Origin: Epilithonimonas xixisoli
GTDB taxonomy: Bacteria > Bacteroidota > Bacteroidia > Flavobacteriales > Weeksellaceae
Assembly (NCBI RefSeq): GCF_004365655.1
Contig: NZ_SOEO01000001.1
Location: forward strand, 1,364,001-1,428,000
DNA: 64,000 nt
Reading direction: 5' to 3'
Notes under the pieces: model-generated
Database searches by the model: none
The model's input: the letters and a program-made list of their open reading frames with translations, nothing else
Told to the model about the DNA's origin: nothing
In this document: piece by piece, positions 1-64,000 of the stretch
Position numbering within the stretch: position 1 is the stretch's first letter
Layout: every line of letters starts with the position of its first letter
Translations under genes and position numbers: made by a program

Positions 1-1134
1 GGTATCGCTTTCCAAAACATACGGCATTCCACCATGGTGTGGCGTCACTTTTACCTTCACGCTTTTCGGAGCGATTTTTTCAAAATGTTTGGTGAATTTT
101 TCCGTGATTTCTTCCGGCGTTTGATTTGGCACCAATCTCATTGATATTTTAGCAAAAGCTTTTGATGCAATCACCGTTTTTGCACCTTCGCCAGTGTAAC
201 CGCCCCAAATTCCGTTGACATCGAGAGTTGGTCTGATAGAAGCTCTTTCCAAAGTTGTGTAACCTTCCTCTCCTTGAATATCATTAAGATTAATTGATTT
301 CTTGTAAGCTTCTGGGTCGTCTTTCAGTTTGTTCATTTCTTTTCTGTCTTCATCGGAAACCACTAGAACATTGTCATAGAAACCATCGATTGTGATGTGT
401 CCTTTGTCATCAATTAATTCTCCAATCATTTTTGATAAAACATTGATTGGATTTGGAACTGCACCACCGTAAAGCCCAGAATGCAAGTCACGGTTTGGAC
501 CTTCTACTTCAACCTCAACATAGCTTAAACCTCGTAAACCTGTTGTAACAGTCGGTTGCTCATTAGAATAAATATGTGTGTCGGAAATCAAGATTACATC
601 ACAGCTTAATTTCTCTTTGTTATTTTCAAGGAAATCTGCCAAACTTGCTGAACCAACTTCTTCTTCCCCTTCAATCAAAAACTTGACATTACAAGGTAAA
701 GAATCCGTTTTCATCATTGCTTCGAAAGCTTTGACGTGCATAAAGAATTGACCTTTGTCATCTGCAGAACCTCTTGCGAAAATCGCGCCTTCTGGATGAA
801 GCTCAGTGGTTTTCACAATTGGCTCGAATGGATCACTTGTCCATAATTCCAAAGGATCGGCTGGCTGAACATCGTAATGTCCGTAAACCAAAACCGTTGG
901 TAAATTTGTGTCAATGATTTTCTCTCCGAAAACGATTGGATAGCCTTTGGTTTCAAGAATTTCTACATTGTCTGCTCCGGCAACTTTTAGATGTCTTGCC
1001 ACCTCATCGGCACATTTCAAGACTTCTGATTTGTAGGCTGGATCTGCGCTGATGGAAGCGATTCTAAGGATGTCGAAAAGTTCGTCCAAGAAACGTTGTT
1101 TGTTTTCCTGGATGTATGTTTGCGTGTTGCTCAT
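1..1134 (-). CDS. M20 family dipeptidase (C-terminus cut off by window edge)
   Basis: Zinc-dependent cytosolic dipeptidase of the M20/ArgE/CPG2 clan, which cleaves dipeptides for amino-acid salvage. The 378 codons visible begin with ATG at 1134 (MSNTQTYIQ). The metal-binding GHYDVQP lies at about residues 85-91, the bridging Asp in RGSADDKGQ at about 121-129, and the catalytic glutamate in EGEEEVG at about 155-161. The central dimerisation region (LHSGLYGGAVPNP) is also present. Family members are usually about 460 aa, so roughly 80 residues lie beyond the edge. A heptamer repeat array starts 2 bp upstream of the start codon. Class is clear; exact substrate is not. Confidence 0.93.
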   Translation of the reverse strand, partial: MSNTQTYIQENKQRFLDELFDILRIASISADPAYKSEVLKCADEVARHLKVAGADNVEILETKGYPIVFGEKIIDTNLPTVLVYGHYDVQPADPLELWTSDPFEPIVKTTELHPEGAIFARGSADDKGQFFMHVKAFEAMMKTDSLPCNVKFLIEGEEEVGSASLADFLENNKEKLSCDVILISDTHIYSNEQPTVTTGLRGLSYVEVEVEGPNRDLHSGLYGGAVPNPINVLSKMIGELIDDKGHITIDGFYDNVLVVSDEDRKEMNKLKDDPEAYKKSINLNDIQGEEGYTTLERASIRPTLDVNGIWGGYTGEGAKTVIASKAFAKISMRLVPNQTPEEITEKFTKHFEKIAPKSVKVKVTPHHGGMPYVLESDT

Positions 1135-1135
1135 T

Positions 1136-1170
1136 ATAAATGATAAATGATGGTTGATAAATGATTTAGA
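1136..1170. repeat. Heptamer-periodic array, ATAAATG type
   Basis: Five 7-bp units in phase (ATAAATG, ATAAATG, ATGGTTG, ATAAATG, ATTTAGA). The array begins 2 bp outside the start codon of the M20 dipeptidase, so it forms its 5' untranslated region. The same type recurs at 25843, 31220 and 43714. Confidence 0.7.
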
Positions 1171-1219
1171 ACTTCGTCAAAGATTTGAAACTTTGACTAA
1201 GTTGGTTCGTAAAAATAAA

Positions 1220-1250
1220 AAATGTCCTGCAAACGCAAGACATTTTTTAT
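1220..1250 (-). terminator. Intrinsic terminator after the small lipoprotein gene
   Basis: AAATGTCCTGC pairs with GCAAGACATTT (one G-U pair in the RNA) around an AAAC loop. Read leftward it is followed by a T-run. It lies just past the stop of the lipoprotein gene ending at 1272. A weaker inverted repeat (GTCAAAG...CTTTGAC, 1176-1197) follows it. Confidence 0.8.
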
Positions 1251-1271
1251 TATAATATTTTTATAAAATTC

Positions 1272-1523
1272 TTAGTGATGTACTGCCGGAGCTTCAGTTG
1301 CTGGCTTCACCTCAGGCGATACTGTTTTTGCAGAATCTGCAACCACGTGAGAAACAGCTTTTGTAGAATCTGCCTTTGGCTTGAAAGTCCCCTTTGGCGC
1401 ATTTGCATCGTCATATCTTACCACATCGTCTGTTTTTACCAAACGTGCTTTGTTCCCTCCTGCAGGAAGGTCACAAGAAATAACTAAAAGAGCAGAAGCC
1501 AATAATATCACTGATTTTTTCAT
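1272..1523 (-). CDS. Small lipoprotein, function unknown
   Basis: An 83-aa predicted lipoprotein. The signal sequence MKKSVILLASALLVIS ends in a lipobox with Cys17, so the mature protein would be anchored in a membrane, probably the outer membrane. The mature part has about 66 residues and is low-complexity, rich in Lys, Ala, Val and Ser, with an approximate internal repeat (DSTKAVSHVVADSAKTVS). I recognise no domain. It stands alone, with its own terminator downstream and a long upstream intergenic region. Signal peptide and clean start make it a likely real gene. Confidence 0.75.
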   Translation of the reverse strand: MKKSVILLASALLVISCDLPAGGNKARLVKTDDVVRYDDANAPKGTFKPKADSTKAVSHVVADSAKTVSPEVKPATEAPAVHH

Positions 1524-1671
1524 ATGTATATATTTATTTACAATAGGTCATATGCAATCGCCATCTTGAACTATTACCTTTTTTAGTCAGGTTTTGACAT
1601 ATGGCGATGTCATTTTTTATAATTTAATGTGTCAAAAGTAGTGAAATTGAGATTTTCTGCAAAATGTTTTT

Positions 1672-1706
1672 TTGTAAAATGTAGATTGTACAATGTATTA
1701 TGTAAT
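1672..1706. repeat. Heptamer-periodic array, nTGTAnn type
   Basis: Five 7-bp units (TTGTAAA, ATGTAGA, TTGTACA, ATGTATT, ATGTAAT) in the 403-bp gap between the small lipoprotein gene and clpP. TGTA recurs every 7 bp while the other positions drift. Related to the array at 28109-28171. Confidence 0.6.
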
Positions 1707-1781
1707 AAGTCTAATTAATTTGTCTCGATTTTGTTATAAAATCTTAAATCGGAGAAGAAATGTTTCTATTTTGCGAAGCGC

Positions 1782-1882
1782 AGCCCGGCTTGAGCGGAAA
1801 TCCTTTTTTGCTTTGACTTCTGGTTCTATTGATTAAAAAAATGTCGAGCAAAAAAGATTGGGAGCGGAAGACGGATTAAGCT
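1782..1882 (+). repeat. Long imperfect-hairpin element, copy A
   Basis: Begins AGCCCGG and ends TTAAGCT. The 5' arm carries GAGCGGAAATCCTTTTTTGC and the 3' arm GCAAAAAAGATTGGGAGCGG. The T-run and A-run arms pair (CTTTTTTGC with GCAAAAAAG), leaving purine-rich GCGGAA segments facing each other in an internal loop, closed by a short outer stem. Copies with the same order of parts lie at 30180-30238 and 62291-62400. It could be a structured RNA or a dispersed repeat; the Rfam Flavo-1 family is one to test. Confidence 0.65.
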
Positions 1883-1890
1883 GCCCAAAT

Positions 1891-1921
1891 AAAAAACCTG
1901 ACTCAGATGAATCAGGTTTTT
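1891..1921 (-). terminator. clpP terminator
   Basis: AAAAACCTGA and TCAGGTTTTT form a 10-bp stem around CTCAGATGAA, with flanking T-runs. It lies 6 bp past the clpP stop codon in the direction of transcription. Confidence 0.85.
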
Positions 1922-1926
1922 GGGTT

Positions 1927-2604
1927 TTATTTTTTTCTTTCTAGAACTTCGTCTACCATTCCGTATTCTTTGGCTTCGGTAGAGGTCATCCAGTAATCTC
2001 TGTCTGAGGCTTTTTCCACCCATTCGTAGGTTTGCCCGGAGTGGTCGGAAATGATGTCATAAAGTTCTTTTTTCAACTTCAACATCTCTCTTAGGTTGAT
2101 TTCCATATCGGAAGCTACACCTTGTGCGCCACCGCTCGGTTGGTGAATCATCACTCTGGAGTGTTTCAATGCTGAACGTTTTCCTTTTTCACCTGCTACC
2201 AAAAGAACAGCTCCCATTGATGCTGCGATTCCGGTACAGATAGTTGCCACATCTGGCTTGATGATTTGCATAGTGTCATAGATTCCCAATCCTGCGTAAA
2301 CGCTTCCACCAGGGGAATTGATGTAAATCTGAATGTCTTTTGTGGAGTCTGAACTTTCCAAAAATAACAACTGCGCTGTCACGATATTCGCAACTTGATC
2401 GTCGATGCCTGTTCCTAGGAAAATGATCCTGTCCATCATCAATCGGGAGAAAACGTCCATTTGTGCAACGTTCATTCTACGCTCCTCCATAATGTACGGC
2501 GTAAGGTTGGTTGGGTTGAACATTCCCATATATTGATCGGTTACCAAACCGTTGTTCCCCAAATGTTTTACTGAGAAATCTCTGAATTCTTTTTTAATGT
2601 CCAT
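1927..2604 (-). CDS. clpP: ATP-dependent Clp protease, proteolytic subunit
   Basis: Serine protease barrel of the Clp system, which degrades misfolded and tagged proteins in the cytosol with an AAA+ unfoldase. Length is 225 aa, normal for ClpP with an N-terminal extension. The triad is Ser129 (GIAASMGA), His154 (MIHQPSGG) and Asp203 (DRDYW), with the same spacing as E. coli ClpP. The handle helix follows the histidine. No unfoldase gene (clpX) or trigger factor gene is adjacent. Monocistronic in appearance, with a strong terminator. Confidence 0.97.
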   Translation of the reverse strand: MDIKKEFRDFSVKHLGNNGLVTDQYMGMFNPTNLTPYIMEERRMNVAQMDVFSRLMMDRIIFLGTGIDDQVANIVTAQLLFLESSDSTKDIQIYINSPGGSVYAGLGIYDTMQIIKPDVATICTGIAASMGAVLLVAGEKGKRSALKHSRVMIHQPSGGAQGVASDMEINLREMLKLKKELYDIISDHSGQTYEWVEKASDRDYWMTSTEAKEYGMVDEVLERKK

Positions 2605-2681
2605 ATTATCTGTGGTTGTTTTTTAAATCTTTTATTGAGTTTGCAATTTCTATTCCTTTGCTAAAGTAGGACTTTCTGTCA

Positions 2682-2975
2682 TTAGAATTTGGGTTTTCGT
2701 TTTGAATGGAAAACCGCATCTATATAAATAATCTTTTCTTGCTCAGCAATCCAATAAATTATTAAGAAGGGAAAACGTATCAAAGGAATCCTTCGTAAAT
2801 CAGCCTTATCTTCATGTTTTTCAAAAAGTAAAGGATTATTTTCTATTAGATTTAAGTAATATTCGATTTCCTCGATGAATTCGTGACCTAATCCATTTTT
2901 TTTCTCTTCATACCAAGAAAAGGAATCTTCTAATTCTTGCGAAGCTGGCTTTAAGAAGACTATTTTATAATTCAA
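2682..2975 (-). CDS. Type II toxin, RelE/ParE family
   Basis: A 97-aa protein with the RelE/ParE fold pattern: early strand YKIVFLKPASQELEDS, two helices (SWYEEKKNGLGHEFIEEIE), and a C-terminal sheet RFPFLIIYWIAE...IYIDAVFHSKRKP. Such toxins act as ribosome-dependent mRNases (RelE) or gyrase poisons (ParE); I cannot tell which. The start appears to be a TTG whose last bases overlap the antitoxin's TGA stop (TTGA), the usual translational coupling of toxin-antitoxin pairs. The antitoxin gene is directly upstream. Confidence 0.85.
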   Translation of the reverse strand: MNYKIVFLKPASQELEDSFSWYEEKKNGLGHEFIEEIEYYLNLIENNPLLFEKHEDKADLRRIPLIRFPFLIIYWIAEQEKIIYIDAVFHSKRKPKF

Positions 2976-3187
2976 TTTAAAAGTCTTTTTTTAAGATCTA
3001 CCCAATTTTCGGTTTCAATTTTTCCTGCTTCGAAATCCTCTTTTCTCTTCATCGCTATTTTCCATTGATTTTCAGAAACTTCAGTCTCACCAATTAAAAG
3101 TTTTGCAACTTCATTTTTTTCTTTTGGATCGAGTTTTTTTATGATTGCCAAAAGCTCATCGAATGGAAGATTAATAGATATTTGCAT
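2972..3187 (-). CDS. Type II antitoxin paired with RelE/ParE toxin
   Basis: A 71-aa protein upstream of and overlapping the toxin gene by 4 bp. The N-terminal half (INLPFDELLAIIKKLDPKEK) looks like a small dimerising/DNA-binding segment. The C-terminal half is charged (RKEDFEAGKIETENW, with WVDLKKRL at the end) and would wrap the toxin, as in addiction-module antitoxins. Family assignment rests on partner, size and gene order more than on a diagnostic motif. It probably autoregulates the pair. Confidence 0.75.
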   Translation of the reverse strand: MQISINLPFDELLAIIKKLDPKEKNEVAKLLIGETEVSENQWKIAMKRKEDFEAGKIETENWVDLKKRLLN

Positions 3188-3240
3188 TTTTAATTTTTAT
3201 CAAATTTAATAAAATTATTAAAATTTCTTAGGACTTTCTG

Positions 3241-5166
3241 TCACAAAATACGAAATAATTCGCTGTCTAATTTATTCTTTAATTGTGTAAGAAGGATAAT
3301 CTGTTGATAGATTGGCGTACTGTCTTCCTCATCATTTAGGGAATTTTTAAAATCATTAATGAGTTTAACAACATATTCCCGCTTATGTCGCAGAACAATA
3401 TCTGAAACCAATTTCGGAACGACTTCTTCCTCGGAACTGAAATAGATGTTGAACTTGTTCCAATTGCTGGTTTGATAATTTTCTATGAGCGCATTCGCTA
3501 ATTTTCCGGAAACTTCCTCATCCATAAAATTGAAGAAAAAACCACCTGATCTTATTTCGTTTTGGAGAATGCCTTCTTTGATCTCGGAAACGATTTTTTT
3601 ATGAATGTCCAGCTGAATTTCGCATTCGTCTTCTTCCAAGTGATTCAGAATTTCTTCTATAACTGTGATTTTATAATCGTTACCTTCCGCGTCTTTTCTT
3701 TCTAAAACAAAATCGCCATATTTCAACATTAGATCAACTAATTTCTCTTCCTGAAGCAATAATGGATTGACAGTAAATTCAGTTTGCTGAACGATTTCTA
3801 ATTTCGGAGCCGATTTTTTATCTTCAAATCTAGGTTTTGCTTCCTGCTGTTGTGTGACATTGGTCTGAATCTGAAGCTCATTAAACAAACTTTGCTCGCT
3901 GAGACCAAATTTATTCGAAACTTCTTTCAGATAAACTTCACGCTTCAACGCATTTTGAACAAACGAAACAGATTTTACAATATCACGGATGGATTCTGCT
4001 TTCCTAATAGGATCATTCCCAGCATCTTTGAGCAAAATCTCCGCTTTGAAATCGATGAAATCTTTCGCTTCTTTGTCGATGAAATTCTCAACGTATTCTT
4101 GTGGATGTTTTCTCGCAAAAGAATCTGGATCATCACCATCTGGAAACAATAAAACACGAATATTCATTCCTTCCGAAAGCAACATATCGATGCTTCGGAA
4201 ACTGGCTTTGATTCCTGCATTGTCGCCATCGAAAAGGATGGTTACGTTTTCTGTGAGGCGTTTTATTAATTTAATTTGTTCCGTTGTCAAAGAGGTTCCT
4301 GAACTTGCGACCACGTTTTCAATTCCTGATTGATGAAGCGAAACCACATCCATATAACCTTCTACCAAAAGACAGAGATTCTTTCTGGAAATGGCTTGCT
4401 TACCTTGATTTAAACCATAAAGAACATTTGACTTGTGGTAAATTTCGGTTTCTGGAGAATTGAGATATTTTGCCGTTTTGACATTATTCTTGAGAATCCT
4501 TGCTCCAAATCCTAAAACTCGACCTGAGAAACTGTGAATTGGAAAAACGACACGATCACGAAATCTATCAATTCCCGAAGGTGTATTTTCTGGGAAAATC
4601 GAAAGTCCGGATTTCTCTAATATTTCTTTGGAATAGGATTTTTCAAGAGCAAATTCTGTAAAAGCATTTTTCTTTTCCGGAGAATAACCGAGTTGAAATT
4701 TTTTGATAATATCATCCCGAAGTTCTCTTTCTTTGAAGTAAGAATAAGCAATCATTTGACCTTCCTCCGATTCCCAAAGCTGATGTTGGAAAAAATCGTT
4801 GGCAATCTCGTGAATCTTGTACAAAATATCACGCTCGGTCTGCGCCTGGATCTGCTCTTCGGAGTATTCTTTTACATCTTCCTTGATTTCAATCCCGTAC
4901 TTTTTCGCAGCGTGGCGAAGTGCTTCCGGATAAGTGAAATTTTCGATTTCCATCAAGAAAGAAATCGCAGTTCCACCTTTGCCAGTGGAGAAATCTTTCC
5001 AAATCTGCTTGCTTGGAGAAACAACAAAACTCGGCGATTTTTCCTCGTGAAAAGGACTCAAACCTTTGAAGTTGGAGCCTGCTCTTTTCAGCTGGACATA
5101 TTCGCCAATGATTTCTTCTACTCGAATGGTTGAAAAAATCTGGTCTATGGTTTCTTTTGTAATCAC
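3241..5166 (-). CDS. dnaG: DNA primase DnaG (zinc-ligand cysteines absent)
   Basis: Makes RNA primers for replication. 641 aa: an N-terminal zinc-finger-like domain (about 1-100), then the RNA polymerase/TOPRIM core with LVEGYMDVVSL and the metal-binding FDGDNAG, and a C-terminal helicase-interaction region. The N-terminal domain keeps its scaffold (FKGLSPFHEEKSPSF, then QIWKDFSTGKGGTA), but the three Cys of the usual CHC2 finger are replaced (CPFH is SPFH; FGCG is FSTG). As I remember, this loss is typical of flavobacterial primases. Start ATG at 5166. It stands alone between a terminator and the toxin-antitoxin pair. Confidence 0.95.
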   Translation of the reverse strand: MITKETIDQIFSTIRVEEIIGEYVQLKRAGSNFKGLSPFHEEKSPSFVVSPSKQIWKDFSTGKGGTAISFLMEIENFTYPEALRHAAKKYGIEIKEDVKEYSEEQIQAQTERDILYKIHEIANDFFQHQLWESEEGQMIAYSYFKERELRDDIIKKFQLGYSPEKKNAFTEFALEKSYSKEILEKSGLSIFPENTPSGIDRFRDRVVFPIHSFSGRVLGFGARILKNNVKTAKYLNSPETEIYHKSNVLYGLNQGKQAISRKNLCLLVEGYMDVVSLHQSGIENVVASSGTSLTTEQIKLIKRLTENVTILFDGDNAGIKASFRSIDMLLSEGMNIRVLLFPDGDDPDSFARKHPQEYVENFIDKEAKDFIDFKAEILLKDAGNDPIRKAESIRDIVKSVSFVQNALKREVYLKEVSNKFGLSEQSLFNELQIQTNVTQQQEAKPRFEDKKSAPKLEIVQQTEFTVNPLLLQEEKLVDLMLKYGDFVLERKDAEGNDYKITVIEEILNHLEEDECEIQLDIHKKIVSEIKEGILQNEIRSGGFFFNFMDEEVSGKLANALIENYQTSNWNKFNIYFSSEEEVVPKLVSDIVLRHKREYVVKLINDFKNSLNDEEDSTPIYQQIILLTQLKNKLDSELFRIL

Positions 5167-5200
5167 GATGTAAATTTAGAATATTTTAAATCTGTAAACA

Positions 5201-5227
5201 AAAAAATCCCCGAATTGGGGATTTTTT
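5201..5227 (-). terminator. Terminator of the secreted-protein operon
   Basis: AAAAAATCCCC and GGGGATTTTTT form an 11-bp stem with a GAATT loop. It lies past the last gene of the leftward cluster (stop at 5250) and upstream of dnaG. Confidence 0.85.
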
Positions 5228-5249
5228 ATCAATTATATAATCTTCGAAA

Positions 5250-5756
5250 TTATTTCCAAAAGTTCCAGTACGCACCATCAAAAAAAGCAACAGTGTTACT
5301 GTCTGTATCATAACACATCATCCCTGGATATGGACTTTTCACAGTCAGATGTGGTTGATTTATTTTAGGCAAAGTAAGTGCAAGGCTAGACGACTCCAAG
5401 ACCAAAACACCTGTGGCTGGTGATGTGGGAGCACCAATGATAACGCCATTTCCTACATCAAGACTTGGATTATTAATGATTGCTGCAGTACTGCCATTTC
5501 CCTCCGTAAGGGGAAGCCAAGCATTTTTTTGGAAAGTGTAAATGCGGGCATCATTTCTATTAAAAATAAATGTTCCGTTGGTTGGACTCACTGGAAATCC
5601 TGAGGTTGCAGGTAGAATAATACCTTGTGTCATATTGGTTCCAAAGTCCAAGATAGAAGAACCTTGAACAGCTGGCTTACCGATAGAAACCTGCGCCTGG
5701 AAAAAGCCCGCGGATAGTAATAATATAAGTTGTCTTATTATTTTAAAATTTTTCAT
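5250..5756 (-). CDS. Secreted protein, function unknown (third gene of DUF11 operon)
   Basis: A 168-aa protein with a signal peptide (hydrophobic LILLLSAGFF, cleavage expected after FQA). The mature part starts QVSIGKP, a pattern common in flavobacterial surface proteins. It contains short strand-like segments such as GTFIFNRNDARIYTFQKNAWLPL and a C-terminal YPGMMCYDTDSNTVAFFDGAYW. The latter resembles the C-terminus of the large upstream protein (LGMLIYDPGADDCVKIYNGTTW), so the two share a C-terminal module. It follows that gene by 12 bp, so the two are surely co-transcribed. No enzymatic motif. Confidence 0.8.
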   Translation of the reverse strand: MKNFKIIRQLILLLSAGFFQAQVSIGKPAVQGSSILDFGTNMTQGIILPATSGFPVSPTNGTFIFNRNDARIYTFQKNAWLPLTEGNGSTAAIINNPSLDVGNGVIIGAPTSPATGVLVLESSSLALTLPKINQPHLTVKSPYPGMMCYDTDSNTVAFFDGAYWNFWK

Positions 5757-5768
5757 TTCGAATCGTTT

Positions 5769-8186
5769 TTAATCGTTACAAGATTGAACCAGACAATGCC
5801 AAGTGGTTCCATTATAAATTTTCACACAGTCGTCTGCTCCCGGATCATAAATCAACATTCCTAAGACAGGATTCGTAATATTAGAAGGAGAAGTTCTGGT
5901 GATTACAAAACCTTTGCTCGCAGATTCTAAAGCAATAAAACCGTTTGGAATAGAATCTGGCCAATTAGCAGATTTGGACTCGTGTGTTGTAATTCCAACT
6001 TTCGTAAAGCTGTCTGCAACTTGTACCGACGGTGACTTTCTACATTTACAATTTTGAATCAAAACGTTCACTTTTGCAGAAGCCGGACTATAGCAATTAC
6101 CTATCGAATCATAATAAAAAGCATAATAACTTCCCGAGGTTTTAATAAATGTATTAGAAACGGGAGAACCGGTATGATTTGGATTATCGAACCATACTAA
6201 AGTAGATCCAGCAGGTGCAATACCGTAATGTATATTATTAAGCTCCAATCCGTTTGGTGAGGGGATATCAATGTTTGCCACCGGGCAAATATTCGTTACT
6301 GTAATTTCCGTCGGAGTTGCCGGCGGCGTTACTTTCATATAAGCAGCATTGTTGTTGTAATTGGTTTCAAAATTTACCGTTCTGATTTTCGCAATATTTG
6401 TGTAATTGGTACTGGCTTCTACTTTCGCTGTGATAGTGATTGTTCTATTGGTTCCTGTAACCAAATTGCCAATATTCCAATTGGGGTACGAAAAAGTAGT
6501 TCCCGTTGGAGGAGCAGCTGACACAAAGGAGAAACCGGATGGCAAAAGATCATTCACAACAACCGAAGTTGCAGTTGAACCAGCCACATTATTACTTGCT
6601 ACAAGTGTAAAAACAACATTGTTACCAATAGTTGGCGTAGCATTATTTACAGTTTTTGTAAGGGAAAGATCTGCACAAAGAAGACTGGATGTTCCAGTAA
6701 TTGTCTGAAAATATAAATATCCCCAAGTATTGATGGTACGTGCATTCCCAAAATAAGTCTGATAAGTAGTTCCTGTTCCTGATGTCCAAATATGAGACGG
6801 AGACGGCGTTCCTATCGTCGAATTATTAGTTCCAGCTGGTGTACTGTTACCATTTGTACTTCCTGTATTAAATGCGGATAAGCCAGAGTCATCCCAAAAC
6901 AAATTAGAAACCTGCATCCCAGCAGGAGCAATTGTAGAAACCCTTAAACCTCCAGCATTACGTTCTGCATCGAATATCGGAACGTTGAATCTATCTGCAA
7001 AGGCAGTAAGTTCGAATGTTAGAATATTAGCCGTTGGAAAAAGCACTCCTACTCCATCTCTTCCATCCCATTCCATACTGTAATCTCCAGCGGATAAGTT
7101 ATAGAAATACAATATTCTATCTGTGTTTCCTGTACCTTTTATAATGATTCTATAATCACCAAATTCCTCTGTTTTGAAATTGATGTTGTATGGCGCTGTA
7201 TTACAAGCATTGACTGGTGTAATAATTGATGCTGCAAAAGATGGAGGTGGACCTTCTACTGCTCCGTAAGTAAACAATGCAGGATCGGGCGCATTAAGAA
7301 AAACATTAAAACCTCCCGGAAGTGATGGTGTGACTCCCGTTGTACTATTCACAGATCGTCTATCTGTAGCAAAATTATTGGTATCTGTAATACCATAGTT
7401 ATTGACACCAACCGTGTAAGCTAATGGCTGAATATCAGGGAGATCCAGCTTTAAAACATTATTGGTATTTGTATAGACATAGAATCCCGGCGCTCCAATT
7501 GAACTAATATCAGTAAAGTATTGTGCCGGATTTGAGGTATTTGGTGTAGTTGTTACCAAGCCCCATTTGGTTGCAAAGACCCTTCCCGATCTGAAACTTC
7601 CCGTAGCTGTAGCCACTGTAAAGTCAAACAATGGAGAAACCGCACTTGTATTATTCACAGCAGAACTTGAACTCGACCCTCTCCAATATTGAATCACAAA
7701 GGTATCATTCTTGGTGGGTGTAAACTGAAGTGGCGAGTATCCGCTGGGATTGGTTCCCGCAATATTTGGACCAGCAACCGCCTGAGCATAGGTATTAATT
7801 TGTCCTGCAGATCCTGATGCTCTTGGCAACAATGTTGGACCAGCTACTACCACTCCATCAGAATCTAATATTCGGTAATACATATATTCACTTTGCGTGG
7901 AATAATTCAAAACCTGGTCTGCTGCACTTGCATTTCCGTAATTGGTCCAGCTAAATCCAAAATAAAATCTTTCTGTATTGAAATTAGAAATTACAAAATT
8001 GATGTTATTATCATCTGGCGCATTAAAATAAGAACCATAATTACTAGATGGATTATAATACAAACCTGATAATCTATTGGTTTGTGGAGAGACCTGCTTA
8101 GTTCCTTCCTGCGCTTTCAGTAAACTTGAAAATATTAGCAGTAAACCCAATATCCATTTATTCATAAAAAATATATTTTTCTTCAT
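5769..8186 (-). CDS. Large secreted protein with DUF11 repeat domain
   Basis: 805 aa, with a signal peptide (NKWILGLLLIFSSLLKAQE; the alternative start at Met8 would also work). The long N-terminal part is beta-rich and Asn/Thr/Ser-rich. A DUF11 domain lies at about 505-615 (ADLSLTKTVNNATPTIGNNV), a fold common in bacterial surface proteins and adhesins. An Ig-like segment with TLVWFDNPNHTGSPV follows, then a C-terminal module with paired Cys and YNGTTWHC. I see no canonical T9SS C-terminal motif. It sits 4 bp after the glycine-rich DUF11 gene and 12 bp before a small secreted gene. A role at the cell surface or in adhesion is inferred. Confidence 0.85.
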   Translation of the reverse strand: MKKNIFFMNKWILGLLLIFSSLLKAQEGTKQVSPQTNRLSGLYYNPSSNYGSYFNAPDDNNINFVISNFNTERFYFGFSWTNYGNASAADQVLNYSTQSEYMYYRILDSDGVVVAGPTLLPRASGSAGQINTYAQAVAGPNIAGTNPSGYSPLQFTPTKNDTFVIQYWRGSSSSSAVNNTSAVSPLFDFTVATATGSFRSGRVFATKWGLVTTTPNTSNPAQYFTDISSIGAPGFYVYTNTNNVLKLDLPDIQPLAYTVGVNNYGITDTNNFATDRRSVNSTTGVTPSLPGGFNVFLNAPDPALFTYGAVEGPPPSFAASIITPVNACNTAPYNINFKTEEFGDYRIIIKGTGNTDRILYFYNLSAGDYSMEWDGRDGVGVLFPTANILTFELTAFADRFNVPIFDAERNAGGLRVSTIAPAGMQVSNLFWDDSGLSAFNTGSTNGNSTPAGTNNSTIGTPSPSHIWTSGTGTTYQTYFGNARTINTWGYLYFQTITGTSSLLCADLSLTKTVNNATPTIGNNVVFTLVASNNVAGSTATSVVVNDLLPSGFSFVSAAPPTGTTFSYPNWNIGNLVTGTNRTITITAKVEASTNYTNIAKIRTVNFETNYNNNAAYMKVTPPATPTEITVTNICPVANIDIPSPNGLELNNIHYGIAPAGSTLVWFDNPNHTGSPVSNTFIKTSGSYYAFYYDSIGNCYSPASAKVNVLIQNCKCRKSPSVQVADSFTKVGITTHESKSANWPDSIPNGFIALESASKGFVITRTSPSNITNPVLGMLIYDPGADDCVKIYNGTTWHCLVQSCND

Positions 8187-8190
8187 TTTA

Positions 8191-9381
8191 TTATTGTTTT
8201 ACTTGTGGTGCTGTAGCTCCTCCTTTACAAACTGTTACTGTTGCAGTCGCAGTATTATTAGCCGGGACGTTATCCGGCATTGTATCTGAACTAATGGTCG
8301 CTGTATTATTATAAACTCCAGTGGGATTTACAACTGCTGTTATTGTCAATGTGGCATTAGAATTGGCTGGTAAATTACCAATCTCCCAAACACCATTTGA
8401 CTGGTTATATCCTGCTTGGTTTGCTGAAATAAAAGTATAACCCGTTGGTAAGACATCTGTTAAAACAACATTGGAAGCCGCCAAAGTAAGGTTGTTATTT
8501 CTTGCAACAATGGTAAATGTAACCACATCACTTGCAAATGGATTAGCATTTGAAACCGATTTTGTAACACTAAGGTCAATACTGGTAATCACATAATTCA
8601 CAATAACTCTTCCGTTGGCTCCATTTCCTCCACTCTTGGTAGAATTTCCATTACTGGATCCTCTACCACCGCCACCACTTCCTGGCACGTTACCAGATCC
8701 CGCAGTTGCAGCAGCGCCGGTTCCACGTGTTCCACCAATTCCACCAACTGCACCTGGATTAAATCCCGTAGAAGTACTACCAGCAGTTCCTCCAGCACCA
8801 CCAGCACCATTGTTACTAGCGCCGTTACCTCCGTTACCTCCAGCTGAACCAGCTCCGGCTGAACCGCCGCCGCCGCCGCCAGCTCCTGATGTATTAGCAA
8901 CGCCTCCACTTCCTCCACCAAATCTAGTTGATCCAGCGGTTGGCAAACCAGAGGCAGCTGTTCCTCCAGTTCCTGCGGTATTACCATTTCCACCTTGCCC
9001 TCCAGAAGCTTGAACCATCACAGTGCTACCTGACAAAAAAGCACTTGAACCTCCTGTTCCACCAGGATTATTAGTTCCAGAACCACCTTGTCCTACATTT
9101 ACTGTATAAGATGTTCCAGCCACAACGGGAGCAACAACATATCTGGTGTAGGCACCGCCGCCACCGCCTGCGCGACCATTACTAGTATTCCCACCAGCAC
9201 CGCCACCGCCTGCGCCCCAAACTTCAACTGTAATAGAATTTACTCCAAACGGAACAGTAAAGGTTTGCGAATTACCATTGGCATAATTAAAGACTTGTGA
9301 TCCAGCTGTAGCTTGAGAATAAAACTTCCCATACCCCACAAAAAAGACTGCTACTATAAAAAGTAGATTTATTTTTTTCAT
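8191..9381 (-). CDS. Secreted glycine-rich protein with DUF11 domain
   Basis: 396 aa with a signal peptide (INLLFIVAVFFVGYG, cleavage near YSQA). Residues about 30-60 (TFTVPFGVNSITVEVWGAGGGG) match the start of the glycine-rich domain of bacterial surface proteins. Then follow about 170 residues dominated by Gly, Ala, Ser and Asn. A DUF11 domain occupies about 267-385 (IDLSVTKSVSNANPFASDVV). The opposite strand is open over the glycine tract, a composition artefact. First gene of a probable three-gene operon. Likely a structural surface or matrix protein; inference only. Confidence 0.85.
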   Translation of the reverse strand: MKKINLLFIVAVFFVGYGKFYSQATAGSQVFNYANGNSQTFTVPFGVNSITVEVWGAGGGGAGGNTSNGRAGGGGGAYTRYVVAPVVAGTSYTVNVGQGGSGTNNPGGTGGSSAFLSGSTVMVQASGGQGGNGNTAGTGGTAASGLPTAGSTRFGGGSGGVANTSGAGGGGGGSAGAGSAGGNGGNGASNNGAGGAGGTAGSTSTGFNPGAVGGIGGTRGTGAAATAGSGNVPGSGGGGRGSSNGNSTKSGGNGANGRVIVNYVITSIDLSVTKSVSNANPFASDVVTFTIVARNNNLTLAASNVVLTDVLPTGYTFISANQAGYNQSNGVWEIGNLPANSNATLTITAVVNPTGVYNNTATISSDTMPDNVPANNTATATVTVCKGGATAPQVKQ

Positions 9382-9409
9382 AAAAAATATTATTAAAATA
9401 AAAAAGACC

Positions 9410-9433
9410 TCTATGGATAAAAAAATCCATAGA
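9410..9433 (-). terminator. Hairpin between the 218-aa gene and the glycine-rich gene
   Basis: TCTATGGAT and ATCCATAGA pair around an A-rich loop; read leftward a T-rich stretch follows. It could terminate the gene ending at 9457 or partly attenuate readthrough into the three downstream genes. Confidence 0.55.
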
Positions 9434-9456
9434 CAATTAAATTGAAAATCTGAAAA

Positions 9457-10113
9457 TTAAACCAATGATGGTGGCGGTCTCACAGACCAATCAGAACTGC
9501 AATCATGTTGTACTAAAGGATCGCTATTGTAGAAATAAGAATTGAAATGCAGATAGTCTAAAGCTTCGCTCTCCTCTTTGAAAACAGGAATGAGAAAATA
9601 TTTAGACGAATAAAAATCATTGCTTGGAAAAACAAAAGAATTAGCTACAAATCCTGTAGCGGCAACAAATTCATTTCCTTCATAACTTTTATTAATATAA
9701 AGGACGAATTGTTTTTTCGGAAGCTCAGCCGCAACTTCTTGGGCTTCGTTAGCCAGTAACTCTTCTTCGGTAACGAGTGTTTTTTCCGGATTTTGTTTTT
9801 CGGATTTTGTAGGAATGTTAGCAGCGATTTTGAGTTGCCCATCTACCAGCGTTTCGACAAGTTCCAGTTGACTCTGTAAGTTTTCACTTTTGCTGATCTG
9901 ACTATTAAAAGACTCATCTTGAGAATAGATGGTGGCGCCATTTGTTAAAACAATAATCGTTTCTGAATGATTATCGTGTTCAGATGGTAATTGTTGAGCA
10001 AAAAAGAAATTTTGGAAAAGAACAAAAAATACGAGAAATACCGGTCTTGATTTTAATAAAAAATCGACATAATAATTTATTTTAGCACACAAACGCATCA
10101 AACCCAGTTTCAC
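9457..10113 (-). CDS. Exported protein of unknown function, upstream of DUF11 operon
   Basis: 218 aa. A basic N-terminus (MKLGLMRLCAKINYYVDFLLKS) precedes a hydrophobic stretch (VFLVFFVLFQNFFFAQQ) that looks like a signal peptide with cleavage at AQ; a later start is possible. The mature part is acidic and Gln/Glu-rich with no recognisable domain, and ends in SVRPPPSLV. It shares orientation with the three secreted genes downstream but is separated from them by a hairpin. The upstream gap of about 180 bp is shared with the divergent tsaE. Function unknown; association with the surface cluster is by context. Confidence 0.7.
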   Translation of the reverse strand: MKLGLMRLCAKINYYVDFLLKSRPVFLVFFVLFQNFFFAQQLPSEHDNHSETIIVLTNGATIYSQDESFNSQISKSENLQSQLELVETLVDGQLKIAANIPTKSEKQNPEKTLVTEEELLANEAQEVAAELPKKQFVLYINKSYEGNEFVAATGFVANSFVFPSNDFYSSKYFLIPVFKEESEALDYLHFNSYFYNSDPLVQHDCSSDWSVRPPPSLV

Positions 10114-10276
10114 AGTGCAATATTAGTAAAAATAAAGCCTTATTTAAAACCAAAATGCAAAATTAACACAATCGTAAACTGAATATTATATGACTTCAAT
10201 CATATTTTTTCATTTTTAACCAAAAATTTGTAAAAAAACTTCTCCGACAGTCAAAAACTCTTCTCCAGATAAATAT

Positions 10277-10284
10277 TAACTTTG
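10277..10284 (+). promoter_or_regulatory. Bacteroidota -7 box of tsaE
   Basis: TAACTTTG matches the TAnnTTTG consensus and lies 11 bp before the tsaE ATG, implying a very short 5' UTR. I see no good -33 TTG at the right spacing. Confidence 0.45.
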
Positions 10285-10295
10285 CAAAAACAATT

Positions 10296-10703
10296 ATGAA
10301 ATTTCAAATCACCAATCTGGAAGAATGGAATGTTGTCATTAAACAAATTCTTCCGAAACTCATACATCCTATCTTATTATTAAAAGGTAACCTCGGCGCA
10401 GGAAAAACTACTTTTTCCCAATTTTTGTTGAAGGAACTTGGAAGCCAGGACGAAATATCATCTCCAACCTACTCTATCGTGAATGAATACAATACACCAA
10501 AAGGAAAAGTATTTCATTTTGATCTCTACAGACTGAAATCTGTGGAAGAAGCTTATGATTTTGGGATTGAGGAATATCTGGAAAACTGTTTCCTCTCCAT
10601 TATCGAGTGGCCGGAGATCTATATGGATGAGTTGGACGCCTATGATTTCCATCAGATGACGATCACAAACACAGAATCCGGAAGAGAAATCGAATTTAAT
10701 TAA
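10296..10703 (+). CDS. tsaE: tRNA threonylcarbamoyladenosine biosynthesis ATPase TsaE
   Basis: 135-aa P-loop ATPase (YjeE family) that cycles the TsaB-TsaD complex during synthesis of t6A at position 37 of ANN-decoding tRNAs. The Walker A motif GNLGAGKTTF is at residues 31-40. Other conserved pieces are SSPTYSIVNEY, the FHFDLYRL segment and the C-terminal IEWPE. Length is normal. It heads a rightward group with the alanine dehydrogenase gene 58 bp downstream, an order I remember as common in flavobacteria. tsaC of the same pathway is at 48457. Confidence 0.95.
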   Translation: MKFQITNLEEWNVVIKQILPKLIHPILLLKGNLGAGKTTFSQFLLKELGSQDEISSPTYSIVNEYNTPKGKVFHFDLYRLKSVEEAYDFGIEEYLENCFLSIIEWPEIYMDELDAYDFHQMTITNTESGREIEFN

Positions 10704-10761
10704 TCCGTCCGAGTAAATTATTTTATCTTTGTTCTTTATTTTCGAATAACGATTCATTTCT

Positions 10762-11958
10762 ATGAGCAGTACATCAACCATATTTACACCTTTTACAGAG
10801 GAAGAATTGATCCCAAAAGAGGAAAAACTCGAAGTTGTAAAAAAAGGGAAAACCTTCAGCATTGGTATTCCGAAAGAAACTTGTCTTAATGAAAAGAGAA
10901 CTTGCATTATCCCAGACGCAGTTCAGATTTTGGTGAATAATGGGCATAAGGTGATTCTGGAAAGTGGCGCCGGACTTGGCTCACATTTTCCGGACATTTT
11001 GTACTCAGAAGCTGGCGCAGAGATTACCAACGATCCAAAAGTGGCATTCTCGCAAGATCTTGTTCTGAAAATAAACCCACCAACCGAAGAGGAAATCGAG
11101 TTTCTAAGGCCGATGACTTATCTGATTTCAGCTTTGCAAATCAACCTTCGAGACAAAGATTATTTCCTAAAATTAGCTTGCAAAAAAGTCAATGCGATTG
11201 CGTTTGAATTCATAATGGATGAGTACAAGCAATTGTCATTGGTCAGATTGATTGGAGAAATCGCTGGAAGTGTTTCCATTCTTTATGCATCCGAATTATT
11301 GGCAATGTCCAACGGATTGATGCTTGGTGGAATTACTGGCGTTCGCCCGACGGAAGTTGTCATCATCGGTGCAGGAATCGTGGGCGAATTTGCAACAAAA
11401 GCAGCGATTGGTTTGGGAGCAAGTGTCAAGGTTTTTGACAATTCACTTTCAAAACTGAGAAGACTTCATACATTGGTAGATAGTCGTGTTCCAACTTCTG
11501 TCATCGATCCAAAAGAATTGACGAAATCACTTAGAAGAGCCGACGTTGTAATCGGCGCTTTGCCAAGACTTAATCTGCCACCAATCATTACAGAAGATAT
11601 GGTGATGAAGATGAAAAAAGGAAGCGTCATCATCGATATTACAATTGATAACGGAAAAGTTATAGAAACTTCCGAACTTACAACCACGGAAAAACCATTC
11701 ATCATAAAACACGATGTAATCCACTGTGGACTTCCAAACCTAACTTCCAGAATGCCAAGAACAACGACTAAAGCGGTAAGCAATTTCTTCTTAAGTTATC
11801 TTCTCGGTTACGATGAAGAAGGTGGTTTTGAAAATATGCTGATTCACAAAAACGAAATCAAACAATCGCTTTACATGTACAAAGGAAGACATACGAAGCA
11901 AATGATCTGCAACAAGTTCGACCTTCCTTATCACGATATCAATCTATTGATTTTCTAA
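10762..11958 (+). CDS. Alanine dehydrogenase-family protein (catalytic His position not conserved)
   Basis: 398 aa of the alanine dehydrogenase/PNT family: an N-terminal catalytic lobe (SIGIPKETCLNEKR, residues 33-46) and a Rossmann NAD(H) domain with GAGIVG at 203-208. The substrate lysine equivalent is kept (Lys103, LVLKINPP), and so is the Asp of IDITIDNG. Where alanine dehydrogenases have TYLH with the catalytic His, this has TYLI (119-122). An extra N-terminal segment of about 30 residues precedes the domain. It may be a divergent alanine dehydrogenase or an NAD-binding relative with another substrate. Followed 9 bp later by a small membrane-protein gene. Confidence 0.85.
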   Translation: MSSTSTIFTPFTEEELIPKEEKLEVVKKGKTFSIGIPKETCLNEKRTCIIPDAVQILVNNGHKVILESGAGLGSHFPDILYSEAGAEITNDPKVAFSQDLVLKINPPTEEEIEFLRPMTYLISALQINLRDKDYFLKLACKKVNAIAFEFIMDEYKQLSLVRLIGEIAGSVSILYASELLAMSNGLMLGGITGVRPTEVVIIGAGIVGEFATKAAIGLGASVKVFDNSLSKLRRLHTLVDSRVPTSVIDPKELTKSLRRADVVIGALPRLNLPPIITEDMVMKMKKGSVIIDITIDNGKVIETSELTTTEKPFIIKHDVIHCGLPNLTSRMPRTTTKAVSNFFLSYLLGYDEEGGFENMLIHKNEIKQSLYMYKGRHTKQMICNKFDLPYHDINLLIF

Positions 11959-11967
11959 AACTTATTA

Positions 11968-12339
11968 ATGCTAAAAAAACTTAAATTCTATATCATTGGA
12001 CTGGTTCCGGGATTATTAATTGTATTTGTAATCCTTAATCAAAAAGGTGCCAGCTGCTCCTACTTTCCCAATGACAGAGTCACGGCGGAAACTCTTACAA
12101 AAGATTTCACTTATACTCCGACTTTCAAAACAGAAATGGAACTTCATAAAATCACAGAAAAATTCCTGAAAGACAGCATCATCTCGGAAGGAAAAGTAGA
12201 TTTTGACAAAAGTAATGCACAGGCAAAGCCATGTCCGGAATATCTGATTCTCTACCCGAAAAAAAATCCACATTTTGAAATTAACTATTCCAAATGCAGG
12301 GAAAATGCAGAGTTTACAACTTTAAAAAAACTGAGATAA
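11968..12339 (+). CDS. Small membrane-anchored protein, possibly DUF4258 family
   Basis: 123 aa with one N-terminal membrane segment (FYIIGLVPGLLIVFVIL), then a soluble part with Cys at CSYFPNDRV, KPCPEYLI and KCRENAEF. I recall a flavobacterial DUF4258 protein in this position after alanine dehydrogenase, with a similar start (membrane anchor, then YxPNxRV), but I cannot confirm the match. It is 9 bp after the dehydrogenase gene, so co-transcription with it is likely. Function unknown. Confidence 0.75.
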   Translation: MLKKLKFYIIGLVPGLLIVFVILNQKGASCSYFPNDRVTAETLTKDFTYTPTFKTEMELHKITEKFLKDSIISEGKVDFDKSNAQAKPCPEYLILYPKKNPHFEINYSKCRENAEFTTLKKLR

Positions 12340-12389
12340 TATTTTTTTAGATTAATTTAAATCTAATTTCTAAAATCCAATTTTGAGAC

Positions 12390-13163
12390 ATGAACGGCAG
12401 AAATTTGTTAATCCCAGATTACTTTCTTTTCGGAGGAATTTTTGCTCTTTTTCTTCTGATTGTTCTGTGTTTTTTTCTCTACGGTAAGTACAAATCCGCC
12501 AAGACCAAAAACAAAATACTGGAAGATAATTACAAATCTCTGGAGAACAAATTGGACAATGTGAGGCTGGATCATATCGAAACAAAACTCAATCCGCATC
12601 TTTTCAAAAACATTCTCAATTCGGTTCAGTCGCACGCGTATCAGACTTACATTTCTCTCGACAAATTAGCAAACATTCTGGATTACATCCTCTACGAGAG
12701 CAACAACAAATATGTAAGTCCCAAGGAAGAGCTGGATTTTACGATGAGTTTGATTGACATTAATAAAATCAAAATCAATCCACTTTTTGACCTTCGGATC
12801 AAAAGTAAAATCGATAAGGAAGATTCGATTTTTATGGAGAAAATTTTCGCACCTTTGATTACAGTTGATTTGATTGAAAACGCTTTCAAACACACTGATT
12901 TTCTGGCTCAGGATTCTTTCATTTCTATTCATTTGAATTTGGAAACTCGAATTTTTGAGATGAAAGTCAGCAACAAAATTTCCGCAAAAACACCGATGGA
13001 AAAAGAAAACAGCGGTTTCGGAAGCAGTTCTTTTGACCAAAGACTGAAGATGATTTACAAAGAACATTACAAACTGAGCAAAAGTATCAACAGTGATATT
13101 TACACCGCGCAGTTAAAAATTAATCTCGGCGATTTCTATGACAAAATGCGTTATACTAGATGA
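12390..13163 (+). CDS. LytS-type sensor histidine kinase (His_kinase family)
   Basis: 257 aa. One N-terminal membrane segment (about 12-32), a short coiled coil (about 36-60), then the His_kinase motif LNPHLFKNILN with phospho-accepting His70, and a HATPase-like domain with DLIENAFKH. Unlike most of its family it has only one membrane helix and no obvious sensor domain, so the signal may be membrane-proximal. It overlaps the following response-regulator gene by 26 bp, so the two proteins form a pair. Probably part of the tsaE-ald transcript or with its own start. Confidence 0.92.
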   Translation: MNGRNLLIPDYFLFGGIFALFLLIVLCFFLYGKYKSAKTKNKILEDNYKSLENKLDNVRLDHIETKLNPHLFKNILNSVQSHAYQTYISLDKLANILDYILYESNNKYVSPKEELDFTMSLIDINKIKINPLFDLRIKSKIDKEDSIFMEKIFAPLITVDLIENAFKHTDFLAQDSFISIHLNLETRIFEMKVSNKISAKTPMEKENSGFGSSSFDQRLKMIYKEHYKLSKSINSDIYTAQLKINLGDFYDKMRYTR

Positions 13164-13845
13164 CGAATTGCTTGCAATCAGCTACTTAAAACTACTTTGC
13201 GACGAGCTCAATGTAGAAGTGGTGAAAGCCTTCAACAATCCGAAGATTTTCTTACAGGAGATTGACAATATCGAATGTGATTTTTGCATCCTGGACATAG
13301 AAATGCCAGGAATGAACGGCCTTCAGGTAGCGGAATTGATCAAGAAAAAAATAATTTTCACCACGGCTTACAAAGAATATGCTGCGGAAGCCTTTGATCT
13401 AAATGTTGTGGACTATGTGCGAAAACCCATCAAAAAAGAACGTCTGCAACAAGCTTTTGAAAAAGTTGAAAAACTGCTGAGCGAGGAAGAGAAAAACACT
13501 TTTTTCGAATGGAATACCAATCTGGGTAAAAGCATCATTTTCGCAGATCAAATTGTTTACATCAAAACCTCTGAGATTGACAGCCGAGACAAAGATCTGG
13601 TTCTGAAAAACGATTCCGAGATTATTTTAAAGAATTTAAGTTTCAAACACTTATCAGAATTGTTACCAGAAAAAAACTTTGTTCAAATCAGCAAAAAAGA
13701 AATGGTAAACACAAAACACATCAAAGTCTTTTCGTCTTCAGAAATCATTCTGGATATCAAAGACTCTGCAGGAAACCCTTTAAAACTCAGTGTAAGTGAG
13801 GTTTTCCGGGATCAGGTTTCGGAAAAATTGCTGAGTAAAAATTAA
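13138..13845 (+). CDS. LytTR-family response regulator
   Basis: 235 aa. Receiver domain at 1-115 with acidic pair DDE (8-10), phospho-acceptor Asp53 (ILDIEMPGMNG), TTAYKEYA and the conserved Lys in VRKPIKKE. C-terminal LytTR DNA-binding domain (about 130-232: IVYIKTSEIDSRDKDLVL, FVQISKKEMVNTKHIKVF). Partner of the upstream LytS-type kinase, whose gene it overlaps. LytTR regulators bind direct repeats upstream of surface or adhesion genes; the target here is unknown. Confidence 0.94.
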   Translation: MTKCVILDDELLAISYLKLLCDELNVEVVKAFNNPKIFLQEIDNIECDFCILDIEMPGMNGLQVAELIKKKIIFTTAYKEYAAEAFDLNVVDYVRKPIKKERLQQAFEKVEKLLSEEEKNTFFEWNTNLGKSIIFADQIVYIKTSEIDSRDKDLVLKNDSEIILKNLSFKHLSELLPEKNFVQISKKEMVNTKHIKVFSSSEIILDIKDSAGNPLKLSVSEVFRDQVSEKLLSKN

Positions 13846-14207
13846 ATTTCAAAAAGTATCAAATCCAATTCTTCAATTTTGGAAAAGCCTTTGTCTGCAG
13901 TCACCAAAGGCAATCCGTAAACCAAGGATGTTGCAGCAATTATGGCATCAGGCAATTTTATACTGTAGCGTTTTCTCAAATCAATTGTTTTTTCTTTGAT
14001 TTTGGAGTTCCATTCTATCAAGAAACAATCCTTAATCAATTCTTTTAATTTTGATTCTTGAGATTTGCTTATATTTTTAAAACCTAACAATTCTACTTCT
14101 GATATAAAAGAAATACCAAAGTTGTATTCCAAAAAGGGTGCAATCAATTCATTCCCTTCGTGGACGTAAATCAAAAAATTTGTATCAGCAATGAAATCAA
14201 TCTTCAT
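13842..14207 (-). CDS. PIN-domain toxin (VapC-like)
   Basis: 121-aa PIN-domain ribonuclease. Predicted metal-binding acids are Asp8 (FIADTNFLIY), Glu37 or Glu39 (ISEVELLG), Asp87 (KLPDAIIAATS) and Asp105 (VTADKGF). VapC toxins cut tRNA or rRNA. The gene overlaps a 55-aa antitoxin gene by 11 bp upstream. Its 3' end overlaps the 3' end of the LytTR regulator gene by 4 bp in convergent orientation, so there is no terminator between them. Confidence 0.9.
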   Translation of the reverse strand: MKIDFIADTNFLIYVHEGNELIAPFLEYNFGISFISEVELLGFKNISKSQESKLKELIKDCFLIEWNSKIKEKTIDLRKRYSIKLPDAIIAATSLVYGLPLVTADKGFSKIEELDLILFEI

Positions 14208-14364
14208 TTTCTCTGATTTCTATTTGATATTTTAATCCGTCAATATCTCTTTTCAATTTTCCAAAATGTTTTGTCAAGTTCCCTTTAGAAATGCTTTTTT
14301 TAAGTTTTTCTTTCAGAATTTTTGAAACATTTTTAGAATTTGACTTATTAATAGTTACTGTCAT
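14197..14364 (-). CDS. Small antitoxin partner of the PIN toxin
   Basis: A 55-aa ORF starting MTVTINKSNS and ending RENED, found by reading upstream of the PIN gene. Its last 11 bases contain the toxin's start codon. It begins with a short beta segment (TVTIN) as in ribbon-helix-helix or AbrB-type antitoxins, then Lys-rich helices (ILKEKLKKSISKG) and a C-terminal tail. Size, overlap and order fit an antitoxin; no clear sequence family. TAAATTTG at 14382-14389 (read leftward) could be its -7 promoter box. Confidence 0.75.
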   Translation of the reverse strand: MTVTINKSNSKNVSKILKEKLKKSISKGNLTKHFGKLKRDIDGLKYQIEIRENED

Positions 14365-14583
14365 TTCCAATATTTTATATTCAAATTTACGAAAATATAC
14401 AATTCAAAACCTTAACCTATTATTCAATTTTCAGTACAGAATTCCGCAGTTTCATTACATTTATTGAGTTGCGAGATTATTTTTATTCAAAAACTTCTCA
14501 AATTTACACTCAGAAAATCAGTAAAAATAAATTATTGATTGTGATATCGAAATCATATTCGATCCCACATAAGCTTAAATGAA

Positions 14584-16875
14584 ATGAAATTTGATATGAA
14601 AAAGTACAGAAATATTATTTTTTACGTTCTTACAATTGCCTTTTTCTCTTGCGTGATGTATTGGTTTTTTGTAGAAGGAAAAACGCTAGAAATAGGCGAA
14701 AAAATAGCACCCAATGTTTCTACTGGAACCACAATGTGGGAAAACTTCACAGACTCTTTCTTAGGCAATCTCCACCATCCTTTGGCTCTGCTTTTGGCAC
14801 AGATTGTTACCATTATTATCGTCGCAAAATTCTTCGGATGGATCTGCGTGAAACTGAAACAACCTTCCGTAATTGGTGAGATGATTGCAGGTATCGTCCT
14901 CGGTCCATCGCTTGTAGGATTGTATTTTCCAGAATTTTCCGCTTTTATGTTCCCAAAAGAATCGCTTCCAAACTTACAATTCCTAAGTCAGATTGGTTTG
15001 ATTCTTTTCATGTACATCGTGGGAATGGAATTGGACCTCAGCGTCCTTAGAAAAAAAGCACACGATGCAGTGGTTATCAGCCACGCCAGTATTATTTTTC
15101 CCTTTGCATTGGGAGTTGGACTCTCTTATTTCATTTACAATGAATTTGCGCCAGACGGAATCCAGTTCAGTTCCTTTGCCTTGTTTATTGCCATTGCGAT
15201 GAGTATCACAGCATTTCCCGTTTTGGCGAGAATTGTACAAGAACGGAATCTTCACAAAACCAAGATTGGAACTGTTGTCATCACTTGTGCTGCGGCAGAT
15301 GACATCACGGCTTGGTGTATTTTGGCAGCCGTGATTGCTGTGGTAAAAGCTGGTTCTTTCTCAGGTTCTATTTTTGTCATTATAATGGCAATTGTTTATG
15401 TTTTCCTGATGATAAGAATCGTAAAACCGTTCCTAACCAGGATTGCAGAATCACAAAAGGGCAAAGGATTCATCAACAAATCTTTGGTTGCTGTTTTCTT
15501 TTTGATATTGATTATCTCTTCCTATTTGACAGAAGTGATCGGGATCCACGCACTTTTTGGGGCGTTTATGGCGGGAGCGATAATGCCTGAAAATGTAAAA
15601 TTCAGAAATCTTTTCATAGAGAAAGTGGAAGATGTTGCTTTGGTTCTTTTGCTTCCATTATTCTTCGTATTCACGGGGCTTAGAACTCAGATTGGATTGT
15701 TGAATGACCCTTATCTGTGGAAAATTGGCGGATTAATCATTCTAACCGCGGTTATCGGAAAATTTGTAGGAAGTGCGCTCACAGCGAAGTTTCTGAAGAT
15801 GAACTGGAAAGACAGTTTAACCATCGGAGCATTGATGAACACAAGAGGTTTGACGGAATTAATTGTCCTAAACATCGGTTACGACTTGGGAGTTCTCGGG
15901 CCTGAGTTGTTTGCGATGCTTGTCATTATGGCACTTTTCACCACTTTTATGACAGGTCCAAGTTTGGATATCATCAATTATTTCTTCAAAGGAAAAAAAT
16001 CCAGTTTGGAGGAAGAAGATAACGCCAACGACGAAAAATACAAAGTTCTTTTGTCATTCGAAACGCCACAATCCGGAAGTACACTTTTAAAATTAGCCGA
16101 TAACTTCACCCATAAAATGAACGGAAACAAAAGCGTAACAGCGATGAATATTGCTCCCCTAGATGAGCTACACGCTTTTGACATCGAAGATTATGAGAAA
16201 GAATTATTCGAAGATGTGATAGATACTTCTCGGGAACTAAAACTGGAGGTCACCACACTTTTCAAAGCGTCCACAGATATCGAAAATGACTTGATTAATA
16301 TTACCAACAAAGGCAATTATGATTTGCTTTTGATAATGTTAGGCAAATCAATTTACGAAGGAACTTTACTTGGAAAACTGCTTGGTTTTACTACAAAAAT
16401 CATCAATCCAAGTAAATTGTTGAACACCGTTACCGGAAAATCATATATCTTCAACAACTCGCCTTTCGATGATTTCACACTCAGTATTTTGGACAAAACC
16501 AATACGCCAGTGGGAATCATGGTGGACAAAAACTTCGAAAGTGCAGACAAAATCTTCATTCCAATTTTTGATCTCAACGATTTTTATTTGGTTGAATATG
16601 CAAAACGTTTAATTAATAATAATGATTCTCAAGTCATAATCTTGGACGCAGCTGGACAAATCCGAAAAAATACAGAAATCCGTGAGTTGATAAGAAACAT
16701 CGAGCATATCGCACCCAATCACATCACACTTTACAATGAAAAAACGATTGAAAAAGATTTCTTGCAGTCTCAGGATTTGATGCTCATCAGCAGCAGAAGT
16801 TGGAAAAATTTGATTGACTCAAAAAGTCTTTGGCTGTCCGACATTCCTTCGACATTGATTGTTTCGAATCCATAA
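14584..16875 (+). CDS. Cation:proton antiporter (CPA2 family)
   Basis: 763 aa. After one N-terminal helix (IIFYVLTIAFFSCVMYW) and a short soluble loop comes a Na+/H+ exchanger domain of about 12 helices (about 60-460), with VIGEMIAGIVLGPSL, a CAAADDITAW motif carrying the paired Asp of electrogenic CPA2 exchangers, and GALMNTRGLTELIVL. The C-terminal 280 residues are soluble and resemble tandem universal-stress-like domains. It exports Na+ or K+ against H+ at the inner membrane; the ion cannot be read from sequence. Family members of this two-part form are common in Bacteroidota. No partner gene. Confidence 0.93.
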   Translation: MKFDMKKYRNIIFYVLTIAFFSCVMYWFFVEGKTLEIGEKIAPNVSTGTTMWENFTDSFLGNLHHPLALLLAQIVTIIIVAKFFGWICVKLKQPSVIGEMIAGIVLGPSLVGLYFPEFSAFMFPKESLPNLQFLSQIGLILFMYIVGMELDLSVLRKKAHDAVVISHASIIFPFALGVGLSYFIYNEFAPDGIQFSSFALFIAIAMSITAFPVLARIVQERNLHKTKIGTVVITCAAADDITAWCILAAVIAVVKAGSFSGSIFVIIMAIVYVFLMIRIVKPFLTRIAESQKGKGFINKSLVAVFFLILIISSYLTEVIGIHALFGAFMAGAIMPENVKFRNLFIEKVEDVALVLLLPLFFVFTGLRTQIGLLNDPYLWKIGGLIILTAVIGKFVGSALTAKFLKMNWKDSLTIGALMNTRGLTELIVLNIGYDLGVLGPELFAMLVIMALFTTFMTGPSLDIINYFFKGKKSSLEEEDNANDEKYKVLLSFETPQSGSTLLKLADNFTHKMNGNKSVTAMNIAPLDELHAFDIEDYEKELFEDVIDTSRELKLEVTTLFKASTDIENDLINITNKGNYDLLLIMLGKSIYEGTLLGKLLGFTTKIINPSKLLNTVTGKSYIFNNSPFDDFTLSILDKTNTPVGIMVDKNFESADKIFIPIFDLNDFYLVEYAKRLINNNDSQVIILDAAGQIRKNTEIRELIRNIEHIAPNHITLYNEKTIEKDFLQSQDLMLISSRSWKNLIDSKSLWLSDIPSTLIVSNP

Positions 16876-16879
16876 TTTT

Positions 16880-16911
16880 TTTGAAATTTCGAAAATTAAT
16901 TTCTATCTTCG
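16880..16911 (+). promoter_or_regulatory. Candidate promoter of the tyrA leader
   Basis: TTTG at 16880-16883, 20 bp spacer, then TATCTTCG at 16904-16911, one base off TAnnTTTG. Transcription would start close to the GTG of the leader peptide at 16916, giving an almost leaderless leader peptide. Confidence 0.45.
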
Positions 16912-16915
16912 TCTG

Positions 16916-16972
16916 GTGAAAACAACAAACAGAACATATTATTACGCAATTCAGACCTTCAAAAAGGATTAG
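16916..16972 (+). CDS. Tyrosine-rich leader peptide of tyrA
   Basis: An 18-codon ORF, GTG start and TAG stop, encoding MKTTNRTYYYAIQTFKKD. It has three consecutive Tyr codons (16937-16945) and one Phe codon (16958-16960) and lies just before an intrinsic terminator upstream of prephenate dehydrogenase. This is the classical layout of an amino-acid attenuator, with Tyr codons before a tyrosine-synthesis gene. There is no ATG nearby and no Shine-Dalgarno sequence, as usual for this phylum. Confidence 0.75.
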   Translation: MKTTNRTYYYAIQTFKKD

Positions 16973-17022
16973 GATTCGTATGTAGCAATATCAAAACCTC
17001 GTCCTATTGACGGGGTTTTTTG
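16965..17022 (+). promoter_or_regulatory. tyrA attenuator: antiterminator arm and intrinsic terminator
   Basis: Terminator: AAAACCTCGTC (16993-17003), loop CTATT, GACGGGGTTTT (17009-17019), then Ts. Alternative pairing: AGGATTAGG (16965-16973) pairs with CCTCGTCCT (16997-17005) over 9 positions with one wobble and one mismatch, which would block the terminator. The leader peptide's stop codon (16970-16972) lies inside this arm. A ribosome reaching the stop would cover the arm and allow termination, while a ribosome stalled at the Tyr codons would leave it free. Confidence 0.75.
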
Positions 17023-17102
17023 TTTTAAATTATTAATGAAAAAATATTGTAAATGAAACGCTTTGCGTTCCATCTGACATAATAAAAAATAAGTATTTAC
17101 AG

Positions 17103-17948
17103 ATGAAAATAGGAATTATTGGAACCGGATTGATTGGCGGCTCCATCGCATTGAAACTGAAAGAAAAAAACTTCACCAATTTCGTTTATGGAATCGACCA
17201 AAATGAAGAAAATCTAAACACAGCTCTCGAACTAAATATCATTGATGAAAAAGCAGATTTGGAAAGTGGCGTCAAGAATTCCGATTTGATTATCATTGCC
17301 ATTCCCGTGGATTCGGCGAGGAAAGTTTTGCCTTCGGTTTTGGATTTAATTAATGAAAATCAAACCGTAATGGACGTTGGTTCTACAAAATCCGGAATCA
17401 TAGAATCGATTAAAAATCATCCGAATAGAAAACGTTTCGTTGCATTCCATCCAATGTGGGGAACGGAAAACTCTGGTCCGAAATCCGCCACCAAAGACAG
17501 TTTTGCGGGAAAAGCAGCCGTGATTTGCAACCGAGAAGATTCAGATTCTGATGCTTTGGCAATTGTTGAAAAAGTGATTGAAAATCTGGAAATGCATCCA
17601 ATTTATATGAATGCCGATTCGCACGACGTTCACACAGCTTACATTTCTCATATTTCTCATATTACTTCTTACGCTTTGGCGAATACGGTTTTGGAAAAGG
17701 AACGTGAGGAAGACACTATTTTTCAGTTGGCGAGTTCTGGTTTTTCCAGCACAGTTCGTTTGGCAAAATCGCATCCGGAAATGTGGGTTCCGATCTTCCG
17801 CCAAAACAAAGAAAATGTTTTAGACGTTTTGAATGAACATATTACGCAACTTAGAAAATTCAAATCTGCCTTGGAAAAGGAGAATTTTGAATATTTGGAA
17901 GAGTTGATTACAAATGCGAATAAGATTCGTGGGATTTTGGATAAGTAA
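17103..17948 (+). CDS. tyrA: Prephenate dehydrogenase
   Basis: 281-aa NAD-dependent oxidative decarboxylase that turns prephenate into 4-hydroxyphenylpyruvate, the step before tyrosine. Rossmann motif GTGLIGGS at residues 7-14, DVGSTKSGI at about 91-99, and the substrate-binding HPMWGTENSGP with His116. No chorismate mutase domain and no ACT domain, so feedback control must come from elsewhere. It is preceded by the Tyr-codon attenuator. A small hairpin (AACGC TTT GCGTT, 17056-17068) lies between attenuator and start codon. Not obviously in an operon, since the next gene is convergent. Confidence 0.95.
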   Translation: MKIGIIGTGLIGGSIALKLKEKNFTNFVYGIDQNEENLNTALELNIIDEKADLESGVKNSDLIIIAIPVDSARKVLPSVLDLINENQTVMDVGSTKSGIIESIKNHPNRKRFVAFHPMWGTENSGPKSATKDSFAGKAAVICNREDSDSDALAIVEKVIENLEMHPIYMNADSHDVHTAYISHISHITSYALANTVLEKEREEDTIFQLASSGFSSTVRLAKSHPEMWVPIFRQNKENVLDVLNEHITQLRKFKSALEKENFEYLEELITNANKIRGILDK

Positions 17949-17951
17949 AAT

Positions 17952-18456
17952 CTAATCGAGAATCTTCTTCGTCTTTGGTTTAATTACAATTTCAGGACTA
18001 AGATTAGGAAAATATTTAAGCATCACTTCTTTCGACTTTCCAGAAGTGTCAATAAATTTCCAGTTCTTACCATCATCTTTTGAAATCCCAATCATCGTAT
18101 AGCCACCAAGAATCTTTCCTTTGGGTGCTTTCATAAGAATTTCTTGTCGAATAGTTACTTGTGTCTCTTTTCCTACTTTAAAAAAGCTGGAAGGTTCTTT
18201 ATATGTAATATCTAAAATACTAAAACCATCATTTTCCATTTTTTTTAATTGTACGGTTGTCATTTGAATCATTTTATCTTGACCCCCCAAACATTTTAAT
18301 GACTTCTGGATGTGTGAAACCTAAAACCTCTTTATATTTTTTTTCAAGAGAATATTTTCTAAGTAACTGTAACTGATTGTTTAGATTTGCATTAGTTGTT
18401 TGGGAATATGATAAATTAAAAATTGTAATTAAAATTAATATGGCTACTTTTTTCAT
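17952..18456 (-). pseudogene. Frameshifted gene for a small secreted protein
   Basis: Two overlapping frames make one protein. The 5' part (18274-18456) encodes a signal peptide (MKKVAILILITIFNLSYSQ) and about 40 residues to HPEVIKMFGG. The rest (17952-18290, other frame) resumes QDKMIQMTTVQLKKMENDG and runs to KPKTKKILD. The switch is at a run of six C (six G on the coding strand, 18283-18288); five would restore an intact frame of about 167 aa. It is either a recent inactivating insertion, a phase-variable tract or a sequencing error. Function of the intact protein is unknown. Confidence 0.75.
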
Positions 18457-18465
18457 AAAATATTA

Positions 18466-18969
18466 TCACTTATCAAATTCATTCGGATGCAATTTCTTGA
18501 TCTCATCCACAGTTCCGAGAACTTTATCTTTCAATGAGTTTTGGTAAATTTCTAATTTTTGAGACACTTCGGAATCAGAAGTTCCAATAATCTTTGCAGC
18601 GAGAATTCCGGCATTTGTCGCACCATTCAAAGCAACTGTCGCAACGGGAATTCCGGATGGCATTTGCAAAATCGATAAAACAGAATCCCAACCATCGATG
18701 GAATTTGAAGATAAAATTGGAACGCCAATCACAGGTAAAGTGGTGCAACTGGCAACCATTCCTGGAAGATGTGCAGCACCGCCAGCTCCCGCGATAATGA
18801 CTTTCAAACCTCTTTCCTTCGCAGTTTTAGCATAATCAAACATTCTCTCAGGCGTTCTGTGTGCAGACACTACTGTCAATTCGTAAGGGATTTGCAAAGT
18901 TTTTAGAAAATCTGCGGCTTGTTGCATTATTGGCAAATCGCTTTGGCTTCCCATTATTATTCCGACCAT
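18466..18969 (-). CDS. purE: N5-carboxyaminoimidazole ribonucleotide mutase
   Basis: 167-aa class I PurE, which moves the carboxylate of N5-CAIR to give CAIR in purine synthesis. GSQSD at 7-11, SAHRTPERM at about 35-43, the glycine-rich AGAGGAAHLPGM, and LPVIGVPI/SGIPVATVALNGATNAGILAA define the active site and octamer core. Its substrate comes from PurK, encoded about 4 kb away at 22824-23936 on the same strand but not in the same operon. The upstream gap is shared with the divergent EamA transporter gene. Confidence 0.97.
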   Translation of the reverse strand: MVGIIMGSQSDLPIMQQAADFLKTLQIPYELTVVSAHRTPERMFDYAKTAKERGLKVIIAGAGGAAHLPGMVASCTTLPVIGVPILSSNSIDGWDSVLSILQMPSGIPVATVALNGATNAGILAAKIIGTSDSEVSQKLEIYQNSLKDKVLGTVDEIKKLHPNEFDK

Positions 18970-19007
18970 TTTTCAAATTTTTATTAGATGTTCAAAGATA
19001 AAGATTT

Positions 19008-19961
19008 ATGCGCAAAACCGAAGTTTTTGAAATATCTTTGTCGCTTATATTTTCAGCTTTGAATTCCAGAACCATTATCGCTATCTGCATTGTCGCCATC
19101 GTTTGGGGGACTACTTTTCTTGGTATAAAAATCGGGGTAGAAACTGTACCTCCTTGGTTTGTGGCGGGACTTCGACAGTTCTTGGCATCCTTGATTCTTT
19201 TGCCTATTTTGCTTTTCAAAAAAGAATTGAGATGGATTGGCTGGAAAAATTTCAGAATCCAAATCACACTTTCTTCGCTAATGTTGATCGGCGCCAATGG
19301 ACTGACAACGGTTGCAGAGAAAGAATTGACGAGCAGTTTGACTTCACTCATCAGCGCACTTTCTCCGGTTTTCATTTTCATTGCAAGTATGATTATCGGG
19401 ATGGAAAAATTCACTTTCCGTACGATGATTGGGCTTTTGATGGGTTTTTCTGGCGTAATATTTATCTTCTGGGACGGCTTCAATGATTTGATGAATCCGG
19501 GATACAGAATGGGATTGTTGATTCTGATTATTGCATTGATGTGTTGGGGCTTGGGAACGATTTACACCAAAAAACTGAACCTCCAAAATCAAAATCTTTT
19601 TCTTAATTTGTTTTATCAGTTTGCTTTTGCAGGAATTGTACAATTGATTTTCGCATTCTCATTTTCAGATGCGATTGATGTTTCCACTTGGTCTGCGAAA
19701 AGTATTTCTGCGATCATCTATTTGGGAATATTTGGTTCTGTATTGGCGTTCTATGCTTATAATTATTTACTCAAAACATTACTTCCCACGCAGGTTTCGA
19801 TTCTTTCTTATGTCAATACGATTATCAGTATTTTTCTAAGTTGGCTAATTTTGGGAGAAGAGATTTCCGAAAAATTTCTCATTGCAACTCTTTTGATTAT
19901 AAGCGGCGTTTTTATCATTAATTACAAACCTGGAATGATAAAATTTCGCAGAAAGGAATAA
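19008..19961 (+). CDS. EamA/DMT-superfamily transporter
   Basis: 317 aa with about ten hydrophobic helices arranged as two EamA repeats (first repeat begins IIAICIVAIVWGTTFLGIKIGVETVPPW, second at GLLILIIALMCWGLGTIY). Members export amino acids or other metabolites across the inner membrane; the substrate cannot be predicted. The conserved P-F/W-x-R element is seen as PPWFVAGLRQ. A start about 20 codons downstream would remove a hydrophilic N-terminus and is possible. Divergent from purE with 38 bp between starts. Confidence 0.9.
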   Translation: MRKTEVFEISLSLIFSALNSRTIIAICIVAIVWGTTFLGIKIGVETVPPWFVAGLRQFLASLILLPILLFKKELRWIGWKNFRIQITLSSLMLIGANGLTTVAEKELTSSLTSLISALSPVFIFIASMIIGMEKFTFRTMIGLLMGFSGVIFIFWDGFNDLMNPGYRMGLLILIIALMCWGLGTIYTKKLNLQNQNLFLNLFYQFAFAGIVQLIFAFSFSDAIDVSTWSAKSISAIIYLGIFGSVLAFYAYNYLLKTLLPTQVSILSYVNTIISIFLSWLILGEEISEKFLIATLLIISGVFIINYKPGMIKFRRKE

Positions 19962-20038
19962 TAATTGATTGGTGAGTCAATTAATTTTTTAATTTTAATT
20001 TCAATTAAAAACATAAACAATAATTAATTTTTAAACCA

Positions 20039-20539
20039 ATGAAAAAAATTTTGATCGTAGCTTCCGCAGCTACATTTCTATTCGCAACATCTTGCAAGAA
20101 AAATGAAACCACTGTAACGACAGACGGACAAGACACGCTAAGTGTCGTAGAAACTACAGAAACAACAACTTTGGCAAACGACGAGGCAAAAGCAAAAGTA
20201 GATAAAGCACAAGCAGATTTGGACGCCGCCATCCAGAAAGGAGATAAGGAAGCAGAAGCGGCTGCGAGACAAGCTTTAGCTGATGCAAATCTAGCTTGGG
20301 AGAAAACAAAAACGGCTGTGAATGATGTAGCGCAAGATGTAAAACAAGGCGTGGACAACACGGTTGACAAAGCAAAAGTAGCGACAGAAAATGCAAAGCA
20401 GGATATGAAAGAAACCGCGAAAGATACCAAAGAAGCGATTAACAAAGCCGGACAAGACGCAAAAGATGCGACGAAAAAAGCCACTGAAGACACCAAAGAA
20501 GCTTACAACAATACACTTGACAAATTGAAAGCTAAATAA
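20039..20539 (+). CDS. LEA-like Ala/Lys-rich lipoprotein
   Basis: 166 aa with a lipoprotein signal (MKKILIVASAATFLFATSC, Cys19). The mature region is almost free of aromatics and built of Ala/Lys/Asp/Glu/Thr helical stretches (DEAKAKVDKAQADLDAAIQ, then DKAKVATENAKQDMKETAKD and KEAINKAGQDAKDATKKATED) with an approximate 11-residue period, as in group 3 LEA proteins and similar stress-protective bacterial lipoproteins. Such sequences are disordered in water and form amphipathic helices on drying or at membranes. A protective envelope role is inferred. Own terminator downstream. Confidence 0.85.
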   Translation: MKKILIVASAATFLFATSCKKNETTVTTDGQDTLSVVETTETTTLANDEAKAKVDKAQADLDAAIQKGDKEAEAAARQALADANLAWEKTKTAVNDVAQDVKQGVDNTVDKAKVATENAKQDMKETAKDTKEAINKAGQDAKDATKKATEDTKEAYNNTLDKLKAK

Positions 20540-20561
20540 TTTCCAATCTAACGATACAAAG

Positions 20562-20588
20562 AAAGCAAGGTTTTGGACCTTGCTTTTT
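20562..20588 (+). terminator. Terminator of the LEA-like lipoprotein gene
   Basis: AAAGCAAGGT and ACCTTGCTTT form a 10-bp stem with a TTTGG loop, followed by a T-run. Confidence 0.87.
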
Positions 20589-20646
20589 GTTTTTATACGA
20601 TGCGTCTCACTATCGTCTAATGTGAAATAATTTCTCGGACTCAGTA

Positions 20647-21294
20647 TCACATTTTTTCCGGTGGCGTTGCTGTTCCTTCTCCAGAAGTATTGGCATTCAT
20701 ATTATGGATGATTGTGGGATTCACCATTGTCAACATATCTCTTTTATAAACAATGATGTTAAGCCTGATCTCAATATTCTTTTGGGTTTGTTCTGCTGGA
20801 ACGGTAAAAACACGATTGTGATTAGGCAAAAATGTGAGTCTCCAAGTTCCATTTTGCACAAAAGCTCTGGCAGAATACATTGGAATATTGTTGTTGTTTC
20901 CCGTGACATAAACATTCGAACTATCGCCTCCTCCACGGATGATGTAACCACCAATTGTCAGATAATAAGCAGAAGATGAAATTCCTGTGTCATAATTTGT
21001 AAGTCCCGAGAAATTAACTCTTGTAAAAGCGTAAGTCACACTATTAATAGCACTGTAACTCGCAGTTTCTGGAACATATCTTTTGAGAACATTGTTGCTG
21101 TTGTCTTTTACCATCAGATAAGAATTGATAGAAGATCCTAGATATACACCTGGATTTTCGAGATAAAGATTTTTAGAAAGTTTCATATTCCCATTGATAT
21201 CCAAAGTCTCCACAGGATTTGATTTCCCTATGCCTACTTGTGAAAACGCAAGCCCAAAAAAAAGAATTGTAATGGCTGATATAATTTTGTTCAT
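20647..21294 (-). CDS. Secreted protein, VGIG...DING paralogue 1
   Basis: 215 aa. Signal peptide IISAITILFFGLAFSQ, then the mature start QVGIGKSNPVETLDINGNMKLS. This VGIG(x)nP-(T)LD(V/I)NG opening also occurs in tail-fibre-like and autotransporter-like flavobacterial proteins. The rest is beta-rich and ends TPPEKM. Third of three adjacent leftward genes that share the opening and overall design. No catalytic motif. Possibly a surface or extracellular structural protein; function unknown. Confidence 0.8.
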   Translation of the reverse strand: MNKIISAITILFFGLAFSQVGIGKSNPVETLDINGNMKLSKNLYLENPGVYLGSSINSYLMVKDNSNNVLKRYVPETASYSAINSVTYAFTRVNFSGLTNYDTGISSSAYYLTIGGYIIRGGGDSSNVYVTGNNNNIPMYSARAFVQNGTWRLTFLPNHNRVFTVPAEQTQKNIEIRLNIIVYKRDMLTMVNPTIIHNMNANTSGEGTATPPEKM

Positions 21295-21318
21295 TGTAAT
21301 TTTGTGTTTTGTTAAATA

Positions 21319-21963
21319 TTAAATGCCACTTGGCGCAACTCCCGCATCACCAATGACGTCACCTCGTAGATTATAAGTCGTCACAGATTGATTCAAAACC
21401 TTGAAAAATCTTTTCGATAAGAGAATGACATCAAAATTGTAGGTGTAGCGACCACTGGTGTATTGTGTATTCAGGGTTGGATATCCGATATTAATTCTCC
21501 AAGTCCCATCCGACTCAAATGCGCGGATTACAAAATGACCTTTTACATCGCTGGTAGAATACACACCATTGTTGGGTTGAGAACTGTTTGTTGAGCTGGG
21601 AATAGCTTCAAAATTGGTAATGGCAACCATATATTTCTCAGAGGAAATCTGAAGATCAAGATTGTTCAAATCATCTCTATAAATATTATTAATAGAATAT
21701 GGCTGGATAATAATTGGAGTGTAAAGCGTTTCAACTTTCATCACTTTCCCATTCACAACGCTGGATTGAGGATCTACGGCAATCACATCAAAACCATTTG
21801 GATTTGCAGTGTAAGTATTGGGATCTAAATAAACAGAAGTCCCAATGGCAACACTTCCGTTCACATCAAATTTTTCGGTAGGCGAAGTGGTTCTAATTCC
21901 CACATTTTGTGAGAAAAGAAATCCTGATACCATTGGCAAAAGGATATTAAAATAATTTTTCAT
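21319..21963 (-). CDS. Secreted protein, VGIR...DVNG paralogue 2
   Basis: 214 aa. Signal peptide with cleavage at FSQ, then NVGIRTTSPTEKFDVNGSVAIG. The C-terminal half resembles its neighbours: YMVAITNFEAIP, then a Gly/Asn loop and FESDGTWRINIGYPTLN, comparable with FVQNGTWRLTFLPN in paralogue 1 and TNGTWTFVCAIYP in paralogue 3. Gaps to its neighbours are 24 and 8 bp, so all three genes are probably one operon. Function unknown. Confidence 0.8.
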   Translation of the reverse strand: MKNYFNILLPMVSGFLFSQNVGIRTTSPTEKFDVNGSVAIGTSVYLDPNTYTANPNGFDVIAVDPQSSVVNGKVMKVETLYTPIIIQPYSINNIYRDDLNNLDLQISSEKYMVAITNFEAIPSSTNSSQPNNGVYSTSDVKGHFVIRAFESDGTWRINIGYPTLNTQYTSGRYTYNFDVILLSKRFFKVLNQSVTTYNLRGDVIGDAGVAPSGI

Positions 21964-21971
21964 CTGTGTTT

Positions 21972-22583
21972 TTATGGATTTAAAATAGGTGTAGTCTCTG
22001 TCCCGGAAGAAGTATTTCCAAGACTTTTGGTTCTTTCTCCAAAAATCTTAACATAGGTCTTCGGATAGATGGCGCAGACAAAAGTCCAGGTTCCATTGGT
22101 TTCAGAAGACATTCCGGAATAATCTGCATACAGATTCCAAAAGCCTCCGATATTCCGAACCCCGAAAGATGGCATTGCTAAGATTCCGGACGTTCCCAAT
22201 GTAAGATCTCTGTCAAAATAGGCTGACAAAATCACGACTGCAAAGTCTGATGTATTGATTCTGGTATTGAACTGTTCTACCCAATCTCCGCCAACATTGG
22301 TAAGCTTGTAAGTCGCAATGGTTGCAATTCCCGGACTGCCGGAAACTCTCGGATCTATCTTTTTGATACTATTATCTGCAGTACTTTGGGTAAGGAGCAG
22401 ATATCTGTCCTTCTCTTCCAGACCAATCTGATCTACAGTGCCTGCAATGATGTTGTTGGATTTGAAACTGCCATTGACATCAACGTCAGTTCTCGGAGTC
22501 GCGGTATTAATACCCATACCTACTTGTGCACTCGTGGTGATATAAAAAAATGCAGCAAGAGATAAATAAATTTTGTCTCTCAT
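21972..22583 (-). CDS. Secreted protein, VGMG...DVNG paralogue 3 (first gene of trio)
   Basis: 203 aa from the ATG at 22583 (MRDKIYLSLAAFFYITTSAQ, a good signal peptide). An upstream in-frame start would add a hydrophobic and basic stretch that fits no signal and would overlap the promoter-like TACCTTTG, so I reject it. The mature start is QVGMGINTATPRTDVDVNG. It shares the GTWxF strand near the C-terminus with the next two genes. Likely first gene of a three-gene operon of related surface proteins. Confidence 0.8.
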   Translation of the reverse strand: MRDKIYLSLAAFFYITTSAQVGMGINTATPRTDVDVNGSFKSNNIIAGTVDQIGLEEKDRYLLLTQSTADNSIKKIDPRVSGSPGIATIATYKLTNVGGDWVEQFNTRINTSDFAVVILSAYFDRDLTLGTSGILAMPSFGVRNIGGFWNLYADYSGMSSETNGTWTFVCAIYPKTYVKIFGERTKSLGNTSSGTETTPILNP

Positions 22584-22598
22584 CAATTTGTGTTTGTG

Positions 22599-22606
22599 CA
22601 AAGGTA
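22599..22606 (-). promoter_or_regulatory. -7 box upstream of the paralogue trio
   Basis: Read leftward the sequence is TACCTTTG, a full match to TAnnTTTG, 15 bp before the start at 22583. A -33 element at the usual distance is not clear. Confidence 0.4.
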
Positions 22607-22823
22607 TAGATTTTACAAACACAAATAATAAAACTTTGATATGTTTTACATAAAAACAAACTAACAATCAATTAGTTATGACAAAATAAGAATTATAATA
22701 ATTCAACAATAAAATAATATTATTGAATAATACTTAAAATATTCTTTCAATAAGATAATATTTTAAAATAATAAATAATTTAATTTAAATTTTTAAAACA
22801 TCAGAAATAGTACTAAAACTATT

Positions 22824-23936
22824 CTAATTCGTAATCACTTTCACCAAAGATTTAATGTAAACCAATTTTTCCATCAATTCCTCTCTAGAATCCGCCAAAA
22901 CATTGATATGTCCCATTTTTCTACCAGGTTTTGTTTCGGTTTTTCCATAGAGATGAACGTAGGTTTTTGGTAATTTCAAGACTTCCTCCAAACCTTCGTA
23001 TTTTACTTTTCCTGAGTGATTTTCTTCACCAACCAAATTCAACATTCCCGAAAATCCGAAAGCGTCTGTATCAGCCAAAGGTAGATTTGTCACCACTCTG
23101 TAAAATTGCTCGAACTGCGAATTGGCGTTGCCTTCTTGCGATTGATGTCCAGAATTATGAAGTCTTGGCGCAGTCTCATTGACCCAGATTTTTCCATTTT
23201 TATCAAGAAACAATTCGATGGCAAAAAGTCCAGCGGAATCTGCAGAATTGATAAATTGTTTCGCGATAATGTCAATCTGATTTTGAGTTTCCTCCGAAAC
23301 ATCAGCCGGACAAATATTAAAATCGAGAAGATTCAGTTTTGGGTCTGCAACCATTTCTGTCACAGGGAAAGTTTTGATTTCTCCGTTTTCGTTTTTAGCG
23401 ACAATTACTGATAATTCCTTATCAATATCCACCAAATCTTCCAACACAGATTCCTGCGTCCAGAGATTTCTCCAATCTTGCGTTGTTCGGATGAGCTGAA
23501 CGCCTTTTCCATCGTAACCGCCTGTATTTAGCTTTTGAACAAAAGGCAATTGGATTTTGATTTCTTCCTCACTTCCGTCCATAATTTCAAATTCTGGAGA
23601 CGGAATTCTGTTTTCCTCATAGAATTTTTTCTGAAGAATTTTTTGCTGAATGATCTTAATGATATTTGAATTCGGAACCACTTTCACACCTAGATTTTCC
23701 AACTCTTCCAACGCATCTGCATTCACGTGTTCGATTTCAATCGTCACCACATCTTTGTCTCTTCCGAATTCCAAAACATCGTCATAATTATTAAAATCAC
23801 CTCTCGTATAATGTGAAATATTTGCACAAGAACATTCTGGATTTGGATCTAGAACATAGAATTCATCATCATACTTCAATGCTTCCTGAATGAACATTCT
23901 ACCAAGTTGTCCACCTCCTAAAATTCCGATTTTCAT
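22824..23936 (-). CDS. purK: N5-carboxyaminoimidazole ribonucleotide synthase
   Basis: 370-aa ATP-grasp enzyme that carboxylates AIR to N5-CAIR with ATP and bicarbonate, feeding PurE. N-terminal GILGGGQLGRM (4-14), the ATP-grasp core with KLNTGGYDGKGVQ, and the metal/ATP site VNETAPRLHNSGHQS are all present. Length is normal. Start ATG at 23936, with a heptamer array (23961-23988) just upstream. Its partner purE is about 4 kb away. Confidence 0.97.
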   Translation of the reverse strand: MKIGILGGGQLGRMFIQEALKYDDEFYVLDPNPECSCANISHYTRGDFNNYDDVLEFGRDKDVVTIEIEHVNADALEELENLGVKVVPNSNIIKIIQQKILQKKFYEENRIPSPEFEIMDGSEEEIKIQLPFVQKLNTGGYDGKGVQLIRTTQDWRNLWTQESVLEDLVDIDKELSVIVAKNENGEIKTFPVTEMVADPKLNLLDFNICPADVSEETQNQIDIIAKQFINSADSAGLFAIELFLDKNGKIWVNETAPRLHNSGHQSQEGNANSQFEQFYRVVTNLPLADTDAFGFSGMLNLVGEENHSGKVKYEGLEEVLKLPKTYVHLYGKTETKPGRKMGHINVLADSREELMEKLVYIKSLVKVITN

Positions 23937-23960
23937 TTTCTTTCTTTTTTAGATTTTTAA

Positions 23961-23988
23961 AATCAAGAACCTAGATTCAAGATTTTTT
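23961..23988. repeat. Heptamer-periodic array upstream of purK
   Basis: Four 7-bp units in phase (AATCAAG, AACCTAG, ATTCAAG, ATTTTTT), beginning 25 bp upstream of the purK start. A similar but slipped unit precedes them. Confidence 0.5.
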
Positions 23989-24000
23989 GATTTATAAAAT

Positions 24001-24440
24001 TTACTTTTTACAATTATCCTTTCGTCTAGTATCGATGATGTATTGGATTTTCCACTCGTTATTAGATTTTATCAATTGAAAAGAATTGACACCACAATGT
24101 GAGAATTTCCCTTGATAATAAAACTCATAAGGCGTCCAGACCGAAGCCAGATTCCATCAATCAAAATATTCGAAAATGTGATTTTCTCTTCCAAACTTCC
24201 TTTTTCCGCTTTGGAAATACTCACAGCAAAATCTTTGATATTTTCACTTTTGACTTCTCCATTTTTCGTGATGGTCTGCAAAATGGCACTTTTCGAAAAA
24301 GCCTTGGAAATCTTACTGGAATCCGACGTTTTCATCCCATCAAACAAACCATTAATTGAAGCTTTGATCAATGCCTCTTCCGAAGTCTGCGAAAAACCCA
24401 AAATAGGGAGAAGACTCAATAATAAAATTCCGATTTTCAT
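24001..24440 (-). pseudogene. Frameshifted NTF2/SnoaL-like secreted protein
   Basis: The ORF from 24440 encodes a signal peptide (MKIGILLLSLLPILGFSQ) and a lumazine-binding/NTF2-like fold (EEALIKASINGLFDGMKTSD, then KITFSNILIDG), but after ILIDG the frame yields nonsense and stops at 24072. One extra A at about 24153 would restore NLASVWTPYEFYYQGKFSHC and continue to NEWKIQYIIDTRRK, stopping at 24001. That tail is exactly what this family has. The gene is therefore broken by a 1-bp deletion, or the sequence has an error. Intact length would be about 146 aa. Confidence 0.8.
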
Positions 24441-24610
24441 CTGTCAATATTTAATTACAAAAATAGAGATTTTTCGCGGGTGTTATTGTTTTAAATTTGG
24501 ATAAAATTAAATCTAAACTTGCTCATTTCCTATAAGTTTGGTAGAAATTATAGGAATCAAAAACATTCAAATTTCTTTATTTTAAAGGACTAAATTCCTG
24601 TTAAAGGTTC

Positions 24611-24618
24611 TATATTTG
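24611..24618 (+). promoter_or_regulatory. -7 box of the TauE/SafE gene
   Basis: TATATTTG, a full TAnnTTTG match, 4 bp before the ATG at 24623, implying a near-leaderless mRNA. A 9-bp inverted repeat (TTCCTATAA...TTATAGGAA, 24528-24557) lies upstream and could be an operator. Confidence 0.4.
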
Positions 24619-24622
24619 CGAT

Positions 24623-25453
24623 ATGTCAGAAATCATAATTCTTTTCATTGGCGCAATCGCAGCTGGATTGATGGGCTCTCTCACCGGCTTGGGTGGTGGC
24701 GTGATTATCATTCCTTTGCTCACCTTAGGTTTTGGTGTTCCAATGCATTACGCCATTGGCGCATCGCTCGTTTCAGTGATTGGAACGTCGTCTGGCGCCG
24801 CTGTAGCTTTTGTGAAAGAAGGTTTTACCAATATGAGAATTGGGATGTTTTTAGAAATCGCAACCACAACGGGCGCCGTTTTCGGAGCTCTAGTCTCAGG
24901 ATTTCTAAATCCGAATACAATCGGGATTATTTTTGCGAGTATTTTAATTCTCACCGTTTTATTAAATCTTAAAGGAAAACCAGACCATCAAGAAGAGTTA
25001 ATCAAAGGAAGCCTTGCCGATAAACTCAAGCTCTATGGTACTTTTCCGGACAAAGACGGCATCAAACATTATGCTTCCCGAAATACGATTCCAGGATTTC
25101 TGATGATGATTTTTGCAGGTGCAATGTCTGGACTTTTGGGAATCGGTTCCGGCGCTTTGAAGGTTTTGGCGATGGATAATATGATGAAATTACCTTTCAA
25201 AGTTTCGACCACAACAAGTAACTTTATGATTGGTGTGACAGCTGTTGCAGGTGCATTGATTTATTTCCAAAGAGGACAAATTATTCCTGTGATTGCCGCG
25301 CCAGTTTTGATTGGTGTGGTTGTAGGAAGTTTCATCGGTTCCAAAACTTTGATGATTTCTAAAACAAAAAAACTGAAAGTATTTTTCGCAATCGTAATCA
25401 CGATTCTTTCAATTTATATGATGTACAACGGTGTCAATAAAAATTTCCATTAA
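24623..25453 (+). CDS. TauE/SafE (TSUP) family anion exporter
   Basis: 276 aa, about eight membrane helices in two repeats (first with GLMGSLTGLGGGVIIIPLL, second with GAMSGLLGIGSGALKVLAM). The G-x-G-G-G signature in each half is typical of TSUP carriers, which move sulfite, sulfoacetate or related anions across the inner membrane. Translationally linked to the DUF1634 gene (TAA directly followed by ATG). That partner is commonly found with TSUP genes. Substrate not determinable. Confidence 0.93.
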   Translation: MSEIIILFIGAIAAGLMGSLTGLGGGVIIIPLLTLGFGVPMHYAIGASLVSVIGTSSGAAVAFVKEGFTNMRIGMFLEIATTTGAVFGALVSGFLNPNTIGIIFASILILTVLLNLKGKPDHQEELIKGSLADKLKLYGTFPDKDGIKHYASRNTIPGFLMMIFAGAMSGLLGIGSGALKVLAMDNMMKLPFKVSTTTSNFMIGVTAVAGALIYFQRGQIIPVIAAPVLIGVVVGSFIGSKTLMISKTKKLKVFFAIVITILSIYMMYNGVNKNFH

Positions 25454-25840
25454 ATGAGAACAAGACCTTTTACTGATGTTGACCTCAATCGTTCCGTTGG
25501 AAATCTATTGAGATTAGGCGTTATCCTTTCCGTGGTGACTTCTCTCATCGGCTTTATCAAACTTTTTACGGAAGGTTTTAAAATGCCAAGAAAATACAGA
25601 CTTTTGGATATGGGAACGACCTCAGAAAAAGTCTGGGGAAGTTTTTGGGATTCACTTTGCAAAGGTGAAGGAATGGCAATCATCCAATTGGGAATTTTAC
25701 TTTTAATTTTAACGCCATTAGTAAGAATTATCTTTGCCTTAATCGGCTATCTGAAGGAGAAAGATTATACTTATGTCATAATTTCATTAATTGTTTTAGC
25801 CATTATGACCGTGAGTTTTCTGACAGGTTACGCACATTAG
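25454..25840 (+). CDS. DUF1634 membrane protein, partner of the TSUP exporter
   Basis: 128 aa, three membrane helices (LLRLGVILSVVTSLIGFI, IIQLGILLLILTPLVRIIFALI, VIISLIVLAIMTVSFLTG) with the GMAIIQLGILLLILTPLVRI segment that marks DUF1634. Begins on the base after the stop codon of the TSUP gene, so the two are co-translated and probably form one complex. An array of 7-bp repeats starts 2 bp after its own stop codon. Confidence 0.9.
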   Translation: MRTRPFTDVDLNRSVGNLLRLGVILSVVTSLIGFIKLFTEGFKMPRKYRLLDMGTTSEKVWGSFWDSLCKGEGMAIIQLGILLLILTPLVRIIFALIGYLKEKDYTYVIISLIVLAIMTVSFLTGYAH

Positions 25841-25842
25841 TT

Positions 25843-25884
25843 ATAAATGATAATTGATGAATGATAATTGATGAATGATAAATG
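25843..25884. repeat. Heptamer-periodic array, ATAATTG/ATGAATG type
   Basis: Six 7-bp units (ATAAATG, ATAATTG, ATGAATG, ATAATTG, ATGAATG, ATAAATG), starting 2 bp after the DUF1634 stop codon and ending about 13 bp before the convergent VOC gene's stop. No hairpin terminator is visible between the two convergent genes. Confidence 0.7.
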
Positions 25885-25897
25885 ATTTTTCCAAAGT

Positions 25898-26275
25898 CTA
25901 ATTCTCATAAAACTCCAGAGGCAAATTATCTGGGTCAGAAGTAAAAAAGAATCGTTTATCTGTGAATTCATCGATTCTGATTTCTTCACAATTCAGACCT
26001 TTTTCTACTAATTCATTTCTTTTATCTTCAACATTATCAACAGAAAAAGCGAGATGACGAAGTCCGCAACTTTCTGGTCTGGATGGTCGTTCCGGCGGAT
26101 TTGGAAAAGAAAATAGCTCAATCACATAATGTTCTCCGATTGCCAAATCTAATTTATAAGACTGCCTCGCTTCACGGTAAACTTCACGAACGATATTCAA
26201 GCCTAAAACTTTGGTGTAGAACTTTTTGGAAACTTCGTAATCGGAACAGATGATGGCGATGTGGTGGATTTGCAT
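25898..26275 (-). CDS. VOC-family metalloprotein (glyoxalase-like)
   Basis: 125-aa vicinal-oxygen-chelate protein, the size of a single VOC module dimer subunit. Two beta-alpha-beta repeats: IHHIAIICSDYEVSKKFYTKVLG (His near the N-terminus) and LRHLAFSVDNVEDKRNELV, with metal-ligand candidates His4 or His5, Glu54, His74 and a C-terminal Glu (LPLEFYEN). Close in pattern to the YaeR/SMU1112c group, whose substrate is unknown. One base separates it from the membrane-protein gene upstream, so they are probably co-transcribed. Confidence 0.88.
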   Translation of the reverse strand: MQIHHIAIICSDYEVSKKFYTKVLGLNIVREVYREARQSYKLDLAIGEHYVIELFSFPNPPERPSRPESCGLRHLAFSVDNVEDKRNELVEKGLNCEEIRIDEFTDKRFFFTSDPDNLPLEFYEN

Positions 26276-26276
26276 T

Positions 26277-27200
26277 TTAAAAATTTTTAAATTCTTCTTC
26301 CAATAATTTTTTATAAACCTTTCTTAACTTCCTCTCAACTTTATCTTCTCTGAGATTCCTTTCAATTGTTATTGACTTCAGACTAAAAGAAGTTCCTGAA
26401 CCACTTTCGTCCTTTTGCATATAAAACTGTATATTCTCTATAGTTTGGTCATCTAATTTCAGTTTATCAATCTTATAATCATTACTTCTATCAATTTCTT
26501 TTAGAATCAATTCTTTTACACTGTCGTTTGCAACCTTAAAGATTTCCTTATTATTGTTAAGATTTTTCTGATTTACTCTTACTGCTTCAAAATATCTCCA
26601 TTTGTTTTCCGCAATAATTCTTGTCGTGTCTTTATATACATTGACGTTTCTTTTTTTAAACTCATCCAATAATTCTTCTTTTGTTTTAGGTATTATAAAA
26701 GATGTTGAGTTATCAAAAATCAAATTCCCGTTGTAAGGAACATACTTGTAATAATGTGATGGTGAAGTCGACATCAAAACTAAAACACTTGGAAAAACAA
26801 GAAAAACTGGAGACAATCTATTGATCACAACTGAATTAATTTTATCTTGATTTCTAAAAAAACAATATGGAATAACAAGAAAAAACAGCACAATTAAATC
26901 CGTATAATCAACAACTCGATGAATCGAAATCGGTGATATCACGTTATAGATTTCAATGAATTTTTCTGAATAAGGAGATTTCCAAAACGTAAAAAATAAG
27001 GCTGTAATATAAACAGAGTTTTGCTGAAGTTTTGGAAAGAAATAAGTTAGTAAAAATGGAAGTAAAACAATTCCAGCAACATCAGATAATTTTCCCGTAA
27101 ACCAATTGTGAAAATGTAATTTCAAAAAATGGTCATTCAAGAAAAGAATAATCAGACTCAAAATAAAAATGATGTTGCAAAGTAGAAATTTATTCTTCAT
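26277..27200 (-). CDS. Membrane protein of unknown function
   Basis: 307 aa. The N-terminal half has five or so hydrophobic helices (FLLCNIIFILSLIILFL, VAGIVLLPFLLTYFF, YITALFFTFW, LIVLFFLVIPYCFF, VFLVFPSVLVLMS). The C-terminal half is soluble and Lys/Glu/Asn-rich (DEFKKRNVNVYKDTTR and RKLRKVYKKLLEEEF). Lower GC and more polar than its neighbours. I recognise no family. It is 34 bp downstream of the beta-lactamase gene and 1 bp upstream of the VOC gene. Confidence 0.8.
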   Translation of the reverse strand: MKNKFLLCNIIFILSLIILFLNDHFLKLHFHNWFTGKLSDVAGIVLLPFLLTYFFPKLQQNSVYITALFFTFWKSPYSEKFIEIYNVISPISIHRVVDYTDLIVLFFLVIPYCFFRNQDKINSVVINRLSPVFLVFPSVLVLMSTSPSHYYKYVPYNGNLIFDNSTSFIIPKTKEELLDEFKKRNVNVYKDTTRIIAENKWRYFEAVRVNQKNLNNNKEIFKVANDSVKELILKEIDRSNDYKIDKLKLDDQTIENIQFYMQKDESGSGTSFSLKSITIERNLREDKVERKLRKVYKKLLEEEFKNF

Positions 27201-27234
27201 TCTTTTTTAATTTTAAAACGATGAATAATATGTT

Positions 27235-28101
27235 TTATTTCGATTCTTCTTTAACTTTCTCCAAATAATCATCTTCCAAATCTTTCAATCTTTTGAAATA
27301 ATTTTCTTTATCCATAAACAGTTTTGGATTGTAAGCATCACCTTCTTTTCGTTTTTTGTGAAGGTCGAATTGGCTGGCGTGAGACGCGACCCAAACATCA
27401 AAATCCAGCTTTTTCATCGCTTCCAAAGTGTAAGCATAATCTTTTTGCATATTTGGATAAGCGTGAACATCAGAAAATTTGTGGTCGATGATAATGGAAG
27501 GCAGATTGGCAATCAAAACTTTGTATTTTCTGTTTTCATCTTTGGTTTCGAAGATAAAACTGCACGAACCTTTTGTATGACCTGGATGATGAAGCAAAGT
27601 CAAAGTCGTGTTTCCTAAATTGATTTTGTCATTATTTTTCAAAAGAAAATCGGGCGTTAATGGTTTAAATGTCACGCCATATTTCCCTAATTCATAATCT
27701 GACTTACCACCGGATTTCAGCTCTGCTAATTCTGCTTCGTCCACATAAAATTTTGCACCAGTTTCTGCTTTGATGTCTGCCATTGCGCCCATATGGTCAA
27801 AATGTGCTTGAGTCAAGGTTAGGATTTTGATGTCTTTGTATTTGAATCCGAGCTTCTCGATATTGGCTTTGATTTGAGGATAAGAATCTGCCAAACCGGT
27901 GTTGATAAGGATATTTCCTTTGTTCGTCACAATGAGATACGAAGCCAAATCATAAGTTCCAACGTAATATAGATTTCCGACAATTCTGAATGGTTCGTAA
28001 GATTGCGACCATTCTTTCGGGTTGTTTTTAGGCTCTGTTACAGTCTGTGCATTTCCGAAACAAGAGATGATTATTAGAAGTATTAGGGAAAGTTTTTTCA
28101 T
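27235..28101 (-). CDS. bla: Subclass B3 metallo-beta-lactamase, GOB-like (Gln in first metal position)
   Basis: 288 aa from the ATG at 28101 (MKKLSLILLIIISCFGNAQ, a signal peptide); a longer start would put part of a repeat array into the protein. Exported zinc hydrolase that opens beta-lactam rings, carbapenems included in known relatives. The metal motif is QAHFDH (98-103): the usual first His is Gln, as in GOB enzymes of Elizabethkingia. Other ligands are HHPGHTKG and SHASQFDLH. I recall the GOB-1 sequence as similar along its length, though not identical. Downstream of mvaD, with a 7-bp repeat array between them. Confidence 0.93.
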   Translation of the reverse strand: MKKLSLILLIIISCFGNAQTVTEPKNNPKEWSQSYEPFRIVGNLYYVGTYDLASYLIVTNKGNILINTGLADSYPQIKANIEKLGFKYKDIKILTLTQAHFDHMGAMADIKAETGAKFYVDEAELAELKSGGKSDYELGKYGVTFKPLTPDFLLKNNDKINLGNTTLTLLHHPGHTKGSCSFIFETKDENRKYKVLIANLPSIIIDHKFSDVHAYPNMQKDYAYTLEAMKKLDFDVWVASHASQFDLHKKRKEGDAYNPKLFMDKENYFKRLKDLEDDYLEKVKEESK

Positions 28102-28108
28102 AATTTTC

Positions 28109-28171
28109 TTTTGTAAAAAGTAGAATGTAAAAAGTATTAAGTACATTTTACTTTGTACATAATACATTCTA
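28109..28171. repeat. Heptamer-periodic array, nnnnGTA type
   Basis: Nine 7-bp units in phase (TTTTGTA, AAAAGTA, GAATGTA, AAAAGTA, TTAAGTA, CATTTTA, CTTTGTA, CATAATA, CATTCTA) filling the whole 76-bp gap between mvaD and the beta-lactamase gene. Confidence 0.75.
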
Positions 28172-28177
28172 CAAAAA

Positions 28178-29233
28178 TTAAAACCTCATCATATCCTTCA
28201 CAACCCCACTTTTCTGAGTAAACGGAATCAATTCTCTAGTAATAAAATCTGTGATTCTTTTGTTATCAATATCATTTGGAAAAAGCAAATGAACATTCGC
28301 GCCTGCATCCAAAGTGAAGAACAAAGCCAAACCTGTGATTTTTCTGAATTCCCAGATTTTATTAATGACCTGCAAAGTTCTGGTTTGCATAAGGATAAAA
28401 GCTGGCTCACTCATCATCATCATTGCGTGAAGTGTCAGCGCTTCGTGCTCTACGAGTTTAATGAAACCTTCCATATCGCCTGTCGTGAGAATGGTTTTTA
28501 GTTTTGTGAAGTTTTCGTGAGCTTCTTGGAAACGTCTTTCGGCGTAAGGATTGGTGTTCATTAAGCCGTGACCAACTGTGGACGAAACGGATTTCTGACC
28601 TTCGTGAATCAGTAAAACCCAATCATTGAAGTTTTTGAAAATCGGATGAATCTCGTCGTTATTGTAAGGAACTGCGAACAAATCTGAACTCCCTTGCACT
28701 TCTTCGGTTTTTCCCCAAACTACCAAACCTTCGTAAAGACTTCTGGACGCACTTCCACTGCCCAATCTAGCTAAAAAACTTTCTTTTTTAGTTTTAAAGT
28801 TTGAATCAGAATTTCCTGAAAAGATATCATCCAGATTCATAAGACATTTTGCAATCGCGCCAAAACCGGATGCAGAACTTGCGATTCCTGAACTGTGTGG
28901 AAAGGTATTTTCAGTTTTGATGATGTATTTTCCTTTTAGAATCCAAGGGAGATATTGTTCGATGTTTTTGAAATATTTTTCGATTTTTTCAGCGAATTTT
29001 TGTTCTTCATTTCCTGATAGGAAAGTCTGAACCGAGAATTCTTCTCCTGCGAAAAACTCCATTGTTGTATTGGTTCTGCAATGGTTCAATGTGTAGCTGA
29101 TGCTGGGATTTGCGGGAATCTGGTTTTCGTATTTCCCCCAATATTTGATGAGTGCAATATTGGACGGACAGCTTGCGGAAACCGCTTGGTTTGATATGTT
29201 GAATTGGGAATTTCCCAAAAATTCTTGAGTCAT
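28178..29233 (-). CDS. mvaD: Diphosphomevalonate decarboxylase
   Basis: 351 aa from the ATG at 29233 (MTQEFLGNS). Last step of the mevalonate pathway to isopentenyl diphosphate, which flavobacteria use for isoprenoids. GHMP-kinase fold: CPSNIALIKYWGK (substrate Lys), the glycine-rich FPHSSGIASSASGFGA loop and ARLGSGSASRSLYEG with the catalytic region. A start 6 codons upstream would take its extra residues from a heptamer repeat array, so I chose 29233. The beta-lactamase gene follows on the same strand. Confidence 0.93.
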   Translation of the reverse strand: MTQEFLGNSQFNISNQAVSASCPSNIALIKYWGKYENQIPANPSISYTLNHCRTNTTMEFFAGEEFSVQTFLSGNEEQKFAEKIEKYFKNIEQYLPWILKGKYIIKTENTFPHSSGIASSASGFGAIAKCLMNLDDIFSGNSDSNFKTKKESFLARLGSGSASRSLYEGLVVWGKTEEVQGSSDLFAVPYNNDEIHPIFKNFNDWVLLIHEGQKSVSSTVGHGLMNTNPYAERRFQEAHENFTKLKTILTTGDMEGFIKLVEHEALTLHAMMMMSEPAFILMQTRTLQVINKIWEFRKITGLALFFTLDAGANVHLLFPNDIDNKRITDFITRELIPFTQKSGVVKDMMRF

Positions 29234-29235
29234 AG

Positions 29236-29284
29236 GTTTGGCTTTTGGCAATCGGTTTTTGGTTGTTAGCTTTTGTCGATTGGT
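29236..29284. repeat. Heptamer-periodic array, nnnTGGC type
   Basis: Seven 7-bp units (GTTTGGC, TTTTGGC, AATCGGT, TTTTGGT, TGTTAGC, TTTTGTC, GATTGGT) ending 2 bp upstream of the mvaD start. Same type as the arrays at 61465 and 62941. Confidence 0.7.
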
Positions 29285-29395
29285 TTTGGTTGGCTAATTT
29301 AAGAATTAATAAAGCTTTGTCAAAGTTGATTTTTGATGAGTTAGCCTTATTTCAAATCGAAAATTGGAATGGTAGATGAGATATCTCAACGTATC

Positions 29396-29572
29396 GCTCC
29401 TACGGAGCTTTCATTTGGCAGAAGAATTAATTTCTACAAACATTCCGCTCCTAAGGGAGCTTTGGTGAAAAATAAGTAATTTTTTAAATAAGCAATCTTT
29501 TTTGATGCTCCGTTAGGAGCAAAATGTTTGTAGTAAATGTAAATCCAAAAATGAAAGTACCGTAGGTACGAC
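29396..29572. repeat. REP-like composite repeat, copy 1
   Basis: About 177 bp containing palindromes GCTCCTACGGAGC, GCTCCTAAGGGAGC, GCTCCGTTAGGAGC and GTACCGTAGGTAC. Copy 2 (29647-29818) has the same order of parts and long identical runs. A 13-bp fragment recurs at 44126. Confidence 0.85.
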
Positions 29573-29646
29573 TTTTCTCATCATTTCTTAACATCTAAAT
29601 AAACAAAATCCTACAATTTATATTTACGAAAAAATCTAATAATCTC

Positions 29647-29818
29647 GCTCCTACGAAGTTTTCATTTTTCAGAAGAAATAATTTCTAAAAACATTCCGCT
29701 CCTAGCGGAGCTTTGGTAAAAATTTAGTAAAAAAAACCAGCAAGCTTTTGATGCTCCGTTAGGAGCAAAATGTTTGTAGTAAATGTAAATCCAAAAATGA
29801 AAGTGCCGTAGGTACGAC
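29647..29818. repeat. REP-like composite repeat, copy 2
   Basis: About 172 bp, direct copy of 29396-29572 with scattered substitutions (GCTCCTACGAAGT for GCTCCTACGGAGC, GCTCCTAGCGGAGC for GCTCCTAAGGGAGC). The right half, from TGATGCTCCGTTAGGAGC on, is nearly identical. Period between copies is about 250 bp. Confidence 0.85.
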
Positions 29819-29880
29819 ATTATTTTTCTTTACTTAGTTGTAAAACCTTTTCAGAATTGATTTAAAACTCCAAAGTATAA

Positions 29881-29911
29881 GCCTTGTCAAGGTTTTGAAC
29901 CTTGACAAGGC
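29881..29911. repeat. Long palindrome, GCCTTGTCAAGGTT type, copy 1
   Basis: GCCTTGTCAAGGTT and AACCTTGACAAGGC are perfect complements around TTG. It is in a gene-free region with no gene to terminate and no T-run. Confidence 0.75.
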
Positions 29912-30047
29912 TCTCGCCTCGAATCCCGATAATTATTAAAATTACAGAGAAAACACGTTTCGATAAGGTTTTGATTTATTTCGTTGAGCCGTTGATTCAT
30001 TACTTTGAGGCATCTTCACGTGTTCATCCGCTTTTTCTGCAATTGAA

Positions 30048-30078
30048 GCCTTGTCTAGGTTTCGAACCTTGACAAGGC
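30048..30078. repeat. Long palindrome, GCCTTGTC type, copy 2
   Basis: GCCTTGTCTAGGTT and AACCTTGACAAGGC around TCG, with one mismatch. Same spacing and length as the copy at 29881. Confidence 0.75.
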
Positions 30079-30179
30079 TGGAGCGATGAAAACTACTTTT
30101 TCTGTAACATTTTTAATATTTATAAACTAATTTTGTGGGGTTTTAAAAATCGTTGAAAAGAAAGACAAAACCTCAACAT

Positions 30180-30238
30180 AGCCCCGATTGCAGTGGAAAT
30201 CCTTTTTTGAAAAAAAAGATTGCAACGGAAAGCGGGAG
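30180..30238 (+). repeat. Long imperfect-hairpin element, copy B (shortest)
   Basis: AGCCCCGATTGCAGTGGAAA, then TCC, T-run, GA, A-run and GATTGCAACGGAAAGCGGG. The stem tip is TTTTTT/AAAAAA with a GA loop; the outer stem pairs CCCCG with CGGG(A). The facing GTGGAAA and ACGGAAAG segments form a purine-rich internal loop as in copies A and C. It lies about 80 bp upstream of the ABC transporter operon. Confidence 0.65.
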
Positions 30239-30278
30239 ACAATGGTGAACCGAAGTGGAAATCGTCTTGCTCCTCAAT

Positions 30279-30313
30279 ATTAATTATTCATTTTTAATTA
30301 CAAATTACAAATT
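30279..30313. repeat. Heptamer-periodic array upstream of the ABC ATPase gene
   Basis: Five 7-bp units (ATTAATT, ATTCATT, TTTAATT, ACAAATT, ACAAATT) ending 4 bp before the ATG at 30318. Confidence 0.6.
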
Positions 30314-30317
30314 ACGA

Positions 30318-31223
30318 ATGCTGAAAGCTGAAAATATCAAAAAAACATACAACGCGGGGAAGAAAATTGCGCTTCAGGATTTTTCTATCGATGTACCGAC
30401 TGCGAGTATTTATGGGCTTCTGGGTCCGAATGGTGCGGGGAAAACGTCGTTTATCCGAATCATTAATCAAATTACGCAAGCGGATGAAGGTAAGGTTTGG
30501 ATCGATGGTCAAGAACTGAATCCGGAACACATCCGAAACATCGGTTATATGCCGGAGGAACGCGGACTTTATAAGAATATGACGGTGGGCGACCAGCTTT
30601 TGTATTTTGGAGAACTGAAAGGAATGTCCCGCGCAGAGGCACTTTCGCAGGCTAAGTTTTGGTTTGAGCAACTGAATATCGACCAATGGTGGAAGAAAAA
30701 ACTGAGCGAACTTTCCAAAGGGATGGCGCAGAAAATCCAGTTTGTGGTGACGGTTTTGCACCGCCCGAAATTGTTGATTCTGGATGAGCCTTTTTCGGGT
30801 TTTGACCCTGTGAATGCGAACCTCATCAAAGACCAAATCATCCGTCTGAAAAATGAGGGGACAACCATCATCTTATCGACGCACCGAATGGAAAGTGTGG
30901 AGGAAATGTGCGATTTTGTGGCGCTCATCAACAATTCTAAGAAGGTTTTGGACGGGAAAGTTTTTGATGTTCGGGAGCAATTCAAGCAAAATGTTTTCTC
31001 AGTGGTTCTGGCAGACACGAATTCTGAAAGTTTGGAGGAACTGACGAGAAAATACCAAATTGAAAATATGACGACCAACAATGGTTTGTTTCATTTTGAA
31101 CTGAAGAATTCTGAGAATCAAAATATTTTGCTTCAAGACTTGGTGAAAACGGGAACGATACGGACTTTCAATGAGAAAATTCCTAGTATGAATGAGGTTT
31201 TTATTAATGCGGTGCAATCATAA
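30318..31223 (+). CDS. ABC transporter ATP-binding protein (NatA-like)
   Basis: 301 aa from the ATG at 30318 (MLKAENIKKTYN). An upstream in-frame start would be encoded by the heptamer array and is unlikely. Walker A GPNGAGKTS at about 37-45, signature LSKGMAQK, Walker B LLILDEPFSGFD and the H-loop LSTHRME. C-terminal extension of about 90 residues. With the next gene it forms an ABC-2 exporter resembling NatAB; substrate unknown. Its stop codon abuts the next repeat array. Confidence 0.95.
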   Translation: MLKAENIKKTYNAGKKIALQDFSIDVPTASIYGLLGPNGAGKTSFIRIINQITQADEGKVWIDGQELNPEHIRNIGYMPEERGLYKNMTVGDQLLYFGELKGMSRAEALSQAKFWFEQLNIDQWWKKKLSELSKGMAQKIQFVVTVLHRPKLLILDEPFSGFDPVNANLIKDQIIRLKNEGTTIILSTHRMESVEEMCDFVALINNSKKVLDGKVFDVREQFKQNVFSVVLADTNSESLEELTRKYQIENMTTNNGLFHFELKNSENQNILLQDLVKTGTIRTFNEKIPSMNEVFINAVQS

Positions 31224-31275
31224 TTGATGAATGATAATTGATAAATGATTTTACATAGTACATTTTACTTTTTAC
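31220..31275. repeat. Heptamer-periodic array between ABC ATPase and permease genes
   Basis: Eight 7-bp units in one phase (ATAATTG, ATGAATG, ATAATTG, ATAAATG, ATTTTAC, ATAGTAC, ATTTTAC, TTTTTAC). It starts in the stop codon of the ATPase gene and ends 5 bp before the permease start. It joins two repeat types (ATAAATG and nnnnTAC) without losing phase. Confidence 0.75.
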
Positions 31276-31280
31276 AATAA

Positions 31281-32591
31281 ATGAAAAATATATATTTAAT
31301 TACAAAGAGAGAATTTTTGACGCAGGTCAAGAAGAAATCTTTTATTCTACTCACTCTTCTAGGTCCTTTATTGATTATTGGATTTGGGGCTGTGATTGGC
31401 ATTATGTTCAAAGCGAACGAAGCCGAATACAAATTTGAAGTGGTTGATAAAAGCGGAATTTTTGCTGGTCAACTGAAATCTACGAAAGAGATTACTTATA
31501 CTTTTGTCCCGACCAGTGCAGAAAATGCGTTGGTTAAAAACCTAAAAGAACTGAAAGGAAGCGACGGAATACTCATCATCCCGGAACTGAAAGATAATAA
31601 CTTTGAGACGCTGGAGAAAGGGACAAAACTCTTGACCAACAAAAAAATAGGTGTTGACACCAAGGTTTCCGTGGGTTCTGACCTCAGCGATATTCTGAAA
31701 AAAGAGAAAATAAAACTGTTGGGAATCTCGGAGGATAAAATCGTGAGTCTTGATAAAAATTTCAAAATCATTTCTCAAAATGTAACAGAAAGCGACCGCC
31801 CGGAAAGTGACCTTGCTTTCGGAATCAAAACCGCGCTGAGTATGGGATTGATGTATGTTGTGTTTATGTTCATCATCATCTACGGCGTTCGTGTGATGCG
31901 AAGTGTTTTGGAGGAGAAAAACAACCGTGTTGTGGAGATTATTATTTCGTCTGTGAAACCTTTTGAGTTGATGATGGGGAAAATATTGGGTGTAACTTTG
32001 GTGGCATTGACGCAGTTTATCGTTTGGATTGCGATGACCGTGACAGCAGCAATTTTCCTGAATACAGGATTCTCAGCGATGCAAAAAAACATTCCCGCTG
32101 GACAAGAAAATGTGATGAAAAATCTGGACATTCAACAAATTGCGACGGAAGTTTCGCATATTCTTTTGGATATGAATTATGTTGGAATTATCAGCGTTTT
32201 TGTGTTCTTCTTTTTATTTGGCTATATTTTTTACAGTTCGATGTACGCAGCAATTGGAAGTGCGGTGGATAATGAAACTGAGACGCAGCAATTCACTTTG
32301 TTTGCTGTGGTTCCATTAATGCTGGGACTTTACGGAAGTTTCACGATTATGAACAATCCGGATGGGCCGATGGCTTTTTGGCTGTCCATTATTCCGTTTA
32401 CTTCGCCAGTTGCGATGATTGCGAGGATTCCGTTTGGTGTTCCGCTTTGGGAGATTTTGTTATCTATTTTCCTATTGATTGCTTCTACGCTGTTGATGGT
32501 TTTCATTGCGTCGAAAATTTACAGGGTTGGGATTTTGATGTATGGGAACAAGGCGACTTTGAAGGAGATTTGGAAGTGGATTAGGAACTAA
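31281..32591 (+). CDS. ABC-2 type transporter permease (NatB-like)
   Basis: 436 aa. One N-terminal helix (KSFILLTLLGPLLIIGFGAVIG), a large extracytoplasmic domain of about 140 residues, then about five or six helices (MGLMYVVFMFIIIYGVRV, ILGVTLVALTQFIVWIAMTVTAA, YVGIISVFVFFFLFGYIFY, PLMLGLYGSF, and the C-terminal pair). The cytoplasmic RVMRSVLEEKNNRVVEIIISSVKPFELMMGKILG is the coupling segment of this family. Partner of the upstream ATPase. Confidence 0.94.
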   Translation: MKNIYLITKREFLTQVKKKSFILLTLLGPLLIIGFGAVIGIMFKANEAEYKFEVVDKSGIFAGQLKSTKEITYTFVPTSAENALVKNLKELKGSDGILIIPELKDNNFETLEKGTKLLTNKKIGVDTKVSVGSDLSDILKKEKIKLLGISEDKIVSLDKNFKIISQNVTESDRPESDLAFGIKTALSMGLMYVVFMFIIIYGVRVMRSVLEEKNNRVVEIIISSVKPFELMMGKILGVTLVALTQFIVWIAMTVTAAIFLNTGFSAMQKNIPAGQENVMKNLDIQQIATEVSHILLDMNYVGIISVFVFFFLFGYIFYSSMYAAIGSAVDNETETQQFTLFAVVPLMLGLYGSFTIMNNPDGPMAFWLSIIPFTSPVAMIARIPFGVPLWEILLSIFLLIASTLLMVFIASKIYRVGILMYGNKATLKEIWKWIRN

Positions 32592-32722
32592 ATCAATCAA
32601 AAAAACTTATATCTAAAGTGTCAAAAACTTATGTTTTTATAAGTTCATAATTTTTTATAATTTCATTAAAATGATATTGAAAATTTTATTTTATTTGCAA
32701 ATAATTAAAAATTTAATATATC

Positions 32723-33157
32723 ATGAAAAAATTAATCTTATTAGCATCAGTTTCCCTGTTTGCTTTCACATCTTGCAAAAAAGACGATGATGAAGAAACA
32801 AATTCCATAGGTGGAGATTGGAAACTAAACAAAACGGAAATTAAATATGGAAACGGATCTTCCGAATCTGAAACACCAAACACTTGTGAGGCGCAGACAA
32901 CATTTAGTTTCAAAAATGATAACAAAGTGACTTCTAAAGTTTATTATAATGATGGAACACGTTGTATAAGTGATACATACACAGGAAACTACTCGTATGA
33001 CAGCGATTCTAAAATATTAACACTGACAGAAAGTGGAGAAACTGACACATACAGTGTTACCACGCTTACATCTTCAGAATTTGTACTTCTAAGCGATAGT
33101 GACGACTACGATGGCGATGGAAAAGTTGACAGAGAATATCTACACTTCAAAAAATAA
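32723..33157 (+). CDS. Lipocalin-like surface lipoprotein
   Basis: 144 aa. Lipoprotein signal (MKKLILLASVSLFAFTSC, Cys18) followed by KKDDDEE, an acidic run like the export signal that sends Bacteroidota lipoproteins to the cell surface. The mature part has the G-x-W start of lipocalin-like domains (IGGDWKLNKTEIKYG), then alternating strands. Near the C-terminus a DSDDYDGDGKVD loop looks like a calcium-binding DxDxDG site. Ligand and role unknown. Monocistronic, with a bidirectional terminator. Confidence 0.85.
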   Translation: MKKLILLASVSLFAFTSCKKDDDEETNSIGGDWKLNKTEIKYGNGSSESETPNTCEAQTTFSFKNDNKVTSKVYYNDGTRCISDTYTGNYSYDSDSKILTLTESGETDTYSVTTLTSSEFVLLSDSDDYDGDGKVDREYLHFKK

Positions 33158-33160
33158 TTC

Positions 33161-33197
33161 AAAAAAAGAGATTCCAAAATTGGAATCTCTTTTTTTA
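33161..33197. terminator. Bidirectional terminator, lipocalin gene and helicase gene
   Basis: AGAGATTCCAA and TTGGAATCTCT are perfect complements with an A-run before and a T-run after. It lies between two convergent genes and overlaps the last codon and stop of the helicase gene. Confidence 0.9.
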
Positions 33198-34544
33198 TTT
33201 CTTTCTCTTAGCAATCGATTTCTGCTTTTGTTGAGCTCTATTCGCTCCAAATTTTTTCGGTGCTTTTCGCTTGCTTGGCCCGCCCATATTGACTTTCTTG
33301 TTCTTGTCTTTTTTCTCGTGGAAAGCAGATTCGCCTTCGTTGAGTTTTGCGTTGGTCAAGAATTTCATCTTCACTTCTTCCTGTTCCGATGAGATTTTTA
33401 CTTTAGAAATCGTCACTTCTTCTGGGAATTCGGTTTTATTGATTTCTTTGTCCATCAACAGTTCGATGTCAAGAAGTTGTGCTTCTTCTTTTTTGGTGTA
33501 GAAAGTCACTGCAATTCCATCTTTATCAGCACGACCGGTTCTACCGATTCTGTGAATGTATTGCTCCGGAACTTCAGGAACTTCGAAGTTGAAAACGTGC
33601 GAAATATCCGGAATATCCAGACCTCTCGCCATAATATCCGTGGTGATAACACCTCGCAATTCTTCATTGGTGAATTCCTGCATCACTCTCAAACGGAAAT
33701 TCTGAGACTTATTGGAGTGGATGACACCAAATTGGTCTGGGAATTCGACATTGAGTTTTTCGTATATTAAATCGGCGTGTTTTTTATTATTAGCGAAAAT
33801 TAGAATTTTTTCTAAATCCGTTTCTGTTTTAAGAAGGTGAATCAATAAATTCAGTTTGGTGTTGAAGTTCTCAACAGGAACTGCAGATTGTGCAATCTTT
33901 TCCAAAGGCGTTCCCGACCTTGCCAATGAAATCTCGATTGGACCAGCGAAATATTCGTTCAATAAAGCATCTACAGCATCGGTCATCGTCGCAGAAAAAA
34001 GAATGTTTTGTCTTTTCTCTTTCATCATTTCGAAGATGTGTGTCAGTTGTGGACGGAAACCAAGATTCAGCATTTCATCAAATTCATCTATGATTAATTT
34101 GCCCACTTCCTTCAAAGAAATTGCATTGTCAATCGCCAAATCCATTACTCTACCCGGCGTTCCCACCAAAATGTCGCAACCGTCGTTGAACAATAATTTT
34201 TGAGTATTGATGTTTTTCCCACCGTAGATTCCAATGACTCTTGCGGTCAGATTCTCCGTCATTTTTGTGATTACTTCTGTCACCTGCACCACCAATTCTC
34301 TGGTTGGAACCAAAACCAAAACCGTTGGGTTTCCTGTTTTGTTGTACTTCCAAGTTTTAAGAACAGGAAGTGTGTAAGCCAAAGTTTTACCAGTTCCAGT
34401 TTGGGCAATTCCCATCACATCGCGTCCAGAAAGTATCGGCCCGATGCTTTTTTGCTGAATAGGCGTTGGTTCAAAAAGGTTGAGATCGGCTAGAACATCC
34501 AGAATCTTTTCCGGTAAATCGAAGTCTGCAAAAGTGGTTTTCAT
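33195..34544 (-). CDS. DEAD-box RNA helicase (DEFD variant)
   Basis: 449-aa ATP-dependent RNA helicase, RhlE/SrmB-like core. Q motif FEPTPIQQKSI, motif I AQTGTGKT, Ia PTRELV, Ib TPGRV, motif II as DEFD rather than DEAD, motif III SAT, motif V ARGLDIP and motif VI HRIGRTGR. The C-terminal 80 residues are basic and unstructured (KKDKNKKVNMGGPSKRKAPKKF), probably for RNA contact. Likely works in ribosome assembly or RNA decay; specific role unknown. Confidence 0.95.
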   Translation of the reverse strand: MKTTFADFDLPEKILDVLADLNLFEPTPIQQKSIGPILSGRDVMGIAQTGTGKTLAYTLPVLKTWKYNKTGNPTVLVLVPTRELVVQVTEVITKMTENLTARVIGIYGGKNINTQKLLFNDGCDILVGTPGRVMDLAIDNAISLKEVGKLIIDEFDEMLNLGFRPQLTHIFEMMKEKRQNILFSATMTDAVDALLNEYFAGPIEISLARSGTPLEKIAQSAVPVENFNTKLNLLIHLLKTETDLEKILIFANNKKHADLIYEKLNVEFPDQFGVIHSNKSQNFRLRVMQEFTNEELRGVITTDIMARGLDIPDISHVFNFEVPEVPEQYIHRIGRTGRADKDGIAVTFYTKKEEAQLLDIELLMDKEINKTEFPEEVTISKVKISSEQEEVKMKFLTNAKLNEGESAFHEKKDKNKKVNMGGPSKRKAPKKFGANRAQQKQKSIAKRKK

Positions 34545-34783
34545 CTGAATTTATTTATTTTTTCAAAGGTCAGATGGTGCATCCATAATGGTCTCCTTAT
34601 CTGCTATAGACATTTTGGAAGATGGATGGATCATCTGGGAAAATTTATTTTAAAGTAATATAGAGAAACGTAGAAATTTGAATTTCTTTTCGGTTTCAAT
34701 CGGCAAAGATAGGGATTTTGAAATCAAGGGGAATTTAATTCAATTTAAACTATTTTTTTTGTTAATTTGAATAATTATATTCA

Positions 34784-35128
34784 ATGAAAAATAATCAAAA
34801 AGAAAAATTCAAACTAAATAAACAGCAAAGGATTTCAATATTAGTTGTTGTTTTTTCTTTATTAATTTATCTCAATAGAAACGTTTTGATTTACAGAAAT
34901 ATCATAACATTTTTAGAAACAAAAGAAGTTTATGCCAAAATAATAGACGAAAAAGAAGGAAGTCGAGGCTCTCATCTCACAGGTTTTTTCACATACTATT
35001 ATGAATTTAAAGCTAAGGATGAATTGTACAAAAATCCAAGCTACAATGAAAAATTCAAAATTGGCGACAGCGTTTTAGTAATATATTCTACAGAATTTCC
35101 TTTTATTAATAAAGTTAAAAGTGAGTAA
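34784..35128 (+). CDS. Small membrane protein of unknown function
   Basis: 114 aa. A basic N-terminus (MKNNQKEKFKLNKQQR), one membrane helix (ISILVVVFSLLIYLNRNVLI), then a soluble domain of about 70 residues: KEVYAKIIDEKEGSRGSHLTGFF, YYYEFKAKDELYKNPSYNEKFKIGDSVLVIYS. The pattern (a strand with Y/F residues, then IGDSVxVIYSxEFP) resembles DUF3592-type beta domains, but I am not certain. Convergent with the histidine kinase gene. Confidence 0.7.
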   Translation: MKNNQKEKFKLNKQQRISILVVVFSLLIYLNRNVLIYRNIITFLETKEVYAKIIDEKEGSRGSHLTGFFTYYYEFKAKDELYKNPSYNEKFKIGDSVLVIYSTEFPFINKVKSE

Positions 35129-35145
35129 ATAATGTAATACTATTT

Positions 35146-36315
35146 TTAATTTGCTTTCTGCTCTTCCCTCAAAACAATCCTAAAAGTCGTTCCTTTTCCC
35201 ACTTCAGAATTTGCAATTTTCACTTCGCCTTTGTGATATTCTGTCACAACTCTTTTTGTTAAAGAAAGTCCCAATCCCCAACCACGTTTTTTGGTAGAAA
35301 ATCCAGGTTTGAAGGCATTTCGGATTTGTTGTTTTGTCATTCCGCTTCCAGTATCGGTGACATCGATGTAAACGCTTTTATTTTTTTTGTAGAGTGAAAG
35401 TTCCAATTTCCCCTCGCCTTTCATTGCATCAACAGCGTTTTTTACGAGATTTTCAATTACCCAACTCATTAGAATTCGGCTGTGTGGAACAAGAACAGGC
35501 TCGTAAGTTTTTCTTAAAGTGAAATCAACTTTGGTGGAAATTCTTGACTTTAAATAATCAAAATTTTGCTGAACTGTTTCGTTTATATCAAGGTCATTCA
35601 AAGCAGGAATTGAACCTATTTTGGAAAATCTTTCGGAGATGGTTTTCAGTCTTTCAACATCTTTTTCGAGTTCTTTTACGCCCAAGCCATTTTCGTCTTC
35701 CAGCTTCATAATCTCGACCCAACCAATCATTGAGGACAATGGTGTTCCAATCTGATGTGCCGTTTCCTTTGCCAAACCAGCCCAAACGAAGCCTTCGTCG
35801 GTTTTCTTCAACAATCGCAAAAACCAGAAAGAAAAGACAAGATAAAGCGAAATGAATAACGCCAATAGATAAGGATAAAATCGAAGATAATTCATCAAAT
35901 CAGAATTATCATAATACAGATATTGGTTGTTAAAATCGGGCAATTGGATCTCGAATGGTGGATATTTGTTTTCCATTTCGGCCATTTTTGCCTTTAATCT
36001 CTCCTTGTCTTTTAGGATCTCATCGGAAATTCCTCGACTTTCCAATAGGTTTCTGTTTTTATCTGTGACAATGATTGGTAAATCCTGATTTTCATCAACC
36101 ACATAAAAAGCCAATTCTGTAATTCTGGAATCAATCTCAGTGTCTTGAAGATAGCGCATCGCAGTCGCCAAAGTCCTGATTCTCTCGGTTTCCTTTTCTC
36201 TAAGATGTTTGATGAGGAAAAAAGATGACAGCGCAATTCCGGCAACAATAAACGTCAGGATGAAATAAATTACCCAACTGTTGATCCTTTTAAGAAAATT
36301 AAAACCTTTAATCAT
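35146..36315 (-). CDS. Sensor histidine kinase, orphan
   Basis: 389 aa. Two membrane helices (about 15-36 and 148-168) flank a periplasmic domain of about 110 residues. Then come a dimerisation helix with the phospho-accepting His187 (KETAHQIGTPLSS) and an ATPase domain (N-box ENLVKNAVDAM, G1 DTGSGM, F-box AFKPGFSTK, G2 GWGLGLSLTKRVV). Typical HWE/HisKA-like flavobacterial kinase. No response regulator gene lies next to it, so its partner is elsewhere. Confidence 0.92.
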   Translation of the reverse strand: MIKGFNFLKRINSWVIYFILTFIVAGIALSSFFLIKHLREKETERIRTLATAMRYLQDTEIDSRITELAFYVVDENQDLPIIVTDKNRNLLESRGISDEILKDKERLKAKMAEMENKYPPFEIQLPDFNNQYLYYDNSDLMNYLRFYPYLLALFISLYLVFSFWFLRLLKKTDEGFVWAGLAKETAHQIGTPLSSMIGWVEIMKLEDENGLGVKELEKDVERLKTISERFSKIGSIPALNDLDINETVQQNFDYLKSRISTKVDFTLRKTYEPVLVPHSRILMSWVIENLVKNAVDAMKGEGKLELSLYKKNKSVYIDVTDTGSGMTKQQIRNAFKPGFSTKKRGWGLGLSLTKRVVTEYHKGEVKIANSEVGKGTTFRIVLREEQKAN

Positions 36316-36594
36316 TGCTTATAAAACGGCAATTTAGGAATTTATTGTAAAATGGGATGAGAGATTATAGATTTTTAAAGGACACACTTTGAATTAAAGA
36401 GATTAATGTAGATATATTTGTATTCGATTAACAGTCTTTTAAAAAATTAATTAAAAATAGAAAGTGTAAAATTCAAGCTTAAAAAGATAAAATAGGATTA
36501 GCTATTTTACCTTAAATCTACATTGAAACTATGTGCCTATGTGGTTAATAAAACTTTTCAATGTAAATTTAAACATTCTCTAAACTTAAATACA

Positions 36595-37461
36595 ATGATT
36601 ACGATTCAGAATAAAAAACTAAAAGCCAGCTTCAACGAACTTGGTGCAGAACTGGTTTCGCTCATCAATCTTGAAACCGGAAAAGAAATCATCTGGGAAG
36701 GAAATCCTGATTTTTGGGGTGGAAAAAGTCCTGTGCTTTTCCCGACGGTTGGCGCTTTGAAGGATGACTCTTACATTTTCGAAGACAAAACTTATGAGAT
36801 GCCAAGACACGGTTTTGCGAGAAGAAAATTCTTCGAAGTGAAAAATTCATCTGAAAATGAAGTTGTTTTTGAATTGCATTCTGATGATGAAACTTTGAAA
36901 TTCTATCCTTTCGATTTCAGTTTGGAAATCAAATATACTTTGATTGAAAATAAGTTGACGGTTTTCTACAACGTGAAAAACACTTCTGAAAAAGAACTAT
37001 ATTTTTCCTTAGGCGCACATCCAGGATTTGCGATTGACACCAAAAATGGATTGAATTACAATGATTACGAAATTGCTTTTTCTGATGATGAAAAACTAGA
37101 AATCCATCCTTTGATTGATAACCTCATCAGCAATGAAACTCAAACCATCAATCTCGAAAACAAAACACTTCCACTTTCCTACGAACTATTCTCAAAAGAT
37201 GCTTTGGTAATGACGAATATGAAAAGTAAAGAATTGATTTTGAAAAATAATCAAAACAATCACAAAGTTATTTTCACATTTTCCAACTTTCCTTATTTCG
37301 GGATTTGGTCAGCGAAGAATGCAGATTTTGTTTGTTTGGAACCTTGGCAGGGAATTGCAGATTTTGAAAATCACAACCAAGATTTTACTCAGAAATTTGG
37401 GATTTTGAAATTGGAAAGGAATGAGGATTGGAAAGCTAATTGGGCGGTTGAGATTGAATGA
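36595..37461 (+). CDS. Aldose 1-epimerase family protein (YeaD-like)
   Basis: 288 aa from the ATG at 36595; the longer in-frame start adds residues unlike the family. Galactose-mutarotase fold. ELGAELVSLIN at 14-24, MPRHGFARR (His of the first catalytic pair), SLGAHPGF and the Glu in FVCLEPWQG are conserved. Interconverts anomers of a hexose or hexose phosphate; substrate unclear. Single gene with a strong terminator behind it. Confidence 0.92.
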   Translation: MITIQNKKLKASFNELGAELVSLINLETGKEIIWEGNPDFWGGKSPVLFPTVGALKDDSYIFEDKTYEMPRHGFARRKFFEVKNSSENEVVFELHSDDETLKFYPFDFSLEIKYTLIENKLTVFYNVKNTSEKELYFSLGAHPGFAIDTKNGLNYNDYEIAFSDDEKLEIHPLIDNLISNETQTINLENKTLPLSYELFSKDALVMTNMKSKELILKNNQNNHKVIFTFSNFPYFGIWSAKNADFVCLEPWQGIADFENHNQDFTQKFGILKLERNEDWKANWAVEIE

Positions 37462-37487
37462 TTTTTCATCACAAAGTCGTAAAAAAC

Positions 37488-37523
37488 AACCCCTTCAGAG
37501 TTTAGAACTCTGAAGGGGTTTTT
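37488..37523. terminator. Bidirectional terminator, aldose epimerase and 181-aa secreted protein genes
   Basis: AACCCCTTCAGAGTT and AACTCTGAAGGGGTT are perfect 15-bp complements around TAG, with a T-run to the right and an A-run to the left. It serves both convergent genes. Confidence 0.92.
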
Positions 37524-37543
37524 ATCTTAATTAAAAAATAAAA

Positions 37544-38089
37544 TTATTGCTTATCCAACTTGTTCCAATATTCCAAAATTTTACTTTGAATATTTTCAGG
37601 CAATGTTTTGAAATTGTCTGAGTAAACATCTTTCGTATAACCACTTTCTGCAGAAGTCGAAATTTCATAAAGCTTATCTTTCTTAGAAAAAATCAAATGA
37701 ACAGATTGTTGTTTTAGATCATAATCGTTCAAGGCGTAGATAAATAAAGCATCGATGCTTTTGTCTTTGTCATAATCTGCAAAAGCTTTTCGTTGTCCCC
37801 AAGCGCTTAAAATCCCATCGTGGGTCATCTGCTTTTTGGCAACTACTTTCCATTTTCCATCTACGTTTGTAAATCTCTGAAATGTCATTTTATCGGGTTT
37901 TGCGCCTTTTTCGATTTTAGAAAACATAAAAACATTATCCTCGTTATCAGGAGAATTGGCTTCGTCTACTTGTAGAATCCTTGTCCCTTCGTAAGGTAAG
38001 TTTTTGTAAGAATCTGGATGTCTTACGACGTTGGAAACTTGCGCATTCATCAAAGTTCCGATGAAAAGCATTGGTAATAAAATTTTCAT
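37544..38089 (-). CDS. Secreted protein of unknown function
   Basis: 181 aa. Signal peptide (MKILLPMLFIGTLMNAQ), then a soluble domain rich in Lys and Asp: NVVRHPDSYKNLPYEG, EDNVFMFSKIEKGAKPDKM and YDKDKSIDALFIYALNDYD. It has the pattern of single-domain, beta-rich flavobacterial secreted proteins, with FADYDKDKS as a possible calcium loop. No catalytic motif. It lies 86 bp downstream of the S9 peptidase gene on the same strand and might be co-transcribed. Confidence 0.75.
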   Translation of the reverse strand: MKILLPMLFIGTLMNAQVSNVVRHPDSYKNLPYEGTRILQVDEANSPDNEDNVFMFSKIEKGAKPDKMTFQRFTNVDGKWKVVAKKQMTHDGILSAWGQRKAFADYDKDKSIDALFIYALNDYDLKQQSVHLIFSKKDKLYEISTSAESGYTKDVYSDNFKTLPENIQSKILEYWNKLDKQ

Positions 38090-38175
38090 ATTCGTGTTTT
38101 TTTATATTCAGCTAAAATAAAAAAAATGCAGATGATAAATCAACTGCATTTCAATTTTTAATTATTATTTCTTGA

Positions 38176-40170
38176 TTATAAAGTTTCTTTCAACCATTCG
38201 AAAAATTCTCTTTGCCAAACCAAACCGTTTTGCGGATGCAGAACCCAGTGGTTTTCATTCGGAAAATAAAGGAATTTGGTTTTAAGACCTTTCAGTTTTG
38301 CGGATTGAAATGCCATTTGACCTTGCTCATAAGGAACTCGGAAATCTATGCCACCTTGGATCACCATAATTGGCGTGTCCCAACGATCCACGTGATTGAT
38401 TGGGTTGTATTTCGCATAAGCCTTTTGCATTGGCTTGAACCAGTAAGAACCTTTTAAATCCCAATCTGCGAACCAAAGTTCCTCAGTGGTTGCGTACCAA
38501 GATCTCATATCAAACAAACCGTCGTGCGCAATAAAAGTTTTGAATCTGTTCTGATGAATCCCAGCCAACATAAATACTGAATATCCACCATAACTTGCGC
38601 CAACAGCCGCCATTCTGGAACCATCTACATAAGGCAAAGTCTTGGCAAAATCTGCCGCCGACAAATAATCTCTAATCGGTTGTCCACCCCAGTCGCCACT
38701 GATTTGCTCATTCCATTCTACGCCCCAGCCTGGCATTCCTCTTCTATTTGGTGCAACTACAATATAATCGTTGGCTGCCATCAAAGCGAAATTCCATCTT
38801 GTGGAGAAAAACTGTGTCAATGCAGATTGTGGTCCACCTTGACAATATAAAAGCGTCGGATATTTTTTATTTGGATCGAAGTTCGGCGGATAATGGAACC
38901 AAACGCCCATTTCTTTTCCGTCCGAAGTTTTTACCATTTTCAGTTCAGATTTTCCTGCTGTTAATTTGGAATAATTGTCTTTATTAATATCAGTGATCTG
39001 TTTTAGAGAACCTTTAGAATCTACTTCAAACAAATCTGCATTGTGATTGATGTCTGTTTTTGTGATCCAAAGTTTTCCTTTATTCTCGATGAAAATTTCA
39101 TTAATATCAAAATCACCTTTTGTAATTTGCTTTACTGATTTGTTTTTTACGTCAACAGAAAATAATTGTTTTGTACCTCGGAAAGCGGCAGTAAAGTAAA
39201 CAGATTTTGCATCCTGACTCCAAGCAATATCGCCTGTAACGCTCTCGTCCCAAGCTTTGGTCAAATTGGTTTTGGATTTCGATTTCCAATCCATTACGAC
39301 GATGTCATTTTTGTCCGCTTCGTAGCCATCTCTTTCCATACTGAGCCAAAGCAGCGATTTCCCATCTGGACTGAATTTCGGATTTACGTCGTAACCCATC
39401 ATTCCTTCAGAAAGATTTGTGGTTTTTCCGGAAGCAAGATTGTATGCGAAAATATCGGTGTTGGTGCTTCTTGCATATTCCTCGCCTGACTTTGGTTTGG
39501 TCACATACAGCAACTCCGAAGAATCCGGACTCCAAACGAAATCTTCCGCTCCACCAAATGGTTTCTGAGGAGAATCGAAAGGTTTTCCTTCCAAAAGATC
39601 TTTAGCCTTGTCTGCAGATTCTGAAATATTCACCACGAAAACGTGGTTGTAGGAACCTTCATTCCAAGCGTCCCAATGGCGGTGATTCAGGTCTGTGTAA
39701 ATCTGTGCTGTGGTTTTTGGCAAATCTTTGTACTTGTCTTTCCCCATCAAATTCTCGATGTGAACGGCTTTGCTGAACGCTATTTTTTTACCATCTGGAG
39801 AAATCACGATGTTGTCAACTTCGCCAACGTTATAGAATTCTGACCAAGTTTTCCCTGAGTCTTTTGATAGATAAATTTGATTTTTCTCTAAAGCATAAAT
39901 CCCGTTTTTATCCCACTGAATCAAGCTTTTCTTTCCAATATCCAATTTTGAAGATTTCCCAGAAAGATCCAACCAGAATGTTTCGGAATTAGACTTTTCG
40001 GTTTTAAGGTCTGTCTTGCTGACTTTATAAATCAGTGATTGATGATCCGGAGAAACGGACTGCACACCCAAACGATTGAGCGTCCACATCGTTTCCGCAG
40101 TCATTACCTGTTGTGCATTCATCATAAAAGGTGTTGCTGCCATTGCAACTAGGATATGTTTAAATTTCAT
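38176..40170 (-). CDS. S9 family serine peptidase (DPP/acylaminoacyl-peptidase type)
   Basis: 664 aa. Signal peptide MKFKHILVAMAATPFMMNAQ, then a beta-propeller region (about 30-400, with repeated SPDG/SPD blocks such as VISPDGKKIAF, VWSPDSSELLY and FSPDGKSLLWL), then an alpha/beta-hydrolase catalytic domain. Triad: Ser526 (GASYGGYS), Asp609 (GGIDFRVP), His641 (NENHWVL). Exported, probably periplasmic; cleaves short peptides, perhaps after Pro or N-acyl residues. Single gene. Confidence 0.94.
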   Translation of the reverse strand: MKFKHILVAMAATPFMMNAQQVMTAETMWTLNRLGVQSVSPDHQSLIYKVSKTDLKTEKSNSETFWLDLSGKSSKLDIGKKSLIQWDKNGIYALEKNQIYLSKDSGKTWSEFYNVGEVDNIVISPDGKKIAFSKAVHIENLMGKDKYKDLPKTTAQIYTDLNHRHWDAWNEGSYNHVFVVNISESADKAKDLLEGKPFDSPQKPFGGAEDFVWSPDSSELLYVTKPKSGEEYARSTNTDIFAYNLASGKTTNLSEGMMGYDVNPKFSPDGKSLLWLSMERDGYEADKNDIVVMDWKSKSKTNLTKAWDESVTGDIAWSQDAKSVYFTAAFRGTKQLFSVDVKNKSVKQITKGDFDINEIFIENKGKLWITKTDINHNADLFEVDSKGSLKQITDINKDNYSKLTAGKSELKMVKTSDGKEMGVWFHYPPNFDPNKKYPTLLYCQGGPQSALTQFFSTRWNFALMAANDYIVVAPNRRGMPGWGVEWNEQISGDWGGQPIRDYLSAADFAKTLPYVDGSRMAAVGASYGGYSVFMLAGIHQNRFKTFIAHDGLFDMRSWYATTEELWFADWDLKGSYWFKPMQKAYAKYNPINHVDRWDTPIMVIQGGIDFRVPYEQGQMAFQSAKLKGLKTKFLYFPNENHWVLHPQNGLVWQREFFEWLKETL

Positions 40171-40254
40171 TTTTAAATTATTGATTAAAAAAACTCGGAC
40201 GAAGTTATTAAATTATAACGTAAATTTGGGTTGAACCATTTAAAAACTAATCTT

Positions 40255-41079
40255 ATGAAAAAACTTTTACTATTTAGTTTGATGATTGCTTGCCAGTGCT
40301 ATTTTGGACAGATTAGCTTTCAACCTACAGGAAATCACAACTTCGAACCTTATGTGGCAACCATTACTGGAAACGGAAGAATCTATTACACCACAGATGG
40401 ATCTGAGCCTACGAATAATTCGCCATCAGAAATGAATAATGTGAGCATCAACATTACTAAAACGACTGTTTTGAAAGCAAAATTGACAACTGGACAAGTT
40501 TACAGTAGAACTTTTTATTATGGCCCATTTCCAGCCAAAACTGTTTATTTCAAAGCGCCAACCAACTGGAGCTCGGTTTGTTCGTTTGCAAACTCTGTGG
40601 ATCCGCAAACCACGATTGACATTTGGGGACCGGGAAATAATATGAAACCAATGTGTGAGGGCTGGTACAAAAGCGAACTTGCTTTTTTTATAGGTCAGGT
40701 AGACTTCAACAACTGTTTGTTTCCTGCACCACCACCAATTTATCAATATTACAGTGTTGTAACAGAGGATACAATTTTCTATGATTATTCCGCAGGACCA
40801 ATTACAAATCCGCCAGCTTGTTTGTTGGACGTGAATGATCCTTCTAAAAAAGTTGCTGTTGTAAAGATTTTTCCAAATCCGGTTCAGGATTATGTGAATA
40901 TAGAATCTGAGAAAAACTTTGTTTCTTACGAAGTGGTGGACACCTCTGGAAAATTGATTCTTAATAAAGATTTTAAGAGCAATCAGATTGATATTAGGAA
41001 TTTGAAATCAGGAATTTATTTCATCAAACTGAAATCTTTGAATAGTGAGACCAATATTGTAAAATTTATTAAGAAATAA
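40255..41079 (+). CDS. T9SS-exported protein with chitobiase-like and starch-binding-like modules
   Basis: 274 aa from the ATG at 40255 (MKKLLLFSLMIACQCYFGQ); the longer TTG start is unlikely. Residues about 25-90 match the chitobiase/beta-hexosaminidase C-terminal type (IYYTTDGSEPTNNSPS, then KAKLTTGQVYSRTFYYG). About 95-190 (KTVYFKAPTNWSSVCSF, then WPGx and YY..F) resembles starch-binding modules of the CBM26 type. The last 75 residues are a T9SS type A sorting domain (KIFPNPVQDYVNIES, then SGIYFIKLKS...KFIKK). Hence secreted and probably surface-attached; carbohydrate binding is inferred. The -7 box TAAATTTG lies at 40221-40228. Confidence 0.88.
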   Translation: MKKLLLFSLMIACQCYFGQISFQPTGNHNFEPYVATITGNGRIYYTTDGSEPTNNSPSEMNNVSINITKTTVLKAKLTTGQVYSRTFYYGPFPAKTVYFKAPTNWSSVCSFANSVDPQTTIDIWGPGNNMKPMCEGWYKSELAFFIGQVDFNNCLFPAPPPIYQYYSVVTEDTIFYDYSAGPITNPPACLLDVNDPSKKVAVVKIFPNPVQDYVNIESEKNFVSYEVVDTSGKLILNKDFKSNQIDIRNLKSGIYFIKLKSLNSETNIVKFIKK

Positions 41080-41102
41080 GTTTTATTATTGATTAAAATC
41101 CA

Positions 41103-41110
41103 TATATTTG
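41103..41110 (+). promoter_or_regulatory. -7 box of secG
   Basis: TATATTTG, a full match to TAnnTTTG, 30 bp before the secG start. No convincing -33 TTG at N19. Confidence 0.4.
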
Positions 41111-41140
41111 CGCTTCAAAATTTATTACTAAGACTATACT

Positions 41141-41479
41141 ATGAGCACAATATTTACGCTGTTTATGATTCTAATTATCATTGCGAGCATCTTATTAGTT
41201 ATTATCATTATGGCTCAAAATCCAAAAGGAGGCGGACTGTCCGGAACTTTTGGTGGAACATCAGCAGCTAATTTTGGGGTTCAGAGAACCAATGATTTTA
41301 TGGAAAAAGCAACTTGGACTTTGGGAGCAACTATTGTTGTTTTGATTTTCCTAAGCATCATCCTTACAGGGAAACCTACTCTGACTGCTCCTGCAATGCC
41401 AACGCCTGTTAAATCTGAAGCGCCAGCAAATGCACCAGTAAACAATGCACCAGCAAATACTACGCCTGCTGCTAAGTAA
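41141..41479 (+). CDS. secG: Preprotein translocase subunit SecG
   Basis: 112 aa. Two membrane helices (FTLFMILIIIASILLVIIIM and GATIVVLIFLSIILT) around the SecG signature AQNPKGGGLSGTFGG, where the loop lies in the SecYEG channel complex at the inner membrane. The C-terminal tail is Ala/Pro-rich (PTPVKSEAPANAP, NAPANTTPAAK), longer than in E. coli SecG but usual in this phylum. Own terminator. Confidence 0.95.
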   Translation: MSTIFTLFMILIIIASILLVIIIMAQNPKGGGLSGTFGGTSAANFGVQRTNDFMEKATWTLGATIVVLIFLSIILTGKPTLTAPAMPTPVKSEAPANAPVNNAPANTTPAAK

Positions 41480-41502
41480 AAAATCTACTTTAAAATATAG
41501 AA

Positions 41503-41530
41503 AAAACGCCTCGAATTATCGAGGCGTTTT
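41503..41530. terminator. Bidirectional terminator, secG and HD-domain gene
   Basis: AAAACGCCTCGA and TCGAGGCGTTTT form a 12-bp stem with loop ATTA; T-run on each side. Confidence 0.92.
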
Positions 41531-41547
41531 TCGTGATTAAAATTGAT

Positions 41548-42141
41548 TTAATTTCTTACCAACTTATTCCCATCCAAACAAAGTTGCATCAATGCTTTGA
41601 AGCACTCGTCCATCTCGTCTGAGGCTCTGCAAATGGCATTTTCCAACATTGCTCTCACTTGTTTTTCTGTAACGCCGGCTTCTGTCCAGCTCTTGGCAGA
41701 TGTGTGAGCATTGAGGATGAACGGCATTATTCTGTCGATTGCGCAGGCGAATATTGCGTCAGGCGTTTCCTCTTCTTCGAATTCTATCCAAAGATTGTAG
41801 AATTCTGTGGAAAGTGGCTCATCCAAGATTCCGAAAATTCTTTTTGCCGCGAGTTTTTCTCTTTCGAATTTCCCCAGCATCCCGACCTCATCAAACAAAA
41901 AAGTATCGCCTGCATCTATTTCCACAAGATCGTGAATGGACAACATTCTGATGACTCTCAGCAAATCAATATCGGTGTTGTTTTTGGCGTAAGGGAAAAG
42001 AACCTGCGCCAAGATAATGATCTGCCAGCTGTGTTCCGCTGTGTTTTCTCTTCTGGAATCGTCTGCATTGTAGTTTCTTCTTTGGACATTTTTGAGCGCG
42101 TCCACCGCTAAGATGAAATCTATTTCTTTTTGGATATTCAT
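41548..42141 (-). CDS. HD-domain hydrolase (YfbR/HDDC2-like)
   Basis: 197 aa. Metal ligands H...HD...D are visible: ENTAEHSWQ (His), MLSIHDLVEIDAGD (His-Asp) and AIDRIMPFI (Asp). This set marks HD phosphohydrolases that remove phosphate from deoxynucleoside monophosphates (YfbR). The HDDC2 form is the closest that I recall. Cytosolic. Probably co-transcribed with the adjacent 228-aa protein gene, 3 bp upstream. Confidence 0.9.
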   Translation of the reverse strand: MNIQKEIDFILAVDALKNVQRRNYNADDSRRENTAEHSWQIIILAQVLFPYAKNNTDIDLLRVIRMLSIHDLVEIDAGDTFLFDEVGMLGKFEREKLAAKRIFGILDEPLSTEFYNLWIEFEEEETPDAIFACAIDRIMPFILNAHTSAKSWTEAGVTEKQVRAMLENAICRASDEMDECFKALMQLCLDGNKLVRN

Positions 42142-42144
42142 TTT

Positions 42145-42831
42145 TTAATCTTTATAATAATCGTCAATTTTATATTTTTTGGTTTTACTGACCCATTTGT
42201 TATTGATGAGATTTCGGGTGATTACTTTTACGAATTCTCCGCCACCGGTTGCATCTTCTTCAAATTCATAGACTTTTTGAAGTCCTTTTTTCGGAATCAC
42301 TACATATTCTGTGGTGATGTGCCAACAACAGCCGGATTTTGCATAAGTTATCAGGCGTTTCCTTTTGGAATCGGTTTGGAACATTCCGAGATTTTCGTAA
42401 GCCAAACTTGTCAATTCATCACTTGAGACAAATTGTTTTTTGGTCGAATGATAAACATAAATATCGTAAGATGGTCCGCCATAACCACTTTGATTTCCGT
42501 TTCGAATCGCCAAATCTTCCGAGCCATCAAAATTGAAATCATCGAAAATCAAAGGGCTTTGCTCGTTATATAATTGGATGACATTCACCGTTGGTTTTTG
42601 ATCTTTGTCCAAAAATAAACTGAGGTCGTCGGATTCAAAAGTTTGGAAAAGTTGATTTATTTTTTTGTCGATTAATTTCACAATTCCTTTTCCGCCACAA
42701 TCATAGCCTTCGCAAGATTGAACGGTGATATGAGCATCGAAACGTTTTGAGCCATCTTTGATGATATAATTGTTTTGAGCCGAAACAAATTGGCTTAATG
42801 CTATTAATAAAAATCCGAATTTAGTTTTCAT
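42145..42831 (-). CDS. Secreted XAC2610-like protein
   Basis: 228 aa. Signal peptide MKTKFGFLLIALSQFVSAQ. The core LIFDDFNFDGSEDLAIRNGNQSGYGGPSYDIYVYH is typical of XAC2610-related proteins (VCBS-like DFNFDG unit). Paired Cys (ESCEGYDCGG and KSGCCWHITTEY) could form disulphides. Periplasmic; function unknown. It directly precedes the HD hydrolase gene with a 3-bp gap. Confidence 0.85.
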   Translation of the reverse strand: MKTKFGFLLIALSQFVSAQNNYIIKDGSKRFDAHITVQSCEGYDCGGKGIVKLIDKKINQLFQTFESDDLSLFLDKDQKPTVNVIQLYNEQSPLIFDDFNFDGSEDLAIRNGNQSGYGGPSYDIYVYHSTKKQFVSSDELTSLAYENLGMFQTDSKRKRLITYAKSGCCWHITTEYVVIPKKGLQKVYEFEEDATGGGEFVKVITRNLINNKWVSKTKKYKIDDYYKD

Positions 42832-43014
42832 AAGTTTTAATTTTTATCATTAATGATGACTTACTCGCTACAAATATTCTACCGATATTTCGGAGTTTTG
42901 AATATTAAAATTTGAAGGTTGATTTTAATAGTAACAATATTTCGGAGCTTCGCACCTTTGATTTAAAATGTATTTTATTTCTACCAAGATGCCACGACTT
43001 CGTCGTTTCAGAAT

Positions 43015-43707
43015 TTATAATTCGGTTCCAGATTCTACTTCGTAGGGTTCTTTTCCTTTTTCGAAGATTCTTGTGAGTTCTGATCCTTCTGTGGTGACTC
43101 TATTTCCGATTCTTCTGATCCAGTTGCCTTCTCTGAGTCCAACGACTTTGATGTCATTTTGCGTCAGGAATTCTTTAATTCTGGTTTCTCTTGTTTCTCC
43201 ATTGTGTTTGATTTCGGGATTTGGATCGAGATAATGCGGATTGATATTAAAATGAACCAACTCCATACAATCGAAACTTGATGGATAGACAATCGGCATA
43301 TCATTCGTGGTTTTCATATTGACGCCACCGATGTTGCTTCCTGCGCTACAACCGAGATATGGCTTTCCTGATTCTATATTGTCTTTGAGGATTTTCATCA
43401 ATCCAAATTCGTGTAACGTTTTAACTAAAAGAAACGTGTTGCCACCGCCAGTGAAAAATCCTTGGGCAGAATTGACCGCTTCCACTTTGTCATCAAACTC
43501 GTGAAGGTCTTTGACATTGATATTGATTGTTGCGAAAAATTCCTTTGCTTTCTGTGTGTAATCGTTGTGGGAAATCCCGCCTGGTCTTGCAAATGGGATG
43601 AAGATGATCTCTGTGATTCCTTCGAATAATTCAATAAGTTGTGGCTTTAAATATTCCAAATATTGTCCGCCGTAGAGTGTGGATGTGGATGCGAGGATGA
43701 TGTTCAT
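43015..43707 (-). CDS. pepE: Peptidase E (S51), alpha-aspartyl dipeptidase
   Basis: 230-aa serine dipeptidase specific for Asp-X dipeptides. The nucleophile elbow is GCSAGSN with Ser121; the His of the triad is in NPHYLDPNPE (His158). GFFTGGGNTFLLVKTL is also characteristic. Cytosolic. Single gene with a heptamer array just upstream of its start (43714-43748). Confidence 0.93.
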   Translation of the reverse strand: MNIILASTSTLYGGQYLEYLKPQLIELFEGITEIIFIPFARPGGISHNDYTQKAKEFFATININVKDLHEFDDKVEAVNSAQGFFTGGGNTFLLVKTLHEFGLMKILKDNIESGKPYLGCSAGSNIGGVNMKTTNDMPIVYPSSFDCMELVHFNINPHYLDPNPEIKHNGETRETRIKEFLTQNDIKVVGLREGNWIRRIGNRVTTEGSELTRIFEKGKEPYEVESGTEL

Positions 43708-43713
43708 AATTTT

Positions 43714-43748
43714 ATAAATAATGAATGATAATCGATAAATGATTTTTC
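43714..43748. repeat. Heptamer-periodic array, ATAAATG type
   Basis: Five 7-bp units (ATAAATA, ATGAATG, ATAATCG, ATAAATG, ATTTTTC), beginning 7 bp upstream of the pepE start codon at 43707. Confidence 0.7.
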
Positions 43749-43830
43749 AAATTTCGGGAAATGTTTTATTATGGCGGTAGGAAATGTTTTGAAGTTTGTT
43801 TAATTTTTTTTGAGGGAAGTTCAATTTAAA

Positions 43831-44103
43831 GTTCCTGATGCAAGAATATAAGTTACAGGTGCTCCAATATAATTTACATACGAAAGAATATAAATTACAG
43901 GTGCAAAAATATAAGTTGCAGGTGCTCCAATATAATTCACAGACGCGAGAATATTAATCACAGGTGCAAGAATATAAGTTGCAGGTGCTCCAATATACTT
44001 TACAGATGCGAGAATATTAATTACAGGTGCAAGAATATAAGTTGCAGGCGCTCCAATATAATTCACAGACGTGAGAATATAAAATGTAGATGTGAGAATA
44101 TTG
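43831..44103. repeat. 21-bp minisatellite, 13 units, 63-bp higher-order repeat
   Basis: Thirteen consecutive units of exactly 21 bp in the 686-bp gap between pepE and the surface lipoprotein gene. Units follow the pattern nnnnCAGnnGCnnnAATATAA. They come in a cycle of three types, giving a 63-bp period (types CAGGTGCTCCAATATAA, CAGACGCGAGAATATTA and CAGGTGCAAGAATATAA). One frame stays open leftward for 81 codons because 21 is a multiple of 3; I do not treat it as a gene. Confidence 0.9.
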
Positions 44104-44125
44104 TTTTTGAAGTGTTTTTCAGGTC

Positions 44126-44138
44126 GCTCCTACGGAGC
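44126..44138. repeat. Fragment of the REP-like palindrome
   Basis: GCTCCTACGGAGC, identical to the first palindrome of the repeat at 29396. A further small inverted repeat (GCGCCACGCTGTGGC) follows at about 44175. Nothing else is evident between 44104 and 44330. Confidence 0.6.
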
Positions 44139-44332
44139 TTTGATTTTTGGCGTTAATTGTTTTCTATTAACAGTGCGCCACGCTGTGGCTTTGTATTTTA
44201 GAATTAAAAAGAATTCAACTGGAGAGAAGATGATTCTATGTTCAAATGTTTTGTGGGAAATGTGTTTCTCTTCGCGCTACTCTACCGCTAAACTTAATTA
44301 TTGCAATTATGAAAATTTAAAAACAAAAAAAA

Positions 44333-44356
44333 AGCCCGCAAAATGAATTGCGGGCT
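44333..44356 (-). terminator. Terminator of the surface lipoprotein gene
   Basis: AGCCCGCAA and TTGCGGGCT form a 9-bp GC-rich stem; read leftward it is followed by a long T-run. Confidence 0.9.
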
Positions 44357-44393
44357 CAAATAAATTTGATTTGATATGAAGAAAAAAGAAAGT

Positions 44394-45563
44394 CTAAAGT
44401 CCAGCCCAGCCGTTAGCCCAAGTTGGTGTTGCTGTACCAGCACCAGCACCTGTTGCATTGGCATTTTCTGTAAAAGTTCCAGCAGCAACAGTTACACTAG
44501 CACCTGCGCTTGATTTTGCAGAAGCTTTTGTTGCAACGTTTGTGTCAAATTTCACATTGGTAATTTTACCACCACCATTGAAAAATGAAACAGTCGCATC
44601 GTGCTCCAAGTTGATACCTGTAGTCCAGTTAGACAAAACGATATTATCCAAAGACCCGTGAGTACCTACTCTTAACTTCACTGCATCTGCTTCACCAGTT
44701 GTACCACCGATGAATGTTGCATTTTTGATGGTTGGATTTGATCTTGGATTTGCATTGTTATCGTTTGAATTGTTATCTGCCTCAATTCCTCTGTTTCCTA
44801 CACCGTTTGCTCTTCTTTTTGTATAGATGTTTGTTGCAGTCCCGTTCCATCCTTCTGTCCAGTCAAAAGCATCATCCTCATTGTAAACAGAAACGATGTT
44901 TGAAACGTTTACCGTTCCACCGAAGAATTCGATACCGTCATCTGATCCGTTGATCAAAGATACGTTGTCGATCACTGTCCCGTTACCAACTCCGAAAAGA
45001 GAAAGTCCGTTGAATTCTTTATCCGCTTGATAGATTGCTCCAGCATATTCGATTCTTACAAATTTGATAATTCCTGAATTGTCAGCGGCATTTGTACCTC
45101 CGTAAGTTGCATTACCAACCTCTGCAGTTGCTGTAGTCCCTTTGTTGATAGGCGCTTTACCACAGATTACTAGACCTCCCCAGCTACCAGGTGTAGGGTT
45201 TGGTGAAGTCATAACGATTGGAGCAGCAGCTGTACCGTTTGCGAAAATCTTACCATCTTGCTCAACAGTAATGTAAGCAGAAGTACCGCCTGAAGCTTCG
45301 ATTTTTGTACCTGCAGGGATTACTAATGTACCACCAGCTTTCACTGCGACAGCACCAGTTAATTTGTAAACTTTTGTTGCATCAAGCGTTACAGTTTCTC
45401 CAGATTTAACTTCACCTTTGAAGTTATTTGGATCTGCAGCAATACCAGTACCTGGTGTTACTACAACTTCGTCATCATCATTATCACTACAAGAGTTGAA
45501 TACTACAGTAGTTGAAGAGATTAGGAAAGCGACTGCTAATAATTTTAAAGTGTTCTTTTTCAT
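44394..45563 (-). CDS. Surface lipoprotein with beta-helix repeats, partner of TonB receptor
   Basis: 389 aa. Lipoprotein signal ending in NSCSDNDDDE: Cys25 followed by an acidic run, the pattern of the Bacteroidota surface-export signal. The mature part has strand-turn repeats of a right-handed beta-helix (GGTLVIPAGTKIEASGG, SLFGVGNGTVIDNVSLIN, then DGIEFFGGTVNVSNIVSVYN) with FDWTEGWNGTAT. It follows the TonB receptor gene by 35 bp and ends in a terminator, so the two form an operon, comparable in logic to receptor/lipoprotein uptake pairs. It is not a SusD homologue. Ligand unknown. Confidence 0.87.
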   Translation of the reverse strand: MKKNTLKLLAVAFLISSTTVVFNSCSDNDDDEVVVTPGTGIAADPNNFKGEVKSGETVTLDATKVYKLTGAVAVKAGGTLVIPAGTKIEASGGTSAYITVEQDGKIFANGTAAAPIVMTSPNPTPGSWGGLVICGKAPINKGTTATAEVGNATYGGTNAADNSGIIKFVRIEYAGAIYQADKEFNGLSLFGVGNGTVIDNVSLINGSDDGIEFFGGTVNVSNIVSVYNEDDAFDWTEGWNGTATNIYTKRRANGVGNRGIEADNNSNDNNANPRSNPTIKNATFIGGTTGEADAVKLRVGTHGSLDNIVLSNWTTGINLEHDATVSFFNGGGKITNVKFDTNVATKASAKSSAGASVTVAAGTFTENANATGAGAGTATPTWANGWAGL

Positions 45564-45598
45564 TTTTACAATATTTATAATTATTTAATTTATTAATT

Positions 45599-48169
45599 TT
45601 AGAATTCGTAGGAAACGCTAGCACCTATGCCGGCTCCTCTTTTGTATTGTTTTGAGATAAGTTCTCTTCCTGTTTCTGTATTGTCCTGTATTCTTGTGAA
45701 GGTCGGATTGAAGAGATTTCTACCTGTCAGAGAGAATCCTATTCCGTTTCCTAGTTTAAATTTCATAGTCGCGTCAAAAGTACTGAAGGCTTTATCTACC
45801 ATATTTCCTCTACTTTGGAAACCTATAGCGTAGATGTTATCTGAGATATAGGAGTATGAAAGGACAAAATCCATTGTATTTTTGTCGCCCCACTTCTGCT
45901 CTACACCTAAGTTTACATTGGCAAGGAATTCTGATGCACCTTGAAGTTTGTCTGAATTTCTAAGGAAAGTAGTAGTATAGCCAGATTCTCCAGGCCCGAA
46001 GTTTTCTCTTGTTACTTTTTCTGCATCCAAATCCATTTTAGTATTAAGATAAGTTCCATTCAGGAATGTGTAGAATCTTGTTTTACCGGAGTCGTAGATA
46101 TCTTTTCTAACTTCCGCTTCCAAACCAACAACTCTACCTGTATCTCCTACATTGACTACCGAGGTCAAGTTAGCCGATGAGTTGATCGTTATTTTAGCAA
46201 GCGGATTATCTATCATTTTTGCAAAGGCAGTTACTGAGATTAGTTCATTTTTCTTAGGAAACCATTCCCATTTCAAATCAACATTGTAGTTATCTGCGAT
46301 ATAGTTGGACTGGTTACCCGCCATTGTTTCGTCTACATCTTCGTATTGATATGGTGCAATCTCAAGTAACAATGGGTTAGTGTATGTTTTGGAAGCTGCT
46401 AATCTAATGTTGTGCTGATCGTTTAGGCTATATTTGATATTCACAGCTGGCAAGATTTTATTATAATCTTTCTCGCTTTCCCCCTGTTGAATAGAAGTGT
46501 TGTAGGCAAGATCCTGCATTAGTTTTTCATACCTCACACCGGCTTGGACTGTTAATCTCTCATTGAATTTGTAATCTACATTGACATATCCCGCGTGGTT
46601 GGTCACTTCTGAAGTAAAAGTTTGCGGTGCCAAAGCCATTGTAGGGTCATATTTTATATCTCCTCTAAAGGTTACGATTTCAAAAAATCCACCAGCCTGA
46701 TAATTGGCTAGATTGAAGAAAGAATCATAATTATTAGGATTTACATAATAAGTTCCTTGTGCTGGCAAGATTCTAAAGTTATACTGCGTTGACTTAAAAT
46801 CACTGTCTTTATATCTTCCACTGTAGCCTAATGTAATCTTCGCCTCACCCAATTTGTAATCTGCATGAATATCAGCCACAAAATCGTTTTCTAATAATCG
46901 GTCAAAGTATCTGTTGTTTGCTCCAGGATTGGAACTTGCAAAGAAGTTATAATTTTCCTGCTTGTCCAAAACAGTTACGTTCTGCTGTCTGTCTGGTCTT
47001 CTACTATCCATTCTGTTGTATCCCAGATTCCAGCTGATTTTTAAAGGTTCGCTTAATTTATGCTCTCCTCTTAACTGGTTTACCAATAGATCATTTGTTC
47101 TATAAGTAGCTCTTCTCATCTGAGTTACATATCTCTCCTGATTCACATCATTATCATAATAATCTCTGTTGTACCCAGAATAGTTTCCTAATCTTTGATC
47201 CGTTGTGTGGATATAATTAGATGAAACATTGATGTTATGATTGCTGTTAATTTTATAATTTACGTTTATTAATCCTGTTGTATTTGTGCTGTATTTGAAT
47301 TCTTCGGCATTGTTGTATAATCTTAAAGGATTATCCTGGCCATCATAAGCACCTCCTGTAATACCTTCGAAATATTCATAACTGTTATCAAACCCTGCAT
47401 ATCCGAATATACTTAGTTTACCTTGTTCTCCGATTTTAAAGTTTGTACCAAAATCAAAACTTAGAGCGGAGTTGATTGGATTGTTTACGCTTTGATCATT
47501 CCAAGACGTTTTAAATGCATAACCATTACTTATGATTGAGTTTTTAGAAGGCTTTTTCAACAAAGTAGAACCAAAGAAGTTGGGGCCATCTTGCAAGAAA
47601 TAATTGTTTTTCCGAATAGCGTTGAAATTAACAGAAGAACCTAGATTAACTTTAAAATAAGGCTTGCCTGTATAAATTTTCGTCACGATATCAACATTGG
47701 CTCCAGACATATCTCCCCAAAGTCTTGGATTGTAAACCTTTTCCAAACCAATGAAATCGATCATATCCGTTTTGATGATACTCAGGTCGATATTTTTGTA
47801 CATCGGATCATTTGAAGGAACTTGAAGTCCATTGATAGTGGTCGAATTGTTTCTGTCTCCAAGTCCACGGATGAAAATTTGTCCACTTCCCTCCTGCTTT
47901 TGAGAACCAGTCGCTTTGGTCACTGCAACAGAAACATCACCAACACCTTGTTTTTCTAATTGAACAGAACCAACTCTTTCTATTACTTCTAAAGATTTTC
48001 TCTGAGTCGTGATGATGTTGGCTTCACCACCTTTCTTAGAAGTTCCAATAATTTTTACCTCCTCTATTTTCTTTTCAGATTTCAACGTATCAGTTGAATT
48101 TTGCGCCAACAACATTGTGGTTGACATACAAAGAAACAAAGCACTGATGCTTATCGTTTTTACTTTCAT
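45599..48169 (-). CDS. TonB-dependent outer-membrane receptor
   Basis: 856 aa. Signal peptide (ISISALFLCMSTTMLLAQ), TonB-box-like segment IEEVKIIGT, plug domain (GSGQIFIRGLGDRNNSTTINGLQVPSND, SGANVDIVTKIYTG) and a C-terminal barrel ending in Phe (GAGIGASVSYEF). No N-terminal carboxypeptidase-like domain, so it differs from SusC. It is paired with the downstream surface lipoprotein gene. It imports a scarce nutrient (metal complex, vitamin or polymer); the substrate cannot be told. Confidence 0.92.
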   Translation of the reverse strand: MKVKTISISALFLCMSTTMLLAQNSTDTLKSEKKIEEVKIIGTSKKGGEANIITTQRKSLEVIERVGSVQLEKQGVGDVSVAVTKATGSQKQEGSGQIFIRGLGDRNNSTTINGLQVPSNDPMYKNIDLSIIKTDMIDFIGLEKVYNPRLWGDMSGANVDIVTKIYTGKPYFKVNLGSSVNFNAIRKNNYFLQDGPNFFGSTLLKKPSKNSIISNGYAFKTSWNDQSVNNPINSALSFDFGTNFKIGEQGKLSIFGYAGFDNSYEYFEGITGGAYDGQDNPLRLYNNAEEFKYSTNTTGLINVNYKINSNHNINVSSNYIHTTDQRLGNYSGYNRDYYDNDVNQERYVTQMRRATYRTNDLLVNQLRGEHKLSEPLKISWNLGYNRMDSRRPDRQQNVTVLDKQENYNFFASSNPGANNRYFDRLLENDFVADIHADYKLGEAKITLGYSGRYKDSDFKSTQYNFRILPAQGTYYVNPNNYDSFFNLANYQAGGFFEIVTFRGDIKYDPTMALAPQTFTSEVTNHAGYVNVDYKFNERLTVQAGVRYEKLMQDLAYNTSIQQGESEKDYNKILPAVNIKYSLNDQHNIRLAASKTYTNPLLLEIAPYQYEDVDETMAGNQSNYIADNYNVDLKWEWFPKKNELISVTAFAKMIDNPLAKITINSSANLTSVVNVGDTGRVVGLEAEVRKDIYDSGKTRFYTFLNGTYLNTKMDLDAEKVTRENFGPGESGYTTTFLRNSDKLQGASEFLANVNLGVEQKWGDKNTMDFVLSYSYISDNIYAIGFQSRGNMVDKAFSTFDATMKFKLGNGIGFSLTGRNLFNPTFTRIQDNTETGRELISKQYKRGAGIGASVSYEF

Positions 48170-48456
48170 TTTTTTACTTTCCTTTTTTCTTCGCTGTCAA
48201 AGAAATGCTTTGAAAAGCAATTGGAATGTATGTGAAATTTTAAATATTCTTTAATTAAGCATTACGAAATTCAATATTATGTTAAATCCAGGTTAACACA
48301 TTAAGGCTATTTAAAAGTCTGTTCATTATTTGTTAAATTTGCAGCAGATAATTTTAACTGCAGAAATTCATTAAAACACTCAATTTACTAAAAATCAATA
48401 TTTTAAATTTTTAAATTGATGTTAACATTCAGAATTTCCCAAAAATCACACTCAAA

Positions 48457-49011
48457 ATGGATTTTATCCAAGCCTTAGAAACTTTACGCTCCGGCGGAAC
48501 CATCCTTTACCCTACAGACACCATCTGGGGAATAGGTTGCGATGCTAATAACATAGAAGCTATCCAAAAAATCTTTGATATCAAAAAACGAGAAGCCAAC
48601 AAATCACTCATTATATTAGTAGAATCTGAGAAGAGATTACAAGATTTGGTGGATGTTCCGGAAATGGCTTGGCAAATAATGGATGTCAGCGAAAAACCAG
48701 TAACCATCGTCTACGAAAATCCAAAGAATCTCCCGAAAGAATTACTTGCAGAAGACGGAAGCATCGGAATCCGTTTGGTCAAAAATGATTTCTGCAAAAA
48801 ACTGATTACAAAACTCAACAAACCTTTGGTCTCCACTTCCGCAAACCTGAGCGGTCAAAAATCCCCGTTGAAGTTTTCTGATATTTCAGATGAAATAAAA
48901 AACTCGGTGGATTATATTGTAGAAGAATTCCACGATGAGGTTTCGAAGTTTCCCGGATCGTCCGTCATCAAAGTTTGGAACAACAGCCAGATCAAAATTC
49001 TTCGCGAATAA
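48457..49011 (+). CDS. tsaC: L-threonylcarbamoyladenylate synthase (TsaC/Sua5/YrdC type)
   Basis: 184 aa. Makes threonylcarbamoyl-AMP from Thr, bicarbonate and ATP for tRNA t6A synthesis. Conserved pieces: GGTILYPTDTIWGIGCDA, KKREANKSLIILV, RLVKNDFCKKLITKL, VSTSANLSGQKSP. It lacks the C-terminal Sua5 domain. Follows a long AT-rich gap from the receptor gene. The tsaE gene of the same pathway is at 10296. Confidence 0.93.
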   Translation: MDFIQALETLRSGGTILYPTDTIWGIGCDANNIEAIQKIFDIKKREANKSLIILVESEKRLQDLVDVPEMAWQIMDVSEKPVTIVYENPKNLPKELLAEDGSIGIRLVKNDFCKKLITKLNKPLVSTSANLSGQKSPLKFSDISDEIKNSVDYIVEEFHDEVSKFPGSSVIKVWNNSQIKILRE

Positions 49012-49017
49012 AAAAAC

Positions 49018-49050
49018 CAGCGGATGACCTTTTACAAGATCATCCGCCGG
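49018..49050. terminator. Hairpin after tsaC
   Basis: GCGGATGA and TCATCCGC form an 8-bp stem with loop CCTTTTACAAGA. It lacks a proper T-run on the forward strand (GGAAAAATAAAC follows), but the reverse strand has one. Weak as a tsaC terminator. Confidence 0.4.
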
Positions 49051-49192
49051 AAAAATAAACTATGAAAAAAAACTACTTTTTGTATTTACTCTAATCGCAA
49101 AAGAAATACCGAAAGATTTTTGCAGACAGAATTTCTCGATTTCAGGTTTCGCCCTCAAATTAAAAGTCAAAATGTCTTGATTCATAACAATT

Positions 49193-49337
49193 TGGGCGTA
49201 TCTCCCTATTTTTCCCAAGCTAAGGACCACGCAAAAAATAGGGAGACCGCGCTATCCACTATTATCTTTCTTATGGGCTAGCAAGCCCACAAGAAAGGAT
49301 AACCGCTACTATCGCTTACGCAGCTTCGCATAGTAGG
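49193..49337 (-). repeat. Highly structured repeat, probable relative of the long-hairpin family (reverse orientation)
   Basis: Contains three nested inverted repeats: TCTCCCTATTTTT with AAAAAATAGGGAGA, CTTTCTTaTGGGCT with AAGCCCAcAAGAAAG, and CTACTAT with ATAGTAG. Flanked by GGGCGT and cgcTTACGC. The middle hairpin has GCTATCCACTATTATC on its left and GATAACCGCTACTATC on its right, matching the reverse of the long-hairpin copies (A/G-rich GGAAA segments around a T/A stem). In the 418-bp gap between tsaC and cca. I recall similar sequences across flavobacterial genomes. Confidence 0.7.
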
Positions 49338-49429
49338 AACTTTTCCCAAAAGAATTATCTTTGCCCACATAATTTGACTTGTCCAATTATTAAAGAATTT
49401 TTTCAATCCTTTAATCTTTCAATTATTTA

Positions 49430-50854
49430 ATGGTTATCAACTTAGCTCAAAATAAAAACCTCAAACTTTTCAAGATCATTTCTGAAGTCGCTTCCAGAAA
49501 CGGACAAACCGTTTATGCAGTTGGCGGATTCGTGCGCGATTTATTAATGAAAAGAAAAGCTTCAACCGACATCGATTTCGTCACAGAATCTAGCGGAATC
49601 GAATTAGCCGAAGCCATAGCAAAGGAAATCGACCCAAAAACAAAAGTCGCCGTTTTTAAAACCTATGGAACCGCGATGTTTAAATACAAAGATTTGGAAT
49701 TGGAATTTGTTGGTGCTCGAAAAGAAAGCTACAGCGAAGATTCCAGGAAACCATCTGTAGAAATTGGAACGATTGAGGATGACCAAAAACGCAGAGATTT
49801 CACCATCAATGCAATGGCGATCTCATTAAACAAAGAAAATTTCGGAGAATTGATAGATCCATTTGGCGGAATGCAGGATTTGTCTAATAAAATTCTGAGA
49901 ACACCTCTGGAACCTCATCAAACTTACTCCGATGACCCTTTGCGAATGATGCGTGCGATTCGTTTTGCAACCACTTTGGATTTCGAAATCGAAGAAAATT
50001 CTCTCAAAGCCATCAAAGACGAAGCAGAAAGGATGAAGATTGTTTCGATGGAAAGAATAATGGTTGAGTTTAATAAAATAATGCTTTCTGACAGACCTTC
50101 AAAAGGTTTGAAATTGCTGGAAGAAACGTCCCTTTTAAAATATATTCTCCCAGAACTCACAGCTTTAAAAGGCATCGAAGACATCGACGGACAAACGCAT
50201 AAAGATAATTTCTACCACACTTTGGCGGTCGTAGATAACATTTCGGAAAGCACTGATAAACTTTGGTTGCGTTGGTCGGCTCTACTCCACGACATCGGAA
50301 AAGCGCCGACTAAAAAGTTTGTTGAAGGTATAGGCTGGACTTTCCACGGCCACGAATTCCTAGGTTCAAAGATGACAAAATCGATTTTCAAACGATTGAA
50401 ACTTCCACTTGGTCAGGAACAAAAATATGTGGAGAAACTCGTGAGAATGCACGCTAGACCAATTGCGCTGATTACAGATGATGCTTCAGATTCTGCTTTG
50501 CGACGTTTGCTTTTTGATTCGGGAGAAGATCTGGAAGACCTTTTTACACTTTGTAAATCCGACATCACGACCAAGAATTATTCGAAGCAAGCGAAATTCA
50601 AAAAGAATTTTGAGTACGTAGCCACGAAAATCAAAGAAGTTGAGGAAAAAGACCAAGTGCGGAACTTTCAACCGCCAATTTCCGGGGAAGAAATCATGGA
50701 ACTTTTCGGATTACAACCTGGACGAGAAATCGGAATTCTAAAAGAAAAAGTGAAGGAAGCCATTTTGGAAGGCGAAATTCAAAATGACAAGATTGAAGCC
50801 AAAGAATTTGTGATTAATGAAGCGGAGAAATTGGGCTTGACTTTAGTAAAATAA
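49430..50854 (+). CDS. cca: CCA tRNA nucleotidyltransferase with HD domain
   Basis: 474 aa. Adds or repairs the 3'-CCA of tRNAs. N-terminal nucleotidyltransferase domain (YAVGGFVRDLLM, then STDIDFV with the DxD metal pair), the RNA-contact region DPLRMMRAIRFATTL, and an HD domain (LLHDIGKAPTKKF, then FHGHEFLGSK). Length is normal for the class II bacterial enzyme. Gene order with tsaC before it may reflect a tRNA-maturation neighbourhood. The preceding 30 bp show an approximate 8-bp periodicity. Confidence 0.95.
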   Translation: MVINLAQNKNLKLFKIISEVASRNGQTVYAVGGFVRDLLMKRKASTDIDFVTESSGIELAEAIAKEIDPKTKVAVFKTYGTAMFKYKDLELEFVGARKESYSEDSRKPSVEIGTIEDDQKRRDFTINAMAISLNKENFGELIDPFGGMQDLSNKILRTPLEPHQTYSDDPLRMMRAIRFATTLDFEIEENSLKAIKDEAERMKIVSMERIMVEFNKIMLSDRPSKGLKLLEETSLLKYILPELTALKGIEDIDGQTHKDNFYHTLAVVDNISESTDKLWLRWSALLHDIGKAPTKKFVEGIGWTFHGHEFLGSKMTKSIFKRLKLPLGQEQKYVEKLVRMHARPIALITDDASDSALRRLLFDSGEDLEDLFTLCKSDITTKNYSKQAKFKKNFEYVATKIKEVEEKDQVRNFQPPISGEEIMELFGLQPGREIGILKEKVKEAILEGEIQNDKIEAKEFVINEAEKLGLTLVK

Positions 50855-50862
50855 TTTATAAA

Positions 50863-51165
50863 ATGCTTTTAGGACTATTCGATTATATAATATTAGTAAT
50901 AATTATCATTTTCAATATTGGAGTTTGGAAATATAAAATAATTAAGAAGGGTAATAGGATTTTTTATTTGTCCATTTTACTCCTATTTGGATTTGTAATT
51001 CCTTTTTTCTCTATTGATTTTGAAATAAAAAATGCGACTGTAAATAGTAAAGAAATTGACAGTTTTACTTTATTATATACCTTTTTCAGATTTCCTACGT
51101 GGTGGTTTTTTGGAGTTGTTGAGGTTCTTTTTTTAAAACATCAAATCAAAAAAGCAAAATCTTAA
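50863..51165 (+). CDS. Small membrane protein of unknown function
   Basis: 100 aa. Three hydrophobic segments: LGLFDYIILVIIIIFNIGVW, ILLLFGFVIPFF and a C-terminal FPTWWFFGVVEVLFL. A short polar loop (DFEIKNATVNSKEID) separates the last two. No recognised domain. It starts 8 bp after the cca stop codon and may be co-transcribed with it. Lower confidence because of its size, but the clean spacing argues for a real gene. Confidence 0.6.
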   Translation: MLLGLFDYIILVIIIIFNIGVWKYKIIKKGNRIFYLSILLLFGFVIPFFSIDFEIKNATVNSKEIDSFTLLYTFFRFPTWWFFGVVEVLFLKHQIKKAKS

Positions 51166-51234
51166 TCTTAAATTAGTTTAAAAATCTACACAAATCCTCT
51201 TAATCCACGAGCATCATAAATTTCAAAAATCTCA

Positions 51235-51675
51235 ATGCAGAAATTAAACTTAATACAATCTATCAGTCAAAAACTCTCCGAAAAAATCGAGAATTTCGAG
51301 AAACTTATCGCTGAAACCCGCGCATCCAGCAACGATACCAAAAGTTCGATGGGCGACAAATACGAAACGGGAAGAGAAATGCTGCAACAGGAAATCAACA
51401 ACCTTCAAGTTCAGTTAAATGAGATTTTGAAACAAAAGGATTTTTTAAAAACCATTCTTCCAAAACCGTCTGAAAAAGCTGAAAAAGGAGCAATTATCAA
51501 AACCGAAAAAGGTTTATTTTTCATCTCAGTTTCTTTAGGTGAAATCAAAATTGATAATCAAAAAATCATTTGTATTTCGCCAGAATCTCCATTGGCAAAG
51601 GCGATGAATGGAAAAATTAAGAATGAAGTCTTTTCGATAAACAACATCAATCAAAAAATTGAAAATATTTGGTAG
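51235..51675 (+). CDS. GreA-like coiled-coil protein (flavobacterial family)
   Basis: 146 aa. The N-terminal half is a helical hairpin (ISQKLSEKIENFEKLIAETRASSNDTKSSMGDKYETGREM, then QQEINNLQVQLNEILKQKDFL). The SSxGDKYETGRxM motif is the mark of a family often mislabelled as a 3-oxoacyl-ACP synthase. The C-terminal half (GLFFISVSLGEIKI, then ISPESPLAKAMNGKIKNEVFSI) has the FKBP-like shape of GreA/GreB. It may act on RNA polymerase; function is inferred from fold. Confidence 0.82.
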   Translation: MQKLNLIQSISQKLSEKIENFEKLIAETRASSNDTKSSMGDKYETGREMLQQEINNLQVQLNEILKQKDFLKTILPKPSEKAEKGAIIKTEKGLFFISVSLGEIKIDNQKIICISPESPLAKAMNGKIKNEVFSINNINQKIENIW

Positions 51676-51697
51676 TTTTAACCAATAAATTTGAATT

Positions 51698-52243
51698 GTG
51701 AAAAACCTGATTTACTTTCTGTTTTTTGTCGGTTTTGGAATTAAAGCACAGGAAATTCCATTAAAAAAAGAGATAAAAATTATTTTAGCCGACACCATTA
51801 AATTCGATGAAGTTGTTTATTATAAAACCAACAAATCGTTCAATGCCGATAATCTAAAACTTAAAAAGAATTATTCTCCCAAATAGAAATTAATTTATGA
51901 AATTGTAAAAGGAAATGTACCAAAATCAATTAGCGACACATTGTTTGTGAAGGATTTAGAAAAACTGAATTTTCATAAAGAAAAATTAGAAGTTGCTAAA
52001 TATCCGAAAATTGTAGAGATTTATACACGAGGCTCCGCACATTATGACACTTCTTGTGTAAAAACCTTTCGCGATATTTTGGTTTTCAAAAAAAATAATA
52101 AGATTGTTGGCGTGAGTAAAATTTGTTTTGATTGCGGTTGGGAAACCACTTTTTTCAATGAACACACATATTACAATTTAATAGACATCACCTATTTTGA
52201 AGAACTCGAAATTTTGTTGAATTCAAAAGCTAATTCAGACTAA
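51698..52243 (+). pseudogene. Secreted-protein gene interrupted by an in-frame TAG
   Basis: A signal peptide (MKNLIYFLFFVGFGIKAQ) starts the ORF; after 62 codons a TAG occurs at 51884-51886. The same frame continues without any further stop for 118 codons to TAA-like termination at 52243 (KLIYEIVKGNVPKSISD, then KDLEKLNFHKEK and YPKIVEIYTRGSAHYDT). The two parts read as one 181-residue protein. A single-base change from CAG, AAG or GAG would explain it, as would a sequencing error. Not an indel. Function unknown. Confidence 0.75.
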
Positions 52244-52249
52244 GTTTAG

Positions 52250-52257
52250 TATTTTTG
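52250..52257 (+). promoter_or_regulatory. -7 box of thyA
   Basis: TATTTTTG matches TAnnTTTG and lies 46 bp before the thyA ATG, leaving room for the heptamer array in the 5' UTR. No -33 element at normal spacing. Confidence 0.4.
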
Positions 52258-52270
52258 CAGTCTTCAACAC

Positions 52271-52298
52271 TGAATTTTTGAACCTTAACCTTTGAACC
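52271..52298. repeat. Heptamer-periodic array in the thyA leader
   Basis: Units TGAATTT, TTGAACC, TTAACCT and TTGAACC in phase; the next 7 bp are CATAATG, which bring the 7-bp phase to within one base of the thyA ATG (52303). Confidence 0.6.
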
Positions 52299-52302
52299 CA
52301 TA

Positions 52303-53097
52303 ATGCAAAACTATCTCGACCTTCTTCAACATATCATCGACAATGGAACCGACAAAACCGACAGAACTGGAACTGGAACCCGAAGTGTTTTCGGCTACCA
52401 ATTGCGTTATGATTTGTCGAAAGGATTTCCTTTGGTAACGACAAAAAAGGTTCATCTGAAGTCCATTATTTATGAATTGCTTTGGTTCATCAAAGGTGAT
52501 ACAAATACGAAATATCTAACGGATAATGGTGTCTCCATTTGGAATGAATGGGCGGATGAAAATGGCGATCTTGGCCCTGTTTACGGCGCACAATGGAGAA
52601 GTTGGAGTGGCGCTGACGGAAAAGTGGTTGACCAGTTTTCTGAAGTCATAGACCAAATCAAAAAAAATCCAGATTCCCGTAGACTAATCGTTTCTGCTTG
52701 GAATGCTGCAGAAATCCCGAATATGGCTTTGGCACCTTGTCACGCTTTGTTTCAGTTTTATGTAGCTGATGGAAAATTATCACTTCAACTCTATCAAAGA
52801 AGTGCGGATGTTTTCTTGGGCGTGCCGTTCAACATTGCGAGTTATGCGCTTTTGTTGATGATGGTGGCGCAGGTTACAGGACTTGAAGTTGGCGATTACG
52901 TTCACACTTTTGGCGATGTTCATATTTATAAAAACCATTTTGAGCAAGTCAACAGACAGCTTTCCCGAGAAACAAGACCATTACCAACAATGAAACTGAA
53001 TCCAGAAATCAAAGATATTTTCGATTTTGATTTTGAGGATTTTACTTTGGAAAATTACGACCCGCATCCGGGGATTAAGGCGCCGGTGGCGATATAA
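52303..53097 (+). CDS. thyA: Thymidylate synthase
   Basis: 264-aa classic (ThyA) enzyme that methylates dUMP with methylene-tetrahydrofolate. Catalytic Cys146 in [20 protein letters not shown] at 20-28, [17 protein letters not shown] and the C-terminal PVAI are all in place. No dihydrofolate reductase gene lies next to it. Normal length. The promoter-like TATTTTTG and a heptamer array precede it. Confidence 0.97.
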
Positions 53098-53139
53098 TTT
53101 CTGATACAAATTTATTAACTTTGATTAAAATTCAACACA

Positions 53140-53382
53140 ATGGAACTTACGATACAATTAGAAGATGGTGCTGATGTTTCTTTAATGAAAAAGATTTTAA
53201 AACAAATCAAAGGCATTAAAACAGTTGAGGTTTCTGATGAAGATAAAACTTATTCTTGGGAAGAAATAGAAAACTCAGAAGCTTTTTCAAAAGTAATAGA
53301 ACAGAGCAGAAATCAAATTAAAAATGGTGAATACGAAGAGTTTTCAGATGAATTACTGGATTCTATTTTCAATAAAAAATGA
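53140..53382 (+). CDS. Type II antitoxin paired with ParE/RelE-type toxin
   Basis: 80-aa protein whose stop codon overlaps the toxin's start (ATGA). The N-terminal part (LTIQLEDGADVSLMKKILKQIKG) resembles the DUF2683 type of flavobacterial antitoxins. The C-terminal part is acidic (EEIENSEAFSKVIEQS...EYEEFSDELLDSIF) and would neutralise the toxin. It is 42 bp after thyA. Confidence 0.82.
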   Translation: MELTIQLEDGADVSLMKKILKQIKGIKTVEVSDEDKTYSWEEIENSEAFSKVIEQSRNQIKNGEYEEFSDELLDSIFNKK

Positions 53383-53690
53383 AAATAATATTTTCAAAAG
53401 ATGCTCTTAAAAGTCTTCAAGAAATTACTGATTTTTTGAATTACCGCTGGAGTGAAAAAGAATTAAAATCATTTAGGAAAGATCTCCAGAAATTTAAACA
53501 ATCATTAAATGATAAAATAATTTCATATACAACAATAGATTCGGACAGTAAACTACGATTTGCTTTTTTAGGAAAGAAACAAGTGAAAGTATATTTTGAT
53601 ATTCAAACTGATTCTGTTGAAATCTTATTATTTTTACCATCCAAAGGAAATCCTGAAAATTTAAAAAAGCTAATAGATAAAAAGATATAA
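53379..53690 (+). CDS. Type II toxin, ParE/RelE superfamily
   Basis: 103 aa. IIFSKDALKSLQEITDFLNYRWSEKELKSFRKDL begins with the strand and two helices of the RelE/ParE fold. The C-terminal sheet is RFAFLGKKQVKVYFDIQTDSVEILLFL. Exact activity (gyrase poison or mRNase) is not clear. Its antitoxin gene is directly upstream, overlapping by 4 bp. It is the third toxin-antitoxin module of the window. Confidence 0.85.
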   Translation: MKIIFSKDALKSLQEITDFLNYRWSEKELKSFRKDLQKFKQSLNDKIISYTTIDSDSKLRFAFLGKKQVKVYFDIQTDSVEILLFLPSKGNPENLKKLIDKKI

Positions 53691-53779
53691 GTGAAGCCAG
53701 TCTTCACTTTTTTTGTAACATTCCCTCGCGAATTAATACATATCTAATTTAAAATAATCAACGACATAATTTCATCATA

Positions 53780-56290
53780 ATGAACAAAATCTTAATCGCT
53801 GCACTTTTCTTTGGTGCAATTTTTAATTCAAATACGGCGTTTGCCCAGACGGAAACATCGGGAAGAAATCCAGTTTACAGAGCAACCCACACCAAAACCA
53901 CAGAACTGAAACACACCAAACTGAAAGTCAATTTTGATTATCAAAAAGAACAAATGAATGGTGAAGAATGGTTGACTGCAAGTCCATTTTTCTATGCTAC
54001 AAATGAGTTGGTTTTGGATGCCAAAGGAATGTTGATTCACGAAGTGGCTTTGGACAAAAACGGTTCCAAATCGCCTCTAAAATTTGATTATAAGAATGAT
54101 GTTCTCAAAATTACCCTTGATAAAACTTATCAAAAAAATCAGGATTACACCGTTTACATCAAATACACAGCGCGTCCGAACGAGGTAAAACAAGAAGGAA
54201 GCGCAGCCATCAATGATGCAAAAGGACTTTATTTCATCAATGCTCAAGGCAAAGATCCAGACAAGCCAACTCAGATTTGGACTCAAGGAGAAACAGAATC
54301 TTCCTCAGCTTGGTTTCCAACTATCGACAAATCCAACCAAAAAACCACACAGGAAATCTATATGACGGTTCCTGACAAGTACGTGACGCTTTCCAACGGC
54401 CTTCTTAAAGATTCTAAAAAAGAAGCGAATAATCTGAGAACAGACCATTGGGTGATGGACAAAAAACACTCCACTTACCTTTTCTTTATGGGCGTTGGGG
54501 ACTTCGCTGTAGTGAAGGATAAATGGAGAAATATTGACGTAGATTATTATGTAGAAAAAGAATACGAGCCTTACGCAAAACAAATCTTCGGATTGACGCC
54601 GGAGATGATGGAGTTCTATTCCAAGAAATTAGGTTACGATTATCCTTGGTCAAAATATGCTCAAATCACGGGAAGAGATTACGTTTCCGGTGCGATGGAG
54701 AACACGACTGCAACGCTTCACGGCGAAACAGCTCAGCAAAAACCAGGAGACCTGATAGACGAAAACAAATGGGAAAACACCATTGCCCACGAGCTTTTCC
54801 ACCATTGGTTTGGTGACCTTGTAACGGCAGAAAGCTGGAGCAACTTGACGGTAAACGAATCTTTCGCTAACTACTCAGAATATCTTTGGCAAGAACATAA
54901 ATATGGAAAAGATGCGGCGGATGAGCACTTGATGAGCGATGTCAATATGTACATTCACAATCCGAAAGATTTCAACAAAGATTTGGTGAGGTTTGATTAT
55001 GCTTCTCGTGAGGACGTTTTTGATTTGGTGACTTATCAGAAAGGTGGCGGAATTTTGCATATGTTGAGAAATTATCTTGGAGACGAAGCCTTCTTCGCTG
55101 GGATGAACGACTATTTGAAGACGTATGAATATGGAAATGCAGAAGCGCATCAATTAAGACTTTCTTTTGAGAAAATCTCTGGGAAGGATTTGAATTGGTT
55201 CTTCAACCAATGGTATTTTGGAAGCGGAAATCCGAAGTTGAGCTACACTTCTACTTACGAACCTGTGAAGAAACAAGTGACAGTAGTCATCAATCAATCT
55301 CAGGAAAAGCCTTTTGAATTTCCACTCGCCATCGATGTTTATGATAATGGAAAACCAAAAAGAAGCAATGTTTGGGTAAATGCAAAAGCCAAGAACACCT
55401 TTACTTTTGACGCATCCAAAGCGCCAGATTTGATTAATATCAATGCAGACGGAATTTTGCTTGCCGAGATTACGGACACTAAAACTCCTGAGCAAAGTCT
55501 TTTGCAATTCACCAATTCTAAAGAGTTTGTGAGCAGATATAAAGCCTTGTCAGCCATCAAAGATGCCGATGCCAAAAATCCTGCGGTTGTCAAATTATTG
55601 GCTACAGCATTGAAAGATCCTTTCTACAGACTGAGAGAGCAAGCTTTGAATCAAATCGATTTGACCAACGCAGACCAAGCTAAAGCACTAACTGCAGAGG
55701 TGGAAAAACTGGCTTCCAACGATCCTAAAACCTTGGTTCAGGCAGCAGCGATTTCAGCTCTGGCTAAGACTAAGAATGCAAAATACACTTCTCTTTTCGA
55801 AAAAGGGATGAATGCAGTTTCTAATGCCGTGAAAGGTTCATCGTTAGCAGGAATTGCAGATTTGGATCCATCCAAAGTGGCGACGCTTGCAGATAAGATT
55901 GATTTGGAGAACGCATCAGAAGATTTGATTTCCAAATTGCTTCCGATCATCGTGAAGAATAAGATTGAGAAACAAATGCCGGCGATTGGAACTACCGTTG
56001 CCTTCTACCCTTTCATCAAATTCCAAGATCCTGCTTTGGGGAAATCTGCGGAGGAAGGCTACAACTGGATTATGAGTTCTGACAACTTGAAAGCGACTGA
56101 AAAAGTGACGAAAGTTCTGAATCAAGCCAAATCTCAAATGCCGGATAATCCTCAAGTAAAAATGATGATTGTTCAAATGCTGAAAGACGGACTCAACAAG
56201 AAAATGGAAGTTCTGAAAAACAAACCAAACAGCCCAACCATCAATCAGCAAATTGACGCGATTAATAAAACGATTGAGGCGTATAAGTAA
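53780..56290 (+). CDS. M1 family aminopeptidase, secreted
   Basis: 836 aa. Signal peptide MNKILIAALFFGAIFNSNTAFAQ. Zinc site HELFHH (His337, Glu338, His341) with third ligand Glu360 (VNESFANY); the substrate-recognition GAMEN box is at 304-308. The C-terminal half (from about 570) is helical and repeats like HEAT/ARM units (NPAVVKLLATALKDPFYRLR). It cleaves N-terminal residues from peptides. The signal peptide places it in the periplasm or outside; no T9SS domain is visible. Confidence 0.95.
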   Translation: MNKILIAALFFGAIFNSNTAFAQTETSGRNPVYRATHTKTTELKHTKLKVNFDYQKEQMNGEEWLTASPFFYATNELVLDAKGMLIHEVALDKNGSKSPLKFDYKNDVLKITLDKTYQKNQDYTVYIKYTARPNEVKQEGSAAINDAKGLYFINAQGKDPDKPTQIWTQGETESSSAWFPTIDKSNQKTTQEIYMTVPDKYVTLSNGLLKDSKKEANNLRTDHWVMDKKHSTYLFFMGVGDFAVVKDKWRNIDVDYYVEKEYEPYAKQIFGLTPEMMEFYSKKLGYDYPWSKYAQITGRDYVSGAMENTTATLHGETAQQKPGDLIDENKWENTIAHELFHHWFGDLVTAESWSNLTVNESFANYSEYLWQEHKYGKDAADEHLMSDVNMYIHNPKDFNKDLVRFDYASREDVFDLVTYQKGGGILHMLRNYLGDEAFFAGMNDYLKTYEYGNAEAHQLRLSFEKISGKDLNWFFNQWYFGSGNPKLSYTSTYEPVKKQVTVVINQSQEKPFEFPLAIDVYDNGKPKRSNVWVNAKAKNTFTFDASKAPDLININADGILLAEITDTKTPEQSLLQFTNSKEFVSRYKALSAIKDADAKNPAVVKLLATALKDPFYRLREQALNQIDLTNADQAKALTAEVEKLASNDPKTLVQAAAISALAKTKNAKYTSLFEKGMNAVSNAVKGSSLAGIADLDPSKVATLADKIDLENASEDLISKLLPIIVKNKIEKQMPAIGTTVAFYPFIKFQDPALGKSAEEGYNWIMSSDNLKATEKVTKVLNQAKSQMPDNPQVKMMIVQMLKDGLNKKMEVLKNKPNSPTINQQIDAINKTIEAYK

Positions 56291-56351
56291 GAATAAGGTC
56301 GTGGTTTTAGGTCTCAGGTTGAGATTAGAACTATCACCTTTATAAAAGTAA

Positions 56352-56379
56352 AAAAGCCATCTCGATTGAGATGGCTTTT
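56352..56379. terminator. Bidirectional terminator, M1 peptidase and ATL genes
   Basis: AAAAGCCATCTC and GAGATGGCTTTT form a 12-bp stem with loop GATT, with a T-run to the right and an A-run to the left. Confidence 0.92.
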
Positions 56380-56415
56380 CTGTTTATTGCTGTTTAATTA
56401 GGATAAAAATTAACA

Positions 56416-56715
56416 TCACAACTCCTCCATCGGATTCCAAAACAACTTTTTAAAATCTTTGATCTTCCAGTTGTCCTGAACCACAACATTTTCTTTTTCC
56501 AATCGCTCTTTAAATGTTGCAACAGATAACTTCCCAGAACTGCTGATTACTCTATGCGCAGGAACATCTGCCGGACAACTGCCCATTGCATTGCCAACGT
56601 GGCGGGAATGATTGGGGTAGCCAACGGCTTTTGCGATTGCGCCATAAGTTGAAACCCGTCCTTTGGGAATCAATCTTGTAACTTCGTAAACTTGCAGTTT
56701 GAAAAGGTCGTTCAT
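56416..56715 (-). CDS. Alkyltransferase-like protein (ATL), active Cys replaced by Ala
   Basis: 99-aa protein with the DNA-binding domain of O6-alkylguanine-DNA alkyltransferase (GRVSTYGAIAKAVGYPNHSRHVGNAMGSC). The PCHRV active site is PAHRV (residues 52-56), so Cys is Ala53 and it cannot take up alkyl groups. Such ATLs bind O6-alkylguanine and hand the lesion to nucleotide excision repair. The recognition-helix Arg (SRHVGNAM, Arg38) is kept. Terminator shared with the M1 gene. Confidence 0.92.
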   Translation of the reverse strand: MNDLFKLQVYEVTRLIPKGRVSTYGAIAKAVGYPNHSRHVGNAMGSCPADVPAHRVISSSGKLSVATFKERLEKENVVVQDNWKIKDFKKLFWNPMEEL

Positions 56716-56756
56716 GTTTTATTATGAATATAATTTTCTCAAGAAATAGATGATTA

Positions 56757-59225
56757 TTAAAACTCAAGGAATTTGAACTTGAGCTGGAAACCAAAATTAT
56801 CCTTAAAATCATTGGTAGAATAATGTCCCACTCGGTAAAACAAACCTAAGTTAAGTCTGGAGCTCAAGAAATTAATATACTCCAACCCTACTTCCTGATA
56901 CAGATGGTCTAGCGGAGAAAAACCTTCGAACTGGTGATATTCTGGGTTTTTCATATTTCCGATGACACCTCTGTAGATCACATCAAAGTTAGAGGTGTTT
57001 TTCCCTAAACTTTTAAAATACCAAGGAATACGGTGCGAGATGTAGTATCCGGCGAACTTATCATTAAAATATTTCCCAGCCGTCATTGTCGCAAATCCCA
57101 AATAGCTGGTAAAAGTAAAATTGGATAATAGACTGTTTTCTTGATTGGTGCTGAGTCCTCCCATTTCGAAAAGATGCCAGATGGGCGCTTGCCCAAAATA
57201 CAATCCTCCATACGCTCGGGTGCTTGTAACGCCCAATCTGGTGCGAAATTGATGTGTGTAGAGAACATCTATCCTGCTGTAATCGAACTCGCCGCCGAGA
57301 CTTTTGTAGCCTTGCTCATAATTAAGATAAACCTCGGGAAACTTTTGATCGAAGGTATATTTGCCATAAGGCGTCATAATATTTTTACTGTTTGGAGAGA
57401 ACTTAATGGTTGCAGTGGAACTGAAATTTTCAAATTTTCCCGTGCGTCCCATAAATGTATAATCAAAAGCGGTTTCCTCATTTTGTTTAGTCGCAGAAAC
57501 GTCCAATGTCAAGGCATTGCTGAGGTCAATCTGATAACCGAATCTGAATCCTTCGAACTGAAAATATTTATCATTCTGAATATTGCTTCCATTATTATTG
57601 ATCTGCATCTTGGCATTCCAGAGATTTTGACTGAATCTTCCAGACGCCATCACATCATTAAAATACTCTAATCGAAAGAATGAATTTCTTTCCAAAGTGG
57701 TCTTCACATCCACGCCTGCTCCGTATTTCCAACCTCGATCTTTAAATCCGTAAGCCAAATAAACGTCTGGCGAAATGTATTTATTAAATTTCTCATTCAG
57801 TTTGAAACTGGCGCCCAAACGGAAACCTTCGTATCGGTTGTACTTGGTCTGTAAAGGACTGATGTCCACCATTCCAACAGTAAAATTAGCTCTTAGCAAA
57901 GCAGTCAAAACCTGTACTTTTCTGTCTAACGTGTATTTTTTTCCTAAACTGTCGATTTTGGTGTAGGTTAATTTTTCTCGTGTGGTCAAGCTGTCGGTTC
58001 TGTACTGATCCAGCAATGTTCCATCCGCATTTTTCACACCCATTGAGTAGCCATTGAATTGTGACGCTTTGAATTCCACCGGTGTTTGAACATCAAAATA
58101 ATCGGCTTTCATATAAGCATAATTCCCAAACTTCTTCACTTTGGCAAGTCGTTCTTTTTTCTCTTCTGCTGTCTCATTTTCTTTTTTCGGAACGGTTGAG
58201 AATTCTGAAGTTCCCACTTTAATCTTTAGATTTTCCGTTTTTAGAAACCACTTTTCATTAATAGGAATCCAAACCGATGTGATGCTTCCATCAGACTTCA
58301 CTTTGCTATTACTTTCAATCTTTTTAACGGCATAAGAATCTTTGTCAATATAAATATAACCGTTGTATTTTCGTCTGTTTACCGGCACTTTGTAATCCAC
58401 CTGTCGGAATCGGATTACGTGATTCATCCTGCCGTCTATCTCGATAGAATCTGTAAGGAAATATCGGTAAAGACTTCTGTTTTGGGGGAGAATTTCTTTT
58501 GGAATTTTGTCTCGGTTGGATCTCAAAGCCATCATTTCATAAACCGGATTTTTCAAACCGGAGATTCTATTGTCCAAGACATTGACTTTTTCACCGTGTT
58601 TTTTGGAGTAGAGAAATTCCATAGCGCGCTCCCAAAGAAACATTTTGCTGTCCTTCACTACTTCCATCATTTGCTCGCCTTCTATAGAATCTTTTTTTTC
58701 TTTTTCCTTTTTCGGAAGCTGGCGGTTGCTAAGTCTGGTAAGGGAATCTTTTCGGGCATCAACAAATCTGGAGTAATCCTGAATGCTGTCCAAATCCACA
58801 TCAAAAGACATTTTCTCATACGATTTGTAAGAGTAGGAATCCAGTGCGTTTGGAGAATTATCTTTGAATCTTCGGAAGGTTTTATCCAGAATAGCAAGGG
58901 CGCGGGGATCGCTTTCGTTGGTAAGTACAACGCCTTCTATCTGAGTACTTTTCACATTTTCTCTATCCAGAGCGAGCTCCATTACCTTATCTACCAACAC
59001 TTCATCACCGATGTAATTATCGATTTCGACATCCACTTTTGTACATTTTGTAGAAAAAGTCAATACTCCTTTGTCATTGGTTTGTCCGAGGAAACTGCTA
59101 TTGCAATAGACTTTTGCGCCTTTCAAAGGTTTGTTGTTATCAGATCTATAAACCGTGAGAGTACTTTGTGAGAACATCAAAGAAATACAGAATAAAAGTA
59201 GTCCGGTAAAGGTTTTGGTCATCAT
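56757..59225 (-). CDS. DUF5686 outer-membrane protein
   Basis: 822 aa. Signal peptide (MTKTFTGLLLFCISLMFSQ); the first two Met codons are both possible starts. About 20-95 is a carboxypeptidase-regulatory-like domain (STLTVYRSDNNKPLKGAKVYC, then GQTNDKGVLTFS). It is followed by the DUF5686 region (DPRALAILDKTFRRFKDNSPN, SYKSYEKMSFDVDLD) and a C-terminal barrel-like part ending in FQLKFKFLEF with Phe last. Function of this Bacteroidota family is not established. It sits between the ATL gene and the P-type ATPase gene. Confidence 0.92.
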   Translation of the reverse strand: MMTKTFTGLLLFCISLMFSQSTLTVYRSDNNKPLKGAKVYCNSSFLGQTNDKGVLTFSTKCTKVDVEIDNYIGDEVLVDKVMELALDRENVKSTQIEGVVLTNESDPRALAILDKTFRRFKDNSPNALDSYSYKSYEKMSFDVDLDSIQDYSRFVDARKDSLTRLSNRQLPKKEKEKKDSIEGEQMMEVVKDSKMFLWERAMEFLYSKKHGEKVNVLDNRISGLKNPVYEMMALRSNRDKIPKEILPQNRSLYRYFLTDSIEIDGRMNHVIRFRQVDYKVPVNRRKYNGYIYIDKDSYAVKKIESNSKVKSDGSITSVWIPINEKWFLKTENLKIKVGTSEFSTVPKKENETAEEKKERLAKVKKFGNYAYMKADYFDVQTPVEFKASQFNGYSMGVKNADGTLLDQYRTDSLTTREKLTYTKIDSLGKKYTLDRKVQVLTALLRANFTVGMVDISPLQTKYNRYEGFRLGASFKLNEKFNKYISPDVYLAYGFKDRGWKYGAGVDVKTTLERNSFFRLEYFNDVMASGRFSQNLWNAKMQINNNGSNIQNDKYFQFEGFRFGYQIDLSNALTLDVSATKQNEETAFDYTFMGRTGKFENFSSTATIKFSPNSKNIMTPYGKYTFDQKFPEVYLNYEQGYKSLGGEFDYSRIDVLYTHQFRTRLGVTSTRAYGGLYFGQAPIWHLFEMGGLSTNQENSLLSNFTFTSYLGFATMTAGKYFNDKFAGYYISHRIPWYFKSLGKNTSNFDVIYRGVIGNMKNPEYHQFEGFSPLDHLYQEVGLEYINFLSSRLNLGLFYRVGHYSTNDFKDNFGFQLKFKFLEF

Positions 59226-59307
59226 GGATAGTTATTGGTAATTAATTAAGTAAAGATAATTTTATTTGCATTACGAAAACCTTGCCAATCAGCTAATTCT
59301 GAAATTT

Positions 59308-61245
59308 TCACCTAACAAACTTCATATTTTGGATTCTTACGGCGTTCAAAATGGCCAACAAAGCGACCCCAACATCTGCGAAAACCGCTTCCCACATATT
59401 AGCGAAACCGCCTGCACCAAGGATTAAAACAATAATTTTAACACCAAAAGCTAATGCAATATTTTGATAGACAATTTTCTTGGTTGCTTTTCCGATTTTA
59501 ATTGCGGTTGAAATCTTCGAAGGTTGGTCTGTTTGGATGATGACATCGGCAGTTTCAATCGCGACATCTGAACCTAATCCGCCCATTGCAATTCCGACAT
59601 CACTCAAAGCTAAAACCGGCGCATCATTGATTCCGTCTCCTACGAATGCAACGATTTCCTTTGGATTATTTTTAAGGTTTTGTAATTTCTCCACTTTCCC
59701 TTCCGGAAGTAAACCACCAAACGCAGAATCAATTCCCAATTTTTTGGCGATGTTTTGAGTCAATGCATCTTTGTCGCCACTTAGCATCATTGTTTTGACG
59801 CCAGCATTTTTCAGATTTTTGATTGCCAATTCTGAATCTTCTTTCACTTCATCCGAAATCACGACGTAACCTTTATATTGATTATCGATTGCCAAAACAA
59901 CCGTTGTTTCCACGATTTGGTCTAATTCTGAAGGATAATTGATATTAAAACTCTTCAGCAATTGCGTGTTTCCGGCAAGAATTTGTTTTTGATTAATGAC
60001 AGCTTTGATGCCTTTTCCAGAAATCTCCTCTACAGATTCAGGATTTTGGTTTGATGGATGAAATTGTGAAATCGCTTTTGCAATCGGATGCGTAGAATGA
60101 CTTTCGACTGATGATAATATTGATAGAAATTCTTCTTCAGAAATATCATTGATTACGACTTTTTGAACTTTGAAAACACCTTTGGTAAGCGTTCCGGTTT
60201 TGTCCATCACAACTGTTGTCACGTTGGCTATTAAATCGAGGAAATTAGAACCTTTGAACAGAATTCCGTTTCGGGAAGATGCGCCTATTCCACCGAAATA
60301 TCCTAATGGAATGGAAATTACCAATGCACAAGGACAAGAAATCACAAGGAAAACCAAACCTCGGTAAAGCCAATCTCTGAAAATATAATTATCGACAAAA
60401 AAGTACGGAATGAATGTAATTAACAAAGCCAAAACGAAAACAATCGGCGTGTAAACTTTTGCAAATTTCCTAATGAACAATTCGGTTTTCGCTTTTCTGG
60501 AACTCGCTTCCTGAACCATTTCCAAGATTCTTACAATAGAACTGTTCTCGTATAATTTGGTGGTTTCAACTTCAATCACTTGGTCGAGATTCAACATTCC
60601 GGCAAGAACATTTTCTGATTTTTTGATGGATGAAGGTTTGCTTTCGCCCGTCAAAGCTGATGTGTCAAGGCTTCCTTTTTCTGAGATTAAGATTCCATCC
60701 AAAGGCACTTTCTCTCCGACTTTGATTTGAATCTTTTCGCCAACTTTTACTTCGTTTGGATTAATTGTTTGCCATTTATTGTTTCGGAAAACTGTCGCTT
60801 CTTTTGGGCGAACATCAAGCAAAGCTTTGATATTATTTTTAGCTTTGTTTACAGCAGATTCCTGGAACATTTCGCCAATCGTATAAAACAGCATTACAGC
60901 AACACCTTCAGGAAATTCTCCGATTGCAAAAGCGCCGATTGTGGCTATTCCCATTAAAGAAAACTCATTGAAAAAATCGAAATTTTTCGCCAATTTAAAA
61001 GCATCTTTGAAAACAGAAAAAGCTACCAAAACGTAAGACACAAAATACCAACCGAATCTTAGCCAAACATTATTTGTAAACCAATCTGCCTTAATCCAGA
61101 AATCTAATATTAATCCAGAAAAAAAGATGACTAAACTAATGATTAATCCAAGTTTGGAATTGCTATGAGAATGGTCGTGGTCACTGTGGTCGTGACCATC
61201 GTGGTTGTGTTCTTTTTTGGGTTTTGTACTGCAACATTCTTCCAT
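59308..61245 (-). CDS. Metal-translocating P-type ATPase (Zn/Cd/Co/Pb type, P1B)
   Basis: 645 aa from the ATG at 61245. The N-terminus (MEECCSTKPKKEHNHDGHDH) is Cys/His-rich with a HDH-rich tail and lacks the usual ferredoxin-like metal domain; probably a metal sensor or chelator. Then eight helices, the TGES actuator loop (198-201 area), CPC at 304-306 in the transport helix, DKTGTLTKG with Asp348, and the GDGINDAP hinge. It exports divalent metal from the cytosol. Upstream on the same strand is a Fur/Zur-type regulator, which suggests zinc control. Confidence 0.94.
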   Translation of the reverse strand: MEECCSTKPKKEHNHDGHDHSDHDHSHSNSKLGLIISLVIFFSGLILDFWIKADWFTNNVWLRFGWYFVSYVLVAFSVFKDAFKLAKNFDFFNEFSLMGIATIGAFAIGEFPEGVAVMLFYTIGEMFQESAVNKAKNNIKALLDVRPKEATVFRNNKWQTINPNEVKVGEKIQIKVGEKVPLDGILISEKGSLDTSALTGESKPSSIKKSENVLAGMLNLDQVIEVETTKLYENSSIVRILEMVQEASSRKAKTELFIRKFAKVYTPIVFVLALLITFIPYFFVDNYIFRDWLYRGLVFLVISCPCALVISIPLGYFGGIGASSRNGILFKGSNFLDLIANVTTVVMDKTGTLTKGVFKVQKVVINDISEEEFLSILSSVESHSTHPIAKAISQFHPSNQNPESVEEISGKGIKAVINQKQILAGNTQLLKSFNINYPSELDQIVETTVVLAIDNQYKGYVVISDEVKEDSELAIKNLKNAGVKTMMLSGDKDALTQNIAKKLGIDSAFGGLLPEGKVEKLQNLKNNPKEIVAFVGDGINDAPVLALSDVGIAMGGLGSDVAIETADVIIQTDQPSKISTAIKIGKATKKIVYQNIALAFGVKIIVLILGAGGFANMWEAVFADVGVALLAILNAVRIQNMKFVR

Positions 61246-61292
61246 ATCGAATAATTTTTGTAATAATTTTGTTTTCAGACCATTGAAAATTA

Positions 61293-61353
61293 AACGCAAG
61301 GCTCGCAAAGATTTTTTTATCTAATTGAAAATATTTTAAGGTTCGCAAAGACG
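61293..61353. repeat. CGCAAAG direct repeat, copy 1
   Basis: About 60 bp: AACGCAAGGCTCGCAAAG, A/T-rich middle ending TTGAAAATATTTTAAGG, then TTCGCAAAGACG. A second copy lies at 61992-62052. Together they flank the Fur-like gene. Confidence 0.7.
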
Positions 61354-61444
61354 TAAAACTCATCAAAGCAAAACAATTTTTATCCCATTCGTTTATTGTA
61401 CTGATAGTCTGCTAATTTTTTAACAAATGTAGCGGTATTGGGAA

Positions 61445-61459
61445 TGCAATGCTATTGCA
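61445..61459. promoter_or_regulatory. Candidate metal-regulator operator (inverted repeat)
   Basis: TGCAAT GCT ATTGCA, a perfect 6-bp inverted repeat with 3-bp spacer, about 200 bp upstream of the P-type ATPase start and 90 bp past the regulator's stop. It could be a binding site for the adjacent Fur/Zur-like protein. No second copy found. Confidence 0.35.
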
Positions 61460-61464
61460 AACTT

Positions 61465-61499
61465 CATTGGCTTATGGAAAATGGCTTTTGGCGATTGGC
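61465..61499. repeat. Heptamer-periodic array, nnnTGGC type
   Basis: Five 7-bp units (CATTGGC, TTATGGA, AAATGGC, TTTTGGC, GATTGGC), between the P-type ATPase and fur-like genes. Same type as the arrays at 29236 and 62941. Confidence 0.7.
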
Positions 61500-61549
61500 T
61501 TAAAATGTTTAAAGTCTTCGAGAGCCTCAGACTGACAAAAATGAATTTT

Positions 61550-61975
61550 TTAATTATTGAAAGTAGTCTCGAGACAGTTTTCACAGATTCCTTTGGCGAA
61601 AAGTCTGATTTCATCAATCCTGAAATTGGTTTTCATACTTTCTGGAAACGAGATGTCTTCTTTGCAGGTGGTTTGCTTGCAGATTTTGCAGTAGAAATGG
61701 AGATGCCAGTCTTTGTGCGTTTTTTCGTCGCAATCGTCGTGGCACAGTTTGTATTTTGTGGTGGTGTTTTCCTGAATGCTGTGGACGATTCCTTTTTCTT
61801 CGAAGGTTTTTAAGGTTCGGTAGATTGTGGTTCGGTCAGCGTTATCGAAGTGATTTTCGATTTCGGATAGTGAGGTTGCGACTTCTTGTGAGCTTAGAAA
61901 ATCGTACACCAAAATTCTCATACTTGTTGGTTTGGTGTTTTTGTGGATGAGTTTGTTTTCGATTTCTTTGTTCAT
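61550..61975 (-). CDS. Fur family metal-responsive repressor (Zur-like by context)
   Basis: 141 aa. Winged helix N-terminal domain (SMRILVYDFLSSQEVATSLSEI, then DNADRTTIYRTLKTFEEKGIV). C-terminal dimerisation and metal domain with HLHFYCKICKQTTC and the C-terminal ICENC, giving two CxxC pairs for structural zinc. It precedes the P-type ATPase gene with 304 bp between; the two are read in the same direction. A Zur role is inferred. Direct repeats flank the gene. Confidence 0.9.
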   Translation of the reverse strand: MNKEIENKLIHKNTKPTSMRILVYDFLSSQEVATSLSEIENHFDNADRTTIYRTLKTFEEKGIVHSIQENTTTKYKLCHDDCDEKTHKDWHLHFYCKICKQTTCKEDISFPESMKTNFRIDEIRLFAKGICENCLETTFNN

Positions 61976-61991
61976 AATGTTTTAATGATTT

Positions 61992-62052
61992 TAACGCAAA
62001 GTCCGCAAAGGTTTTTTAGTATTGAAAATATTTTTAGGGTTCGCAAAGGCGC
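61992..62052. repeat. CGCAAAG direct repeat, copy 2
   Basis: AACGCAAAGTCCGCAAAGG, an A/T-rich middle (ATTGAAAATATTTTTAGGG), then TTCGCAAAGGCG. It starts 17 bp upstream of the Fur-like gene's start and matches 61293-61353. Confidence 0.7.
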
Positions 62053-62128
62053 TGACGCTCAGCGAAGAGATTGGAAATAATCATTTCTCGCAGATTGGGC
62101 GGATTTTGCAGATTTTAAAAACACAATT

Positions 62129-62193
62129 TTGTCATTCCGGAGGAATCTCAATCTCGTTATTAACGGTGTGTTGAGATTCCTTCGGAATGACAA
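62129..62193. repeat. Long inverted repeat, TTGTCATTCCG type
   Basis: TTGTCATTCCGgAGGAATCTCAA and TTGAGATTCCTtCGGAATGACAA are 23-bp arms with one mismatch, separated by 19 bp. There is no T-run and no gene at either side for it to terminate. I recall arms of this type in many Bacteroidota genomes. Confidence 0.8.
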
Positions 62194-62290
62194 ATTGGAT
62201 GTTAATTTTATATTCTAAACTTATAAACTTTCAATTTTTTGACCAATCCTAATTTTTATGACAAAACGCGAATCTTTCGACGAAATCCCT

Positions 62291-62400
62291 AGCCCCGATG
62301 GGAACGGCATCCTTTTTTATTTTTTTTTGTGCTAAGCTTCAATTAAAAAACAAACCGTGTAAAAAAATAAAAAAGATATAGTGGACAGCGGGATTAAGCT
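62291..62400 (+). repeat. Long imperfect-hairpin element, copy C
   Basis: Begins AGCCCCGATGGGAACGGCATCC and ends GTGGACAGCGGGATTAAGCT. The stem tip pairs a T-run (CTTTTTTATTTTTTTTT) with an A-run (AAAAAAATAAAAAAG). Outer stem CCCCG/CGGG. Same layout as copies A and B. About 105 bp upstream of the FKBP gene. Confidence 0.65.
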
Positions 62401-62505
62401 CCTAATCAATTGTCTTATCTTAATTTCATCTATCAAAGTTACGGGAAATAAGTCGGAATTTTTGATGAATTAGCGGATAATAAATACCTTTGAAAAAAAT
62501 TTAAA

Positions 62506-62940
62506 ATGGGCGTAGCGGATTTGTTATTCAAAAGAAAAAAAGAACTGGCTGAAAAAAACTTGAGAAGTGGTCAGGATTATATGATTGAAAACGCAAAAAG
62601 AGAAAGCGTAATTACTTTGCCAAGTGGTTTGCATTATGAAATCCTTGTGGAAACGGAAGGTCCAAAACCGACAGCGAAAAGTACGGTTAAATGTCATTAT
62701 CACGGAACCACGATTACAAGCAAAGTTTTTGACAGCTCTGTAAAACGTGGGAAACCAGCTTCTTTTCCATTGAACAGAGTGATAAAAGGTTGGACAGAAG
62801 GTTTGCAATTGATGTCGGTTGGGAGTAAATTCAGGTTTACGATTCCGCCACATTTGGCTTATGGGGAACAGGAAGTGAGCAAAGAAATTGGACCAAACAG
62901 CACTTTGGTTTTTGATGTGGAATTGTTGGAAATAAAATAG
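62506..62940 (+). CDS. FKBP-type peptidyl-prolyl isomerase
   Basis: 144 aa. An N-terminal coiled helix (ADLLFKRKKELAEKNLRSG) of the FkpA/Mip kind precedes an FKBP domain at about 40-144: LPSGLHYEILVETEG, HYHGTTITSKVFDSS, the loop VIKGWTEGLQLMSVGSKFRFTIPPHLAYGEQ and VFDVELLEIK. No signal peptide, so cytosolic. It assists folding around prolines. A heptamer array starts on the base after its stop codon. Confidence 0.94.
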   Translation: MGVADLLFKRKKELAEKNLRSGQDYMIENAKRESVITLPSGLHYEILVETEGPKPTAKSTVKCHYHGTTITSKVFDSSVKRGKPASFPLNRVIKGWTEGLQLMSVGSKFRFTIPPHLAYGEQEVSKEIGPNSTLVFDVELLEIK

Positions 62941-62975
62941 CAATCGGCTTCTGGCAGTTGGCTTTTGGCTATTTG
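62941..62975. repeat. Heptamer-periodic array, nnnTTGG/CnnTTGG type
   Basis: Five 7-bp units (CAATCGG, CTTCTGG, CAGTTGG, CTTTTGG, CTATTTG), beginning at the base after the FKBP stop codon (62938-62940). Confidence 0.7.
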
Positions 62976-63054
62976 CTTTAATGTCAATGGAATAAAATTT
63001 CTGAGTGAGATATTTTTCGCTTGGAAAAAGTTGTGATTTTATTGAAATAATTCA

Positions 63055-63084
63055 TTGTGGTTTTAAAAATTATTTTTATTTTTG
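63055..63084 (+). promoter_or_regulatory. rplS promoter
   Basis: TTG at 63055-63057, a 19-bp spacer and TATTTTTG at 63077-63084: a full match to the Bacteroidota TTG-N19-TAnnTTTG promoter. The 5' UTR is about 70 nt. Confidence 0.7.
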
Positions 63085-63159
63085 CAACCTGTTAATCAAC
63101 CTCTGACGAAGGACGTGAATGTTGCTTGGCTTGACAAAACAAATTTTTTATTACAAAAA

Positions 63160-63519
63160 ATGGATTTAGTAAAATACGTACAAGATAAGTACATTACGAA
63201 AAAAGAATTCCCAGAATTCAAAGCCGGTGACACCATCACTGTGTATTACGAGATTAAAGAGGGTGCTAAAACAAGAACTCAGTTCTTCAAAGGTACTGTA
63301 ATCCAATTGAGAGGAACTGGTCTTACTAAGACTTTCACTATCAGAAAAATGTCTGGTGATGTAGGTGTAGAAAGAGTTTTCCCTATCAATATGCCTGCAC
63401 TTCAAAAAATTGAAGTTAACAGACAAGGTAAAGTTAGAAGAGCTAGAATCTACTACTTCAGAGACCTTAGAGGTAAAAAAGCAAGAATCAAAGACAAGTC
63501 TTACGGAGGTAAAAAATAA
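63160..63519 (+). CDS. rplS: Ribosomal protein L19
   Basis: 119 aa from the ATG at 63160 (MDLVKYVQDKYITKKEFPEF). A longer TTG-initiated frame would start inside the -7 promoter box, so it cannot be the start. L19 sits at the 30S-50S interface. FKAGDTITVYYEIKEG, the VIQLRGTGLTKTFTIRKMSGDVGVERVFP block and KVRRARIYYFRDLRGKKARI are diagnostic. Single gene here; the rimM-trmD neighbours of many bacteria are absent. Its 5' UTR of about 70 nt may be a regulatory leader. Confidence 0.98.
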   Translation: MDLVKYVQDKYITKKEFPEFKAGDTITVYYEIKEGAKTRTQFFKGTVIQLRGTGLTKTFTIRKMSGDVGVERVFPINMPALQKIEVNRQGKVRRARIYYFRDLRGKKARIKDKSYGGKK

Positions 63520-63544
63520 TCCCGAGATTTTCTTCTTGAAATAT

Positions 63545-63575
63545 AAAAGACCAGCAAATTTTGCTGGTCTTTTTA
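63545..63575. terminator. rplS terminator (bidirectional)
   Basis: AAAAGACCAGCAAA and TTTGCTGGTCTTTT, long stem with the central A-T pairs opening into a small loop; T-run at right and A-run at left. Lies between rplS and the convergent 81-aa gene. Confidence 0.92.
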
Positions 63576-63581
63576 TTATAT

Positions 63582-63827
63582 TTAAGCTATTTTTTGATAA
63601 ATCCCATAAATACAATTTGAAAATTCGCCTGCTGCGAACACAAATTCTTTTCCCTCTACACTTATTTTATAAACATCCATAACATATTTCTGTTTATATA
63701 AAGGATCCTCAACATTAATTGTTTCATCAGTAGATTCCCATTCATAATCCCAAACATTATTTCCTTCAATAAAAAAGGGTTCATTTGATGGAATTGTTGT
63801 AATAAATTTCCAACCTTGCGTTATCAT
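63582..63827 (-). CDS. Small protein of unknown function
   Basis: 81 aa, no signal peptide or membrane segment. Acidic and aromatic-rich: QGWKFITTIPSNEPFFIEGNNVWDYEW, then KYVMDVYKISVEGKEFVFAAGEFSNCIYGIYQK. The last block looks like one strand-rich folded unit. I recognise no family. It is convergent with rplS and 11 bp downstream of kbl on the same strand, so it might belong to that transcript. Confidence 0.65.
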   Translation of the reverse strand: MITQGWKFITTIPSNEPFFIEGNNVWDYEWESTDETINVEDPLYKQKYVMDVYKISVEGKEFVFAAGEFSNCIYGIYQKIA

Positions 63828-63838
63828 TATTTTTTAAA

Positions 63839-64000
63839 TTAAATAATTCCTAACTCCTTCCCTACTTTCTCGAAGCCTGCAATCGCTTTGTCAAGATTTT
63901 CTCTGGAATGAGCTGCAGACAACTGAACTCTGATTCTTGCTTTTCCTTTTGGAACAACTGGATAAAAGAATCCAATCACGTAAATTCCTTCTGCTAGAAG
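63839..64000 (-). CDS. kbl: Glycine C-acetyltransferase, C-terminal end only
   Basis: 53 codons before the stop at 63839, beyond which the gene runs out of the window. The sequence [32 protein letters not shown], ending in [11 protein letters not shown], is the C-terminus of the PLP-dependent Kbl enzyme, which cleaves 2-amino-3-ketobutyrate to glycine and acetyl-CoA. The active-site lysine lies in the missing part. Confidence 0.9.

Follow-up and report, generated by a model that had tools for sequence, protein, structure and literature searches.

The element upstream of tyrA in the window (the whole 64-kb stretch of DNA that was analysed) is, at a probability of about 0.9, a ribosome-mediated transcription attenuator which senses charged tRNA-Tyr and controls this gene. 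As proposed here, RNA polymerase would begin at the GTG of a short leader frame or within a base of it, and a ribosome would load at the 5'-terminal GUG and translate the leader. With ample Tyr-tRNA the ribosome would get to the stop codon in region 2 and cover this region, and the 3:4 terminator would form. With scarce Tyr-tRNA it would stall on a run of Tyr codons and open the 1:2 helix, so that region 2 could pair with region 3; the terminator would then not be formed in time and tyrA would be transcribed. The proposal draws on the sequence parts, their conservation, their mutually exclusive folds and the spacing of the start codon.

All features of the locus lie on the + strand and the neighbour 5' of the leader is a cation:proton antiporter gene (14584-16875). 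The -7 promoter element, TATCTTCG (16904-16911; published consensus TAHHTTTG), has the start codon of the leader frame 4 nt on its 3' side. This frame (16916-16972) comprises 18 codons plus stop, from GTG at 16916-16918 to TAG at 16970-16972, and encodes the peptide VKTTNRTYYYAIQTFKKD; its first base is probably the 5' end of the transcript. Three consecutive Tyr codons, TAT TAT TAC (16937-16945), are the proposed sensing codons. The 1:2 protector hairpin (16943-16980) has a 5' arm that begins in the third of them and sequesters the 5' arm of the antiterminator, region 2, AGGATTAGG (16965-16973), inside which the leader stop codon is located. Region 3, CCTCGTCCT (16997-17005), is at once the 3' arm of the antiterminator and the 5' arm of the intrinsic terminator (3:4), placed with its T run at 16993-17021 by the terminator scan of the window; the stem (16993-17019) has 11 pairs and is followed by a T-rich tail. 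An extra segment (17053-17102), present only in some Epilithonimonas loci, lies between the terminator and tyrA (17103-17948), the gene that would be regulated. The tyrA product scores 373.6 bits against NCBIfam NF006307, prephenate dehydrogenase (cut-off 295), and its closest relatives (L002-L009, 89-95% identical) carry the names Epilithonimonas or Chryseobacterium.

The first-pass annotation had described the 18-codon leader with three Tyr codons, the terminator between leader and gene, the peptide stop inside the 5' arm of a competing helix and the prephenate dehydrogenase downstream, and all of these are found at the positions given above. Its statement that all parts of an attenuator were visible stands for the parts that it named, the protector helix at 16943-16980 having been overlooked. 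The hallmarks of ribosome-mediated attenuators are present: repeated codons for the product of the pathway in a leader frame before the gene (three Tyr codons, tyrA), a terminator between frame and gene, and a protector helix. Within the window this frame is the sole case of YYY in a frame of 8-45 codons. The pattern TAHHTTYG followed after 4-5 nt by ATG or GTG has five matches in the window, three of them opening frames of less than 60 codons, and among these three only the tyrA leader contains a Tyr run.

The full leader, when free, folds into the protector hairpin (16943-16980) and the terminator at -22.0 kcal/mol (z -2.79 against dinucleotide shuffles, with 1 of 200 shuffles as good or better). 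The competing helix of 16965-16973 with 16997-17005, claimed from the first reading of the sequence, exists: 8 of 9 positions pair, and it is the minimum-energy fold of an RNA ending at 17008 (-9.4 kcal/mol). Masking of 16965-16973, as the first-pass annotation suggested, left the terminator in place and removed the protector (-14.75). Ribosome footprints were applied to folds and geometry at their textbook values. The antiterminator and the terminator are mutually exclusive, and the 5' arm of the former would be masked by a ribosome at the stop codon and free on stalling. The protector helix completes the classical 1:2, 2:3 and 3:4 set. If the RNA is left free from 16951, corresponding to a ribosome at the first Tyr codon, a fold containing the competing helix is still preferred once the RNA is complete (-16.4); if it is free from 16958, the terminator is favoured (-14.0), so that at least part of the switch must be kinetic. 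When partial RNAs of the 74 unique leaders were folded one by one, the protector had at least 5 pairs in 73 (exception L046) and the terminator at least 7 pairs in 73 (exception L015); for the antiterminator, 5 or more pairs between regions 2 and 3 formed in all 74 when the terminator 3' arm was omitted. RNAalifold on all 75 aligned leaders predicted the terminator alone; when two groups of 19 and 56 were folded apart the protector was predicted in both and the antiterminator in the group of 19 only.

Conservation was counted in 81 oriented tyrA loci, the one in the window (L001) and L002-L081. The other 29 of the 110 loci (L082-L110) were excluded because those on the minus strand were unturned and they were mostly repeats of L002-L081. 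The -7 element, a 4-nt spacer, GTG or ATG, the Tyr run and CCTCGTCC occur all together in 75 of the 81 loci, the search pattern permitting spacers of 2-8 nt. An identical arrangement with a variant promoter element, TACTTTAG, is present in L025, and no leader is seen in the five others (L029, L045, L056, L066 and L077). Among the 74 unique rows, Tyr is found at 221 of 222 run codons (74, 74 and 73 at codons 8, 9 and 10), the lone non-Tyr codon being an Asp in L008; codons 9 and 10 vary between TAT and TAC. The start codon is GTG in 67 of these rows and ATG in 7. Column entropy, summed for each codon position, is 8.2, 11.8 and 13.0 bits, the third position being the freest, though only modestly. 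Thr7 and Ile12, both near the Tyr run, are kept in 72 and 71 of the 74 rows. The distance from the start to the first Tyr codon is 18 or 21 nt and that from the first Tyr codon to the stop is 33 nt in all but one of the 75 leaders, while the stop-to-terminator-arm distance ranges from 26 to 33 nt in steps of single bases, as expected if in-frame reading covers the first part only. Region 3, represented by CCTCGTCC (the first 8 bases of the 16997-17005 arm), is invariant in the 75 sequences and its terminator partner varies between G and A, the pattern to be expected where one segment has to pair in two ways. Conservation of the Tyr codons and of the stems in orthologues had been named as a check of the first reading; in Epilithonimonas, Chryseobacterium and two further genera the Tyr codons, the position of the stop, the terminator, the antiterminator and the gene downstream are kept as a set. 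Two variants are of a different kind: in L011 the leader has an earlier in-frame stop, and L167 (G182) carries a decayed Tyr leader in which GTA replaces the start codon and the Tyr run is broken.

Two alignments were used, A1 with 75 of the 81 loci (left out: L025, L029, L045, L056, L066 and L077) and A2 with 21 chosen diverse representatives. The compensating stem changes looked for across relatives are clear for the terminator, where 4 pairs have changed on both sides in A2 and none of 500 shuffles equals that. For the antiterminator, 84.5% of cells are paired in A2, a level reached by 4 of 500 shuffles; sliding the partners by 1-3 columns lowers it to 53.3% or less. Its covariation score of 0.147 is reached by 2 of 500 shuffles. 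Neither its pairs with double changes nor its further pair types are in excess of shuffles in A2, 385 and 408 of 500 shuffles respectively having as many. Shuffling of region 2 sequence by sequence gave 2:3 pairing below 0.05 in 14 of 74 leaders, with a median of 0.09, which is weak support. In distant members the antiterminator tracks changes, as AGGAT/GTCCT, CGGAT/GTCCG and AGGACA/TGTCCT; the clearest are the replacement of A-U by C-G in L159-L161 and the AGGACA/TGTCCT version of genus g23, each probably a single event. Covariation support for the competing helix taken alone is mixed.

A covariance model (R1) was built from the 75 leaders and searched in the family and in the order, both times with stricter filters. 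In the family it matched 127 of 246 genomes, which belong to 4 of 33 genera (g1, g20, g23 and g32), and in the order 49 of 395 genomes, from 2 of 108 genera; tyrA itself was located in 163 of 197 sampled family genomes, in 18 of the 33 genera. Coordinates were compared in 79 of the 127 matching genomes, those with a tyrA position, excluding second matches in G020 and G153 (contig C125), and in all 79 the match lies on the same strand, 14-82 nt upstream of tyrA. The second match in G020 (1882326, 44.4 bits) was rejected as false, having unrelated genes around it and no Tyr leader on reading. The model undercounts, since G193 (g20), missing from the match list, has the leader element on reading. 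Neither a search nor inspection by eye gave a short YYY frame in 28 stretches upstream of tyrA taken from other genera. Of these stretches (L169-L171 and L173-L197, from genera without the Tyr leader), 23 contain a homologue of the window frame at 11968-12339, with 50-66% identity; in g32 such a neighbour and the Tyr leader are both present, as judged by eye. This frame is about 4.8 kb from tyrA in the window and close to it elsewhere, which points to a rearrangement of the tyrA neighbourhood in one lineage or the other. With five of 81 loci without the element and the model matching in only 4 of 33 genera, this control of tyrA is not universal.

Such a distribution bears on the reading in which the hairpin is a mere terminator of the antiporter gene and the small frame is there by chance. 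The antiporter gene is on the same strand and ends at 16875, 118 nt before the stem; against it, the Tyr run, the frame, the promoter and the helices are conserved jointly, the element precedes tyrA in 79 of 79 genomes and the window holds no second short YYY frame, which makes this reading very improbable. Control of tyrA by a T-box or a metabolite riboswitch is equally improbable. T-boxes are given as the RNA control of tyrosine genes in other bacteria in the part of PMC1262725 available, whereas at the tyrA leader no Rfam family reaches its gathering score and the coding frame and the stop are conserved. With Rfam run at the gathering score and at E up to 1, nothing above cut-off was found at this site; the nearest leader family was Phe_leader (22.4 bits against 55, E 0.12) and Leu_leader scored 17.2 bits (gathering 50). 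Both readings were rejected, each on the grounds just given. Elsewhere in the window, the matches that pass the Rfam gathering score are three Flavo-1 RNAs and one ribosomal protein leader, L19-Flavobacteria (62287-62399, 30176-30243, 49241-49329 and 63097-63124).

The attenuator proposed for tyrA would start its leader at the very 5' end of the RNA. All 75 loci have exactly 4 nt between the -7 element, of which there are 8 versions, and the start codon. Among distant members the distance is 4 nt in g23 and in L025, G130, G154, G204 and G193, and 5 nt in g32; the elements of these members deviate from the published consensus (TAnnTTAG, TAGCTTTG). In probable promoters of F. johnsoniae, PMC6847099 gives 4-5 nt from the -7 element to the transcription start and TAHHTTTG as the consensus, so the leader GTG is predicted to be the 5' end and the leader mRNA is probably leaderless. 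The near-leaderless GTG start suspected in the first-pass annotation is thereby strengthened. The same attenuator could be translated from a longer RNA, by read-through from the antiporter gene or from an upstream promoter, and a few points favour this: the scan placed no terminator on the + strand in the interval from the antiporter stop (16875) to the leader, the leader frame runs upstream to a TTG at 16859, and flavobacterial mRNAs are mostly leadered, with 5' leaders of more than 10 nt in 87% of F. johnsoniae mRNAs (PMC6847099) and 5.5% leaderless mRNAs in F. psychrophilum (PMC9723704), as far as the available parts of these sources go. Such an origin is nevertheless unlikely, given the constant 4 nt across 8 versions of the element and its persistence in distant members (5 nt in g32) whose elements depart from the consensus. 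Leaderless messages are rare across the phylum: besides the F. psychrophilum figure, in B. thetaiotaomicron about 3.7% of 5' UTRs are shorter than 10 nt according to the text available for PMC7366714.

Leaders of other amino acid genes were found in relatives. In 10 of 10 loci of the genus a WWW leader precedes the gene of a chorismate-binding enzyme, presumably trpE; in the window's genome (L228, near G000:C1:598,300) it reads MKTMNNNWWWLSNSLSGLKDLSVF and is followed by a hairpin-like stretch and a T run. The ATG of the Trp leader lies 5 nt after TAAATTTG in 6 of these 10 loci, three loci including that of the window's genome have an extra segment between the TAAATTTG site and the leader, and L226 has a different sequence upstream. 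Leaders with His runs precede hisG in 9 of 9 loci (L211-L219, from 6 genus members and 3 other families), with longer 5' leaders as judged by eye; no HisG match was obtained in the window's own genome. Leaderlessness thus recurs and is no rule. Leaders before pheA were searched in 13 loci, of which 10 belong to the same genus as the window, FFF, YYY or WW being required. Mixed Phe/Tyr runs were found in L206, L209 and L210, from three other families of the order, and none in the 10 genus loci, where the only match, L205 (WW), is without such a run. In L206 and L209 the gene next to the leader resembles an aminotransferase by eye.

The segment of about 50 nt at 17053-17102 begins with ATGAAACG and ends directly before ATGAAA, upstream of tyrA. 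A related form is found at the Trp leader start codon of the window's genome (G000:C1:598310-598368). Among loci around a few amino acid genes it has 9 distinct versions, all before tyrA or at the Trp leader, and it looks like an insertion flanked by repeated ATGAAA. It is predicted to pair over the tyrA start codon (CATCTG with CAGATG). A common genome repeat was considered and rejected, since a search of the own genome with its pattern gives only 4 rows, of which two overlap at the Trp leader, one lies before tyrA and one looks unrelated.

Leaders of the pheA and trp genes of E. coli have a run of codons for the product, a stop codon in region 2, and protector, antiterminator and terminator helices. 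The tyrA leader is alike in its short frame with a product-codon run, its stop in region 2 and its three helices, and differs in its predicted sensing of Tyr, in a leader without Shine-Dalgarno sequence, in a flavobacterial-type promoter and in a Phe_leader score far under the cut-off. In Corynebacterium glutamicum, aroR before aroF is also an aromatic-pathway leader-peptide attenuator, with one Tyr codon (Phe-Tyr-Phe); unlike in the present proposal, it is reportedly unaffected by Tyr availability according to the available text of PMC11802643, which also names the pheL and trpL leaders, and it concerns another gene in another phylum. Likewise, the uORFC-13-1 motif (Acholeplasma aroF) combines an uORF and a terminator before an aromatic-pathway gene, although with Phe codons, before a DAHP synthase gene and in another phylum, as described in the accessible part of PMC8632094; this source also cites 1980 work in which attenuation of E. 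coli aroF-tyrA was once hypothesised. Leader frames from the first base of the transcript are given for trpL of S. meliloti (PMC7298713) and for trpL1, ilvL and leuL of Streptomyces lividans (PMC8079986) in the portions available, in other phyla and for other amino acids; trpL of S. meliloti starts with ATG, whereas the tyrA leader starts mostly with GTG. Closest in lineage are the structured 5' elements before pheA and hisG of F. psychrophilum, where PMC9723704 describes strong indications of leader-peptide attenuation upstream of amino acid operons; in the text available from this source tyrA is unnamed among them and no tie to leaderless starts is stated. No Tyr-only leader-peptide attenuator was found among the matches listed in the open-access literature, and the available part of PMC2965389 has no mention of tyrA, tyrosine, Bacteroid or Flavobacter. 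Leader-peptide attenuation in flavobacteria and leaderless attenuators are thus already published, and the mechanism is classical; the Tyr specificity and the probable leaderless GUG start are distinctive.

The S. meliloti case also suggests an additional function, in which the terminated RNA (about 105 nt) or the peptide would act in trans, as rnTrpL and peTrpL do. Like rnTrpL in the available text of PMC7298713, the terminated product would be a small mRNA that lacks a 5' leader, and Thr7 and Ile12 are well kept; these residues are absent in some g23 members and in the L160 type, the peptide C-terminus differs among groups and no finding here demands a function in trans, which is on balance quite doubtful.

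The attenuator of tyrA would add tyrosine to the amino acids sensed through leader-peptide attenuation, and would be a well-conserved example from Bacteroidota, a phylum for which the literature found has this type of control only as an inference. More than 70 natural variants, including a lost Tyr codon, an early stop and a decayed leader, are ready test material. Bacteroidota mRNAs are without Shine-Dalgarno sequences, and a leaderless GUG start is unusual in this phylum. The predicted 5'-terminal GUG would be a simple probe of how ribosomes that work without these sequences load on leaderless messages. A wider idea, to which we give even odds, is that Bacteroidota ribosomes start on a 5'-terminal GUG at this leader, that the leaderless start has been selected as a component of the switch, coupling ribosome to RNA polymerase from the first codon, and that the Tyr and Trp leaders of the genus share this design. 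If true, these leaders would be a natural assay of leaderless GUG initiation in the phylum.
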